Position numbers and translations under genes: made by a program. A stretch of DNA of 44,803 nt, taken from the NCBI GenBank assembly GCA_015055735.1, contig SVHP01000006.1, positions 1 to 44,803 of the forward strand. Direction: 5' to 3'. This DNA is from Clostridiales bacterium (GTDB taxonomy: Bacteria; Bacillota; Clostridia; Christensenellales; Borkfalkiaceae). Shown piece after piece: positions 1 through 44,803 of this stretch. Within the stretch, counting starts at the first letter, position 1; each line of letters starts with the position of its first letter. The notes under the pieces are model-generated. The model was given only the letters and a program-made list of their open reading frames with translations. It ran no database searches and was not told the origin of the DNA.

Positions 1-438
<438 letters not shown>

Positions 439-558
439 CTAACCTTAATAAAGTTATTTAATGATAACATAAACGGTAAAAAATATCAATAAAATAGTAT
501 AAAAAAGCAAAATTTTTAAGTCTTTGCAAATAATTTAAATGAAAAATATATAAATTCA

Positions 559-587
559 TTGATTTAAGAGCGTAAATATGCTAAAAT
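559..587 (+). promoter_or_regulatory. Sigma-A promoter of the CNNM/CorC gene
   Basis: TTGATT at 559-564, a 17-bp spacer and TAAAAT at 582-587. A TG two bases before the -10 gives an extended -10. The predicted start near 594 leaves a short leader before the AGGAGG ribosome site at 612-617. Confidence 0.65.
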
Positions 588-622
588 ATATGCTATAAAA
601 ATTTTATTTCTAGGAGGATATT

Positions 623-1906
623 ATGCCAGACGGCTCCGTTCCGCTGCTGATAGCGTTGGTGATTTTAATCATACTTTCAGCATTTTTCTCATCTACTGAA
701 ACTGCATATTCTTGTGCAAATCGGATAAAACTTCGTTCCCTTGCATCTCAAGGCAACAAAAAGGCGCAAAAGGTGTTAGACCTTGCAGAAAATAAATACG
801 ATAGACTTATAAGCACCGTGCTTATAGGAAACAATATCGTTAATATTACTGCTACTACCCTAGCAACCATATTCTTTGCTAAAATTTTCGTAGATAACCC
901 ATCGACAGCAAACGTCGTTTCTACTATCGTTATGACGCTAGCAGTTTTGATTTTTGGGGAAATAACACCAAAACTAATTGCAAAAACCTATCCTGAAAAG
1001 TTAGCAATGACCTTTTATCCTTTGATAAAAGCCATTTATTACCTTTTATTCTTGTTAAACCTAATCTTTTCGGGCTGGAAATGGCTTGTTTCTAAAGTCT
1101 TTCGCTTTAAGGACGACGACGTCGTTACCGAAGCCGAGATTATCACTATGGTAGAAGAAGCCGAAGAAGACGGAACGCTTAAAACCGAAGAAACCCAACT
1201 TATCCGTTCAGTCATCGAGTTTGACGACCTAGAAGTTGGCGATATTCTAGTTCCTAGGGTAAACATAGTCGCAGTAGATAGCGAAGCGTCTATGGACGAA
1301 ATTAGACAAATCTTTGCTAAAGAAGGTTATTCTCGTTTGCCTGTGTATAAGGATACTATCGATACTATAATTGGTACTATTCACGAAAAGGATTTCTTTA
1401 CGGCTTACCTTAACGGCAAGAAAGGTATTGACGGCATTATGCAAAACGCCTTCTACACTACCGAACACGCAAAGATAAGCGACCTACTTAAAATTTTGCA
1501 AAAGAAAAAAGTGCATATTGCAGTAGTTCTCGACGAATATGGTGGAACGCTTGGCATTTTAACCCTTGAAGATATTTTAGAAGAATTAGTCGGCGAGATT
1601 TACGACGAACACGATGAAATTATCAATTATTTCAAGGATTTAGACCAAAACACAACTTTGGTTGACGGCAACGCCCTACTTTCAGATGCTTTTGAAAAGT
1701 TTGAACTTGAAAGCGACGCCGACCTATTCGACGCTAACACTATGAGTGGTTGGGTTATCGAATATTTAGGTTTAATCCCCCACGCTGGATATCAGTTCGA
1801 TTATAAGAACTTATCTATCGAAGTGTTAAAGTCAACCGTAAAGAGAGTTTTACAAATCAAAGTCGTAGTAAACGAAAAGGTTGCTGACGACGATACTGAA
1901 GAATAA
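623..1906 (+). CDS. CNNM/CorC-HlyC family membrane protein with CBS pair
   Basis: This 427-residue protein has the full architecture of the family. An N-terminal CNNM/DUF21 membrane region occupies about residues 1-190 with four hydrophobic segments. It includes the family-typical ETAYSCANR and FGEITPKLIA stretches. A tandem CBS pair follows at about 205-330 (ILVPRVNIV and LDEYGGTLGILTLEDILEE), then a C-terminal CorC_HlyC domain at about 345-420. Members are tied to Mg2+ export or Co2+/Mg2+ homeostasis (MpfA/CorC type). The old hemolysin label is not a good guide to function. ATG at 623 follows TAGGAGGA at 6-nt spacing. It stands alone, with its own promoter and a terminator 6 bp past the stop. 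Substrate metal cannot be told from sequence. Confidence 0.9.
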   Translation: MPDGSVPLLIALVILIILSAFFSSTETAYSCANRIKLRSLASQGNKKAQKVLDLAENKYDRLISTVLIGNNIVNITATTLATIFFAKIFVDNPSTANVVSTIVMTLAVLIFGEITPKLIAKTYPEKLAMTFYPLIKAIYYLLFLLNLIFSGWKWLVSKVFRFKDDDVVTEAEIITMVEEAEEDGTLKTEETQLIRSVIEFDDLEVGDILVPRVNIVAVDSEASMDEIRQIFAKEGYSRLPVYKDTIDTIIGTIHEKDFFTAYLNGKKGIDGIMQNAFYTTEHAKISDLLKILQKKKVHIAVVLDEYGGTLGILTLEDILEELVGEIYDEHDEIINYFKDLDQNTTLVDGNALLSDAFEKFELESDADLFDANTMSGWVIEYLGLIPHAGYQFDYKNLSIEVLKSTVKRVLQIKVVVNEKVADDDTEE

Positions 1907-1911
1907 TTTAC

Positions 1912-1943
1912 AAATGCCACTTGAAAGTTTTTCAGTGGCATTT
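1912..1943 (+). terminator. Hairpin terminator after the CNNM gene
   Basis: AAATGCCACT pairs with AGTGGCATTT around a short A/T loop, followed by a weak TTCTT run. It separates the CNNM transcript from the tRNA that starts at 1947. Confidence 0.65.
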
Positions 1944-1946
1944 CTT

Positions 1947-2023
1947 ACACCCGTAGCCCAACTGGATAGAGCATCAGATTCCGATTCTGAAGGTTGCATG
2001 TTCAAATCATGTCGGGTGTGCCA
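1947..2023 (+). tRNA. tRNA-Arg(CCG)
   Basis: All four arms fold. The acceptor is ACACCCG with CGGGTGT. The anticodon stem is TCAGA/TCTGA with loop TTCCGAT, giving anticodon CCG (codon CGG). The T arm is GCATG/CATGT with loop TTCAAAT. CCA is encoded at 2021-2023. The D stem has one C-A mismatch (GCCC with GAGC). It is 77 nt long and followed at once by a terminator. Confidence 0.95.
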
Positions 2024-2060
2024 AAAAAGACTGCTTTTAAAAAAGGCAGTCTTTTTTATA
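2024..2060 (+). terminator. Terminator of tRNA-Arg
   Basis: AAAAGACTGC pairs with GCAGTCTTTT and runs into a T tract directly after the tRNA CCA end. Confidence 0.85.
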
Positions 2061-2067
2061 GTTTTAC

Positions 2068-2108
2068 AACAAAAAAATAGGTGGTTTAATTACCACCTAT
2101 TTTTATTT
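2068..2108. terminator. Bidirectional hairpin terminator
   Basis: AAATAGGTGG pairs with CCACCTATTT around TTTAATTA. T runs lie on both sides when read on either strand. It would insulate the tRNA from the minus-strand pckG transcript. Confidence 0.7.
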
Positions 2109-2127
2109 TTGTTGAATTTTTTCTATT

Positions 2128-2428
2128 GGCTTTTGGAACGAGAATAGTTGATTTATATAAAAATTTATTTTTATAGATTTGACGAGAAAAATACAAGAAA
2201 GACGAGCGTTAAAATTTCTCTCACGAAAAATGTTTTACTTTGTAAAAGATTTTTCGTGATAAGGAGCAACCGAACGAGTGGCTTATAGGGTAAATTTTAA
2301 TTTACCCCTTTGCTCTCTTTCGTGTTGCGACGCGGGCGCATACTTGAAAAGTATTTAACCGAACAAAAAATAAAGTATTTCGCAGTAGTTTTCCGTCAAA
2401 AAATCAACTAGGCGATGTGATAAAAGCC
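2128..2428. repeat. Stop-codon-abutting palindromic repeat, copy R1 (expanded)
   Basis: This region carries no gene. It has imperfect terminal inverted arms: GGCTTTTG...ATAGTTGATTT on the left and AAATCAACTAGG...AAAGCC on the right. The right end touches the pckG stop codon at 2429. Inside is a block also found in copy R3 near 42.5 kb (GAATACTTGAAAAGTATT-type core, AAAGTATTTCGCAG, TTTTCCGTCAAAA). R1 holds about 110 extra bases, at 2213-2330, made of nested hairpins. Those extra bases resemble a stretch at 12107-12224. Function unknown; it could act as a 3' untranslated or terminator element for pckG. Confidence 0.7.
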
Positions 2429-4204
2429 TTATTTATCAAGATTTGCCTTTAAGGTTGCAAGTTGATCGTAAAGTTCTTGTGGAACTCTTGTTAATTCACC
2501 GTAGAAACCTTCAATACCTTCTGCTTCTGCTTTCCAGTTTGCTTTGTCAACCGTTAAGAGTTCTTTAATGGTATCTAGACTAACGTCTTCTAGACCTTCG
2601 ATATTGATATCTTCAGCGTTTGGAACGTAACCGATAGGAGTTTCAACAGCGTCAACCTTATCTTCACAACGATTGATAATCCATTCAAGAACACGCATAT
2701 TGTCGCCGAAACCGGGCCAAATGAAGTGACCTTCGTCGTCAGTTCTAAACCAGTTTACGTTGAAAATCTTTGGTTTGTTAGCAATCTTATCGCCCATTTC
2801 AATCCAGTGTTTGAAATAATCACCCATGTTATAACCAACGAATGGACGCATAGCCATAGGGTCACGACGAACTACACCAACAGCGCCGGTTGCAGCAGCA
2901 GTAGTTTCACTAGCCATGATTGAGCCTACGAATACGCCGTTGTTCCAGTCTTTTGATTGATATACAAGTGGAGCAGTCTTTGCTCTTCTTCCACCGAATA
3001 CGATTGCTGATAGTGGAACGCCGTTAGGTGCTTCAAATTGATCAGAAACGCATGGGCAGTTAACAACAGGAGCAGTGAAACGGCTGTTTGGATGTGCGCC
3101 TTTGATAGCCTTTCCGTCAGCGTCTTTCATATCGCCGTTCCAAGGATTACCCTTCCAGTCGATAGCGTTCTTTGGTGGGTTTTTATCAAGACCTTCCCAC
3201 CAAACGGTGTTATCGTCAAGATTTTGAACTACGTTAGTGAAGATTGTGTTCTTCATAGTGCTCATTAAAGCGTTAGGGTTAGATTTCATGTTAGTACCAG
3301 GAGCAACGCCGAAGAAACCGTTTTCTGGGTTTACTGCCCAAAGTCTACCGTCTTCGCCAACTCTAATCCAAGCGATATCGTCGCCCACGCATTCGATTTC
3401 ATAACCTTTATCAAGGTAAGATTTTGGTGGAATTAACATAGCGAGGTTAGTCTTACCACATGCGCTTGGGAAAGCAGCCGCAATATATTTCTTTTCGCCG
3501 TTAGGTTTTTTGATACCGAGGATAAGCATGTGTTCAGCCATCCAACCTTCGGTCTTACCTAAGTATGATGCAATTCTTAAAGCAAAGCACTTTTTACCAA
3601 GAAGAACGTTACCACCGTAGTTAGAGTTAATAGACATAATGGTATTTTCTTCTGGGAAGTGCATAATGTATCTCTTTTCTTCAGAAAGTTCAGCGTAAGA
3701 GTGAAGACCCTTAATGAAATCTCCGTCGCCCAAAGCGTCAACGACAGCCTTGCCAACTCTGGTCATAATAGCCATATTTAATACAACGTAGATAGAGTCG
3801 GTAAGTTCGATACCGATTTTAGAGAACTTACTGCCAACAGCGCCCATAGAATAAGGGATAACGTACATAGTTCTACCCTTCATAACGCCCTTGAACAAGT
3901 CGTTCATTAAAGCGAACGCTTCATTAGTTTCCATCCAGTTATTGATAGGAGCAGAGTCTTCTTTATTTTTAGAACAAATAAAGGTTCTACCTTCTACACG
4001 TGCAACGTCGTTAACGGTGGTACGGTGAAGATAACAGCCTGGTAATTTTTCTTGGTTAAGTTTGATAAGAATCTTTTCTTCAACAGCTTGTTTTCTTAAT
4101 GCTTCAAGTTGTTCTTCGCTACCGTCAATCCAAACGATATTGTCAGGTTGACAGAGTTCTTTTGTTTGATTGATAAAATCAAGCACTTTTTTGTTATTTG
4201 TCAT
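2429..4204 (-). CDS. pckG: Phosphoenolpyruvate carboxykinase (GTP)
   Basis: Cytosolic enzyme interconverting oxaloacetate + GTP with PEP + CO2 + GDP. At 591 residues it fits the GTP-dependent family and not the ATP-dependent one (about 530). The family P-loop AAFPSACGKTN sits at 243-253, with the reactive Cys at 249. The Mn/GTP-binding stretches ECVGDDIAWI, NPENGFFGVAPGTN and FGGRRAKTAPLV are intact. ATG at 4202-4204 has AAGGAGAATT upstream. It is monocistronic, preceded by a 409-bp AT-rich region shared with the divergent gene at 4614. In an anaerobe with pyruvate formate-lyase it probably links PEP and C4 acids. The direction of flux cannot be inferred. Confidence 0.97.
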   Translation of the reverse strand: MTNNKKVLDFINQTKELCQPDNIVWIDGSEEQLEALRKQAVEEKILIKLNQEKLPGCYLHRTTVNDVARVEGRTFICSKNKEDSAPINNWMETNEAFALMNDLFKGVMKGRTMYVIPYSMGAVGSKFSKIGIELTDSIYVVLNMAIMTRVGKAVVDALGDGDFIKGLHSYAELSEEKRYIMHFPEENTIMSINSNYGGNVLLGKKCFALRIASYLGKTEGWMAEHMLILGIKKPNGEKKYIAAAFPSACGKTNLAMLIPPKSYLDKGYEIECVGDDIAWIRVGEDGRLWAVNPENGFFGVAPGTNMKSNPNALMSTMKNTIFTNVVQNLDDNTVWWEGLDKNPPKNAIDWKGNPWNGDMKDADGKAIKGAHPNSRFTAPVVNCPCVSDQFEAPNGVPLSAIVFGGRRAKTAPLVYQSKDWNNGVFVGSIMASETTAAATGAVGVVRRDPMAMRPFVGYNMGDYFKHWIEMGDKIANKPKIFNVNWFRTDDEGHFIWPGFGDNMRVLEWIINRCEDKVDAVETPIGYVPNAEDINIEGLEDVSLDTIKELLTVDKANWKAEAEGIEGFYGELTRVPQELYDQLATLKANLDK

Positions 4205-4613
4205 TATAATTCTCCTTATGTTTGTTTTCTACTAGAATTTTTTAACTTTTTAATTTACCGATTGATATAACCTTTTTGTTATAAACTTAAGGGTAGTAAA
4301 AATTAAAACTGCAAGTTTACTATTAAAACGCTTTTAATTTACTAGCATTTTTTTAGTTTGAAAAAGCAATTTTCAAAGTAAAATTTTGCCATTTCCCATT
4401 AAAATTTTATCTTTCGGCATTTTGTATTTTATCATACATTTAGTCAAATGTAAAGGCATTGAAAAGCCTTTTTGAAAATTTTTTCCATTTAAGGCATAAC
4501 AATTTTGTCAATTCGCTATAAAAATTTTGTATTCGGCAATTTTTGTTCTTTTTTATCTTTCTTTAATATATATAATATAATGTAATAAATAGTTCAATTT
4601 TTTTGGGGAATTT
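4205..4613. other. AT-rich divergent intergenic region
   Basis: This holds the 5' regions of pckG (minus) and the 339-aa gene (plus). TATAAT-like boxes occur around 4571-4581 on the plus strand, but no -35 is correctly spaced. Short repeats of TTCGGCATTTTG and TTCGGCAATTTT type recur. I see no riboswitch, operator or small gene that I can support. Confidence 0.4.
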
Positions 4614-5633
4614 ATGCAATACGAAAAGAAATTTTTAACCCTTAAAAGCATTAAAAATCCGACTTATCAAAAGCCTTTTACCCTATTAGCCTGCATAGAG
4701 ATTGAAAATGGAAAAGCGAATTTCAGCCTTTCGGCAAGTGGTTTTTTCGCCATATCTAAAACCCAATATTACGCACTTATGATAGACGGCGATAAAAACC
4801 AATTTGAATTTGACTTAAGTCAAAATCCACACTTTTTTAACGCACCTTTTTTATCAGTTCCAAACCTTAAAAAAGGTTTTTCGATAGGCTTTTATTCGGT
4901 GCAAAACTTTATACCCCTAACGCTTGCTTTCGGCGCACAAGGAAGAGAGAATTTAGACATCAGCCAATTCAACAAACTTCTAGCCGACAAATTCTTGGAT
5001 AAATTTTCTTGCCAAAACCGTTTAGAAACGGATTTTAGTCCGAATAATGCGCCAGCACCCCCACTAAACGAAAATTTTAGCCAATACGACGACGAGGCTG
5101 TCGCCACCCAAAACTATTACGAGCTGGACCAAGAAATAAATGAAAAACTTATGACCATAAAGGAGAAATTAAATGAAGATATACCCATTGAAGATGCACT
5201 GTTTGAAAACTCAAATAGAGCGCAAGCGCAAGAAAACTGCACGGGCGATACTGCTTGTCAAAATGAAGCAAACGCTAGTTTCTGCAAGGAAAATTTAGAT
5301 ACCGAACCTTATTACTTGCAAGTTAAAAGTCAGTTAGACCAAATTTTTGCTTGCTATCCTGAAGAACAAACACTGACCAACCTTTATAAAGACAGTAAGT
5401 GGGCGAAAATCAATTATTCTAACGATAAATATTACGTCGTGGGGCTAGTCGATTTTGACAACGAGCAAAAATTTATTTGCTACGGCGTTCCAGGTCGCTA
5501 CTCTATTCACCCACCCGAACAACTTAAAGGGTATGCCTCTTTCGTGCCAAAATCCCTTTTCGATACACACGGCGACGGGTTTTGGATTATGTTTCAAGAC
5601 GCCGTGTCGGGAAACTGCGTGCATTTAGATTAA
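4614..5633 (+). CDS. Hypothetical protein, 339 aa
   Basis: No family name is recognised. There is no signal peptide or membrane segment, so it is probably cytoplasmic. It appears to have two folded parts. Residues 1-140 are beta-rich, with many aromatic residues. A Gln/Asn/Glu-rich linker follows at about 145-225. A compact C-terminal module at about 228-339 carries YYVVGLVDF, ICYGVPG, GYASFVPKSLFD and DGFWIMFQDA. The Gly/Trp-rich C-terminus looks like a conserved domain. The ribosome site is weak (TTGGGGAATTT). It lies between the divergent pckG promoter region and a two-way terminator at 5645-5692, so it forms its own transcript. Confidence 0.8.
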   Translation: MQYEKKFLTLKSIKNPTYQKPFTLLACIEIENGKANFSLSASGFFAISKTQYYALMIDGDKNQFEFDLSQNPHFFNAPFLSVPNLKKGFSIGFYSVQNFIPLTLAFGAQGRENLDISQFNKLLADKFLDKFSCQNRLETDFSPNNAPAPPLNENFSQYDDEAVATQNYYELDQEINEKLMTIKEKLNEDIPIEDALFENSNRAQAQENCTGDTACQNEANASFCKENLDTEPYYLQVKSQLDQIFACYPEEQTLTNLYKDSKWAKINYSNDKYYVVGLVDFDNEQKFICYGVPGRYSIHPPEQLKGYASFVPKSLFDTHGDGFWIMFQDAVSGNCVHLD

Positions 5634-5644
5634 AAAACCGACTA

Positions 5645-5692
5645 TAAAAGGTAAAAAGCGCTATCTTTGCTTGTAAAGATAGCGCTTTTAAT
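5645..5692. terminator. Bidirectional terminator between convergent genes
   Basis: AAAAGCGCTATCTTT pairs perfectly with AAAGATAGCGCTTTT around GCTTGT. It serves the plus-strand 339-aa gene and the minus-strand pflBA operon. Confidence 0.85.
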
Positions 5693-6414
5693 TATTTTAA
5701 CAAATTGTTTAGCCGTTGCATTTTTTCAGTAGTAGGCTCTGGAATATTTGCGAACGGAAACTCTATTTTTAAGTTATCGTATTTAACCGAACAAAACTTT
5801 CTAAACGGCAAAAGTTCTATCCCGTCCACACACTTATAATCGCTCGTAATACGCTTTAACTGTATGATATTTTGCTCGCTATCGTTTTTGGTAGGGATTA
5901 TAACCTGTCTTATAGTAGTTTTTATGCCCTTTTGGTCGAGAATTTTCAAAAATTCTAGCACCGAAGATAACGAACACCCTACGTTTTCCAGATAATCTTT
6001 ATCGTTAGTGTATTTAATATCTAGCAACACTCTATCGGTAAAATCTAATAACTCCAACACTTCTTCATTTATAATACTACCCGAAGTGTCAAGGCAAGTG
6101 TTCACGCCCTTTTGTTTACAAAGTCTAAAAATCTCAGCGCAAAAACTCGCTTGCAAGAGTGGTTCGCCACCCGAAAGGGTTATTCCTCCCTTGTTTCCAA
6201 AATATTCTTTTTGGCGAAGTACCTTTTGCACTATGCTTTGAGCGTCGTACTCCTTACCCTCTTTTATGAGCCAAGTATCGGGGTTGTGGCAACATTTACA
6301 ACGAAGATTGCACCCCGATAAAAACGCCACGAACCTTATCCCAGGTCCGTCTACAGTACCCAAAGATTGAAAGGAATGTATTCGCCCAACCTTTTTTTCG
6401 TTTTGGTCTTGCAT
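5692..6414 (-). CDS. pflA: Pyruvate formate-lyase activating enzyme
   Basis: Radical SAM enzyme that makes the glycyl radical on PFL. The 240-residue length is normal. The iron-sulfur motif CX3CX2C uses C35, C39 and C42 (GCNLRCKCCHNPDTW), with an extra Cys at 41. GTVDGPGIRFV lies just before it and TLSGGEPLLQ, a SAM-contact motif, follows. It lies 21 nt downstream of pflB on the same strand and so is co-transcribed. The start has an AAAGGA site. Expression should follow the ZTP riboswitch of the operon leader. Confidence 0.96.
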   Translation of the reverse strand: MQDQNEKKVGRIHSFQSLGTVDGPGIRFVAFLSGCNLRCKCCHNPDTWLIKEGKEYDAQSIVQKVLRQKEYFGNKGGITLSGGEPLLQASFCAEIFRLCKQKGVNTCLDTSGSIINEEVLELLDFTDRVLLDIKYTNDKDYLENVGCSLSSVLEFLKILDQKGIKTTIRQVIIPTKNDSEQNIIQLKRITSDYKCVDGIELLPFRKFCSVKYDNLKIEFPFANIPEPTTEKMQRLNNLLK

Positions 6415-6435
6415 TTTTTTATTTTTCCTTTTTCC

Positions 6436-8667
6436 CTACATTGAGCAGTGGAAAGTTCTTGAAATAACTTCTCTTTGTTGTTCACGAGAGAGTTTTATAA
6501 AGTTTACGGCGTAACCCGAAACACGAATAGTTAGGTTTGGATATTCTTCAGGGTTTTCGCTCGCCTTAATAAGCGTTTCTCTGTTTAATACGTTAACGTT
6601 TAGGTGGTGCGCCTTTTTCTTAAAGTAACCATCCAAAAGTCCAACTAGATTGTCCACCCTTTGCTCGTCGGTCTTGCCGAGTGCTTCAGGGGTAATAGAG
6701 AAGGTGTTAGAAACGCCGTCACGGCAATCGTTATAATCGATTTTTGCAACCGAGTTAAGGCTTGCGATTGCACCGTTTTCTTCACGGTTGTGCATAGGGT
6801 TTGCGCCAGGCGCAAAAGGTTCGCTAGCCTTTCTTCCGTCAGGGGTAGAGCCCGTATGCTTGCCGTACATAACGTTTGAAGTTATGGTAAGCGCCGAAAG
6901 AGTATGCTTTGCGCCACGGTATGCAGGCGTTTTTCTAAGTTCGGTTATCATTAAATGGGTAAGGTCTTTAGCGAGTAAATCCACCCTATCGTCGTCGTTG
7001 CCGAATTTTGGGAAATCGCCCTGCCTTTCAAAGTCTATAATATAACCGTTATCGTCCTTGATAGGTAAAACTTTAGCGTATTTTATTGCGCTTAACGAAT
7101 CTGTCGCAACCGAAAGCCCTGCAACGCCAAACGCCATAAGCCTTTCGACTTCGGTATCGTGAAGAGCCATTTGCAATTTTTCGTAAGCGTATTTATCGTG
7201 CATATAATGGATAACGTTCATGGTGTTAACGTAAAGGTTAGCAAGCCAAGAAATATAAATTTTATATCTATCCATTACCTTATCGAAATCCAAAGCCTTG
7301 CCTTCTAACACGGGCATTTGTGGACCGATATGGATATCAGAAGTAGTATCGTATCCCCCGTTTATGGCTATTAAGAGCAGTTTTGCAAGGTTACATCTTG
7401 CGCCGAAGAACTGCATTTGCTTGCCTATTGTCATAGCCGAAACACAGCACGCAATAGCGTAATCGTCGCCGTGTAGTGGGCGCATTAAGTCGTCGTTCTC
7501 GTACTGAATAGAATCGGTGTCGATAGAAACTTTTGCGCAAAAATCCTTAAAGCCTTGTGGCAAAGCGTTTGACCAAAGTATAGTAAGATTTGGTTCAGGC
7601 GAAGGACCTAGCGTGTATAGGGTATTGAGAATTCTAAAACTAGATTTAGAAACGAGCGTTCTGCCGTCCAATCCCATACCACCAACGGCTTCGGTTATCC
7701 ACATAGGGTCACCGGCGAATAGTTCGTTGTATTCGGGCGTTCTTAAATGCCTTGCTAAACGAAGTTTAATAACGAAATCGTCGATAATTTCTTGTGCGCC
7801 TTGTTCGGTGAGTAAGCCGTTTTTAATATCCCTTTCAATATAGATATCGAAAAAGGTCGCTACCCTACCTAACGACATAGCAGCGCCGTTTTGTTCTTTT
7901 ATAGCGCCTAAATATGCAAAGTATGTCCATTGTACTGCTTGTTTGGTGTCTTTTGCAGGCTGACTAATGTCTATACCGTAAAAGGTTGCCATTTCCTTTA
8001 GATAGCCTAAAAATAGTATTTGACGGGCAAGTTCTTCGGTAAGCTTAATCTTTTCTTCAGTAAGCATACCTTTAGATAATTTTTCCTTATCTTTTTTCTT
8101 TTGTTCGATAAGTCTATCCACTCCGTAAAGCGCCACACGGCGATAGTCGCCAATAATTCTACCACGCCCATAAGCGTCAGGTAGCCCCGTTATAACGTGG
8201 CATCTTCTAGCAAGACGCATTTCGTCAGTATAAGCACGGAAAACGCCGTCGTTGTGGGTGGTGCGATACTTAAATTCTTGCTCTATCTTATCGCTTAACT
8301 TGTAGCCGTAAGCCGTACACGCTTGACGAGCCATTCTTATTCCACCGAACGGATTAACCCCACGCTTTAACGGTGCGTCCGTTTGAAGCCCAACTATAAT
8401 TTCGTTGTCTTTATCGATATAGCCGGCGTCATAACTGGTTAACGAAGTTACCGTTTCGGTGTCAATATCTAGCACTCCACCCTTTTTTCTTTCTTCCTTA
8501 AAAAGAGCGTTGACTTTTTGCATTAGCGAATTGGTCCTTTGGGTTGAGCCTTGCAAAAACGAACTATCACCCGTGTATTCGGTGTAGTTTGTTTGTATAA
8601 AATCACGAACGTCAATTTGTTCTGTCCAATTACCTAGATTAAATCCTTTCCAATTTTCGTGTGTCAT
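6436..8667 (-). CDS. pflB: Formate C-acetyltransferase (pyruvate formate-lyase)
   Basis: Converts pyruvate + CoA to acetyl-CoA + formate by a glycyl-radical mechanism, in the cytoplasm and only without oxygen. The 743-residue protein has the adjacent active-site cysteines C407-C408 (IACCVSAM). The radical-bearing glycine is G718 (RVSGYAVNF) near the C-terminus. Both match genuine PFL, not the diol-dehydratase-type relatives. ATG at 8665-8667 follows AAGGAGAGT. Its leader of about 270 nt holds a ZTP riboswitch with terminator and then a hairpin-array repeat. Formate made here can feed 10-formyl-THF and purine synthesis, which makes sense of ZTP control. Confidence 0.97.
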
Positions 8668-8690
8668 AATACTCTCCTTATTTGTGGTTT

Positions 8691-8777
8691 TGCCCTACGG
8701 GCAGTGATATTTTGACTTTTGGTCAAAAATGATAGTTGCTTATCGCAACGTGATAACGCCTAACGGCGCATTGTGGT
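8691..8777. repeat. Hairpin array within the pflB leader (copy 1 of the GCGCC-TTGC-GACC array)
   Basis: A string of small palindromes: GCCCTACGGGC, TTTTGACTTTTGGTCAAAA, GTTGCTTATCGCAAC and CGCCTAACGGCG. They are separated by TGATA-type linkers. Nearly the same string occurs at 41565-41653. It occurs reversed at 19702-19800 and 24252-24340. Here it lies between the riboswitch terminator and the pflB start, so it is transcribed in the mRNA leader. Confidence 0.8.
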
Positions 8778-8821
8778 TTAATTTAGATTTTGCAATAGGT
8801 TTTTCGGTTTTGCTGAAGAGC

Positions 8822-8860
8822 CTAAAAACAAAAGGACAGCCAGTAAAAACTGAACTGCCC
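8822..8860 (-). terminator. Riboswitch-controlled terminator in the pflBA leader
   Basis: On the minus strand GGGCAGTTCAGT pairs with ACTGGCTGTCC (one bulge, a few G-U pairs) around TTTT. TTTTGTTTTT follows. The GGGCA strand is also the 3' end of the ZTP aptamer (8856-8862), so aptamer folding and terminator folding exclude each other. Confidence 0.85.
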
Positions 8861-8927
8861 AGACGGTCGGCTTGAAATTTTTGCATTTCCCCACAGTAGT
8901 CTGTGCAATCCGTCAGTCATGCAAAAA
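8856..8927 (-). ncRNA. ZTP riboswitch (pfl RNA motif)
   Basis: The hallmark 3' segment CCGACCGTCTGGGCA is present, with P1 TTTGCAT/ATGCAAA enclosing GACTGACGG. An inner stem CACAG/CTGTG is followed by GGGGAAATGC. The defining pseudoknot can form: GACGG of the 5' domain pairs with CCGTC of the 3' domain, all five pairs Watson-Crick. ZTP riboswitches of this class are usually ON switches and were first noted upstream of pfl genes. Here it sits in front of pflB itself, about 15 nt after the predicted transcription start. Confidence 0.93.
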
Positions 8928-8947
8928 AGATATCTTATTGTGTAAAC

Positions 8948-8977
8948 ATTATACAATGCTTTTAAGTTGATTGTCAA
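8948..8977 (-). promoter_or_regulatory. Sigma-A promoter of pflBA
   Basis: TTGACA (8972-8977) and TATAAT (8948-8953) with an 18-bp spacer, both boxes perfect. The predicted start is near 8941, just before the ZTP aptamer. Confidence 0.85.
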
Positions 8978-9022
8978 CCAAATTGAACTTGTTTTTTTGG
9001 TATAATTTATTTATGAAAAAAG

Positions 9023-9487
9023 TTAAAAAATCTTTTCCATATTAGTCTTTTGTGGTACTAAACCTTGCATTTCGTAAAACTTTAAGGCGTTTTGGTTGCA
9101 AGACCAAACGTTTAAGGTCAAATTATAACAACCGATTTTTTTTGCAAAGTTTTCAGCGAACTGATAAAGCGCTTTCCCTACCCCTTGAGCACGGCAGTTT
9201 TCGTCCACGCAAAGGTCGTCTATATATAAAGTCTTTCTATCCACGAAAATATTATGGTTTTGGGTTTGCAAAATCATGCAAAAAACGTAGCCTTTTATCT
9301 CGCCGTCGTCGTCAAACACGAAAATAGGCGAATTATCGTCGTGAATTATCTCTTTTAACTGTTCGTCCGTGTATTTTTTGGCGTTAGATTTGAAAAGGTC
9401 GGGTCTACCCTTATGATGCACTTCTAATACTTGATAGAGTAGTTTGTTTATATAATAAATATCCCTTTCTTCAGCCCTTCTAATCAT
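9023..9487 (-). CDS. GNAT-family N-acetyltransferase
   Basis: A 154-residue single-domain GNAT. The acetyl-CoA-binding motif A is LYIDDLCVDENCRAQGVGKALYQF (in-text key residues R/Q-x-x-G-x-G/A: RAQGVGKAL). The later motif B region is NALKFYEMQGL. The substrate is not predictable; the N-terminus (MIRRAEERD, IYYINKLLYQV) resembles small-molecule or ribosomal-protein type acetyltransferases. I start at 9487, after AAAGGAAAAG. A longer in-frame reading to 9619 runs into a palindromic repeat and lacks a ribosome site. It is monocistronic and faces the pfl promoter region from the other side. Confidence 0.88.
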   Translation of the reverse strand: MIRRAEERDIYYINKLLYQVLEVHHKGRPDLFKSNAKKYTDEQLKEIIHDDNSPIFVFDDDGEIKGYVFCMILQTQNHNIFVDRKTLYIDDLCVDENCRAQGVGKALYQFAENFAKKIGCYNLTLNVWSCNQNALKFYEMQGLVPQKTNMEKIF

Positions 9488-9604
9488 GTTTTCTTTTCCT
9501 TTTTTTGTTTTTTCAAGTTTAATTATACACCACAGCCCGTCTTTGTCAACTTTTTTAAGTCCTTTTATCAAAAGTTTTACCCAGTCCACCAAGCGTATCG
9601 TATT

Positions 9605-9740
9605 TGTCATCCTGAGCATATCATATTTGTCATCCTGAGCGTAGCCGAAGGATCTAAAATATATTCGCCCTAGATTCTTCGAAGCACTTCGTTTACTCAG
9701 AATGACATAGACAATTTTTCGACTTCGCTCAAAATGACAA
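9605..9740. repeat. TCATCCTGAGC / GAATGACA intergenic palindrome
   Basis: GTCATCCTGAGCGTAGCCGA with GAAGGATCT is followed by AGATTCTTCGAAGCACTTCG and ACTCAGAATGACA. The halves pair into one long imperfect hairpin (about 9628-9708). Extra half-copies lie at 9605-9618 and 9716-9740. This palindrome type is widespread in bacterial intergenic DNA. It overlaps the spurious upstream extension of the GNAT gene. Confidence 0.8.
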
Positions 9741-9775
9741 CGTGGCTAAACGTTGAACTACGAAATAAATAATTT

Positions 9776-9815
9776 AAGGCGCACCTATTTAGTACGCCTT
9801 AACTTTTGTTTTTTT
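9776..9815. terminator. Hairpin terminator after the XRE/zinc-ribbon gene
   Basis: TTAAGGCG pairs with CGCCTTAA around a 13-nt loop. It lies 23 nt past the stop of the minus-strand gene at 9838. A T-rich tail is stronger on the plus side. Confidence 0.55.
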
Positions 9816-9837
9816 GCCCGACAGTTTGTTAAAATAA

Positions 9838-10449
9838 TTACTTGACAACCTTCTTGCAATAACTCTTTTGTTTGCAGTTTGGACAAGTCATATATCTTGA
9901 CCTACCAGCGTGTGGAGCCCAAAATACTTGCTTATAAGTAGGAATAAATTTGTGCCCACATTTAGGGCATTTATAAAAGCCTGCCTTTTGTTCAATGTGT
10001 AAGCAAAATGCTACGCTTGGGATAAATATCAATATGCCTACGACTAAAGCCAATATACCCCATAGCACTTCGCCCATTTCCATTAAATAAGCAAAGCCTA
10101 AAACGCACGCTAAAAACATTACGGTACATAATGCGCCGATAAAAATTTCTGCGTTTAATAAACTCTTGTCGTTTTTAGCCTTTTCATCTTGCATTTCTAA
10201 TAATTTTTGTTCTGCTTTATCCATATAATCTTTTGATTCAATATGTTCGCCGTTTAATAATTCATTTATAGAGATTGATAACTCTTTGCACAAGTCAACC
10301 ATAATAGATACGTCGGGCAACCCCTTAGCGCATTCCCATTTAGAAATGGTCTTTGGGCTAATATTCAATTTTTCGGCTAGATCTTCTTGTGTTAAATTCT
10401 TATCCTTTCTACACTCTTTTATAAATGAACCGATTTTTATTAAATCCAT
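9838..10449 (-). CDS. XRE-family regulator with two membrane segments and zinc ribbon
   Basis: The 203 residues divide into a Cro/C1-type HTH at about 6-60 (LTQEDLAEKLNISPKTISKW) and a charged linker at about 70-95. Two hydrophobic helices follow (about 100-125 and 130-152), then a C-terminal zinc ribbon of two CxxC pairs (CPKCGHKF and CPNCKQKS). The layout suggests a membrane-anchored DNA-binding regulator with a cytoplasmic metal-binding end. ATG at 10447-10449 follows GGAGGGG. The promoter carries an inverted repeat overlapping the -10, consistent with autorepression. What it senses is unknown. Confidence 0.8.
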   Translation of the reverse strand: MDLIKIGSFIKECRKDKNLTQEDLAEKLNISPKTISKWECAKGLPDVSIMVDLCKELSISINELLNGEHIESKDYMDKAEQKLLEMQDEKAKNDKSLLNAEIFIGALCTVMFLACVLGFAYLMEMGEVLWGILALVVGILIFIPSVAFCLHIEQKAGFYKCPKCGHKFIPTYKQVFWAPHAGRSRYMTCPNCKQKSYCKKVVK

Positions 10450-10509
10450 ACTGAACCCCTCCTTCGATTACATTGTAGCAACTTTTTCACAAAAATAACA
10501 CCCCTAAAA

Positions 10510-10553
10510 AGTAGAGTTTCCCTAATTCTACTATAAGTAGACCTTTTTGTCAA
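10510..10553 (-). promoter_or_regulatory. Promoter with overlapping operator of the XRE/zinc-ribbon gene
   Basis: On the minus strand TTGACA (10548-10553), a 17-bp spacer and TAGAAT (10525-10530). An inverted repeat AGTAGAGTT-N5-AATTCTACT (10510-10532, 8 of 9 pairs) covers the -10 box. A further AAGTAGA half-site lies at 10535-10541. This geometry is typical of self-repression by Cro/C1 proteins. Confidence 0.65.
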
Positions 10554-10617
10554 TTAAAAAATATCGAAGAATTTTGCGATCTTCTTTTATCAAACCTGAT
10601 AGTCCTTTTTAACAAAT

Positions 10618-10664
10618 TAAAAATAGTTCGGCATAAACTATCTGTTCTATCGAACTATTTTGTC
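10618..10664 (-). terminator. Terminator of the 341-aa membrane protein gene
   Basis: AAATAGTTCG pairs with CGAACTATTT, with a T run on the minus-strand side, 20 nt past the stop at 10683. Confidence 0.6.
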
Positions 10665-10682
10665 AAAATAAATATTATTGAA

Positions 10683-11708
10683 TCAATAACGATGCGTGTA
10701 TGTTTTTTGGGCGGTAGTTCCAAAGCTTATTTCGTCTAATTTTTCCCTACAATGTGGGCAATAACTCCCTATCGTTCTACTTCCGTATGCGGTTATTGTT
10801 GTTTTGTCTGGTTTTGTGTCATAAATTCTAGCTAGTGTATCGTCTCCTTGACTTATTCTACCAACACAAACATCTTTATAGGTTGTTTTCTCTGTGGTAT
10901 ACCCACTGAAATCTGGTTCTCTAACATCTATTTCGTTTCTTAAAAAATTAAAAAACGTTCGCCTGCATTTTGGACAAGTATAAAAGCTAAAACAATCTAC
11001 AAGTTTGCGAGAAAGATCGTCTGCCGAGTCATCCTTGTCTTTAACTAATGAAGAAATATCTTTATTAAAAATCGCCTCAAATGTTATACAAAACCCGTCT
11101 TTAATTATCATTTCACCAATTACCCCAACGCCGTAAATCAAAGAATTCACAACAATTATATACGTAATAAAAAGGAAAAGAATAATCAGACACTCTGCTG
11201 GCATTGAACCACACTTTACCGAATAAAGAATCAAAAAAAAGAAAAAAAATGTTCTAAGATTATTACATCTATTTCTAAAAAACACTAAAACACTCGTATT
11301 TATCTTAGAATAATAGGTATAGACTCTTACTTCTTTTACTTCTTCATATGTTAGATAAGAAGAGCGACCATTTTTTGAAAGAATGCTTAACCCCCAATTT
11401 GCATTTAATTCTTGTTTTCTTTTATCAAAATATTCTTTAATTTCAATAAAAGGTTTTCCAACTTTATTAAAAGATTCTATAATATTATCTCTTAAATTGT
11501 AAAACTCTTCTTGCTTTTTAGTCTTACCTAAAATTATCAAAGGATGTTTGAAAGCAAATATACATAACCATTCCGCAACTAATATAAATAAAATACAAAA
11601 AATAGAAAATTCATAGTTGTAAGAATCAAACATGTTTAATTTGTAATAAAGAAAAAATGATGTTGCTATAGAAAAAAAATAAAAAACAACAGTTAAAATT
11701 AAAGCCAT
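10683..11708 (-). CDS. Membrane protein with split zinc ribbon, 341 aa, function unknown
   Basis: No named family is recognised. Hydrophobic helices lie at about 3-22, 31-53, 152-166 and 173-196. A helical charged stretch lies between the first and second pairs. The C-terminal 100 residues are soluble and hold CPKC at 245-248 and CPHC near 322-325. This looks like a zinc ribbon interrupted by a long beta-rich insertion. The base composition is more AT-rich than the housekeeping genes. It is divergent from a small XRE gene. Its TTGACA-N17-TATAAT promoter contains a 16-bp palindrome in the spacer, so it is probably the target of that repressor. Its own terminator lies at 10618-10664. Confidence 0.75.
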   Translation of the reverse strand: MALILTVVFYFFSIATSFFLYYKLNMFDSYNYEFSIFCILFILVAEWLCIFAFKHPLIILGKTKKQEEFYNLRDNIIESFNKVGKPFIEIKEYFDKRKQELNANWGLSILSKNGRSSYLTYEEVKEVRVYTYYSKINTSVLVFFRNRCNNLRTFFFFFLILYSVKCGSMPAECLIILFLFITYIIVVNSLIYGVGVIGEMIIKDGFCITFEAIFNKDISSLVKDKDDSADDLSRKLVDCFSFYTCPKCRRTFFNFLRNEIDVREPDFSGYTTEKTTYKDVCVGRISQGDDTLARIYDTKPDKTTITAYGSRTIGSYCPHCREKLDEISFGTTAQKTYTHRY

Positions 11709-11742
11709 ACCCCTACTCCTTTTGTAAAATCACTACAACTAA

Positions 11743-11798
11743 ATTATACTATAGAATATTCTATATGTCAAGCAAATGTATAGAATTTTCTATATAAT
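11743..11798. promoter_or_regulatory. Divergent promoters with two palindromic operators (XRE module 1)
   Basis: Minus-strand promoter: TTGACA (11766-11771), 17-bp spacer, TATAAT (11743-11748), both boxes perfect. The spacer is filled by the palindrome TATAGAATATTCTATA (11750-11765). A second copy, TATAGAATTTTCTATA, lies at 11779-11794. It overlaps a plus-strand TATAAT at 11793-11798. The copies are 29 bp apart centre to centre. The likely binder is the XRE protein encoded at 11805. Confidence 0.78.
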
Positions 11799-11804
11799 AT
11801 GTAT

Positions 11805-12017
11805 ATGGTATTAGAATTCAAAGAAATATTGAAAGATTTTTTAGAAGAAAAAAATTTAACTCAAGTGGCATTTGCAAAAAAGATTGGAGTAAAGCAAAGC
11901 CAAGTCAGCGAATGGCTAAAAGGAAAGGCAAAACCTGGATATGATATATTAAAAAATATGTCAATATCATTTAACGTATCTGCAGATTATTTTTTAGGCA
12001 TAATTGATAATTACTAA
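11805..12017 (+). CDS. Small XRE-family repressor
   Basis: About 70 residues, almost all of it one Cro/C1-type HTH (LTQVAFAKKIGVKQSQVSEWL) with the ending ADYFLGI common in such phage-like regulators. Two in-frame ATGs exist, at 11799 and 11805. The TATAAT box ends at 11798 and would start transcription near 11805. I therefore prefer 11805 and suspect a leaderless mRNA, since neither ATG has a ribosome site. It is divergent from the 341-aa membrane protein, with two operators between them. It is closed by a strong terminator. Confidence 0.85.
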   Translation: MVLEFKEILKDFLEEKNLTQVAFAKKIGVKQSQVSEWLKGKAKPGYDILKNMSISFNVSADYFLGIIDNY

Positions 12018-12056
12018 AAAGTGGAGCACAAATGTTTTGTGCTCCACTTTGTTTGA
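12016..12056 (+). terminator. Terminator of the small XRE gene
   Basis: AAGTGGAGCACAAA pairs with TTTGTGCTCCACTT around TGTT, beginning at the stop codon. Confidence 0.8.
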
Positions 12057-12059
12057 TAA

Positions 12060-12349
12060 AAAAATTTTGCCTTATCCCCTTGACTACACTTTCAAGACAA
12101 AAGGGTTGCCGTCTCTCGCAAAAAGTATCGCAAGAACTTTTTGCGATAAAGGAGAAACCGACGCAAAAGCAAAGAAACAACCCGAAAAGGTTGTTTCTTG
12201 CATATCCGTCGTGTTTCGACGTGGTGCCGCTGATCGGACTTGCTTCTCTCGAGCCTCCCGATAAAATGTCCACTGGACATTTTAGCCCTACGGGCAAATT
12301 TGCGAGCAAATTTTCTCCTAATTCAAGTCCTATCAGACAAGTCGGCATA
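12060..12349. repeat. Hairpin-rich non-coding stretch with a duplicated tRNA-Leu 3' end
   Basis: No gene is credible here. It contains nested hairpins: TCGCAAAAAGT with ACTTTTTGCGA, AACAACC with GGTTGTT, and ATGTCCACTGGACAT. It also has GCCCTACGGGC and AAATTTGCGAGCAAATTT. At 12222-12242 lies a 21-bp exact copy of the 3' end of the tRNA-Leu at 12387-12473, in the same orientation. The part at 12107-12224 resembles the extra block of repeat R1 near 2.2 kb. Confidence 0.7.
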
Positions 12350-12386
12350 AAAAATAATCTAGCCCCAAAAGGGACTAGATTATTTT
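12350..12386 (-). terminator. Terminator of tRNA-Leu
   Basis: AATAATCTAGTCCC pairs with GGGGCTAGATTATT (one G-T) and has a T run on the minus strand, directly after the tRNA CCA end. Confidence 0.8.
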
Positions 12387-12473
12387 TGGTGCCGCTGATC
12401 GGACTTGAACCGATACGGTATCACTACCACAGGATTTTGAGTCCAGCGCGTCTGCCAATTTCACCACAGCGGC
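12387..12473 (-). tRNA. tRNA-Leu(CAA)
   Basis: A class II tRNA of 87 nt with a long variable arm. The acceptor is GCCGCTG with CAGCGGC, discriminator A and encoded CCA. The anticodon loop is CTCAAAA, giving CAA (codon UUG). The T loop TTCAAGT is present. Its last 21 bases are repeated at 12222-12242. Confidence 0.95.
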
Positions 12474-12619
12474 AAAAAGTATTTATTATTTGTTGCTTTT
12501 AATGCGTATTTTTGCTAAAATTATTAGGTAAAATACTTTTTAGCGATTATTTTTTCGCACTTGCTATAAGATAATATCACAATTTTTTACAAATAGCAAG
12601 CATTTTATAAGGATTTTTT

Positions 12620-15199
12620 ATGGAAAAATTAGTATTGATTGATGGAAACAGTTTAATAAATCGTGCTTTTTACGCTATGCCTATTCTTTCGACCAAAGAC
12701 GGCGTGTATACCAATGCCATTTACGGGTTTATAAATATGTTTTTCAAAATGTTATCGGACGAGAAACCTACCTTTATAGCAGTGGCGTTCGACTTAAAAG
12801 CGCCGACCTTCCGTCACAAGATGTATTCTGAATACAAAGGCACTAGAAAGCCTATGCCCGAAGAATTGCGCCCACAAATACCGTTATTAAAAGAAGTTTT
12901 ATCGCTTATGGGCATAAAGACCATTGAGCAAGAAGGCATTGAAGCCGACGACATTATCGGTACAATCGCTAAAGCCACCGACGTTAAGACCATAATCATC
13001 ACGGGCGACAAGGACTCTTTTCAACTAGTTGACGATCAAACTGAAGTACATTTTACAAAGCGTGGTTTAACCGACGTTGAAATCTATAACCTTGACAACT
13101 TTTACGAAAAAACCAGCCTTAACCCTAGCCAAATAATCGACCTTAAGGCGCTTATGGGCGATACGTCCGACAATATTCCAGGCGTTAGTGGGATAGGCGA
13201 AAAGACTGCTAAAACCTTGCTCGAAACCTATAAGACGGTGGATAATCTTTACTTACACACCGACGAGTTAAAGGGCAAACTTCAAGAAAAGATTATAAGT
13301 GGAAAGGAAAGCGCCTTCTTATCAAAAACGCTTGCAACCATTAACACCGAATGCGATATCGACGTTAATCTTGACTCTATGCGCTTTTCCACCCCGTTTT
13401 CTCACCAAGTTAAACAAAAATTTATCGAGCTTGAATTTAAGTCGTTAACCAAAAAGGACGATCTATTTTTAGATAACTCCATTACTCAATCTCAAGAAAC
13501 AGAAACCCAAAATCAAGATTCTGCCCTTAAAAAGGCTAATATCACCGTGATAGACGACCTATCGGCGTTTACTCTTCCACAAGTAAAGCAGTTTTCTTTT
13601 AGCATTGCAAAAGACAGCCTTAACCTTTCGGACGGGCAAACCGAATATATATTCAAAATTAGACAAACGCTACTTGACGACGGACACGAACTATCGAGCG
13701 TGTTAAAGTGCATAAAAAACCTTTTTGGCGACCAGCACGCCCTTATAGTTTACAACAAAAAGGACTTAAAGCACTTTTTGAAAGATAGCGCAAACATTGA
13801 TTTAACCTGTTATTGCGACGACCTTGCGCTTATAAAATATCTCGCTGACTTTTCGGGTAGCGATATAGCGTTAAAAGAAGTGCTAGAAGAATACAACTTA
13901 GAATCTTCTACCCCTGCCCACTCCATGTTTTACCTATATTCTATACTTATCTCAAGACTTGAGAGCGAAGGCTTAGAAAAACTATACAAAGACGTAGAAT
14001 TGCCACTTACCGACGTTTTGTTCGATATGGAACGAAGTGGATTTAAGATAGATCTTACGGCGCTAACAGAACTTGGCGAAAAGTATAAGGGCAAAATAGC
14101 CGACCTTGAAATAAAAATTCGAGAACTTGCTTTTGACCCTACCCTAAACGTCAATTCGCCAAAGCAACTTGGCGAAGTGCTGTTTGAGAAGTTAAAGATT
14201 GCAAAGGGCAAAAAGACCAAGACGGGCTATTCGACCACAGCTGAAATCTTAGAGAGCCTAGAAGACGCCCACCCTATTATTCCAGTCATACTAGAATATA
14301 GGCATTTGCAAAAATTATCGTCCACCTATATCGAAGGGTTTAAGCCGTTGGTTGACAAAAAGACCGGACTTATCCACACCACGTTTAACCAAACGCTTAC
14401 TGCGACGGGTAGACTTTCAAGCAAAGAGCCAAACTTACAAAACGTGCCTGTAAGGGACGAAAACTCAAGAGAAATACGACGCTTTTTTGCGCCTAAAACT
14501 AGCGATAGAATTCTTATTTCTGCCGACTATTCGCAAATTGAACTACGCTTACTTGCAAGTTTTTCTAAGTGCCAAAGTTTAATAGACGCCTTTAACCAAG
14601 AAAAAGATATTCACACGGCAACGGCTAGCAAAGTGTTCAAAAAGCCGATAAACGATGTGACTTCAGACCTTCGTAGCAAGGCTAAAGCCGTAAACTTCGG
14701 CATAATATACGGCATTAGCGAGTATGGGCTTGCTAAACAGCTTAAAATCCCGAACGGTCAAGCCCGTGAGTTTATTCAAGCCTATTTTACCGAATACCCT
14801 GAAGTTAAAAAATATATGGACGACAACGTGGCGTTCGCAAGAGAAAACGGATACGCTAAGACCTTGCTAGGTAGAAAACGATATATTAGAGAGATAAACG
14901 CATCAAACTACAATATGCGCCAATTCGGCGAGCGAGTTGCTATGAATATGCCATTGCAAGGCAGTAGCGCCGATATAATAAAAATCGCCATGATTAACGT
15001 TGCAAAACGCTTAAAAGAGCAAAACTTAAAGAGCGAACTCATATTGCAAGTACACGACGAACTTATAATCGACGCTGAAAAGAGCGAAAAAGATAAAGTT
15101 ATAGAAATTTTAACACAAGAAATGCAAGGAGCAGTAGTGCTTGACGTTCCACTTACCGTTAGCGTGGGAAGTGGCGCAACTTGGTACGAAGCAAAATAA
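12620..15199 (+). CDS. polA: DNA polymerase I
   Basis: 859 residues: an N-terminal 5'-3' exonuclease at about 1-285 (VLIDGNSLINRAFYA, EADDIIGT, GDTSDNIPGV), a 3'-5' exonuclease-like domain at about 310-470, and a family A polymerase at about 480-859. The polymerase has motif A at D636 (DYSQIELR), motif B KAVNFGIIYG and motif C VHDE. All three are intact. The middle domain lacks the DxE acidic motifs of proofreading enzymes, so editing is probably inactive, as in many Bacillota and Thermus enzymes. Its job is Okazaki fragment processing and repair synthesis. coaE starts one base after its stop, the usual polA-coaE coupling. Confidence 0.97.
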   Translation: MEKLVLIDGNSLINRAFYAMPILSTKDGVYTNAIYGFINMFFKMLSDEKPTFIAVAFDLKAPTFRHKMYSEYKGTRKPMPEELRPQIPLLKEVLSLMGIKTIEQEGIEADDIIGTIAKATDVKTIIITGDKDSFQLVDDQTEVHFTKRGLTDVEIYNLDNFYEKTSLNPSQIIDLKALMGDTSDNIPGVSGIGEKTAKTLLETYKTVDNLYLHTDELKGKLQEKIISGKESAFLSKTLATINTECDIDVNLDSMRFSTPFSHQVKQKFIELEFKSLTKKDDLFLDNSITQSQETETQNQDSALKKANITVIDDLSAFTLPQVKQFSFSIAKDSLNLSDGQTEYIFKIRQTLLDDGHELSSVLKCIKNLFGDQHALIVYNKKDLKHFLKDSANIDLTCYCDDLALIKYLADFSGSDIALKEVLEEYNLESSTPAHSMFYLYSILISRLESEGLEKLYKDVELPLTDVLFDMERSGFKIDLTALTELGEKYKGKIADLEIKIRELAFDPTLNVNSPKQLGEVLFEKLKIAKGKKTKTGYSTTAEILESLEDAHPIIPVILEYRHLQKLSSTYIEGFKPLVDKKTGLIHTTFNQTLTATGRLSSKEPNLQNVPVRDENSREIRRFFAPKTSDRILISADYSQIELRLLASFSKCQSLIDAFNQEKDIHTATASKVFKKPINDVTSDLRSKAKAVNFGIIYGISEYGLAKQLKIPNGQAREFIQAYFTEYPEVKKYMDDNVAFARENGYAKTLLGRKRYIREINASNYNMRQFGERVAMNMPLQGSSADIIKIAMINVAKRLKEQNLKSELILQVHDELIIDAEKSEKDKVIEILTQEMQGAVVLDVPLTVSVGSGATWYEAK

Positions 15200-15200
15200 C

Positions 15201-15794
15201 ATGAAAACCAAATTAGTTATAGCAATAACGGGTGGAATAGGTAGTGGAAAGTCGCTTGCGCTAGCAACCTTAGATAACGCAGGGTATCAAACCTTTTCTA
15301 GCGATAAAATAGTGAGCGAATTATATCAAAAGCACTCAATAAAAAAATTGCTTAAAAAAATGTTCCCAACTGCCGTTAGTGGTCGATTAAAGTTAGTTAT
15401 CGACAAAACCGAGATAGCAAAAATCACCTTTAACGACAAACAAAAACACACAGAACTTACAAACGCCATTACCCCACTCGTTCTAAAGCAAATACAAAAA
15501 AAAGTCAAAAGTTTACAAGGCGTTATCTTCGTTGAAGTGCCACTGCTTTTCGAGTGTTCTTATCAAGATGAATTCGATAAGATTTTGGTTGTCGTTCGAG
15601 ATAAAAACGCAAGGATAGAAAGCGTTAAAGTTCGCTCTAACCTATCGACCGAACAAGTTTTGGCAAGAATGAATAACCAAGTGGATTACGATACTATCGA
15701 CCTATCTAATTATATAGTGGTAACTAATGACGGCGATAAACAAAATTTTGAACAAAAAGTACTTGAAATAGCAAAAAGCCTAGAAAATTTCTAG
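15201..15794 (+). CDS. coaE: Dephospho-CoA kinase
   Basis: Last step of CoA synthesis: ATP-dependent phosphorylation of dephospho-CoA. 197 residues. The P-loop GGIGSGKS lies at 11-18. SSDKIV stands where most enzymes have DADKIV. The lid/acceptor region VEVPLLFE is conserved. I use the ATG at 15201, one base after the polA stop. A longer in-frame reading from 15141 overlaps polA and has no ribosome site. Translation is likely coupled to polA. The last codons lie inside the terminator hairpin. Confidence 0.95.
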   Translation: MKTKLVIAITGGIGSGKSLALATLDNAGYQTFSSDKIVSELYQKHSIKKLLKKMFPTAVSGRLKLVIDKTEIAKITFNDKQKHTELTNAITPLVLKQIQKKVKSLQGVIFVEVPLLFECSYQDEFDKILVVVRDKNARIESVKVRSNLSTEQVLARMNNQVDYDTIDLSNYIVVTNDGDKQNFEQKVLEIAKSLENF

Positions 15795-15803
15795 GCTTTT
15801 TCT
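15772..15803 (+). terminator. Terminator of polA-coaE overlapping the coaE stop
   Basis: AAAGCCTAGAAA pairs with TTTCTAGGCTTT and is followed by TTCTTTTTT. The TAG stop of coaE (15792-15794) is within the right arm. Confidence 0.8.
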
Positions 15804-15819
15804 TTTTTGTTTAGTTTTT

Positions 15820-16338
15820 TTAATTGATTTTGTCCATTCGCTTTTTTAGAGTTATAAATATTGGCGTGCCGAGAAGATAAACGCTTAAAGATTGACTTAT
15901 TAGCAAAAACAAGGCTTGCAAATAGTAAACGTATTCGATTGCGCCGTAACAAACCACCCAAATTATAGGTAGAATAAGTGCGTTTAAGATTACGGGAAAT
16001 AGCCCGCCAACAAAGACCTTTAACCAGCTTTTTTTGAGCATTTTTCCGACCATATAAGTCAAAATACTAGCCACTAGCGTGATTAAACTGCCGAGCAATA
16101 TATCTAGAAACATACACCCCGTTATTAGATTTGAGAGCATACAGCCGACGAATAGCGCAGGGATTGCTTCGACAAAAAATAAGGGTAGTATAGTTAGCGC
16201 TTCGCTTACCCTAAACTGAATTGCGCCACTTGCGATAGGTAAAGTCAATAGGGATAATACCACGTATAGCCCACCGATAATACCTGCACGAACGATCTTT
16301 TTTGTTCTAGTAGTGTCTTTCGATAAAAAATTTGGCAT
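15820..16338 (-). CDS. queT: QueT-family transporter (ECF S component for queuosine precursor)
   Basis: A 172-residue, very hydrophobic protein with five or six membrane helices. The family stretch IQFRVSEALTILPLFFVEAIPALFVGC lies near residues 40-66 (key FRVSEALT) and LILPIIW further on. QueT proteins bind a queuosine precursor (preQ1 or a related base) and work with shared ECF A and T units that are not in this window. The leader carries a preQ1-I-like riboswitch, which supports the call. ATG follows GGAAGGAAGG. It is convergent with coaE. Confidence 0.88.
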   Translation of the reverse strand: MPNFLSKDTTRTKKIVRAGIIGGLYVVLSLLTLPIASGAIQFRVSEALTILPLFFVEAIPALFVGCMLSNLITGCMFLDILLGSLITLVASILTYMVGKMLKKSWLKVFVGGLFPVILNALILPIIWVVCYGAIEYVYYLQALFLLISQSLSVYLLGTPIFITLKKRMDKIN

Positions 16339-16365
16339 AAAAAAACCTTCCTTCCGAACATTATT

Positions 16366-16407
16366 TTACGCCGAAAAAAAGGTTAAGAAATTAACTTGTT
16401 TTTTCGG
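16366..16407 (-). terminator. Expression-platform hairpin of the queT leader
   Basis: On the minus strand CCGAAAAAA can pair with TTTTTTTCGG. Within it AAGTTAA pairs with TTAACCTT, followed by a T tract. The CCG is also needed for the P2 pseudoknot of the upstream aptamer, so ligand binding and this hairpin compete. Confidence 0.6.
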
Positions 16408-16442
16408 TTGTTTTATAGAAGTGTTGTCCGAAAACCTTCTAA
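16400..16442 (-). ncRNA. PreQ1 riboswitch, class I
   Basis: P1 TAGAAG/CTTCTA closes a loop GTTTTCGGACAACA. An A-rich tail ATAAAACAACCGA follows. CGG in the loop pairs with CCG in the tail to form the H-type pseudoknot, matching the layout of the Bacillus queC aptamer (loop TAG with tail CTA). The downstream gene is a QueT transporter, a standard partner of this riboswitch. Evidence is pattern and context; no covariance search was run. Confidence 0.75.
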
Positions 16443-16508
16443 ATTTTATTATATAACAAAGTGTAAAGATTTGCAATCGTTTTGAAATAAAAAAGCAAAA
16501 TTTTGGTA

Positions 16509-16537
16509 TTGACAAGGAGTAAAAAGTGTGGTAGAAT
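16509..16537 (+). promoter_or_regulatory. Sigma-A promoter of the DUF1461 gene
   Basis: TTGACA (16509-16514), 17-bp spacer, TAGAAT (16532-16537). Confidence 0.75.
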
Positions 16538-16569
16538 AACTCTTGTACTTAATATTAAGGATAAAAACG

Positions 16570-17247
16570 ATGAAAAACAAGATTGCAACCATAATTTTTG
16601 GGATAGGCGTGTTCTTTTTTATAATCGCCTTTTCAATAGGATTACCTATCTACTTTAGACCGTTTTACTACGCACAAATAGAGCCGTTAAACTTGCCACT
16701 TTTCACGGGCGAAAGTTATGAAACTATAAAACAAGCGTTTGATGAAGTTATGAACTTTTTGGTTTTGCCAAACCAAGAGTTCGGTACGGGCGTTTTTAAG
16801 TTTAATGAGGCTGGCAAAGATCACTTCGTCGATTGCAAAATTCTTTTTGATATTAACGCCACGGCTTTGATAATCTCTTCCATAATCATTATTACAACCC
16901 TAATTTTGCAAAAGAAAAAGGTTATAACTCTCGTTAGACCGTTTGGATTAAGCGTTAGTTTTATTTCGGCAATTTCAATATTTTTGGTAATATTCGTTAT
17001 CGTTGCTCTCGTTGGTATCGCTGGGTTTAGCAAGGCGTTTACCGTATTTCATCATATTTTCTTCCCTGGTAAAGATAATTGGATGTTTGACCCTTATGAT
17101 ATGGAAGTTATCAACATTTTGCCACAACAGTTTTTCCTTAACTGCGCAATTTTAATAGGCGCAAGTATATTGGTTATTTCACTTTCAATCATAGTTTTTC
17201 AACTTATAAAAAGGCATAAAGCCAAAAAATCAATAGAAAATCAGTAA
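16570..17247 (+). CDS. DUF1461 / TIGR01906 family integral membrane protein
   Basis: 225 residues with an N-terminal membrane helix (about 5-25), an extracytoplasmic segment (about 26-95), and three more helices. The family signature FHHIFFPGKDNWMFDP is seen near residue 158, followed by INILPQQFF. Function unknown; in Gram-positive bacteria relatives occur beside phospholipid or lipoprotein genes, but nothing like that is adjacent here. I start at 16570 after TTAAGGAT; an upstream in-frame ATG at 16543 lies too close to the promoter -10. Confidence 0.85.
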   Translation: MKNKIATIIFGIGVFFFIIAFSIGLPIYFRPFYYAQIEPLNLPLFTGESYETIKQAFDEVMNFLVLPNQEFGTGVFKFNEAGKDHFVDCKILFDINATALIISSIIIITTLILQKKKVITLVRPFGLSVSFISAISIFLVIFVIVALVGIAGFSKAFTVFHHIFFPGKDNWMFDPYDMEVINILPQQFFLNCAILIGASILVISLSIIVFQLIKRHKAKKSIENQ

Positions 17248-17261
17248 ATCACAAGAAAAAA

Positions 17262-17317
17262 TCCGTCTTAAAAGTACAAATATCAAAATAGGTATTGACT
17301 TTTAAGGCGTTTTTTTA
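17262..17317 (+). terminator. Terminator of the DUF1461 gene
   Basis: CGTCTTAAAAGT pairs with ACTTTTAAGGCG (one G-T) across a 30-nt loop and is followed by TTTTTTT. The right arm contains the -35 of the next promoter. Confidence 0.65.
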
Positions 17318-17323
17318 TAAAAT
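17295..17323 (+). promoter_or_regulatory. Sigma-A promoter of the NhaC-type gene, embedded in a terminator
   Basis: TTGACT (17295-17300), 17-bp spacer, TAAAAT (17318-17323). The -35 and spacer are the right arm and T tract of the upstream terminator. Confidence 0.7.
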
Positions 17324-17354
17324 GGAACTAATATATTTCACAAAGGAGAAAGTT

Positions 17355-19016
17355 ATGTTAAATCAAACTAAAAAACTTTCAAAAAGAACTATTGCAACGC
17401 TCGTTGCAGGCGTAATAATTCTTGCATTACTAATCGTTGCGACCACGACGAGTGACGTTGTGGACACTTTCTGGGCAATGCTCCCACCTATTATCGCTAT
17501 TGGATTAGCGTTAATTACAAGAGAAGTTTATTCTTCACTATTTATCGGTATTTTATCGGGTGCAGTTCTCGCCGCAAAGTTTAACCCACTTGAAACGGTT
17601 GACAACGTAATATCAGTTGGTTTAATCGATGCAGTTTCGGGAACGGCTGGTATATTTATCTTCCTTATCGAACTTGGTATTATCGTATCGCTAGTTAATA
17701 AGGCTGGTGGTAGCGCAGCGTTTGGTAAATGGGCTGAAACGCACGTTAAATCAAAAGTTGGCGCTGCTCTTTGTACTTTCGCTTTAGGCGTTTTAATCTT
17801 TATCGACGACTACTTTAACTGTTTAACCGTTGGTTCAGTTATGCGCCCTGTTACTGATAAGCATAAGATTAGCCGTTCTAAATTAGCGTTTATTATCGAC
17901 GCTACGGCAGCACCTATTTGTATGATAGCGCCTATTTCGTCTTGGGCGGCTGCAGTTGCCGAATACGCTGCCGATGGACAAGGCTTAAATTTATTTATCG
18001 CTGCTATTCCGTTTAACTTCTATTCGCTATTGACAATCGTGTTCGTAGTTGCTTTAATTCTTATGAAATTTGACTTCGGTCCTATGCGTCAACACGAACT
18101 TAACGCTCAAAACGGCGACCTATTTAGTGGTGCAAAAGTTGAAGATAAAAACTATACGCCTTCTTCTAAAGGCAAGGTTATCGACCTACTTCTTCCTATA
18201 ATCGTTTTAATAGGCGTTAGCGTATTTGCATTAGTTTACGTTGGTGGTATGCTTGGCGAAACCATGTATTATAATGAAGCAGCTGTAATTGCTGACGGTG
18301 GCGTTTACGTTGATTACACGGGCGACTTTATAGGTGCTTTTAGTAATACCGACGCAACGATTGCTCTTCCTTGGGGTGGACTTATCACTTTGGTATTTAC
18401 CATTATTTATATGGCGTTCCGTGGCGTAGTTAGCCTTTCAGACTCTATGAAGAGTATTCCTGACGGCTTTAACGCTATGCTTCCTGCAATCTTAATTTTG
18501 ACCTTTGCTACTGCACTTAAAAACGTTACCGGTCTTCTCGGTGCTGACGTTTTCGTTGGCGAATTGGTTAAGGGCGCAAGTTGGCTACAAAACTTCTTGC
18601 CTGCTATCGTGTTCATTATCGCTTGTATCTTGGCGTTTGCAACGGGAACTTCTTGGGGTACTTTCGGTATTCTAATTCCTATCGTTGACGCTATGTTCCC
18701 AATAGGAAGCGCTATCGGTATTGTTTGTATGTCGGCTTGTCTTGCAGGCGCTGTTTGTGGCGACCACTGCTCACCTATTTCAGATACTACCATTATGAGT
18801 AGCGCAGGGGCTGAATGTGAACACTTAAATCACGTTTCAACTCAAATCCCTTACGCTGTTTACGTTGCAGTAGTTTCGTTCGTGTGCTACATCATTGCAG
18901 GCTTTATCCCTAACTGGTATATCGCACTTCCTATAGCAATCGCTATTATGATAGTTTCTTTAATCGTGACAAAGAAAGTTCTTTCTAAAAAGTACGCAAA
19001 ACAAGAAAACAAATAG
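17355..19016 (+). CDS. NhaC-type Na+/H+ antiporter family protein
   Basis: 553 residues, about 11-13 membrane helices, matching the Na_H_antiporter (NhaC) family. Conserved membrane motifs are LIFIDDYFN near residue 150, FATGTSWGTFGILIP and CGDHCSPISDTTIMSS. The paired acidic residues in the first and the discontinuous-helix residues in the last two are typical of the transport core. Relatives exchange Na+/H+ or act as amino-acid/lactate exchangers, so the substrate is uncertain. I start at 17355 after AAAGGAGAAAG; the longer reading from 17295 begins inside the promoter. It has its own promoter and terminator. Confidence 0.9.
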   Translation: MLNQTKKLSKRTIATLVAGVIILALLIVATTTSDVVDTFWAMLPPIIAIGLALITREVYSSLFIGILSGAVLAAKFNPLETVDNVISVGLIDAVSGTAGIFIFLIELGIIVSLVNKAGGSAAFGKWAETHVKSKVGAALCTFALGVLIFIDDYFNCLTVGSVMRPVTDKHKISRSKLAFIIDATAAPICMIAPISSWAAAVAEYAADGQGLNLFIAAIPFNFYSLLTIVFVVALILMKFDFGPMRQHELNAQNGDLFSGAKVEDKNYTPSSKGKVIDLLLPIIVLIGVSVFALVYVGGMLGETMYYNEAAVIADGGVYVDYTGDFIGAFSNTDATIALPWGGLITLVFTIIYMAFRGVVSLSDSMKSIPDGFNAMLPAILILTFATALKNVTGLLGADVFVGELVKGASWLQNFLPAIVFIIACILAFATGTSWGTFGILIPIVDAMFPIGSAIGIVCMSACLAGAVCGDHCSPISDTTIMSSAGAECEHLNHVSTQIPYAVYVAVVSFVCYIIAGFIPNWYIALPIAIAIMIVSLIVTKKVLSKKYAKQENK

Positions 19017-19035
19017 TATATTTTGATAATTTTTA

Positions 19036-19069
19036 AGGGAACGGCAAAATTGCCGTTCCCTTTTTTCTT
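19036..19069 (+). terminator. Terminator of the NhaC-type gene
   Basis: AAGGGAACGGCAA pairs with TTGCCGTTCCCTT, then TTTTC. It is followed by CTAATTTAGTCCACAA, the same flank that joins the terminator-array cassettes at 19.7 and 24.2 kb. Confidence 0.9.
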
Positions 19070-19101
19070 TTTTCTAATTTAGTCCACAACTTGCCGTTAA
19101 G

Positions 19102-19311
19102 TTATATATCTGCTTTTCCTAACAAATAATCTATCGATACGTCAAAAATTGTAGAAAGTTTAACCAACTGCTCATAATTGCACTCAAACACGCCCGATTC
19201 AAAGCGTTGGTAAACGGGTTGCGCAACGTCTAGCATTTCAGCCACTTGCTTTTGCGTAAGCTTACACGCCTTTCTACATTCTAAAAGTCTTTGCCCTACT
19301 TGTTCTTTCAT
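19102..19311 (-). CDS. Small XRE-family repressor (module 2)
   Basis: 69 residues, one Cro/C1 HTH (LTQKQVAEMLDVAQPVYQRF) ending in SIDYLLGKADI. I start at 19311; the longer in-frame reading runs through the divergent promoter and into the opposing gene. Two operators of form TATACA-N5-TGTATA lie between it and the plus-strand Rho-N-like gene. The arrangement mirrors the module at 11.7 kb. It probably represses the divergent gene and perhaps itself. Confidence 0.88.
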   Translation of the reverse strand: MKEQVGQRLLECRKACKLTQKQVAEMLDVAQPVYQRFESGVFECNYEQLVKLSTIFDVSIDYLLGKADI

Positions 19312-19321
19312 ATATAACTCC

Positions 19322-19379
19322 TTGACAAAACTATACAGTTTGTGTATAATTATTTGTAAAAATATACAGTTTATGTATA
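19322..19379. promoter_or_regulatory. Consensus promoter with two operators (XRE module 2)
   Basis: Plus strand: TTGACA (19322-19327), 17-bp spacer, TATAAT (19345-19350), a perfect consensus. Operator 1, TATACA-N5-TGTATA, at 19332-19348, fills the spacer and invades the -10. Operator 2 of the same form is at 19363-19379, in the transcript leader, 31 bp downstream centre to centre. Confidence 0.82.
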
Positions 19380-19396
19380 TTTTGGGAGTTTTATAT

Positions 19397-19675
19397 ATGA
19401 TAAAAAGTGAATTATCCAAAAAATCTTTGCACGAGTTAAGAATTTTAGGTAGAAAAGTCGGGGTTAAAAGCGTATCAACACTTAAAAAGCAAGCCCTTAT
19501 TGACAATATAATAGATATTGCAAATGGCATTAAGCAACCAAGTTTCAATAATCTTGGTAGAAAACCTTACGTTAGCACGAGCGACAAGGTTTCTATTACC
19601 GAAGAAAAACTTTACTTAATTGAAAGACTATTAGATAAAACAAAAAATGAAATTTTAGAAATACTAAAAGGCTAA
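19397..19675 (+). CDS. Small protein with Rho N-terminal / SAP-like domain
   Basis: 92 residues. The N-terminal 45 residues (LHELRILGRKVGVKSVSTL, then KKQALIDNIIDI) match the helix-extended-helix Rho_N/SAP type nucleic-acid-binding fold found at the start of Rho. There is no Rho ATPase. The C-terminal half is charged and helical. I start at 19397 after GGGAG; the longer reading overlaps the promoter. It is expressed from a perfect promoter with operators, divergent from an XRE gene. Its last codons (Lys-Gly-stop) lie inside the terminator hairpin. Function unknown; a nucleic-acid-binding accessory protein is plausible. Confidence 0.8.
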   Translation: MIKSELSKKSLHELRILGRKVGVKSVSTLKKQALIDNIIDIANGIKQPSFNNLGRKPYVSTSDKVSITEEKLYLIERLLDKTKNEILEILKG

Positions 19676-19786
19676 CGAAAATTTTTTCGTTAGCCTTTTT
19701 CTAATTTAGTCCACAATGCGCCGTTAGGCGTTATCACGTTGCGTTAAGCAACTATCATTTTTGACCAACGGTCAAAATATCATTGC
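19659..19786. repeat. Terminator-plus-hairpin-array cassette, copy 1
   Basis: AAATACTAAAAGGCTAACG, then a perfect terminator (GGCTAACGAAAA with TTTTCGTTAGCC). After that come CTAATTTAGTCCACAA and the hairpin array GCGCCGTTAGGCG, GTTGCGTTAAGCAAC, TTTTGACCAACGGTCAAAA with TATCA linkers. Nearly identical over about 125 bp to 24209-24338. In this copy the left end encodes the last residues of the Rho-N-like protein. Confidence 0.85.
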
Positions 19787-19808
19787 CTATAAGGCAATCA
19801 TAACTACT

Positions 19809-20096
19809 TTAACTTAGTTGTCCTTTTACTTGCATGAACTTGTTTTTGTTCTCGCTTAATACCGTTTGTTCGGCTGACTGAACTTGGTAATAGCCGTGTT
19901 CGGTCATTTGCAAAAAGACTTTCATTTGGTCTTCAGTGGCTTCCCCCCAATGCGCTTTAACTAGCGTACGAAAGCCTTTTGAACAGCCTTCGGTGATGGC
20001 TGTTGAATAGATTTTTACTAGGCTCTTTTCAAGATTTAGCATATCTTGAAGGCTGTCCTTTTCGTTTAAGGTAATGTCTGCTTTATATGAATTCAT
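19809..20096 (-). CDS. CotF-type spore coat protein
   Basis: 95 residues, all-helical, with the Coat_F pattern: DMLNLEKSLVKIYSTAITEG at about 19-38 and, later, TEHGYYQVQSAEQTV, a motif common at the end of this family. Coat_F proteins are part of the spore coat and are made in the mother cell. It lies 11 nt downstream of a second small coat-like gene on the same strand. The ribosome site is GGGGGAGA. An array repeat follows its stop. Confidence 0.85.
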   Translation of the reverse strand: MNSYKADITLNEKDSLQDMLNLEKSLVKIYSTAITEGCSKGFRTLVKAHWGEATEDQMKVFLQMTEHGYYQVQSAEQTVLSENKNKFMQVKGQLS

Positions 20097-20107
20097 ATCT
20101 CTCCCCC

Positions 20108-20296
20108 TTATAAAAGTTCTAAAAGTGCGTTAAAACGCCTTTCGTGGTTATCGGCAATCTTGGAAAAAGTTTGCGCTAGGTTTTGGTCTGTTAGAGTTCT
20201 TGAATATAGCCTTGCTTTTTTGCAAGCGCTCTCTTCCATTGTGAGAAGATCGGAAATCAAAGTGGCTTCCTTTGTGGTAAGCATATTGTTGCTCAT
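20108..20296 (-). CDS. Small coat-associated helical protein
   Basis: 62 residues. The pattern LTTKEATLISDLLTMEESACKKARLYSRTL, with key spacing LISDLLxxE and a C-terminal HERRFNALLELL, is that of small CotF-like or ferritin-like helical-hairpin spore proteins. It immediately precedes the CotF gene, and the pair is probably one transcript. ATG follows GGGAGGT. Likely spore coat, by family resemblance and neighbour. Confidence 0.75.
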   Translation of the reverse strand: MSNNMLTTKEATLISDLLTMEESACKKARLYSRTLTDQNLAQTFSKIADNHERRFNALLELL

Positions 20297-20422
20297 AAAT
20301 TAAACCTCCCATATTTATATATTGATTGTTGCCCTTTTTGGTTTTTTTATTCCTTTTTTCCTTTTAAGAACAAAATTTTTATATATTTACTTAAAATGAT
20401 ATATTTATTGTAATAAATGATA

Positions 20423-20465
20423 TTGACAAAAGATTGTTTTTCAACTAAAATGATTTTATCATTTT
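20423..20465 (+). promoter_or_regulatory. Promoter and operator of the rhamnosidase gene
   Basis: TTGACA (20423-20428), 17-bp spacer, TAAAAT (20446-20451). A perfect inverted repeat AAAATGAT-TTT-ATCATTTT at 20447-20465 overlaps the -10 and the start point. Another AAAATGAT half-site lies at about 20393. A sugar-responsive repressor is the likely binder; none is encoded nearby. Confidence 0.7.
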
Positions 20466-20528
20466 AATCAAAAATAGGTTATTCTTGCAAAAAAATACTG
20501 CTTGCATATAGCCGTTAAAGGAGACATC

Positions 20529-22727
20529 ATGAAAGACTCAGGAATTAAAGCACTTTCAGGCAAGGCAAAATGGATATGGCTAAAGGAAGGAAACGGACTC
20601 AATCAATTTGCTGAATTCGTTAAGACTTTTACTGCGCCTAAAGGCAAAAAAGCCACGCTATTTTTAAGTGGACTTACCCAAAACGTAGTTTACGTAAACG
20701 GAAAGTTCGTACATAACGGTCAATACGCCGACTTCCCTTTCTACAAGGTTTACGATATGGTTGATATTACCGACTATTTAGTTGACGGACAAAACGTACT
20801 TTCAGTTCTTTGCTATAACCAAGGCGACAACTCTTATCCTTATTTATATAAGACGCCTGCGTTTACTTTCTCTATCGAAGTGGACGGTCAAGCAGTTGCT
20901 TATTCTGACACTGATACTTTAGTTAGACTTTCTAAAACATATCGTTCGGGCAAGGCGTTTACGCTTGCGCCACCCGTTGGCTACACCTTACACTGCGACT
21001 TAACGGGCGAAGACGGTTTTGTTAACGGAAAAGGCGCTGACTATGAAAATTCAGTACTTGTTGACGTTGATTACCCACTATTCCCTAGGCCAACTAAATA
21101 TCCTGAAATTATAGACGACGATAAGTCTTTGATTACTGCTCAAGGCGTGTTCAAGGACGGTGGTGGCGACACTATCGGTAAAAAGGCGCAATACGCTTTC
21201 CTTTCTTCAAGAACGCTTGTTGAAATGACGGGTGTGGTTCGTGAAGAGTGCGATACCTTACCTAACGAGTTTAACTTTGACGGCAAAGGCGCAGGCGACG
21301 GCGTTTACGTGGTTATCGATATGTATAAAGAGCGTGCCGGCTATCTAACTTTCGATTTAGAAACCACCGAGGACGCTGAAGTTATTATCGCTATGGGCGA
21401 ACACCTTGCCGACATGCGTGTTCGTGCCTTCGTCGGTGGAAGAAACTTCGCTATGGGCTTTACGCTTAAGAAAGGTAGAAACGTGTTCACCGAATACGTG
21501 CGCCGTATAGCAGGTAGATATTTAATGCTTTACGTTTACACTAATAAAGTGACGGTTAGAAAACTTACCGTTTTAGACTATATGTATCCATTAACCGAAA
21601 CGCCTGCAGTTTTACCTGACCCACTAAAACAACGAATTTACGACGTTGGCTTACGCACGTTGAAACTTTGTATTCACGAACACTACGAAGACTGCCCTGG
21701 TAGAGAACAATCGCTCTACGGTCAAGATTCTAGAAACCAAATGCTATTCGGCTACGGCTGTTTTGAAGGTACTGAAATGCAAAGAGAAAGCCTTCGCCTT
21801 TTCGCAATCGGTGGCAAGATTAAAAAGGACGGATTAGTAGGCGCATCGACCGTTCCTGGCGAAGCGTTGAGCAACTTACCTGGCTTTGATAAGCCTGAAA
21901 AATACGGTATCGGTGGTATTCCTAACTTTGCGCTCTGTTGGGTACTCGCCGTTTGCGAATATTACGAACATACTAAAGACGCTGAGTTTATTAAAGAAGT
22001 ATTCCCTCAAATGAAAAGGGTTATGGACGCTTATGAAGATAAAATCCGTGATATCGGTATAGAGTGCTTCCCACACGCTGACTACTTTAACTTCTACGAA
22101 TGGAGTAAGGGTATGGAACCTGACACCAACGCTAACACCGACGTTATGAAAATTTTAAGAACAAAGGCTTCAACCATAGACTGTATCCCTACTGCACACT
22201 TTGCATTTATTGCAGGCAAGATTTCAGCAATCCTTGCCGATATGAAGTGGGGAGATAGCGAAAAGTACGCTAAACTACACGATTTGGTTAGCCCACTCGT
22301 TGAAAACTTCTATGACGAAACGGACGGTTATTACTTCTCGTATATCGATAAGGAAGGCAAGCGTTACGGCAAGCACGAATGTACGCAAGCGCACGTTCTT
22401 TACTGCGAAGCAGGTGACAAAGCCCACCACGCCCGTGTTGCTCGTCAAATGATACAATCTAGAGATAACGGACTCGGTAGAATTACTATCTCTACTTATC
22501 AATATAAGTTTGAAGGTGTTATTAAAGCGCTTGGCGACCAAGGTTTACAATGGGTATATTCTGAACTTGAAAACGTGTTCGGTAAAATGTGCTTTGAAGG
22601 CTACACTTCTTTCCCTGAAATGGAAGGTGGCGAAAAAGTGTTCGAGGATGCTGCAAGTCTTTGCCATGGTTGGGCAGGAATAGGATGCTATATCTATAAT
22701 AAATACCTACTTAAAAAACCTTGGTAG
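20529..22727 (+). CDS. Alpha-L-rhamnosidase, GH78 family
   Basis: 732 residues, no signal peptide, so probably acts inside the cell on imported rhamnosides. The N-terminal half is beta-rich (carbohydrate-binding/sandwich domains). The (alpha/alpha)6 barrel begins near residue 365 and carries HYEDCPGREQSLYGQDSRNQ (about 382-401), the GH78 acid/base region. A C-terminal FPEMEGGEK and CHGWAGIG follow, the latter equivalent to the usual SHAWSA-type motif. I start at 20529 after AAAGGAGA. It has its own promoter with an operator and a terminator at 22757. rhaA downstream fits a rhamnose pathway. Confidence 0.88.
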   Translation: MKDSGIKALSGKAKWIWLKEGNGLNQFAEFVKTFTAPKGKKATLFLSGLTQNVVYVNGKFVHNGQYADFPFYKVYDMVDITDYLVDGQNVLSVLCYNQGDNSYPYLYKTPAFTFSIEVDGQAVAYSDTDTLVRLSKTYRSGKAFTLAPPVGYTLHCDLTGEDGFVNGKGADYENSVLVDVDYPLFPRPTKYPEIIDDDKSLITAQGVFKDGGGDTIGKKAQYAFLSSRTLVEMTGVVREECDTLPNEFNFDGKGAGDGVYVVIDMYKERAGYLTFDLETTEDAEVIIAMGEHLADMRVRAFVGGRNFAMGFTLKKGRNVFTEYVRRIAGRYLMLYVYTNKVTVRKLTVLDYMYPLTETPAVLPDPLKQRIYDVGLRTLKLCIHEHYEDCPGREQSLYGQDSRNQMLFGYGCFEGTEMQRESLRLFAIGGKIKKDGLVGASTVPGEALSNLPGFDKPEKYGIGGIPNFALCWVLAVCEYYEHTKDAEFIKEVFPQMKRVMDAYEDKIRDIGIECFPHADYFNFYEWSKGMEPDTNANTDVMKILRTKASTIDCIPTAHFAFIAGKISAILADMKWGDSEKYAKLHDLVSPLVENFYDETDGYYFSYIDKEGKRYGKHECTQAHVLYCEAGDKAHHARVARQMIQSRDNGLGRITISTYQYKFEGVIKALGDQGLQWVYSELENVFGKMCFEGYTSFPEMEGGEKVFEDAASLCHGWAGIGCYIYNKYLLKKPW

Positions 22728-22754
22728 TATGGATAAGTTTTGTTAATAAAATAT

Positions 22755-22790
22755 TTGGCGCAGTTAATTTTGACTGCGCCTTTATCTTAT
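22755..22790 (+). terminator. Terminator of the rhamnosidase gene
   Basis: GGCGCAGT pairs with ACTGCGCC (22757-22780), followed by a T-rich tail. It separates this gene from rhaA. Confidence 0.75.
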
Positions 22791-22868
22791 ATTTTTTTGG
22801 TTTTTTAGGTTTTATAAATTTAAAAGTTCATTTAACACTATTTAAGAGAATATTTTTTAATTTTTTCA

Positions 22869-22897
22869 TTGACTGATTTAACGACATGTGCTAAAAT
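22869..22897 (+). promoter_or_regulatory. Sigma-A promoter of rhaA
   Basis: TTGACT (22869-22874), 17-bp spacer, TAAAAT (22892-22897), with TG before the -10. No AAAATGAT operator is present, so control may differ from the rhamnosidase gene. Confidence 0.7.
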
Positions 22898-22945
22898 ATA
22901 TATGTTTAGATTATAAATAAATCTTTAGATAAGGAGATTATTACA

Positions 22946-24202
22946 ATGTGCATGAACAGATATGAAAGCGCTAAGGCTATTTACGCTGACCTTGGCATCG
23001 ACACAGAAAAAGTTTTAGTAAAGTTAGCAACCCTACCGGTTTCTCTACACTGCTGGCAAGGTGATGACGTTCGTGGTTTTGACCATGACGGACCTTTGAC
23101 GGGTGGTATTCAAACAACCGGTAACTATATGGGTAGAGCAAGAACGCCTGACGAACTTATCGCCGATATGGAAATGGTTATGTCATTATGCCCAGGCGCA
23201 AAGAAAATCAACGTTCACGCTTGCTACGCTATTTTTGAAGACGGTAAATTCGTTGACAGAGATAAGTTAGAACCTAAACACTTCCAAAGATGGATTGATT
23301 TAGCAAAGAAATATAAAGTTGGTATCGACTTTAACCCTACCTTCTTCTCTCACCCAATGGTGAAAGACGGTTTAACCCTTTCAAGCCCAGACGAAAAAAC
23401 TAGAAAGTTCTGGATCGAACACGGTAAGGCTTGCGTTAGAATTTCTGAAGAAATGGCTAAACAAACGGGTTACCCTTGCGTTATGAACATTTGGACGGGC
23501 GACGGATTTAAGGATATCCCTGCCGATAGATTAGGACCTCGTCAACGCTATAAAGACAGCATCGAACAATTCCTTGCTATCCCATTTGACAAGAATCTAG
23601 TTAAACCTTGCGTTGAAAGTAAGGTATTCGGTATCGGCGTTGAAGCATACACGGTTGGTAGCGCTGAATTTGCGCTTTCGTTTGCCGCTATGCACGACGG
23701 TTGCTTACCACTTATGGATAACGGTCACTACCACCCAACTGAAGTGGTTTCTGACAAGATCCCTGCCCTTCTCGCTTTCTTCCCTGAAATCGCACTTCAC
23801 ATCACTCGTCCTATTCGTTGGGACTCTGACCACGTTGTGCTTTTCGACGACGAAACTAAGGAAATGGCTAAAGAAATCGTTAGATGCGATGCTCTCGATA
23901 GAGTTTATATGGCTCTTGACTACTTCGATGCAAGCATTAACCGTATCGGCGCTTGGACGGTTGGTTTTAGAAGTTGGCAAAAAGCACTTCTTTCAGCAAT
24001 GTTGACGCCAAACGCTATGCTTAAAGATTTACAAGACCAAAACAAGATGTCTGAACTTATGATCGCTCAAGAAATGGTTAAAACTCTTCCATTTGGCGAT
24101 ATTTGGAACGAATACTGCACTAGAAACAACGTTCCTTCTGATTTAGAATTATTCGCTAAGATCGACGCTTACGAAAAAGACGTTCTTGCAAAGAGAGTTT
24201 AA
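22946..24202 (+). CDS. rhaA: L-rhamnose isomerase
   Basis: Converts L-rhamnose to L-rhamnulose in the cytoplasm using Mn2+ or another divalent metal. 418 residues, the usual length. Conserved stretches include LPVSLHCWQGDDV near residue 30, ACYAIFEDG, DFNPTFFSHP, LMDNGHYHPTE and RWDSDHVVLFDD, which hold the metal and substrate ligands. ATG at 22946 is 9 nt after AAGGAG. It follows the GH78 gene but has its own promoter. Kinase and aldolase (RhaB, RhaD) are not in the window. A terminator-array cassette follows. Confidence 0.96.
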   Translation: MCMNRYESAKAIYADLGIDTEKVLVKLATLPVSLHCWQGDDVRGFDHDGPLTGGIQTTGNYMGRARTPDELIADMEMVMSLCPGAKKINVHACYAIFEDGKFVDRDKLEPKHFQRWIDLAKKYKVGIDFNPTFFSHPMVKDGLTLSSPDEKTRKFWIEHGKACVRISEEMAKQTGYPCVMNIWTGDGFKDIPADRLGPRQRYKDSIEQFLAIPFDKNLVKPCVESKVFGIGVEAYTVGSAEFALSFAAMHDGCLPLMDNGHYHPTEVVSDKIPALLAFFPEIALHITRPIRWDSDHVVLFDDETKEMAKEIVRCDALDRVYMALDYFDASINRIGAWTVGFRSWQKALLSAMLTPNAMLKDLQDQNKMSELMIAQEMVKTLPFGDIWNEYCTRNNVPSDLELFAKIDAYEKDVLAKRV

Positions 24203-24208
24203 TTAAAC

Positions 24209-24340
24209 AAAATACTAAAAGGCTAACGAAAAATTTTTTCGTTAGCCTTTTTTCTAATTTAGTCCACAATGCGCCGTTAGGCGTTATCACGTTGCGATAA
24301 GCAACTTATCATTTTTGACCAAAGGTCAAAATATCATTCA
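24209..24340. repeat. Terminator-plus-hairpin-array cassette, copy 2
   Basis: Same cassette as 19659-19786, starting with the same AAATACTAAAAGGCTAACG although no gene ends in it here. The terminator GGCTAACGAAAAA/TTTTTCGTTAGCC serves rhaA. More CGTTAGGCG and GTTGCGTTAAGCAAC hairpins follow, to about 24378. Confidence 0.85.
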
Positions 24341-24377
24341 CCGTTAGGCGTTATCAAGTTGCGTTAAGCAACTACCA

Positions 24378-26315
24378 TTACATCAACAACTGACCTTCAG
24401 TGCCATCAACAACCTTAAACATTTGTAGTTGGTGACCGTTAGTGGCGTCTATATAGACGTAATAGGTGTTGCCGTCAAATTGACCACTAAATTCATAGCA
24501 AAGTTTTTCGGTGTTTTCGGTAAGTGGAATAATAGCCTTTCTAACGCTTTGGATTTGTAAATCGTCGAACACGTTATCTCTTGCTTGACGCTCGGTTAGA
24601 CTTGCCTTTTCCAACTTTCTAATAGTATGGTTAGTGTAATAACTCTTTGCCTCTAACCCTATGACCTTACCGGTCTCTGCGCATACTCTTAACTTAACCA
24701 TATCGGGATAAACGATAACGCCGTCGAGGGTGTATGCGTAGTTGATTGTATAAACGTTGTTAGATAGGTTTATCCACACTTCTTGCATATTTTCTAGTCC
24801 TAAATCTTGCAAGAACGATAAGCCGCTCTCTATAGCTTGGTCATCTTGAATTTTAACGTCGTTACAGTCGCCAGCAAACGAGAACATTATAAGTTTACCA
24901 CCCTTTTTGGTTATTTGAGCGTATAAAATGTTGTCCCCCGACACGCCTTGCACGTTGTAGCAGGCTACCACGCCGTCCGTTTGCCCAACGCTTTCTATAC
25001 TCTCGAACGAATAGTCAGAAAATATTTCGCTAAAGATTTTTTGCGCCTCAGATTCACTAATCTCAACGCCGTCAAGTCCCTTTAACACCTTATCTTGCTG
25101 TCCGTCAGAGAACGGCCCGTCGTAGATAAGTTCGGGGTAAGTGACCGAAAGGTTTTTAAGGTCGTTAAATCCCGAAATTATAACGTCGCTCATGCCACCA
25201 GAAGTTAGACTTTCAAACGAATAGTCGTTGCCCATATTGTTAACCATATCGTTTAGGGCTTGCTTTAAGGAAAGGTTTGCATTATACAAGTTTTCAAGAC
25301 CTTGCTTGTCCTTTGCAGTCAAGTTTTCACCATCGATGAGTTTATTTATAAGGTATTTTGAATAGTCGCCTATTTGGTTAATAACCTTTGCTGTATAGAA
25401 CTTGTACTCGTCGTCGAGTGGCAGTTCTTGAATATCGTTTTCGGCAAGTTCGCTATTGATAGCCGTATCCAAAAGGTATTTTTGAAGGGCGTTGCCGTCC
25501 TTAGTTGCGAGCGATTTAGATAGGTTTAAGTCTATATTTTCCACTTGCTCTACTGCATCGTAAAAGGCTCTATGGTAAAGACTATCCACGCTTAAATCGT
25601 TAGTGCTTGGCAACATAAAGGTAAAGGTTAGCACCGACGCTAGCACTAAAGTTGCGATACCTAGCGAAATAACCGCCGCCAGCCACCCACCGTAACCACG
25701 GTTGCGCTCTCTATTTCTTTGTCTATCCTTGCGCTTTTGCTCTTTCGCCCTTTGCTTTTCTTGGCGCATAGCCCTTTGGTGTTCAAGTTTTTCCCTACGC
25801 TTTTGCGCCCTTTGTTCTCGAATTCTTTGTCTTTCTTGTTGTAATTCACGCCTTTCTTTTAGTATTCTATCGTGGCGCTCTTTTTTGGTTTCTTTTTTCA
25901 AGGCTTCACGCCTTGCGATGCGCTGTTCTTTAAGAAGTTGCTTTCGCTCTTTCATCTCTTGCTTGCGCCTAATCTTTTCCCTAAGCGCCGTGGCTTTAGC
26001 CTTTTGCTTTTCGGCTTTTTTGTGCGCTTTAATACGGGCTAGTTCCACTCGCTTTTGGGCGAGCGCCTTTTCTCTTTCAGCCCTAACTTTTTCACGAGCA
26101 AGTTTTTTCTCTTGCTTTAATTTTAGCCGTTCGGCTTTTCTTTCGGCCCTAGTTGCTTTTCGCTCTTTTGAAGATGAGTTTTCCACTTTATTTTCCACCT
26201 TATTATCAACGCTCTTTTTTGCCTTGGTTGATTTTTTGTGGTTTTTTTGGTTGTTTTTAGGTTTATTGGCAATATTTTCAGCCTTTTCTAATGCGTTATT
26301 CTTTTTTTCTTGCAT
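24378..26315 (-). CDS. ypeB: YpeB-like germination protein with long charged N-terminal extension
   Basis: YpeB partners SleB in the spore and is needed to keep SleB stable and in place. This copy has 645 residues against about 450 in Bacillus. Residues 1-206 are almost purely Lys, Arg, Glu, Ala and Gln, predicted as a long charged helix or coiled coil. A membrane helix at 211-234 and the YpeB domain with PepSY-type repeats follow to the C-terminus (ITKKGGKLIMFS, KLRVCAETGKVIGLEAKSYY, YVYIDATNGHQLQM). It starts 9 nt after sleB, as the last gene of spoIIR-sleB-ypeB. The charged extension is outside the membrane helix on the cytoplasmic side, by the positive-inside rule. Confidence 0.88.
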   Translation of the reverse strand: MQEKKNNALEKAENIANKPKNNQKNHKKSTKAKKSVDNKVENKVENSSSKERKATRAERKAERLKLKQEKKLAREKVRAEREKALAQKRVELARIKAHKKAEKQKAKATALREKIRRKQEMKERKQLLKEQRIARREALKKETKKERHDRILKERRELQQERQRIREQRAQKRREKLEHQRAMRQEKQRAKEQKRKDRQRNRERNRGYGGWLAAVISLGIATLVLASVLTFTFMLPSTNDLSVDSLYHRAFYDAVEQVENIDLNLSKSLATKDGNALQKYLLDTAINSELAENDIQELPLDDEYKFYTAKVINQIGDYSKYLINKLIDGENLTAKDKQGLENLYNANLSLKQALNDMVNNMGNDYSFESLTSGGMSDVIISGFNDLKNLSVTYPELIYDGPFSDGQQDKVLKGLDGVEISESEAQKIFSEIFSDYSFESIESVGQTDGVVACYNVQGVSGDNILYAQITKKGGKLIMFSFAGDCNDVKIQDDQAIESGLSFLQDLGLENMQEVWINLSNNVYTINYAYTLDGVIVYPDMVKLRVCAETGKVIGLEAKSYYTNHTIRKLEKASLTERQARDNVFDDLQIQSVRKAIIPLTENTEKLCYEFSGQFDGNTYYVYIDATNGHQLQMFKVVDGTEGQLLM

Positions 26316-26324
26316 AATTCACTC

Positions 26325-27023
26325 CTATATAGCAAAGACGTGTCTACCTATGGTGACAGTCGTTTTTCTTGAAAAAATCCACTGGCTAGTAGCCGTTGCA
26401 GGATTGTAGTAGTACAATGCGCCGTAAGACGGATCCCAGCCGTTCATGGCGTCACGCGCTGCCTTTTTAGCCGTTTCGTTTGGCGTTAGGTTAATTTGTC
26501 CGTCGTCAACGGCAGTGAACGCATAGCGTTGATAGATTACGCCTGCCATGGTGTTTGGGAACGATGCGCTCTTAATTCTATTAAGAACTACTGCGCCTAC
26601 TGCGACCTGACCAACGTAACTTTCGCCCCTTGCTTCGCCGTAGATAAGACGGGCAAGTAGCATGACGTCGGCATCTGAATAGGTTGAAGAAGAACTAGAA
26701 CTACCACTAGTTTTCATACCCAAAGCCGATAGCGTTTGATTACCCACGATACCGTCTACTTTTAAGCCGTTCTTTTGTTGAAAATACCTAACTGCTTGTT
26801 TGGTTTGGCTACCGAAAATACCGTCCACAGCCCCTTTATAATAGCCCCAATTCTTTAACTTTTGCTGAATAGTTTTAACGGTGTTTCCCCTGTCGCCAAC
26901 AGTGATAACTTGGGCGTAAGCCGTTTGAGTATCGCCCGTAACACTCGGAACTATCGCCCCAATGGACAAGACCAAACACACCGCCACAAGCACGAGTGTA
27001 ATGCTTTTACAAATTTTTTTCAT
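26325..27023 (-). CDS. sleB: Spore cortex-lytic enzyme SleB
   Basis: A lytic transglycosylase acting on the muramic-lactam cortex during germination. 232 residues: signal peptide 1-37 (cut near AYA-QV), peptidoglycan-binding domain about 43-102 (GAVDGIFGSQTKQAVRYFQ), a Ser-rich linker, and a Hydrolase_2 catalytic domain about 118-232. The catalytic Glu is E130 in LIYGEARGE. VLNRI and ALYYYNP are also family features. The start is one base after the spoIIR stop codon. ypeB follows at 9 nt, the classic pairing. Confidence 0.95.
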   Translation of the reverse strand: MKKICKSITLVLVAVCLVLSIGAIVPSVTGDTQTAYAQVITVGDRGNTVKTIQQKLKNWGYYKGAVDGIFGSQTKQAVRYFQQKNGLKVDGIVGNQTLSALGMKTSGSSSSSSTYSDADVMLLARLIYGEARGESYVGQVAVGAVVLNRIKSASFPNTMAGVIYQRYAFTAVDDGQINLTPNETAKKAARDAMNGWDPSYGALYYYNPATATSQWIFSRKTTVTIGRHVFAI

Positions 27024-27024
27024 T

Positions 27025-27570
27025 TTACTTTTTCTCCTTACAAAAAAAGTCGTTTATAACGTCCAAAATCTTGCTCCTATACTGATAGGCTTGTCCTTGC
27101 CCCACAAAACATAAGGGTGGGTAGACCACGCACCACCAGTTGTCGCCTTCGCCACTGCCCAATTCCACTATCAACGCATCGTAAAAGCCTTGTTCTAAAG
27201 TTAAGCCGTCGTATATCCTAAGTGGAAACTCTTCTCGCCTTACGCTCGCTTTAGAAGTGTAAGCATATCGATTAGCCTTTAGCGTTTTGTCGCAAAGCGT
27301 TTGAATTTCCTTTAGTTTACCGTTTAGCATATCGGTAGCTTGCGCCTTGGTTTTGCACTCGGCTATATACGGCGTTAAAAATTTTACTATCTCGTCTTTA
27401 ATTTGGTATTTTATCGATTGATCGGTTTGTAAGTTGGAATTGGCACGAATATGTATCCTAAGATACTCTTTTTTGGGCTGAGCCTCATAAGACCATAGAC
27501 CTATTCCCGACAAAACTATTATGCCGACTATCAAAAAACTTATGCACGAAATTCTTATTTTTTCTTCCAT
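27025..27570 (-). CDS. spoIIR: Stage II sporulation protein R
   Basis: A secreted forespore signal that triggers SpoIIGA to process pro-sigma-E in the mother cell. 181 residues: a membrane/signal helix at about 8-28, then the family signature LRIHIRANSN (residues 37-46) and a C-terminal NWWCVVYPPLCF. All match SpoIIR. It is the first gene of spoIIR-sleB-ypeB. Upstream, GGCAAAGATA at 27616-27625 (minus) fits the GGNNAANNTR -10 of sigma-F/G, though the -35 is poor. ATG follows GGAAGTGG. Confidence 0.94.
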   Translation of the reverse strand: MEEKIRISCISFLIVGIIVLSGIGLWSYEAQPKKEYLRIHIRANSNLQTDQSIKYQIKDEIVKFLTPYIAECKTKAQATDMLNGKLKEIQTLCDKTLKANRYAYTSKASVRREEFPLRIYDGLTLEQGFYDALIVELGSGEGDNWWCVVYPPLCFVGQGQAYQYRSKILDVINDFFCKEKK

Positions 27571-27615
27571 TTTTCCACTTCCTTTCTGCTTTTAACCTTT
27601 AATTTTTTTTTGCCA

Positions 27616-27625
27616 TATCTTTGCC
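27616..27625 (-). promoter_or_regulatory. Possible sigma-F/G -10 element upstream of spoIIR
   Basis: GGCAAAGATA matches GGNNAANNTR exactly, 46 nt before the spoIIR start. The best -35 candidate (ATATG, about 15 nt upstream) is weak. Forespore expression is known for spoIIR and sleB elsewhere. Confidence 0.4.
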
Positions 27626-27735
27626 GTTTATTTATTGACACATATTTTAGAATTTATACTATAATAAAAAAATAAGTACTGATGCTTTTTTTAACCTTGC
27701 AAAAGGCTACTAAGAGTAAACATTATAATTTACAC

Positions 27736-27775
27736 AAAAAAGGATAACGAACAAAATTTTTCGTTATCCTTTTTA
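27736..27775 (-). terminator. Terminator of the sipL-ispE transcript
   Basis: AAAGGATAACGAA pairs with TTCGTTATCCTTT, with a T run on the minus strand, 30 nt past the ispE stop. Confidence 0.85.
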
Positions 27776-27804
27776 GTTTATAGGTATTTATAAAGTTCCT
27801 TTAC

Positions 27805-28650
27805 TTATATGGTTTGAGCCCTTATTACTTTGTCGCCGTATAGTGGGGCTAGTTTTCTATAAGCGTTATCACGCTCTTTTTTGTCGAAGAATACACCGAT
27901 TACGCTAGACCCACTGCCCGACATGGTGACTGCCGTTGCGCCTGCCCTTTCGAGATTGCTCTTGCTTATCACTATTTCGGGAGCAAGTTTAATTGATGCG
28001 TTGTACAAATGGTTAGAGATACAAGACTTAAAGAACTCGTATTCTTTAAGTTCTAACGATTTAATAGCCGTATCGGTCGCTTGCTTATAGGTTTTCTTTT
28101 GCTTATCGAACTCTAAATAACTTTCCTTTGCTGAAACGCCTTGTTCGATAGCGATGATGACAAAGTAGATAACCGTATCAATTTGCTTTTTGGTTATCTT
28201 TTCGCCCCTACCTTCTAAAACGGCAAATCCACCGTCTAGCATATACGCCGTATCGCTACCTAAAGTGTTGGCAAGTGGCGTTAAGTCGCAATCTAGGTTA
28301 TAGAGTTCTTTCATGCCCTTAAGCACGCCTGCCGTATCGGCGCTAGACCCACCAAGCCCCGAACTCAACGGTATGTTCTTGACTATTTTTATATCAGCGC
28401 CCATTGTGGAAAACTTATCCATAAAGGCTTTAGCCGCCTTGTAAGCGTTGTTTTCGGTTACTTCACAGTCCATAGGAATACCCTTTACGGTAAGGTTTAT
28501 TCGCCTATCCTTACGGTCTTTTATGGTGATTTCGTCGCATAAATCAATAGACGCAACTAAAGTTTTTATGGCGTGGTATTTTCTAGTTTTTTCCACCACG
28601 TCAAGCGTTAAATTGACTTTTGCAGGCGCTTTTACTATGATTTTTTTCAT
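27805..28650 (-). CDS. ispE: 4-diphosphocytidyl-2-C-methyl-D-erythritol kinase
   Basis: GHMP kinase of the MEP isoprenoid pathway: ATP-dependent phosphorylation of CDP-ME. 281 residues from the chosen start. The catalytic Lys is K11 (APAKVNL), the ATP loop SSGLGGSSADTAG is at 96-108, and the catalytic Asp is about D133 (LGSDTAYML). I start at 28650 after AAGGAAGAAG. An upstream in-frame ATG at 28740 would add 30 basic residues without a ribosome site. It follows sipL on the same strand, as in many Clostridia. Confidence 0.95.
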   Translation of the reverse strand: MKKIIVKAPAKVNLTLDVVEKTRKYHAIKTLVASIDLCDEITIKDRKDRRINLTVKGIPMDCEVTENNAYKAAKAFMDKFSTMGADIKIVKNIPLSSGLGGSSADTAGVLKGMKELYNLDCDLTPLANTLGSDTAYMLDGGFAVLEGRGEKITKKQIDTVIYFVIIAIEQGVSAKESYLEFDKQKKTYKQATDTAIKSLELKEYEFFKSCISNHLYNASIKLAPEIVISKSNLERAGATAVTMSGSGSSVIGVFFDKKERDNAYRKLAPLYGDKVIRAQTI

Positions 28651-28743
28651 TTGCTCTTCTTCCTTTTTCGTCGTTTGGTTTAATCTTAATTTTCTAAGCC
28701 ATTTTTTGATGGTTAATATTATACCCCTTAATCTAATCATCGC

Positions 28744-30258
28744 TTATTGCATTTGACGATAGATAACTATTCGTTCGTTGCCGTCTAGTGGAAAGTTTAG
28801 ATCTTCGTTAGTTCTAGCAAGTTCTTCGGGGCATACGTTAAGGCTTTTAGCGAGCGAGAAAAGTTGTTCCCCACCTTGCGAAATATACACGCTAATAGCC
28901 GATTTTTTCTGTTCTTTTTCTTGACCTTCGGCGATTGCGCTTATAAATTCTAACCGACCTTTTACGCTTGGGTAAACGGTTAAGAATATCTCGCCTTCCA
29001 TTTCTATTTCGGTTAGCGAAATTATCTTTGCGCTGGTGCGAAATGCTTTAGCCGTAAAGGTAAAGTCACGCCCTAAGCCGTCGTCAACGGTATCAATAGT
29101 CTTTTCAAAAGGCAGTTCTAACCGTCTAGAGAACACTAAGCCGTCGCCGTCAATCAAATATGCAACGGCAGTGCATACGCCGTTTACGGTCAATTTATCG
29201 CCTTGAACTGCGTGCGATAAAACGATTACGTTCTCTTGCGCCGTGGCTAAAACGTTGGTAGACGGAGCGAGTTCGCCCACCCCACACCTACCGTTTAACA
29301 TAAAGTTCGTAGAAGATAGTTGCTTAACGCGAAAATCTTCAATAGATTCCCTTTCAATATCTAGCTGATGAGTGGTGCAAAATAGGTCCTCAGCCACCAT
29401 TACCGTTTGGTTTAGATAGGTTTGACCTTCAAGACTAAGCGAAACGCTAACCGAAACTATGCTAGTGTTGGTGTTTTCGTCCACTTCGATATCGGTCTTA
29501 ATAGGCTTTTCCCTAACGAACGCCACGCTCTTTAGGTTAGGCATACATTCTTCGCACTCGATTTCCGTTCTGAACGGTAAACTTTTGCACACCTTTATTA
29601 TATCCTTTTTTTCGGTTTTTTGCAACAAAACTAAGGATAAAAGCACTTGCCCTTCAACAATTATGCACCCAACCCCACTTTGCACGCTAGAAATTACTGC
29701 GTTCGCTTGGTGGAACATGACTTCTTCCACCGAATAAGATAGTTCGAACTTTTCTTCTAGTACACAAGCGCCAAGACGAGTGCCGAGCGCCTTTTCTATC
29801 TCGATTTCCCTTTCTTGAACGAATAGGTTTTGCCCACCCGATAGTGCGCTTTGTTCAAATTGTTTGGTTAAGCTTGCATCTAGCGAAATAATTGCACTAG
29901 CCGTAAGTAAAGCGCCGTTTAGCTCTACGCTAGACTTTTCTACGCTTGAAACTAAACTAACCTTTACGTCTTCTAGTATAAGGTCGTTTGAAATTTGACC
30001 GTTAAACTCGCTTGCGCACTCGCATTTTTTAATGGCGTTTTGCTTATCTAGGTAGCACACGAAAAAGTTTATTCTTCCCACGTACTTGATTTTACCTTGT
30101 AGCGTTTCCACGCTATCGATAACCACAAATGGCGAAACGCTTAATACGCTATCGATTTCTTGACAACTTACGCCCGACTTGGCACTTAAAGTGACTTGCT
30201 CTCTAATTTGCGCAATCTTTTGACAATAATTTAATTTTTCATAAACAGGTTCAACCAT
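28744..30258 (-). CDS. sipL: SPOCS (DUF3794) and LysM domain protein, SipL-like spore morphogen
   Basis: 504 residues. Most of it is repeated DUF3794/SPOCS beta-rich modules. A C-terminal LysM domain lies at about 452-504 (VYISQGGEQLFSLAKSLNV, then PEELARTNEDL). SipL of Clostridioides binds SpoIVA through its LysM domain and drives coat and cortex assembly in the mother cell. Size, order of domains and the neighbouring ispE and veg agree with the clostridial locus. The start follows AGGAGGGG. Not distinguishable by eye from other SPOCS-LysM paralogues, so the symbol is by analogy. Confidence 0.85.
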   Translation of the reverse strand: MVEPVYEKLNYCQKIAQIREQVTLSAKSGVSCQEIDSVLSVSPFVVIDSVETLQGKIKYVGRINFFVCYLDKQNAIKKCECASEFNGQISNDLILEDVKVSLVSSVEKSSVELNGALLTASAIISLDASLTKQFEQSALSGGQNLFVQEREIEIEKALGTRLGACVLEEKFELSYSVEEVMFHQANAVISSVQSGVGCIIVEGQVLLSLVLLQKTEKKDIIKVCKSLPFRTEIECEECMPNLKSVAFVREKPIKTDIEVDENTNTSIVSVSVSLSLEGQTYLNQTVMVAEDLFCTTHQLDIERESIEDFRVKQLSSTNFMLNGRCGVGELAPSTNVLATAQENVIVLSHAVQGDKLTVNGVCTAVAYLIDGDGLVFSRRLELPFEKTIDTVDDGLGRDFTFTAKAFRTSAKIISLTEIEMEGEIFLTVYPSVKGRLEFISAIAEGQEKEQKKSAISVYISQGGEQLFSLAKSLNVCPEELARTNEDLNFPLDGNERIVIYRQMQ

Positions 30259-30380
30259 AAACCCCTCCTAAACGATTTTTTAGACAAATGCCGTATTCAT
30301 TACAATATATTATCGGCACGCGAAATTTATGATTAAACGAAAAAGAATATTTGTTTGGTACTGCTTATTCAAAAAACCAC

Positions 30381-30409
30381 TTGATAAAATATTTTTTATG
30401 TGCTATACT
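30381..30409 (+). promoter_or_regulatory. Extended -10 promoter of the structured leader
   Basis: TTGATA (30381-30386), 17-bp spacer, TATACT (30404-30409) with TG one base before the -10 box (TGC-TATACT). The predicted start is at about 30416, at the first base pairs of the leader stem. Confidence 0.75.
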
Positions 30410-30414
30410 AATAT

Positions 30415-30568
30415 CGCTACAAAGTATAATATTTCCCATAATAGACATACTATCGGCAAAAATATATGTCTAGGTTTTTATCTAAAATTCTATTATGGGT
30501 AAAACTTTGTAGCAGAAGTCTAGGCTGCGTTTTTCGATGCGTTGCCTAACGGTAGCGCATTTTTTTAT
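30415..30568 (+). ncRNA. Structured leader RNA with terminator, class unknown
   Basis: Three stacked stems: GCTACAAAGT with ACTTTGTAGC, CCCATAATAG with CTATTATGGG, and AGACATA with TATGTCT. The first two are perfect over 10 bp each. An asymmetric internal loop separates them. A single-stranded AGGTTTTTATCTAAAATT lies beside stem 3. A hairpin GCAG-aagtctagg-CTGC follows, then a terminator ATGCGTTGCC/GGTAGCGCAT with TTTTTTT. CTATCG in the stem-3 loop could pair with CGGTAG in the terminator. It looks like a cis-regulatory RNA before the gene at 30588, or a free-standing small RNA. I cannot assign it to a known class. Confidence 0.65.
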
Positions 30569-30587
30569 ACATAAGGAGAATATATAA

Positions 30588-30890
30588 ATGAAAAAAGATG
30601 AAGAAATACTTTACGAAAGAGAAAAATTTGAAAAAGATACGGCAAATTACACTGACAAAGCGTATGAAACTTTGATGGAGGCTATCGCCGATAAACCTAG
30701 AAAACAAAGGTGGAAAGAATTTCAAGAAGTAGAAGCTGAATTGTTTAAAAAAGAAAATGAATTAGTTGAAACTTTTAACCAACAACAAATGAAAATCTAT
30801 AACGAATTACAACAATTAAGAGATATTTTCTATGAAAAAGCAGGTTGCGTATATAGAAACATTTGTATTCTTGATAACGAAGATCTATAA
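30588..30890 (+). CDS. Small coiled-coil protein, 100 aa, unknown
   Basis: Highly charged and helical from end to end (Glu, Lys, Gln rich), probably a coiled coil. There is no membrane segment, and two Cys-containing residues stand near the C-terminus (AGCVYRNICIL). No family recognised. The ribosome site AAGGAGAATATATAA is strong. It is read from a structured leader with a terminator and followed by a hairpin-array element. It lies on the plus strand inside an otherwise minus-strand sporulation block, between veg and sipL. That suggests insertion. Confidence 0.75.
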   Translation: MKKDEEILYEREKFEKDTANYTDKAYETLMEAIADKPRKQRWKEFQEVEAELFKKENELVETFNQQQMKIYNELQQLRDIFYEKAGCVYRNICILDNEDL

Positions 30891-30907
30891 ACCTTGCGAA
30901 AAGACAA

Positions 30908-31297
30908 AAAATAGCGAGCAATTTGCAATAGACATAGGGATATTTATTCAAAATAAAACTGTAGCCCACTATACTTCGCAAGCGAAATATGGTGGGCTTT
31001 ATCTTTACCACAAAAATTAAAGATTTAAGTTATATTTTTAGCCTTGTGGCTAAAAGTGATATTGTTTACGCAGTAAACAGTTTAGCCGAGCGAAGCGAAC
31101 GCCAACTGCGTAAGCAGTTATATTTTGACCTGTGGTCAAAGTTATATTATATTTGCCTATCTTTCACTATAAGTGAAAATATCACTTTGCGTTAGCAAAA
31201 TATCACGCCGAAGGCATATCACTTGCCGTTAGGCAAATATAGTTGTGGCGTAACGATAAATCCCTATCGCTACGCCACTAAAACTGCTCGCTATTTT
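30908..31297. repeat. Hairpin-array element A bounded by inverted repeats
   Basis: The ends are AAAATAGCGAGCA (30908-30920) and TGCTCGCTATTTT (31285-31297), perfect over 13 bp. Inside these, ATAGGGAT-ATTTAT pairs with ATAAATCCCTAT. Between lie about ten small hairpins with different stems: TTTAGCCTTGTGGCTAAA, GTTTACGCAGTAAAC, ACTGCGTAAGCAGT, TTTGACCTGTGGTCAAA, TTTCACTATAAGTGAAA, TTTGCGTTAGCAAA, TTGCCGTTAGGCAA. They are joined by GTTATATT or ATATCAC linkers. A long identical part recurs inverted at 32588-32848. No coding potential. Confidence 0.85.
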
Positions 31298-31320
31298 GTT
31301 TTAGTATTAAGTTATAAATC

Positions 31321-31566
31321 CTAGGCTCTAGGAATTTCCTTTATCTTTACCCTACCACACATAAATTCCGAATACGAATAGGTGGTCTTGCCCTTAAAAT
31401 CGTCTAAGGGACAAACGGTAAACAGGGCTGGATAAACCCCACTGATCTTTCCGTGAAACTTCACGAGTTTGTTTCTGCCTAAATTTAAGGTAACCGAAAC
31501 CGATTTTTCTTTTAGGTTTTTTATGTCTTGCTTGACCTGAACTAAGGTTTGAGTTGATTTTATCAT
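31321..31566 (-). CDS. veg: Veg family protein
   Basis: 81 residues, a single Veg (DUF1021) domain: DIKNLKEKSVSVTLNLGRNK and, near the C-terminus, FKGKTTYSYSEFMCGRVKI. In Bacillus, Veg stimulates biofilm genes and is highly expressed. In Clostridia it commonly lies by sipL and ispE, as here, apart from the inserted plus-strand segment. The start has a weak ribosome site. A leader of about 60 nt separates it from repeat R2. Confidence 0.85.
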   Translation of the reverse strand: MIKSTQTLVQVKQDIKNLKEKSVSVTLNLGRNKLVKFHGKISGVYPALFTVCPLDDFKGKTTYSYSEFMCGRVKIKEIPRA

Positions 31567-31620
31567 ACTCTAACTATTGCCAAAGTTAAGTTGTTTTATA
31601 CCTAATTATAACAAATCAAC

Positions 31621-31713
31621 GGCTTTGTCATAGAAAGTGGTTGATTTATATAAAATTTTTTTATAGGTTTAACGAGAAAAATCAAGCAATTGAATGTGAC
31701 TAAGCCTTTCTAT
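31621..31713. repeat. Stop-codon-abutting palindromic repeat, copy R2 (short)
   Basis: GGCTTTGTC-ATAGAAAG on the left and CTTTCTAT on the right, enclosing GTTGATTTATATAAAA and TTTAACGAGAAAAATCAAG. These match the left part of R1 (2.1 kb) and R3 (42.4 kb). The right arm touches the stop codon of the zinc-ribbon gene at 31713. Confidence 0.75.
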
Positions 31714-32222
31714 TAAAAATCGTCTTCTCCGTCTTCGTCATCTTCCTCGTCTTCTTCATCTTCATCATCGTCTTCAAAATCCGATTCGTCAACGTCAGGA
31801 ATATCGAAGTCGTCAGGCTCAACGCTTTCTTCGATGTAGTCTTCTTCCTCTTCTTCGTCATCGTCAAAGCCACCTTCTTCTTCGGCGAGTTTGTTAAGAG
31901 AAATCATTTCTTCGTCTTCTTCCTCTTCATCATCTTCGTCGTTATCTAGGAATTCCTTCCACGATTCGTCGTCCGGATCTTCTCTATTTTCAAGGTAGTC
32001 TTTTTCTTCAGCGCACTTTGCGCACATTTTTTCACCAGGTCTAATTGGGTTTTGATGACAAACAGGGCAAAGATCTAATTCAGAAACTTCGTCCTCTTCG
32101 TCAACTGCAAAAATTAGTTGTGGGCCTTTTTTAAGTTCGGCTTTACAAACAGCGCAATATTCTTCCCCTTTTTTGATGTAGTTTAATTCACATCTTGGGC
32201 ATTTAATATAATCACCAGGCAT
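31713..32222 (-). CDS. Zinc-ribbon protein with very acidic tail
   Basis: 169 residues. Two CxxC pairs form ribbons in the N-terminal half (CPRC...CAVC and CPVC...CAKC). The C-terminal 90 residues are almost all Asp and Glu, resembling the tail of RNA polymerase delta. I start at 32222 (MPGDYIKCPRC) after GGAGAATTGTT; the longer reading adds a hydrophobic peptide with no ribosome site. No function is known to me. The ribbon plus acidic tail suggests a nucleic-acid or transcription-linked protein. Confidence 0.85.
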   Translation of the reverse strand: MPGDYIKCPRCELNYIKKGEEYCAVCKAELKKGPQLIFAVDEEDEVSELDLCPVCHQNPIRPGEKMCAKCAEEKDYLENREDPDDESWKEFLDNDEDDEEEEDEEMISLNKLAEEEGGFDDDEEEEEDYIEESVEPDDFDIPDVDESDFEDDDEDEEDEEDDEDGEDDF

Positions 32223-32556
32223 AACAATTCTCCATATATACCATATATATTTTTTCATTGGTCAAACGGTTAACTTGTTTGACTTGCTATATTATATATA
32301 CATATGAAAAATTTGTAAACTGTTTTTTGTAAATTTTTTAAATTTTATTTTATTTTTTTCCAAAAAAATCAGTTTTTTCGCACTTTTTAACCCGTTTTGC
32401 CCTAAAACTAAACTTTTTAACCGTCTATATCAAACTTTTTAAGTTTTGGTATAAGAAGCATTGTGCAAAAATTTCACATTTGATAAAAAATAAATGTGCA
32501 ATTTTCAAATAAGACGTTTTTGCAGTTCGGGTATTAAAAGCAAAAGAGTTCGACTT
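32223..32556. other. AT-rich upstream region of the zinc-ribbon gene
   Basis: Very A/T-rich, with homopolymer runs. TATATA-type boxes before 32222 may be its promoter. No hairpins or small genes that I can support. Confidence 0.4.
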
Positions 32557-32850
32557 TAGTGCGTCAGTAATAGGGATTATTACTGACGCACTAGTTATAT
32601 TTGCCTATCGGCAAGTTATATTGCTTTCGCAGTTATATTTTGCTAACGCAAAGTGATATTTTCACTTATAGTGAAAGATAGGCAAATATAATATAACTTT
32701 GACCACAGGTCAAAATATCACGCAAAACTTGTTTTGCATATCACTTTTAGCCACAAGGCTAGAAATATAACTAATAAATATTTTCTCTTTTGTGGTAAAG
32801 ATAAAGCCCACCATATTTCGCTTTTTTGCGAAGCATAGTGGGCTTTACTT
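32557..32850. repeat. Hairpin-array element B (inverted relative of element A)
   Basis: It begins with a perfect hairpin GTGCGTCAGTAATA/TATTACTGACGCAC-type at 32560-32596. It continues with small hairpins TTTGCCTATCGGCAA, TTTGCTAACGCAAA, TTTCACTTATAGTGAAA, TTTGACCACAGGTCAAA, GCAAAACTTGTTTTGC and TTTTAGCCACAAGGCTA. It ends with GCCCACCATA...TATGGTGGGC-type hairpin at 32808-32848. Read on the minus strand, about 85 continuous bases match element A. The 160 bases from 32851 to 33014 hold nothing clear. Confidence 0.82.
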
Positions 32851-33014
32851 TTGTGATAAATTAAAAATTCCTTGTATGAACTCCAAAAATAGAAGCCCTT
32901 TTGCTAGAATAGTTAAATTGTTTATCTAAATGGTTTATTTTTCGTTTAGTATATTTTTATAATTAAAAAATCGGTTTTGGCTTTTGAATAAAGCCATAAT
33001 CCTTAGTGCATTAG

Positions 33015-33773
33015 TTACATTTTTTCTAACAGCATTTTATCGGCAACTAGCGCAATAAATTCGCCGTTCGTCGGTTTTTCTGCGCCGATATACGCGCGCA
33101 CGCCTAAAATAGAGTTGATACTCTCTATTCTACCCCTATTCCAAGCAACCTCTATGGCGTGCCGAATAGCACGCTCGACCTTAGATGCGCTAGTTTGATA
33201 TTTTTCGCCTATCAGTGGGTAGAGTTTTTTGGTAATGTTGTTGATTATCTCGGGATTGTTGACAGCCATGATAACCCCTTCTCTTAAAAACGAATAGCCC
33301 TTAATATGCGGTGGTATTCCAACGTTGATAAAAATTCTACTTACCTTTTCTTCAAGCGTCATTTTGTGAATACTCTCGCTAACTTCTTTAGCAGTCAACG
33401 GAGAACTTTCGCCAAAACTGTCTAGCCGTTCGATAAGAAGATCAAAGTTAACCGGTTTTGCAAGGTAATAGTCAGCCCCACTAGCGCTACACTTAGAAAT
33501 TATTTCTTCGCTAATTAGAGAACTTAGCACCACGATTTTAGTGTTTAGGTTTAACGCCTTAACTTTTGCAATAACACTTAAACCGTCGTACCCAGCAATG
33601 ACCAATTCGGTAATTAACACGTCGGGCTTTTTATCCTCGATCATAAATATCGCAGATATCCCGTCGACTGCCATACCACAAACTTCGTAATCTTTAGAAT
33701 TTTCAAACATTTTCGCTAGTTCTTCATTTTGCTCTTTTGTCGCTTGTAGTAAAAACACAGTCTTTTTGTTCAT
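33015..33773 (-). CDS. spo0A: Spo0A homologue with degenerate receiver domain
   Basis: 252 residues, the usual Spo0A length. The C-terminal DNA-binding domain (about 140-252) is intact: IPPHIKGYSFLREGV, KVERAIRHAIEVAWNRGR and KPTNGEFIALVADK match Spo0A closely. The N-terminal receiver is altered. Positions 10-11, normally Asp-Asp, are Gln-Ala (FLLQATKEQ). Position 56, normally the phosphorylated Asp, is Glu (DVLITELVIAGYDGL). Ser84 and Lys106 remain. Phosphorelay control in the normal way looks impossible. Spo0A-box-like sites lie upstream. Start ATG with AGGAGAATT. It may be the only Spo0A or a paralogue; the window cannot tell. The usual neighbour spoIVB is absent. Confidence 0.9.
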   Translation of the reverse strand: MNKKTVFLLQATKEQNEELAKMFENSKDYEVCGMAVDGISAIFMIEDKKPDVLITELVIAGYDGLSVIAKVKALNLNTKIVVLSSLISEEIISKCSASGADYYLAKPVNFDLLIERLDSFGESSPLTAKEVSESIHKMTLEEKVSRIFINVGIPPHIKGYSFLREGVIMAVNNPEIINNITKKLYPLIGEKYQTSASKVERAIRHAIEVAWNRGRIESINSILGVRAYIGAEKPTNGEFIALVADKMLLEKM

Positions 33774-33847
33774 ACTAATTCTCCTAAATTACTTTTGTAA
33801 TTACATTGTACTACAATTTAATTATAAAGACAAGCGTTTTATAGCAT

Positions 33848-33977
33848 TTTTGTACAAAATTCGTCTTAATTTTGTACAAAAATATTTTCGCTAGTGTTTT
33901 ACTAGCGATTTTCGACATTTTTCAAAACTGATTTTTAATATTTTGTCGATTTTTAGTGAATTTTGTACAAAATTCAC
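33848..33977. promoter_or_regulatory. Three TTTTGTACAAAA palindromes upstream of spo0A
   Basis: Exact copies at 33848-33859, 33870-33881 and 33961-33972. The first two are 22 bp apart (two helix turns). The third is the centre of a 22-bp perfect palindrome (GTGAA before, TTCAC after). Likely operators of an unknown regulator. A stem CGCTAGT/ACTAGCG at 33889-33907 lies between copies two and three. Confidence 0.6.
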
Positions 33978-34017
33978 TTTTGTTGACGAATAAAGGCTAT
34001 TACAAAATTCGACAAAA
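33911..34017. promoter_or_regulatory. Candidate Spo0A boxes
   Basis: TTCGACA (the reverse of TGTCGAA) is exact at 33911-33917 and at 34008-34014, the latter within TTCGACAAAA. One-mismatch versions are TGTCGAT at 33944-33950 and TGACGAA at 33984-33990. They lie 140-240 bp before the spo0A start and suggest autoregulation. Confidence 0.55.
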
Positions 34018-34056
34018 GAAAAAGCACCTTTTCTAATGAAAAAGTGCTTTTTTAAT
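34018..34056 (-). terminator. Terminator of the lipoprotein gene
   Basis: AAAAAGCACTTTTTC pairs with GAAAAGGTGCTTTTT on the minus strand (one mismatch), 18 nt past the stop. Confidence 0.75.
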
Positions 34057-34073
34057 TTAGTTAATAACTTTGA

Positions 34074-35933
34074 TTATTTTGAAAAATATTTATAAGCAGA
34101 AGTATATAATGCTTTTACGTTGTTATTTATCATTTCGTCGATAGAATCTCTATCTTCGGCATTTTTGAAAGTTTCAAAAGCCGATTTGTTTTCTTCGTAT
34201 TCGTCCTTGAAGCCTTCTGCTTGTTCTTTTGAGTGGCAATATTGAATACCGTCTAATTTCATATATAATTTAACTATTTCGATTGCCTTATTGTACTTGC
34301 CGATAAGCGCTGAAACGTCTTCAGAAACTAACTTTTTAACGTCTTCGTCTAAAGCGTTATATTCGGTTTCTGCTTGGCTTAAAGCAGTCTTAAAGTCTTG
34401 GTCTTCGTCAGTTCCAGTTAATCCACCTTCAGGAAGTTTGCCGTTTAGAGCGTTGATTTTTGCAGTTACGATGCTTGCCTTATCAGCGTCGCTAATTTGA
34501 GCAAGTAGACCTGCGCTTCCTTCCAAGTATAAGATTGTATCGTCCTCTTCGTCAGCCACTACTTTAGCGCCTAAATCCATATATTTAATATAACTTGCGC
34601 CGATAGCAGTGTTATCGCAATAGAAAATTTTATTATCTTTTATTTCTGGGTTAAACCAAGTGGTTGCAACAACGTCTTCAGAAACTCTTACTGCCTTACC
34701 AAAGTCTTCGTCGCCAGCATTTACTGATACTCTAGCAATTTGATTTGCAGTGTTGTAGTAGTAAACGAAATCGCCTTCTTTGAAGAGAAGAGTTCCGATA
34801 GAATCTTTTGCCATGATAGGCTCTTTAATTATACCGTCTTTTTCAGTTAAAGTGGTTTTGTAAAGCTTGGTGTCGCCAAGAACGTAAACTTCGTCTAAAT
34901 CTTCAATGATATTAGTTTTTGCAACGTAAGTATCGTTTACGATTTCAGTCTTTGTAGCGTTAGCAAAACCTAAAAGGTCAGCAACCTTAACTGCGTAAGT
35001 TTTTGAAAGGTTAGTTGCAAGGGTTTCTTTATAGAATAAATACTCGTCGTTAACTAAAGTAATAGCAAAAGTTTTGTCGTCAATTCTAACGTCGCCTTCG
35101 CCTTGACCCTTACCGTCAGCAACAAGGGTAATTTGCTTTTCGCCAGCCTTGATTGCGTAAATGCTGTTATAGTTAGCAGTAGGTCTTGTGTAAGTTGGGT
35201 TCTTTTCAGCCAATTCTTGGTCGTACTTATCGGTATAAACGGTAGCAGATAGCACTGCGATAATGCCGTTTGAACCGTCAGCATCTAAGAACACGTACTT
35301 ATCGAGCGAATAATAGTTTTCTTGTTCGCCGTCAGTCTTGATAACTTCGTAAGCTTTGTTGTCGCCCGTGTCGTAGCACATAATTGCGCTGTTTTCAGTA
35401 TCGTAATAATAAATGCAAACCGCGCCGTTGCCCTTAACTATTCTATATTCAATACCGATATTGTCAACGGTAAAGAAAGTATCCGTTTGACCACTTCCGT
35501 CAAGCTTAGTTCTAGCGAAAACCAACTCGTCGCTAGCGATTTCGCCTTGAGAGTTCTTTTCGGTGCTTGGCGTACCGTAGTAAACGTACTCACCGTCGAT
35601 GAATAAACCTGCGCTAGAGTTAGAAGCGACGAAAAGTTTAGGAACGACGATTTCGGTCTTAGAAAGGTTAGACTTTTCAGCAACTAAAAGCGCGCCCTTA
35701 ACAGGAGTGCCTAAAGTGTTGTCGCTATTAGAGTCAGCCATACCGTTGATAAAGTAAATGTACTTTTCAGTTTCAGCGATAAAGCCACCGTTTTCCACTA
35801 AGCTACCAGCTTTAGAAGGAGCAAGTGAAATGGTTGAGCCAGACCAGTTGTTGTTAGAACAAGCGAGAAGGCTTGAACATAGCATGCAAATAACTAGCAT
35901 TGTGCAAATAAGTTTGGTTAAAATCTTTTTCAT
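34074..35933 (-). CDS. Lipoprotein with beta-propeller-like repeats (DUF5050-like)
   Basis: 619 residues. A signal peptide with lipobox SLLAC sets the lipidated Cys at 25, so it is anchored outside the cell membrane. Residues 40-460 hold repeated beta strands with aromatic pairs (YIYFING, YVYYGTP, VCIYYYD, FVYYYNTANQIARVSV, KIFYCDN), typical of DUF5050-type propeller proteins. The last 150 residues are helical and charged. The ligand is unknown. It is a single gene with a terminator, upstream of spo0A but separated from it. No enzyme motif seen. Confidence 0.8.
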   Translation of the reverse strand: MKKILTKLICTMLVICMLCSSLLACSNNNWSGSTISLAPSKAGSLVENGGFIAETEKYIYFINGMADSNSDNTLGTPVKGALLVAEKSNLSKTEIVVPKLFVASNSSAGLFIDGEYVYYGTPSTEKNSQGEIASDELVFARTKLDGSGQTDTFFTVDNIGIEYRIVKGNGAVCIYYYDTENSAIMCYDTGDNKAYEVIKTDGEQENYYSLDKYVFLDADGSNGIIAVLSATVYTDKYDQELAEKNPTYTRPTANYNSIYAIKAGEKQITLVADGKGQGEGDVRIDDKTFAITLVNDEYLFYKETLATNLSKTYAVKVADLLGFANATKTEIVNDTYVAKTNIIEDLDEVYVLGDTKLYKTTLTEKDGIIKEPIMAKDSIGTLLFKEGDFVYYYNTANQIARVSVNAGDEDFGKAVRVSEDVVATTWFNPEIKDNKIFYCDNTAIGASYIKYMDLGAKVVADEEDDTILYLEGSAGLLAQISDADKASIVTAKINALNGKLPEGGLTGTDEDQDFKTALSQAETEYNALDEDVKKLVSEDVSALIGKYNKAIEIVKLYMKLDGIQYCHSKEQAEGFKDEYEENKSAFETFKNAEDRDSIDEMINNNVKALYTSAYKYFSK

Positions 35934-36087
35934 ATAATCTCCACTTATTTTTGGTAAACTTTTTAATTTTACCTGAATATATTATTTATACAACCTTGAT
36001 TAAACTGTATCGATTATATATTATACATTATATATAAAACTTTTGCAATTATTTTTTTGAATTTTTTTCTTTTTTAGGAGTTTTAAA

Positions 36088-36423
36088 ATGGATAAATTTG
36101 GCTTTTTCAATCTTTTAAATTCTTTTTTTCCCAAAAATTTTCAAAACGATCCAAAAGACGAGCCGAATAAACCCAATTCGCCCGATTTTTTAACCGACCT
36201 TTTTTCTAATATTTCCAAGCAAAACCAACAAAATTTCTCATCAAATAACCCTACCCCGAACGGCGCAACTAATACTTCAGCAACACCTAACTTAAACGCC
36301 ACTAAAAACTCTTCAAACCAAAACGCCGTAAAAACCTTTGCCCCACTCCAACACGGCATGCTTTCCACCATGGCTAACCACGACCATTTTGTAAAAAGAG
36401 TCAAAGAAAAACATAAAACCTAA
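36088..36423 (+). CDS. Hypothetical protein with Asn/Pro-rich middle, 111 aa
   Basis: Residues 20-85 are low complexity (Asn, Pro, Ser, Thr, Gln). The last 25 residues (FAPLQHGMLSTMANHDHF, then VKRVKEK) look conserved and basic. No signal or membrane segment. ATG at 36088 follows TAGGAG at good spacing, which supports translation despite the composition. Function unknown. Confidence 0.7.
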   Translation: MDKFGFFNLLNSFFPKNFQNDPKDEPNKPNSPDFLTDLFSNISKQNQQNFSSNNPTPNGATNTSATPNLNATKNSSNQNAVKTFAPLQHGMLSTMANHDHFVKRVKEKHKT

Positions 36424-36566
36424 TTTTCTTACCCCTTTCTTACTACTAGTGCCCCTATTTTTTGCCCTAACCCCCTTTTATCCACCAATTATCCACTCAA
36501 AAACACTCTTTTTATAAAATTTTTTGTTGATTAGTCAACATTTTTCATTTGTATATAGATTTTTGC

Positions 36567-36595
36567 TTGAAAGTTTAGCGTAAATTTTGTATAAT
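36567..36595 (+). promoter_or_regulatory. Sigma-A promoter of the plsC-VTT-YfcC operon
   Basis: TTGAAA (36567-36572), 17-bp spacer, TATAAT (36590-36595). The start codon follows about 25 nt after the predicted start. Confidence 0.75.
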
Positions 36596-36627
36596 AGGTT
36601 GTATATAAAAAGTTTGTAGAGAAAAAC

Positions 36628-37911
36628 ATGGGAAAAGATTTAAATAAAGAGTTTAAGTATAGAAAGATAAAAAGGCCTAACGTATTGCTCGCATGGCTTC
36701 TTCAGCGTGCCTTTAAGTGCGTTAGCAAGAGTCGAAGAGTGCATTTTGATTACCAAGAAAGTTTCTTGCCGTTAAAGAAAAAGCAAGTGGTATATCTTTG
36801 CCAACACGCCTCGCACGACGATTATATGTACGTGCTTGCAGGGATTAAGCACTTAAACGCACATTTCGTTTGTGGATATCAAAACGTCTTTCAAAAGTAT
36901 TTATATACCTTGCTTAAGCACTCGGGGGTTATTGCAAAATTCCTTTATCAACCGGATATGCAAGCCACTAAACAAATACTTCAAGCCTGTAAAAACGGGG
37001 GCAGTTTAATACTCTTCCCCGAGGGCATACAGTCGACTAGTGGCTCGTCACACCCTATTAACCCAGCCACCATGAAACTTTTGGAAAAGTTAAAATTGCC
37101 CGTAGTTTTGGTTAAAATCCAAGGCGCATATTTTACCAGAACGAGATATTCTACCGATATCAAAAAGGGTAAGATTACCGTGTCGTTTTCTAAACTGTTT
37201 GACCCAAATGATTTTGAAAATCAAAATACCGATCGTCTATACGATAAATTGTTAAAAGAGTTTAAGTATGACGAATTCAAACTAAACAAGGTTAATCGTG
37301 TTGCATTTAAGGGTAAAAAGCCTAATATTTTTGGACTTAATACCATTATATATAAATGCCCACACTGTTTGGGAGAGGGCGTGTTCTCAACAAACGGCGA
37401 TACTATGACTTGTTCAAGTTGTGGATTTAAGGTTAAAATGGACGAGTATTACGATATTTACCCACTAAACAAAACCTTGCCGTTTGAAAATACCGATATT
37501 TGGTACAAGTGGCAAAGGGAACAAATAAAGAAAGAGATATTAAAAGACAATTTCTCCATATCTACAAAGGTTGAAATTCAAATTATAAACACTCAAAAGT
37601 TAGACAGTGACTATTCGCTAAAGACCATGGGCGAAGGCAAGTTGACCTTGACCAATAAGGCTTTGGTTTACGAAGGCAGTTACGACGGACAAGCCGTGAC
37701 CATGAACTTTGACGTTAAATCGGTTTATTCACTGGTAATGTCTTTAACTTATAAAATGGATTTATATTACAAAAACGATTATTTCAGTTTCACACTGAAA
37801 GAAAATAAAGAACTCATGATAAAATGGATGCTAGCCGCCGAAGAAATTCACAATTTATACGACCTCGCATGGCAAAAAGTTAGCGACGAGGTGTATGATG
37901 TTGCGCAGTAG
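36628..37911 (+). CDS. PlsC-type 1-acyl-glycerol-3-phosphate acyltransferase with zinc ribbon
   Basis: 427 residues. The acyltransferase domain lies at about 50-230, with HX4D at H60-D65 (HASHDD) and the EGxxS-type FPEGIQST at 130-137. A zinc ribbon of two CxxC pairs (CPHC, CSSC) follows at about 245-268. A C-terminal 150-residue domain comes after it, perhaps PH-like (GEGKLTLTNKALVYEG). The role is lysophosphatidate or similar glycerolipid acylation at the membrane; no membrane helix is obvious. First gene of a four-gene run; it overlaps the next by 17 bp. Confidence 0.88.
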   Translation: MGKDLNKEFKYRKIKRPNVLLAWLLQRAFKCVSKSRRVHFDYQESFLPLKKKQVVYLCQHASHDDYMYVLAGIKHLNAHFVCGYQNVFQKYLYTLLKHSGVIAKFLYQPDMQATKQILQACKNGGSLILFPEGIQSTSGSSHPINPATMKLLEKLKLPVVLVKIQGAYFTRTRYSTDIKKGKITVSFSKLFDPNDFENQNTDRLYDKLLKEFKYDEFKLNKVNRVAFKGKKPNIFGLNTIIYKCPHCLGEGVFSTNGDTMTCSSCGFKVKMDEYYDIYPLNKTLPFENTDIWYKWQREQIKKEILKDNFSISTKVEIQIINTQKLDSDYSLKTMGEGKLTLTNKALVYEGSYDGQAVTMNFDVKSVYSLVMSLTYKMDLYYKNDYFSFTLKENKELMIKWMLAAEEIHNLYDLAWQKVSDEVYDVAQ

Positions 37912-38635
37912 AAAAAATATTATAATATTATGTATAACCTTTTGCGTTTTGGCTTTTCTCGTAGCCTTTTCAATATATAATTGGCAAAATATTGAATATT
38001 TATTTACCCACCTAAACGTCGGTGCAGACTTGCTAAAAGACTACGTGTTGTCGCTCGGCGCTGTCGGGGTTATTTGCATGTCGATAGTAATAATCGTTTG
38101 CTTTTTCTTCCCCTTTATATCGTCAACCCCTATACAAGTGGTTTCGGGGGTTAGTTACGGCTTGCCTCTCGGCACTTTGCACGTTTTGGCGTCGGTTTTT
38201 GCCGCAAGCCAAATCTTGTTTTTATTGACTAGATCTTTTAGGGTTTTTAGTACTAAAAAACAAATACAAGAAAGAGAACATATAGAACAAAGAATTAAAA
38301 ACAGTAGAATTAGTATTTTATACTTTGTTTTCCTTGCATATCTTACCCCGTTTATTCCCTTTTTAATAATACACTCGGTAGCATTAAACAGTGGAATTTC
38401 TTGGTGGAAATATTCGCTAATCGTGTTGCTTGGTCCTATATTCGATATAATTTGCACCTTGTGGGTAGGCATTAAGATTACAACTTCGTCGTCGCCTATC
38501 GTTTCTTACGTTATTTTAGTTTTAATCGTCGTCATAGTTATTCTATCGACGGTATATAAAAATAAAATGGTCGATTTTATTTTTAAGCCAAAGAAGGAGA
38601 AAGCAAATGAGAAACAACAAGGAAAAGCAGACTAA
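37895..38635 (+). CDS. VTT-domain (TVP38/DedA-like) membrane protein
   Basis: 246 residues with five or six membrane helices and the VTT core: FPFISSTPIQVVSGVSYGLPLG at about 73-94 (key F/P...G...G pattern), later AYLTPFIPFLIIHSVAL and WKYSLIVLLGPI. DedA/VTT proteins move lipids across membranes, which fits a position after an acyltransferase. The start overlaps plsC by 17 bp. The end overlaps the first YfcC gene by 29 bp, so translation is coupled. A decayed copy of its 3' end lies between the two YfcC genes. Confidence 0.85.
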   Translation: MMLRSRKNIIILCITFCVLAFLVAFSIYNWQNIEYLFTHLNVGADLLKDYVLSLGAVGVICMSIVIIVCFFFPFISSTPIQVVSGVSYGLPLGTLHVLASVFAASQILFLLTRSFRVFSTKKQIQEREHIEQRIKNSRISILYFVFLAYLTPFIPFLIIHSVALNSGISWWKYSLIVLLGPIFDIICTLWVGIKITTSSSPIVSYVILVLIVVIVILSTVYKNKMVDFIFKPKKEKANEKQQGKAD

Positions 38636-40025
38636 CCCTTCGGTATCCCAAATACAGTTCGGGCTTAAAAGTTTTTTAACCGTATGTGGAATATTGATAG
38701 GCGTTATGCTGGTAGTTGGAATTTTAACCTTTATCATACCGGCAGGCGAATATAACGACGGCAAGTTTACGGCTATCGAAAGCACCACTCGCCTACCCGT
38801 TTGGCGTTGGATTACTTCACCTATCGAAGCGATTATTAGGGGCGAAGGCAACTTTAATATTATTCAAGTTATTATAGTTCTTTTGGTTTTGGGTGGAACT
38901 TTTATGGTTCTAGACCGAACGGGTGGCTTATATGCAACCGTGTCTTTAGTGGTTGATAAGTTCTTCAACAAAAGATATTTAGCAATTTGGATTATAACCT
39001 TAGTAATGATGCTGTTATCTTCTTGTTTTGGACTTCAAGAAGAATTGCTCATCTTGTTTCCATTATTTTTATCGTTTTGTAAGGCGATGAATTGGAGCAA
39101 ACTCCAAGCCATAAGTTTAGTTTTAATAACTACGGGCGTTGGCTTTACGGTTGCGTTATTCAATCCTTTTACCATAGGTTTAGCAACCAGCACTTCTCAA
39201 ACCCCCGTTAGTATTTTGGACGGGCTTTGGTTTAGAATTATGCTTTTCGTCGTTTTCTACTTTATTACTTGTCTATATTTAATTCGCATGGCTAAAAAGG
39301 ACGAGAAAAAGAATAAAGATAAACCTTTAATCAACCAATTCGCTAGCCTTCCAAAAGAAGTTAAGGACGAGTTTAAGAAAAAAACCAAAATGATCTTAAT
39401 TCTTTTCGGCTCGGCGCTCGGCGTAATAATCCTTGCTAGCGCAATACCGTTTATTGCAGAACTCGGTATCGGCATGGTGCTTATGGCTGTGGTGTTCGTA
39501 ATCGGCTCGTTTATAATCGGCGCAAAACTTTTGGGTGGAGCAAAAACTACCTTTTCTTGTTTCTTTAAGGGCGTTAAAACTTTAGCGCCGTCGGTAGTTG
39601 TGGTTATGCTCGCTTTTAGCGTTAAATATATAGCAGAACAAGGTCAAATTTTAGATACGCTGTTTTTTTATTGTTATACTTTCTTGTGTTCACAACCACC
39701 TTTTGTTGCAGTAATTATATTGTATCTAATAATTTTAGTGTTTGAATTTTTTATCCCAAGCACTTCGGCAAAAGTTTCTTTGCTTATTCCACTATTGACC
39801 TTAGCGCCTATTCCAGGTCTTAGCATTAACGTTATTATTTTAACCTTCCTTTTTGCAGACGGTTATACCAACGTTCTATTCCCTACCTGTGGAACGCTAG
39901 TTATAGGCATAAGCCTTGCCGAAGTAGGTTACTTAGAGTGGTTAAAACGAACGGGATTGTTCCAAATCTTGCTTTTCGTAGTGTCTAGCGCATTTTTGAT
40001 TTTAGCAATTTATATAGGATTATAA
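38607..40025 (+). CDS. YfcC-family transporter, copy 1
   Basis: 472 residues and about 12 membrane helices. It is close to YfcC/DcuC-type carriers of carboxylates or basic amino acids: FIIPAGEY near residue 45, SCFGLQEELLILFP, GFTVALFNPFTIGLA and FEFFIPSTSAKVSLLIPLL are conserved. The substrate is not predictable. ATG follows AAGGAGAAAG, inside the end of the VTT gene. It is about 80 percent identical by eye to the next gene, which arose by tandem duplication. Confidence 0.88.
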   Translation: MRNNKEKQTNPSVSQIQFGLKSFLTVCGILIGVMLVVGILTFIIPAGEYNDGKFTAIESTTRLPVWRWITSPIEAIIRGEGNFNIIQVIIVLLVLGGTFMVLDRTGGLYATVSLVVDKFFNKRYLAIWIITLVMMLLSSCFGLQEELLILFPLFLSFCKAMNWSKLQAISLVLITTGVGFTVALFNPFTIGLATSTSQTPVSILDGLWFRIMLFVVFYFITCLYLIRMAKKDEKKNKDKPLINQFASLPKEVKDEFKKKTKMILILFGSALGVIILASAIPFIAELGIGMVLMAVVFVIGSFIIGAKLLGGAKTTFSCFFKGVKTLAPSVVVVMLAFSVKYIAEQGQILDTLFFYCYTFLCSQPPFVAVIILYLIILVFEFFIPSTSAKVSLLIPLLTLAPIPGLSINVIILTFLFADGYTNVLFPTCGTLVIGISLAEVGYLEWLKRTGLFQILLFVVSSAFLILAIYIGL

Positions 40026-40043
40026 ATAAAATATTAGTCTTTA

Positions 40044-40122
40044 TGGTCGATAAAGTTATTCTATCGACTACAAAGAAAAATAAAACGGTTGATTTTATTT
40101 AAACCAAAAAAGGAGAAAGAAA
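40044..40122 (+). pseudogene. Relict 3' end of the VTT gene between the YfcC copies
   Basis: GTTATTCTATCGAC, AAAAATAAAA, GATTTTATTT and AAGGAGAAAG occur in the same order as at 38529-38606, the last codons of the VTT gene. Here the reading frame is broken (TTTATTTAAACC). It marks the left boundary of the duplication. Confidence 0.75.
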
Positions 40123-41538
40123 ATGGAGAACAAAAGAGAGAACACGACTAATTCGTCTGTTTCTGAACTGAAATTTGGATTAAAGAGTTTTTTAACAACT
40201 TGTGGAATTTTGTTAGGAGTTGTGATTTTCGTTGGAATTTTAACCTTTATCGTACCAGCGGGAGAATACGACAAAGATAATCAATTCATGCTTATCGAAA
40301 CCTCTAGTCGTCTACCTGTTTGGCGATGGATTACAGCCCCTTTCGAAGCCATTTTATGGGGCGAAGGCAACTTCACCATTATTCAAGTTATAGTAATCAT
40401 CTTGGTTTTGGGTGGAACTTTTAGAGTGCTAGATCAAACGGGTGGGCTATACGCAACCGTGTCTTTGGTCGTTGATAAGTTCGCTAAAAGAAGATTTTTA
40501 GCAATTTGGATTATCACTTTAATAATGATGCTTTTATCTTCGTGCTTTGGCTTACAAGAACAACTGCTCATTCTATTCCCACTCTTTTTAAGTTTTTGTA
40601 AGGCGATGAATTGGAGCAAAATTCAAGCGATTAGTTTAGTTTTAATAACTACGGGCGTTGGCTTTACCGTTGGACTATTCAATCCTCTCACTATCGGCTT
40701 AGCATCAACCAGTGCAGGCGTTAGCATTTTAGACGGATTTTGGTATAGATTGATTATTTTTGCACTTCTTTTCGTTGTCACTTCTCTATACCTTGTATTT
40801 ATGGCAAAGCGTGACGAAAAGAGAAACGGTAACAAGCCTATCGTAAACGAGTTTGCTACACTTTCTCAAGAAGTTAAGGACGAGTTTAAGAGAAAAACCA
40901 AAATGATAGTAATACTTTTCGGCTCGGCGCTCGGCGTAATTATTCTTGCAAGCGCAATACCGTTTATATCAAAACTCGGTATCGGTATGGTGCTTATGGC
41001 AGTGGTGTTCGTGGTTGGCTCGTTTATAATCGGCGCAAAACTTTTGGGTGGAACAAAAGCTACTTTCAAATGTTTCTTTGAAGGCGTTAAAACTCTAGCG
41101 CCGTCGGTAGTTGTAGTTATGCTTGCGTTTAGCGTTAAATATATTGCAGAAGAAGGCAAAATTTTGCACACGCTATTTTATTACTGCCACACCTTCTTGT
41201 GTTCGCAACCACCTTACGTTGCCGTACTAATTTTGTATGCCGTTATCTTAATTTTTGAATTCTTTATTCCAAGCGCATCGGCAAAAGCAGTTTTACTTAT
41301 TCCACTACTTACGCTCGTTCCTATCCCAGGTCTTAGCGTTAACGTTATAATTTTAACCTTCCTTTTTGCAGACGGTTATACCAACGTTTTATTCCCAACT
41401 TGTGGAACGCTTGTTATAGGCATAAGCCTTGCCGAAGTAAGCTACGTAGAGTGGTTGAAAAAGACGGGGTTATTCCAACTCTTACTTTTAGTTATCTCTT
41501 GCCTATTCTTACTTTTAGCAGTTTATATAGGACTATAA
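40123..41538 (+). CDS. YfcC-family transporter, copy 2
   Basis: 471 residues, same topology and motifs as copy 1 (FIVPAGEY, SCFGLQEQLLILFP, FEFFIPSASAKAVLLIPLL). Differences cluster at the N-terminal 35 residues and the cytoplasmic loop at about 225-250. That is compatible with a change of partner or substrate. The GLAT-STSQTP segment of copy 1 is shortened here to GLASTSAG. It has the same AAGGAGAAAG ribosome site. It ends the operon; hairpin arrays follow. Confidence 0.88.
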   Translation: MENKRENTTNSSVSELKFGLKSFLTTCGILLGVVIFVGILTFIVPAGEYDKDNQFMLIETSSRLPVWRWITAPFEAILWGEGNFTIIQVIVIILVLGGTFRVLDQTGGLYATVSLVVDKFAKRRFLAIWIITLIMMLLSSCFGLQEQLLILFPLFLSFCKAMNWSKIQAISLVLITTGVGFTVGLFNPLTIGLASTSAGVSILDGFWYRLIIFALLFVVTSLYLVFMAKRDEKRNGNKPIVNEFATLSQEVKDEFKRKTKMIVILFGSALGVIILASAIPFISKLGIGMVLMAVVFVVGSFIIGAKLLGGTKATFKCFFEGVKTLAPSVVVVMLAFSVKYIAEEGKILHTLFYYCHTFLCSQPPYVAVLILYAVILIFEFFIPSASAKAVLLIPLLTLVPIPGLSVNVIILTFLFADGYTNVLFPTCGTLVIGISLAEVSYVEWLKKTGLFQLLLLVISCLFLLLAVYIGL

Positions 41539-41564
41539 AGTCTTACGGCAAGTTTAGAGTTATG

Positions 41565-41653
41565 GTTGCCCTATGGGCAATGATATTTTGACCGTTGGTC
41601 AAAAATGATAGTTGCTTATCGCAACGTGATAACGCCTAACGGCGCATTGTGGT
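41565..41653. repeat. Hairpin array (copy 2 of the pflB-leader array)
   Basis: GCCCTATGGGC, TTTTGACCGTTGGTCAAAA, GTTGCTTATCGCAAC and CGCCTAACGGCG with TGATA linkers, then CATTGTGG. Nearly identical to 8691-8777 and in the same orientation. Confidence 0.85.
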
Positions 41654-41677
41654 ATAATTAAAGAAATTTATACCGAA

Positions 41678-41776
41678 ACTTTTACCAAGTAAAAATATCA
41701 CTTTGGCGATAGCCAAAATATAACTACTTATGAAATAAGCAATATAACTTTTAGACAAAGTCTAAAAATATAACTA
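41678..41776. repeat. Second hairpin array with ATATCAC/ATATAAC linkers
   Basis: TTTACCAAGTAAA, TTTGGCGATAGCCAAA, CTTATGAAATAAG and TTTTAGACAAAGTCTAAAA, joined by ATATCACT and ATATAACT. Same design as elements A and B but with different stems. Confidence 0.8.
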
Positions 41777-41808
41777 AAAACGCCCAAGTTTAACTTGAGC
41801 GTTTTTTA
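41777..41808. terminator. Bidirectional terminator
   Basis: AAACGCCCAAGTT pairs with AACTTGAGCGTTT (one mismatch), with A and T runs outside. It serves the YfcC operon and the HD gene. Confidence 0.8.
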
Positions 41809-42405
41809 TTAGTCTTTTTCTATTTTGGTTTTTTCTACGTTTGGAAGGATAAAGTTGTTATAGGCGTAATCCCATAAAATTTTAGAGCCTTCTTGAGTGT
41901 GAGAATTTCTATTTAGTATTTGCGAAAGTTTAACCTTATGTTCCACCCACGAAATGCCGTCAGTGGCGTCGTTTAACATCATAGGTTGAAAGCAGTCTAA
42001 AGTTCTTGCAAACTTTGCTTCGGGCGTTTTAATCTCTTCAAATTCACGCCATAAATCGTACATTTTTTGGGCTTGGTCTTTTGGCAAAATATTAAAAAGC
42101 CTATCGGCGCAAGCCTTTTCCCTTTGCGCTTGGGTCTTTTTAGCATCTTCGTCATAGCAGTAAGTATCGCCTGCGTCTATCTCAACTAAATCGTGTATGA
42201 GTAGCATGCTTATAGTTTTAAGAACGTCAATTTTCTCGTTGGCGTATTCGGATAAAAGTAAGGTCATAATCGCCATATGCCAAGCGTGTTCGGCATCGTT
42301 TTCTTTGGTTTTACCGTCCGTTTTATAAGTTTGCCTACCTATAAACTTTTCCTTGTCTATCTCTCTTAAAAAATCTACTTGACTTTGTAATCTTTGTTTA
42401 TCCAT
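41809..42405 (-). CDS. HD-domain phosphohydrolase (YfbR/HDDC2-like)
   Basis: 198 residues. Metal-binding HD residues are H40 (DAEHAWHM), H71-D72 (LIHDLVEIDAGD) and a later Asp near 137 (TLDCFQP). The EHAWHMA and HDLVEIDAGD pattern is that of HD_3 proteins such as 5'-deoxynucleotidase YfbR and HDDC2, which dephosphorylate dNMPs. Exact substrate uncertain. It is convergent with the YfcC operon, with its own start region, and followed by the bidirectional terminator. Confidence 0.88.
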   Translation of the reverse strand: MDKQRLQSQVDFLREIDKEKFIGRQTYKTDGKTKENDAEHAWHMAIMTLLLSEYANEKIDVLKTISMLLIHDLVEIDAGDTYCYDEDAKKTQAQREKACADRLFNILPKDQAQKMYDLWREFEEIKTPEAKFARTLDCFQPMMLNDATDGISWVEHKVKLSQILNRNSHTQEGSKILWDYAYNNFILPNVEKTKIEKD

Positions 42406-42435
42406 AATTTTTTTATTTCTAATTTTTATATTCCT

Positions 42436-42626
42436 AAGGCTGTGACACAGAGAATAGTTGATTTCAGCTGAAATTTATTTTCTGCGTTTTGACGAGAAAA
42501 TTGCAAGAAAGACAAGTTTTCTTGCAAGGGCGAATACTTGAAAAGTATTTAACCGAGCAAAAAACAAAGTATTTCGCAGTTGTTTTCCGTCAAAAATCAA
42601 CTAGGTGATGCGTCACAGCCTTTTTC
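42436..42626. repeat. Stop-codon-abutting palindromic repeat, copy R3
   Basis: Arms are AAGGCTGTGAC on the left and GTCACAGCCTT on the right, perfect over 11 bp. Next to them, inside, are ATAGTTGATTT and AAATCAACTAGG. The core is CGAATACTTGAAAAGTATT, AAAGTATTTCGCAG, TTTTCCGTCAAAA, as in R1 but without its 110-bp extra block. It also has GCAAGAAAGACAAG and its reverse TTTCTTGCA. The right end touches the stop codon of the gene at 42627. Confidence 0.82.
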
Positions 42627-42944
42627 TTATTTATTGATAAATTTTACAGCAGTGCCGTACACGATAACTTCTGCAGCACCCTGCATAACTGCAGAAGATG
42701 CGTATCTAATATTAATAATCGCATCTGCACCAAGTTCTTCGGCTTCTGCAACCATTCTTTTTGTTGCAAGTGCCCTAGCTTCGTTCATCATTTGGTTATA
42801 AGATTTCAATTCGCCACCAACTAAAGTCTTAAAGCTTTGGGCAATATCCTTTCCTATGTGCTTTGATTGAATAGTACTACCCTTTACTAGAGTAAGCGTT
42901 TCTAATTCTTTTCCCGTGATAAAATCAGTATTTACTAATATCAT
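42627..42944 (-). CDS. UPF0145 / YbjQ family protein
   Basis: 105 residues covering the whole family: MILVNTDFITGKE, the Ser-Lys-His core STIQSKHIGKD, SYNQMMNEARALA, and ELGADAIINIRY near the C-terminus. The family forms pentamers and has been proposed to bind heavy metals or act near membranes; function not settled. Its start overlaps the end of the upstream small membrane protein by about 20 bp, so the two are co-translated. Confidence 0.93.
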   Translation of the reverse strand: MILVNTDFITGKELETLTLVKGSTIQSKHIGKDIAQSFKTLVGGELKSYNQMMNEARALATKRMVAEAEELGADAIINIRYASSAVMQGAAEVIVYGTAVKFINK

Positions 42945-43152
42945 CTTCTTCTCCTTTTTTTATCTCTTTTATTCTTTCTATACAAACTGCAACCATAACT
43001 ATCGAAAGTGCTACGGGTACAATTCCAAACACGTACTTTAACACCGTTGGCAAAACGGTTATCAACACGCCGAAATAAACGGTGTAATATAACAACATGA
43101 TGACCGTCACCACGATTGGTGCAACCATTTTCTTTTTGTTTTTATCTTTCAT
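42925..43152 (-). CDS. Small two-helix membrane protein
   Basis: 75 residues from ATG at 43152 (MKDKNKKKM). A TTG start at 43167 is less likely. Basic N-terminus, membrane helices at about 10-35 and 37-58, acidic C-terminus (KKGEEDDISKY). Overlaps the UPF0145 gene at its end and lies 18 nt after the lipoprotein gene, so the three probably form one transcript. Function unknown. Confidence 0.75.
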   Translation of the reverse strand: MKDKNKKKMVAPIVVTVIMLLYYTVYFGVLITVLPTVLKYVFGIVPVALSIVMVAVCIERIKEIKKGEEDDISKY

Positions 43153-43170
43153 ATTTTTTCTCGCCAAAAT

Positions 43171-43485
43171 TTAATTTTGTTTACTAATATTAGTCACGCT
43201 AGATATTTGTGGTGGAATAGATAATGCCACTTTTCCGTCAAACGAAATTATTATTTTATCGTCAACGCTAAATTTAGTGCTAGGCACGTTAACTTGAACC
43301 TTTTCGCCAACCGAAAAGCACCCGTTGCCACTATCGACCACTTCAACTAAATAGCCTTTCTCGTTTAATTCAAGCACTTTTCCCGTAAAGTAAGGGTTTA
43401 GAATATCGTGTTGCTCTTCCTTATTACAGCCAAAAAGCGCAAAACAACAAATTATACTTAATATTACTAAAAAAATCTTTTTCAT
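43171..43485 (-). CDS. Small lipoprotein
   Basis: 104 residues; signal peptide with lipobox ALFGC (Cys20). The mature part is a small beta-barrel-like domain (GKVLELNEKGYLVEV, VGEKVQVNVP, DDKIIISFDGKV) resembling OB-type/DUF3221-like secreted domains. Exposed on the outer face of the membrane. Function unknown; grouped with small envelope proteins. Confidence 0.8.
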   Translation of the reverse strand: MKKIFLVILSIICCFALFGCNKEEQHDILNPYFTGKVLELNEKGYLVEVVDSGNGCFSVGEKVQVNVPSTKFSVDDKIIISFDGKVALSIPPQISSVTNISKQN

Positions 43486-43532
43486 AAAGACTATCCTTTG
43501 TAAAAATAAATCTTCTATACCTATAAATAATT

Positions 43533-43811
43533 TTATCGCTTGAGTTCGGTATAGTATTTATTGAACCTTTTTTTGTTGAATATTATAAACTTATACCATT
43601 CGCCACTAGCCATACGCAAGGTTGCAATAGGAAAAACAATCCACTTCCAAGAAAGTTCACAAACTTCATTGAGTGGCAACACTAGATTTTTGTACCTTTT
43701 ATCCACAGTAAGTTTATTAGTCCTATACGAAATTGCGCTATCTTCAAGGCAAATTCCACCGCCTATTATTCCATTATGACATATTAGACTACATACGAAT
43801 GATTTTTTCAT
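43533..43811 (-). CDS. Hypothetical small protein, PH-like
   Basis: 92 residues with no clear membrane helix. Strand-rich pattern GGGICLEDSAISYRTNKLTV, then LPLNEVCELSWKW, ending FIIFNKKRFNKYYTEL. This resembles bacterial PH-like or GRAM-like domains that describe a start strand, a lipid-facing loop and a last helix. Low confidence on fold. The ribosome site is poor (GTGGAAA). Same strand as its neighbours. Confidence 0.7.
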   Translation of the reverse strand: MKKSFVCSLICHNGIIGGGICLEDSAISYRTNKLTVDKRYKNLVLPLNEVCELSWKWIVFPIATLRMASGEWYKFIIFNKKRFNKYYTELKR

Positions 43812-43839
43812 TTTCCACTACTTTATCCTTTATATCTAC

Positions 43840-44166
43840 TTAGAATATTCCACCGTTATATTTTTTCATAGCGTAAAAACTGATGGCAAGACCTATCACT
43901 AGCCCGATAACTAAAATAACCATGCCTATTATAGCAAAAAGGTCGTTTTGCAAAAGTTTAGCAACAAAGTTTAACGCACCCATTAAAATTAGGGCAATTC
44001 CTATTATAATCGTGCCAAGCCCAACGAGTTTACCAAACGGCAATCTATCTTGTTCTTTAACACGGTTTCTATGATAAAAGTGTAGTGACGAAATATTTCC
44101 CGTCCTGTTAATTGCACCTAAAATTATACAAACTACGCCTATTATTGCTGTAATTATACTTTCCAT
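43840..44166 (-). CDS. Three-helix membrane protein, unknown
   Basis: 108 residues. Helix 1 lies at about 5-20. A conserved-looking cytoplasmic loop ISSLHFYHRNRVKEQDRLPF follows. Helices 2 and 3 lie at about 48-68 and 76-98. The HxYHR-x-RV-x-DRLPFGK loop recurs in small clostridial membrane proteins but has no function I know. ATG follows AAGGAGAAAAGG. Confidence 0.78.
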   Translation of the reverse strand: MESIITAIIGVVCIILGAINRTGNISSLHFYHRNRVKEQDRLPFGKLVGLGTIIIGIALILMGALNFVAKLLQNDLFAIIGMVILVIGLVIGLAISFYAMKKYNGGIF

Positions 44167-44553
44167 AACCTTTTCTCCTTATTTTTTATTATATCATACT
44201 ATTTTCAAAAAGTAAACAGGAAGAATAATTCTTTATAAATTGAACTGTCCTATTAAATAAAATCTAACATTATAACTTGACGAAAACAGTAAACGACGCA
44301 CTGCGACGTATATAATGCAAAGAAAAAGCCACCAAATAATTGGTGGCTTTTGATTGTTTGAAACAAATTATCTCTTTGAGTTTTGGCAACGCCGTTTCAT
44401 ATCGTGAATAGCGTGAAATATCGTGTGATATCGTAGCTTTATCGTGTGATTTCGTGCGATATCGTGAATATCGCACGATAAAGTGTTGCACCAAATTTGC
44501 ACCAAGATTGCACCAACATTTAACGCTGTTCTGCTCGACAAATTGGGAATTGG
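44167..44553. other. Intergenic region with terminator, ATCGTG palindromes and 11-bp iterons
   Basis: No gene is supported. It holds a terminator at 44323-44352 and a cluster of TATCGTGTGAT / ATCGTG words at 44398-44478 ending in a perfect 11-bp stem. Three tandem 11-bp repeats TTGCACCAANN lie at 44486-44518. Confidence 0.65.
44323..44352. terminator. Hairpin terminator
   Basis: AAAAGCCACCAA pairs perfectly with TTGGTGGCTTTT around ATAA. It probably ends the minus-strand transcript of the phosphatidyltransferase gene. Confidence 0.75.
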
Positions 44554-44803
44554 CTATAAGACCTCTTGCCCTTTTGCAATAAAATAAACTTCTTGTATTG
44601 CCGCAATGGTTGCGAGTAAACATATTGTAGCAACGCTATAAATGGGTTCAACCAAAGTCAGCGACAACGGAAAAAAAAACAAAGCGAATCCCGTAATTTT
44701 GTTTAACACGCTATGTATTGATATTAGTTTTTTCTTGTGAATAAAGACTAACGCAATATTAAATATCTTAATCAACGCAACAACGATAATCCACACCCAT
44801 AAC
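44554..44803 (-). CDS. CDP-alcohol phosphatidyltransferase family, C-terminal part only
   Basis: About 83 residues remain open to the window edge; the N-terminus lies to the right. What is seen is three hydrophobic helices and the typical tail KKLISIHSVLNKITGFALFF and IYSVATICLLATIAAIQE. This is the C-terminal pattern of CDP-alcohol phosphatidyltransferases (phosphatidylglycerophosphate or phosphatidylserine synthase type). The catalytic DG-AR-G-D-D motif would be outside the window, so this rests on the tail alone. Confidence 0.7.
   Translation of the reverse strand, partial: LWVWIIVVALIKIFNIALVFIHKKKLISIHSVLNKITGFALFFFPLSLTLVEPIYSVATICLLATIAAIQEVYFIAKGQEVL

Follow-up and report, generated by a model that had tools for sequence, protein, structure and literature searches.

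An incomplete phosphorylation site in the Spo0A of every member read of a clostridial family: a probable pseudo-receiver at the entry to sporulation

In endospore formers, phosphorylation of Spo0A is described as the general gate that leads into sporulation (PMC11210211). The window, by which we mean the whole stretch of 44,803 nucleotides analyzed here, carries a spo0A gene in which the residue that should accept the phosphoryl group is replaced. The locus therefore raises the question of how such a Spo0A is switched, and whether sporulation is entered in another way where it is the only Spo0A.

The spo0A gene of the window

The gene and its two domains lie on the minus strand of the window:

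33015..33773, minus strand: spo0A, encoding a pseudo-receiver (Gln10, Ala11, and Glu56; Ser84 and Lys106 kept) and an intact Spo0A_C domain (HMMER, NCBIfam, and fold model)
33423..33734, minus strand: receiver domain match PF00072, modeled as a (beta-alpha)5 receiver (Pfam scan, AlphaFold2, and Foldseek)
33036..33344, minus strand: Spo0A_C DNA-binding domain (125.8 bits in the profile search of the genome and 123.9 bits for the protein, versus a cut-off of 25)

The encoded protein of 252 aa passed the whole-protein model TIGR02875 spore_0_A with 228 bits (cut-off, 200) and the Response_reg model PF00072 with 56.2 bits (cut-off, 30.2). From the letters alone, it had been read as a Spo0A homologue with Gln-Ala at positions 10-11, Glu at position 56, and a well-conserved DNA-binding domain, and all of this was confirmed at the stated coordinates; that reading had given no strand. 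In the HMMER alignment to solved Spo0A receivers, Asp10, Asp11, and Asp56 were replaced by Gln10 (codon CAA), Ala11 (GCG), and Glu56 (GAA), the gene being read on the minus strand. The Spo0A_C domain scored far above its cut-off of 25 and shared 53% identity with 1fc3 when the structures were aligned. Ser84 and Lys106, which correspond to Thr86 and Lys108 of Bacillus subtilis when counted on the HMMER alignment, were retained. Three of the five active-site residues were gone, leaving neither a phosphorylatable Asp56 nor the acidic pair at 10-11. A pseudo-receiver, or ALR, is defined by the absence of one or more of these five residues (PMC12632262).

The window genome (1.52 Mb, 67 contigs, 76% complete) gave one Spo0A_C match in the profile search. 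Exactly one match was obtained in 43 of the 44 genus genomes and none in the remaining one, which was 74% complete; at a completeness of at least 90%, a match was present in 18 of 18. A second Spo0A was found neither in the window genome, at its 76% completeness, nor in any of the 43 matching genomes of the genus, and the window copy thus stands as the sole copy found. A canonical Spo0A elsewhere, accompanied by decay of the window copy, had been named as the outcome that would overturn the sequence-only reading; what was found was a single copy under purifying selection (see below). All family genomes analyzed were drafts.

Active site and receiver fold across the lineage

When relatives were aligned at positions 10, 11, and 56, the loss proved to be lineage-wide and residue 56 itself proved to be variable. 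For the genus, 42 of 43 loci were fetched (all except G021), and two of them were cut short, L009 by a stop and L021 by a contig end, leaving 40 readable sequences. The other genera of the family were represented by 57 sequences: 56 came from as many of the 156 additional genomes that gave a match, and the last, L034, owes its place in the family solely to the tree. This set covered all of the 15 additional matching genera except g4 and consisted partly of best scorers and partly of sequences picked per genus. At least one of the five active-site residues was missing in all 40 readable genus sequences and in all 57 sequences from the rest of the family, giving a family total of 0 of 97 sequences with all five. 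All five were present in 47 of 68 sequences from the rest of the order and in 65 of 84 from the class outside the order. Judged in this strict way, the site was incomplete in 21 of 68 and 19 of 84 of these, respectively, with Asp56 still present in most. Asp56 itself was present in 5 of 40 genus sequences, 11 of 57 in the other genera, 60 of 68 in the order, and 80 of 84 in the class.

Several sequences were dropped from these counts: L032 and L033 as duplicates of L025 and L117, L120 and L134 as second copies in G073 and G094, L090 and L170 of the order because their sites were unreadable, and three unreadable class loci. Six further order sequences stand outside the counts, four with all five residues (L171, L173, L175, and L395) and two incomplete (L394 and L401). 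The order and class sets contain second copies, weak paralogues, and one place twice (L037 = L143).

Within the genus (n = 40), residue 56 was Glu in 27 sequences, Gly in 8, and Asp in 5, and in the other genera of the family it was Gly, Ser, Asp, Asn, Glu, or Ala. Residue 10 was Gln in 37 of 40 and acidic in none. Residue 11 was Asp in 29 and acidic in 31 of the 40. The earlier description of the protein as having no acidic pocket therefore holds for the window copy and does not carry over to the genus, where an acidic residue 11 is common although an acidic residue 10 was not seen. The minimum number of changes inside the genus was at least 10 at position 56, at least 9 at position 11, and 3 at position 10. 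L101 (G007), a tree neighbor of the window Spo0A, has Asp56 together with Gly11. A read error at codon 56, which the earlier reading had raised against itself, was ruled out by the recurrence of Glu56 in 27 of the 40 genus sequences and by the incomplete site in all of them.

In a tree of 112 Spo0A sequences with the active-site columns removed, the family formed one clade (SH-aLRT, 100) in which all 45 sequences had a broken site, and 12 changes were needed over the whole tree; this is a quick tree from one short protein and not a species tree. The simplest reading of these sequences is a single loss at the base of the family, with further losses elsewhere.

Two observations were made outside the family. 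L370 (G436, family f38 of the class) is a single Spo0A with Glu56 and Asp10-His11, showing that loss recurs there. In family f21 of the order (L162, L168, L170, and L177), Spo0A_C was intact, and the N-terminal domain was under the receiver cut-off in one of the four and was not recognized as a receiver in the other three. A single Spo0A_C match was obtained in 7 of the 10 f21 genomes. This family represents a second and more extreme receiver loss.

The structure prediction that had been proposed for the receiver returned a normal receiver fold. In AlphaFold2 modeling of the window protein plus L032-L037, a (beta-alpha)5 receiver was obtained with block pLDDT values of 77-94 up to residue 120, and positions 10-11, 56, 84, and 106 sat at the ends of strands 1, 3, 4, and 5, respectively. 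The pTM of 0.51 makes the mutual arrangement of the two domains unreliable. Among the Foldseek matches were the Spo0A receiver 1qmp (TMt, 0.90-0.91) and two DNA-binding domains of Spo0A, 1fc3 and 1lq1.

The receiver is under purifying selection. Its dN/dS ratio was 0.07-0.16 in those of the 25 nearest pairs with finite dS; across 60 pairs with a dS of <2, the median was 0.227 for the receiver and 0.054 for the DNA-binding domain, both obtained by a simple counting method with dS often near saturation. The switch-coupling residues Ser/Thr84, Phe/Tyr103, and Lys106 were each present in 40 of 40 genus sequences, and Thr12 was present in 36 of 40. The conservation of positions 84, 103, and 106 argues for a regulated switch rather than an always-on protein. 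Because these residues are conserved, Spo0A is likely still to be a switch and not locked on.

Histidine kinases and promoter boxes

In pathogenic and solventogenic clostridia, no classical phosphorelay has been identified; their Spo0A retains an aspartate that is critical, and the favored model has orphan kinases phosphorylate it directly (PMC11210211). The Spo0A studied here is like that of Clostridioides difficile and other clostridia with orphan kinases in that no classical phosphorelay is identified, but it differs from them in having lost the acceptor and in that no orphan kinase was seen. Across ten genomes of the genus, 71 matches to PF02518 and 35 to PF00072 were obtained. Twenty-three of the PF02518 matches were recognized histidine kinases, and every one of them had a receiver gene different from spo0A no more than 2.5 kb away. 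The sizes of the remaining 48, most of which were named by size only, fit GyrB/ParE, HtpG, MutL, and SpoIIAB, with the exception of matches of 502, 845, and 645 aa, and none of these three (the last one read directly) was a classical kinase. The 35 receivers were accounted for by 10 Spo0A proteins, 23 paired receivers, and 2 receivers beside glnA. No orphan kinase was seen in these ten draft genomes with the single Pfam model PF02518, by which a divergent kinase could be missed; an AgrC-like kinase in G033 was barely detected (4.6e-4).

G014, a genome that is 95% complete and carries Glu56, had zero histidine kinases recognizable by PF02518. Its six matches were GyrB, a GyrB/ParE paralogue, HtpG, MutL, an MzaB-like ATPase, and SpoIIAB. 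This kinase-less genome retains spoIIE, spoIIAB-sigF, and spoIVA. An orphan kinase driving Spo0A was thus looked for and not found with PF02518 in the ten genomes.

Some minor observations concern the proteins met in this search. The two receivers beside glnA are the only unpaired receivers besides Spo0A in the ten genomes. The one in G014 (L294:2007-2585) is an ANTAR protein with a weak receiver, and the one in G033 (L300:1279-1556) is a similar receiver cut by the contig end, its type being judged from its place. The MzaB-like ATPase of G014 (L293:333-1817) scored 286.6 bits, under the cut-off of 850, and is possibly part of an anti-phage system.

Upstream of spo0A, the following short elements were located by motif search:

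33911..33917, minus strand: 0A box TGTCGAA
34008..34014, minus strand: 0A box TGTCGAA
33984..33990, minus strand: third, weak 0A-like box, reading TTCGTCA along the gene, with 15 copies of this word in the window, which may be a chance match
33848..33859, no strand assigned: palindrome TTTTGTACAAAA, copy 1
33870..33881, no strand assigned: palindrome TTTTGTACAAAA, copy 2
33961..33972, no strand assigned: palindrome TTTTGTACAAAA, copy 3

TGTCGAA was found in the 250 bp preceding spo0A in 29 of 36 genus promoters, compared with 0.9 expected from 200 shuffles and a largest shuffled count of 4. In the other genera, it occurred in 39 of 53 promoters (2.4 expected; largest, 8). The whole window contained four copies versus 5.5 expected, and two of the four were those upstream of spo0A. 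Judging from these boxes, autoregulation of spo0A looks to be kept. In carrying a receiver with Spo0A_C and 0A boxes upstream of its gene, the protein is like Spo0A of B. subtilis and other Firmicutes; it is unlike the B. subtilis protein in that the acidic pair and the phospho-accepting Asp are replaced, no unpaired kinase was seen in the ten genomes, and spoIVB is not its neighbor in the window.

In B. subtilis, the spoIIE and spoIIAA promoters are under direct Spo0A control, and the 0A boxes at these promoters are also degenerate. In the relatives, TGNCGAA was not enriched upstream of spoIIE (2 of the 29 loci of L403-L432; 3.5 in shuffles) or upstream of spoIIAA (0 of the 13 loci of L263-L292; 1.8 in shuffles). 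Direct control of the two operons through consensus boxes is thus not visible in these promoters. Since consensus boxes are enriched neither there nor across the window, a direct link from Spo0A to the first sporulation genes lacks support. A TTGACA-like element seen by eye upstream of spoIIAA is a possible sigma-A -35 element.

The palindrome TTTTGTACAAAA had four copies in the window genome, three of which fell within 125 bp (33848-33972) upstream of spo0A. It was searched for in four genomes, picked for having TTGTACAA upstream of spo0A, and the copies upstream of spo0A numbered 3 of 4 in G000, 2 of 3 in G001, 1 of 2 in G017, and 1 of 4 in G020; four of the six remaining copies were inside open reading frames. 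TTTTGNNCAAAA preceded spo0A in 21 of 36 genus promoters versus 0.4 expected and was absent from the other 15, and hence it is not general. In nine cases in the genus, the palindrome center lay 9.5 bp from the center of a 0A box. The palindrome may be the operator of a different regulator, one that controls spo0A, or a tandem 0A box in degenerate form.

How Spo0A activity may be set

We consider it rather likely that the sole Spo0A found is a pseudo-receiver whose activity is set without His-Asp phosphotransfer, by its own level and perhaps by a partner or ligand. The site loss is old and occurs in every family member read, and the receiver, which keeps its fold together with Ser/Thr84, Phe/Tyr103, and Lys106, would be without the means to accept a phosphoryl group from a kinase or phosphorelay. 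The conserved DNA-binding domain and the enriched boxes suggest that Spo0A continues to bind 0A boxes and to regulate its own gene. Because phosphoryl acceptance appears to be lost while DNA binding and autoregulation appear to be kept, activity would be set without His-Asp phosphotransfer. The protein most likely dimerizes or binds cooperatively as made, its amount, driven by its own box-rich promoter, would set the sporulation threshold, and fine adjustment may come from a small molecule or a partner protein acting at the rebuilt pocket. In some species of the genus, weak phosphorylation may occur, with an acidic residue 11 in 31 of 40 sequences, Asp56 in 5 of 40, and an acidic residue 10 in none. 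The sequence-only reading had argued that if this were the only Spo0A, sporulation entry would be wired differently. The first half of that argument stood, with a sole copy found, a lineage-wide loss, and no orphan kinase seen; the rewiring itself is, for the same reasons, probable.

Like the aspartate-less receivers ChxR, HP1043, FrzS, RamR, and CmrT, this Spo0A has lost active-site residues and retained both the fold and the coupling residues. It differs from them in its Spo0A_C output, in being a developmental master regulator, and in showing this state in every family member read. Characterized pseudo-receivers are mostly orphan regulators, and a 2025 review calls the way in which they are switched a "mystery" (PMC12632262). 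A word count of that review gave no use of Spo0A, and in PMC4395418, Spo0A appears solely as a mutational example and in a reference. We found no description of a Spo0A without its phosphorylation site in the open-access literature. Pseudo-receivers (PMC12632262 and PMC4395418) were already known, and so was clostridial Spo0A that has its aspartate but no classical phosphorelay (PMC11210211).

A family with a chemically dead gate, but with spore genes and the DNA-binding domain kept, would show that the decision to sporulate is possible without a phosphorelay, and it offers a naturally replicated test of pseudo-receiver switching. The presence of spo0A is used as a sporulation marker (PMC11536998). 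The family is a warning that a spo0A gene detected in a metagenome need not come with the textbook control circuit. On a wider view, which we put forward tentatively, the whole family of gut bacteria (>200 genomes) might sporulate without His-Asp phosphotransfer. The phosphorelay would have been lost in the common ancestor, and the receiver would have been rebuilt around Gln10/Glu10, Ser84, and Lys106 as a ligand or partner sensor or as a concentration-gated switch on its own promoter. Family f21 of the order would have gone further, its receiver replaced by a domain recognizable barely or not at all.

Another post-translational signal may instead set the activity of Spo0A, and we regard this as a real if lesser possibility: Ser/Thr phosphorylation (e.g., of Ser84), a ligand in the pocket, or an allosteric partner, which might be the product of the gene next upstream.

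34074..35933, minus strand: upstream neighbor, a 619-aa protein with a lipoprotein-like start (by eye) and no match in the Pfam scan

Usually, spo0A adjoins spoIVB. The expectation that it would do so here was not borne out in the window, where this gene takes the upstream place. Of 42 genus loci, 27 had a homologue of it in that position, as did four additional family genomes. This favors a signal of this kind, as do the purifying selection on the receiver and the retention of Gln10, Thr12, Ser/Thr84, Phe/Tyr103, and Lys106 while the acceptor drifts. Against it, the candidate ligand, kinase, or partner is still hypothetical. Among the other 15 genus loci, five had too little DNA to tell and at least nine had a different or unrecognized neighbor; outside the genus, spo0A was preceded by an ABC-F gene or by still other genes. 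The 619-aa protein is a candidate partner of Spo0A, nothing more.

It is unlikely that Spo0A has left sporulation to run another programme, with the spore genes persisting as relics. Judged by their genes, the members of the family are putative spore formers, and these genes were largely in place. SpoIVA was matched in all 18 genus relatives examined (two of the matches in pieces; 22 genus genomes reach that completeness), and there was no match in the window genome, which is 76% complete. The SpoIIE model had a match in 42 of 44 genus genomes, 39 of them strong at about 1e-89 or better and all under the curated cut-off; two were partial, that of G034 resembled another protein, and no match was obtained in G007 (96% complete) or G028. 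SpoIIAB was recognized by motif in 15 of 30 loci of the sigF model, the motif having overlooked some, and SigF adjoined SpoIIAB in the spoIIAA-spoIIAB-sigF arrangement. In G014, SpoIIAB was confirmed by NCBIfam and SigF was under its cut-off. The sigF model matched in 44 of 44 genus genomes but also matches other sigma factors and hence says little. One spore morphogenesis gene lies on the window contig itself:

28744..30258, minus strand: SipL-domain (SPOCS) protein (same contig, Pfam scan)

The gaps are what such a departure from sporulation would predict: SpoIIAB had no match in G033 (98% complete) or G016 (93% complete), where SigF was apparently absent too, and SpoIIE had none in G007. 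The missing enrichment of the consensus 0A box upstream of spoIIE and spoIIAA points the same way, but as evidence the missing exact consensus is weak, the B. subtilis boxes there being degenerate too. SpoIVA in 18 of 18 relatives, strong SpoIIE matches in 39 of 44 genomes, and SigF beside SpoIIAB all speak against relics, which would be unlikely to persist in genomes of 0.8-2.1 Mb. Despite the missing SpoIIAB, G033 and G016 have SpoIIE, SpoIVA, and a SigG-like match; despite the missing SpoIIE, G007 has SpoIIAB, SigF, and SpoIVA.

The sequence-only reading noted that Glu can mimic phospho-Asp. We give a somewhat lower chance still to the idea that Glu56 in this way holds Spo0A permanently active, leaving its synthesis as the sole point of control. 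In the genus, Glu occupies position 56 more often than any other residue (27 of 40), among aspartate-less receivers in general it is the most frequent replacement (26%; PMC4395418), and its possible pairing partners Lys106 and Ser/Thr84 are retained. Gly and Asp substitute for it with at least 10 changes within the genus, though, other genera have Gly, Ser, or Asn, and an Asp-to-Glu change alone is often insufficient, with Spo0A among the examples (PMC4395418). Since residue 56 varies in this way within the genus and the tree neighbor L101 (G007) has Asp56, mimicry cannot be the general mechanism and is unsupported as an explanation of the locus.

Finally, a decaying pseudogene or an assembly error, with a canonical Spo0A missed in an incomplete genome, is very improbable and already contradicted: the window genome is 76% complete and one genus copy carries an in-frame stop, but the active site is incomplete in 40 of 40 genus sequences, no second match occurs in 43 genus genomes, a match is present in 18 of 18 at a completeness of at least 90%, and the receiver is under purifying selection. 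The stop in that copy (L009, from G006) falls between an otherwise intact receiver, with His10, Asp11, and Gly56, and the DNA-binding domain, and it may be an error or a natural split.
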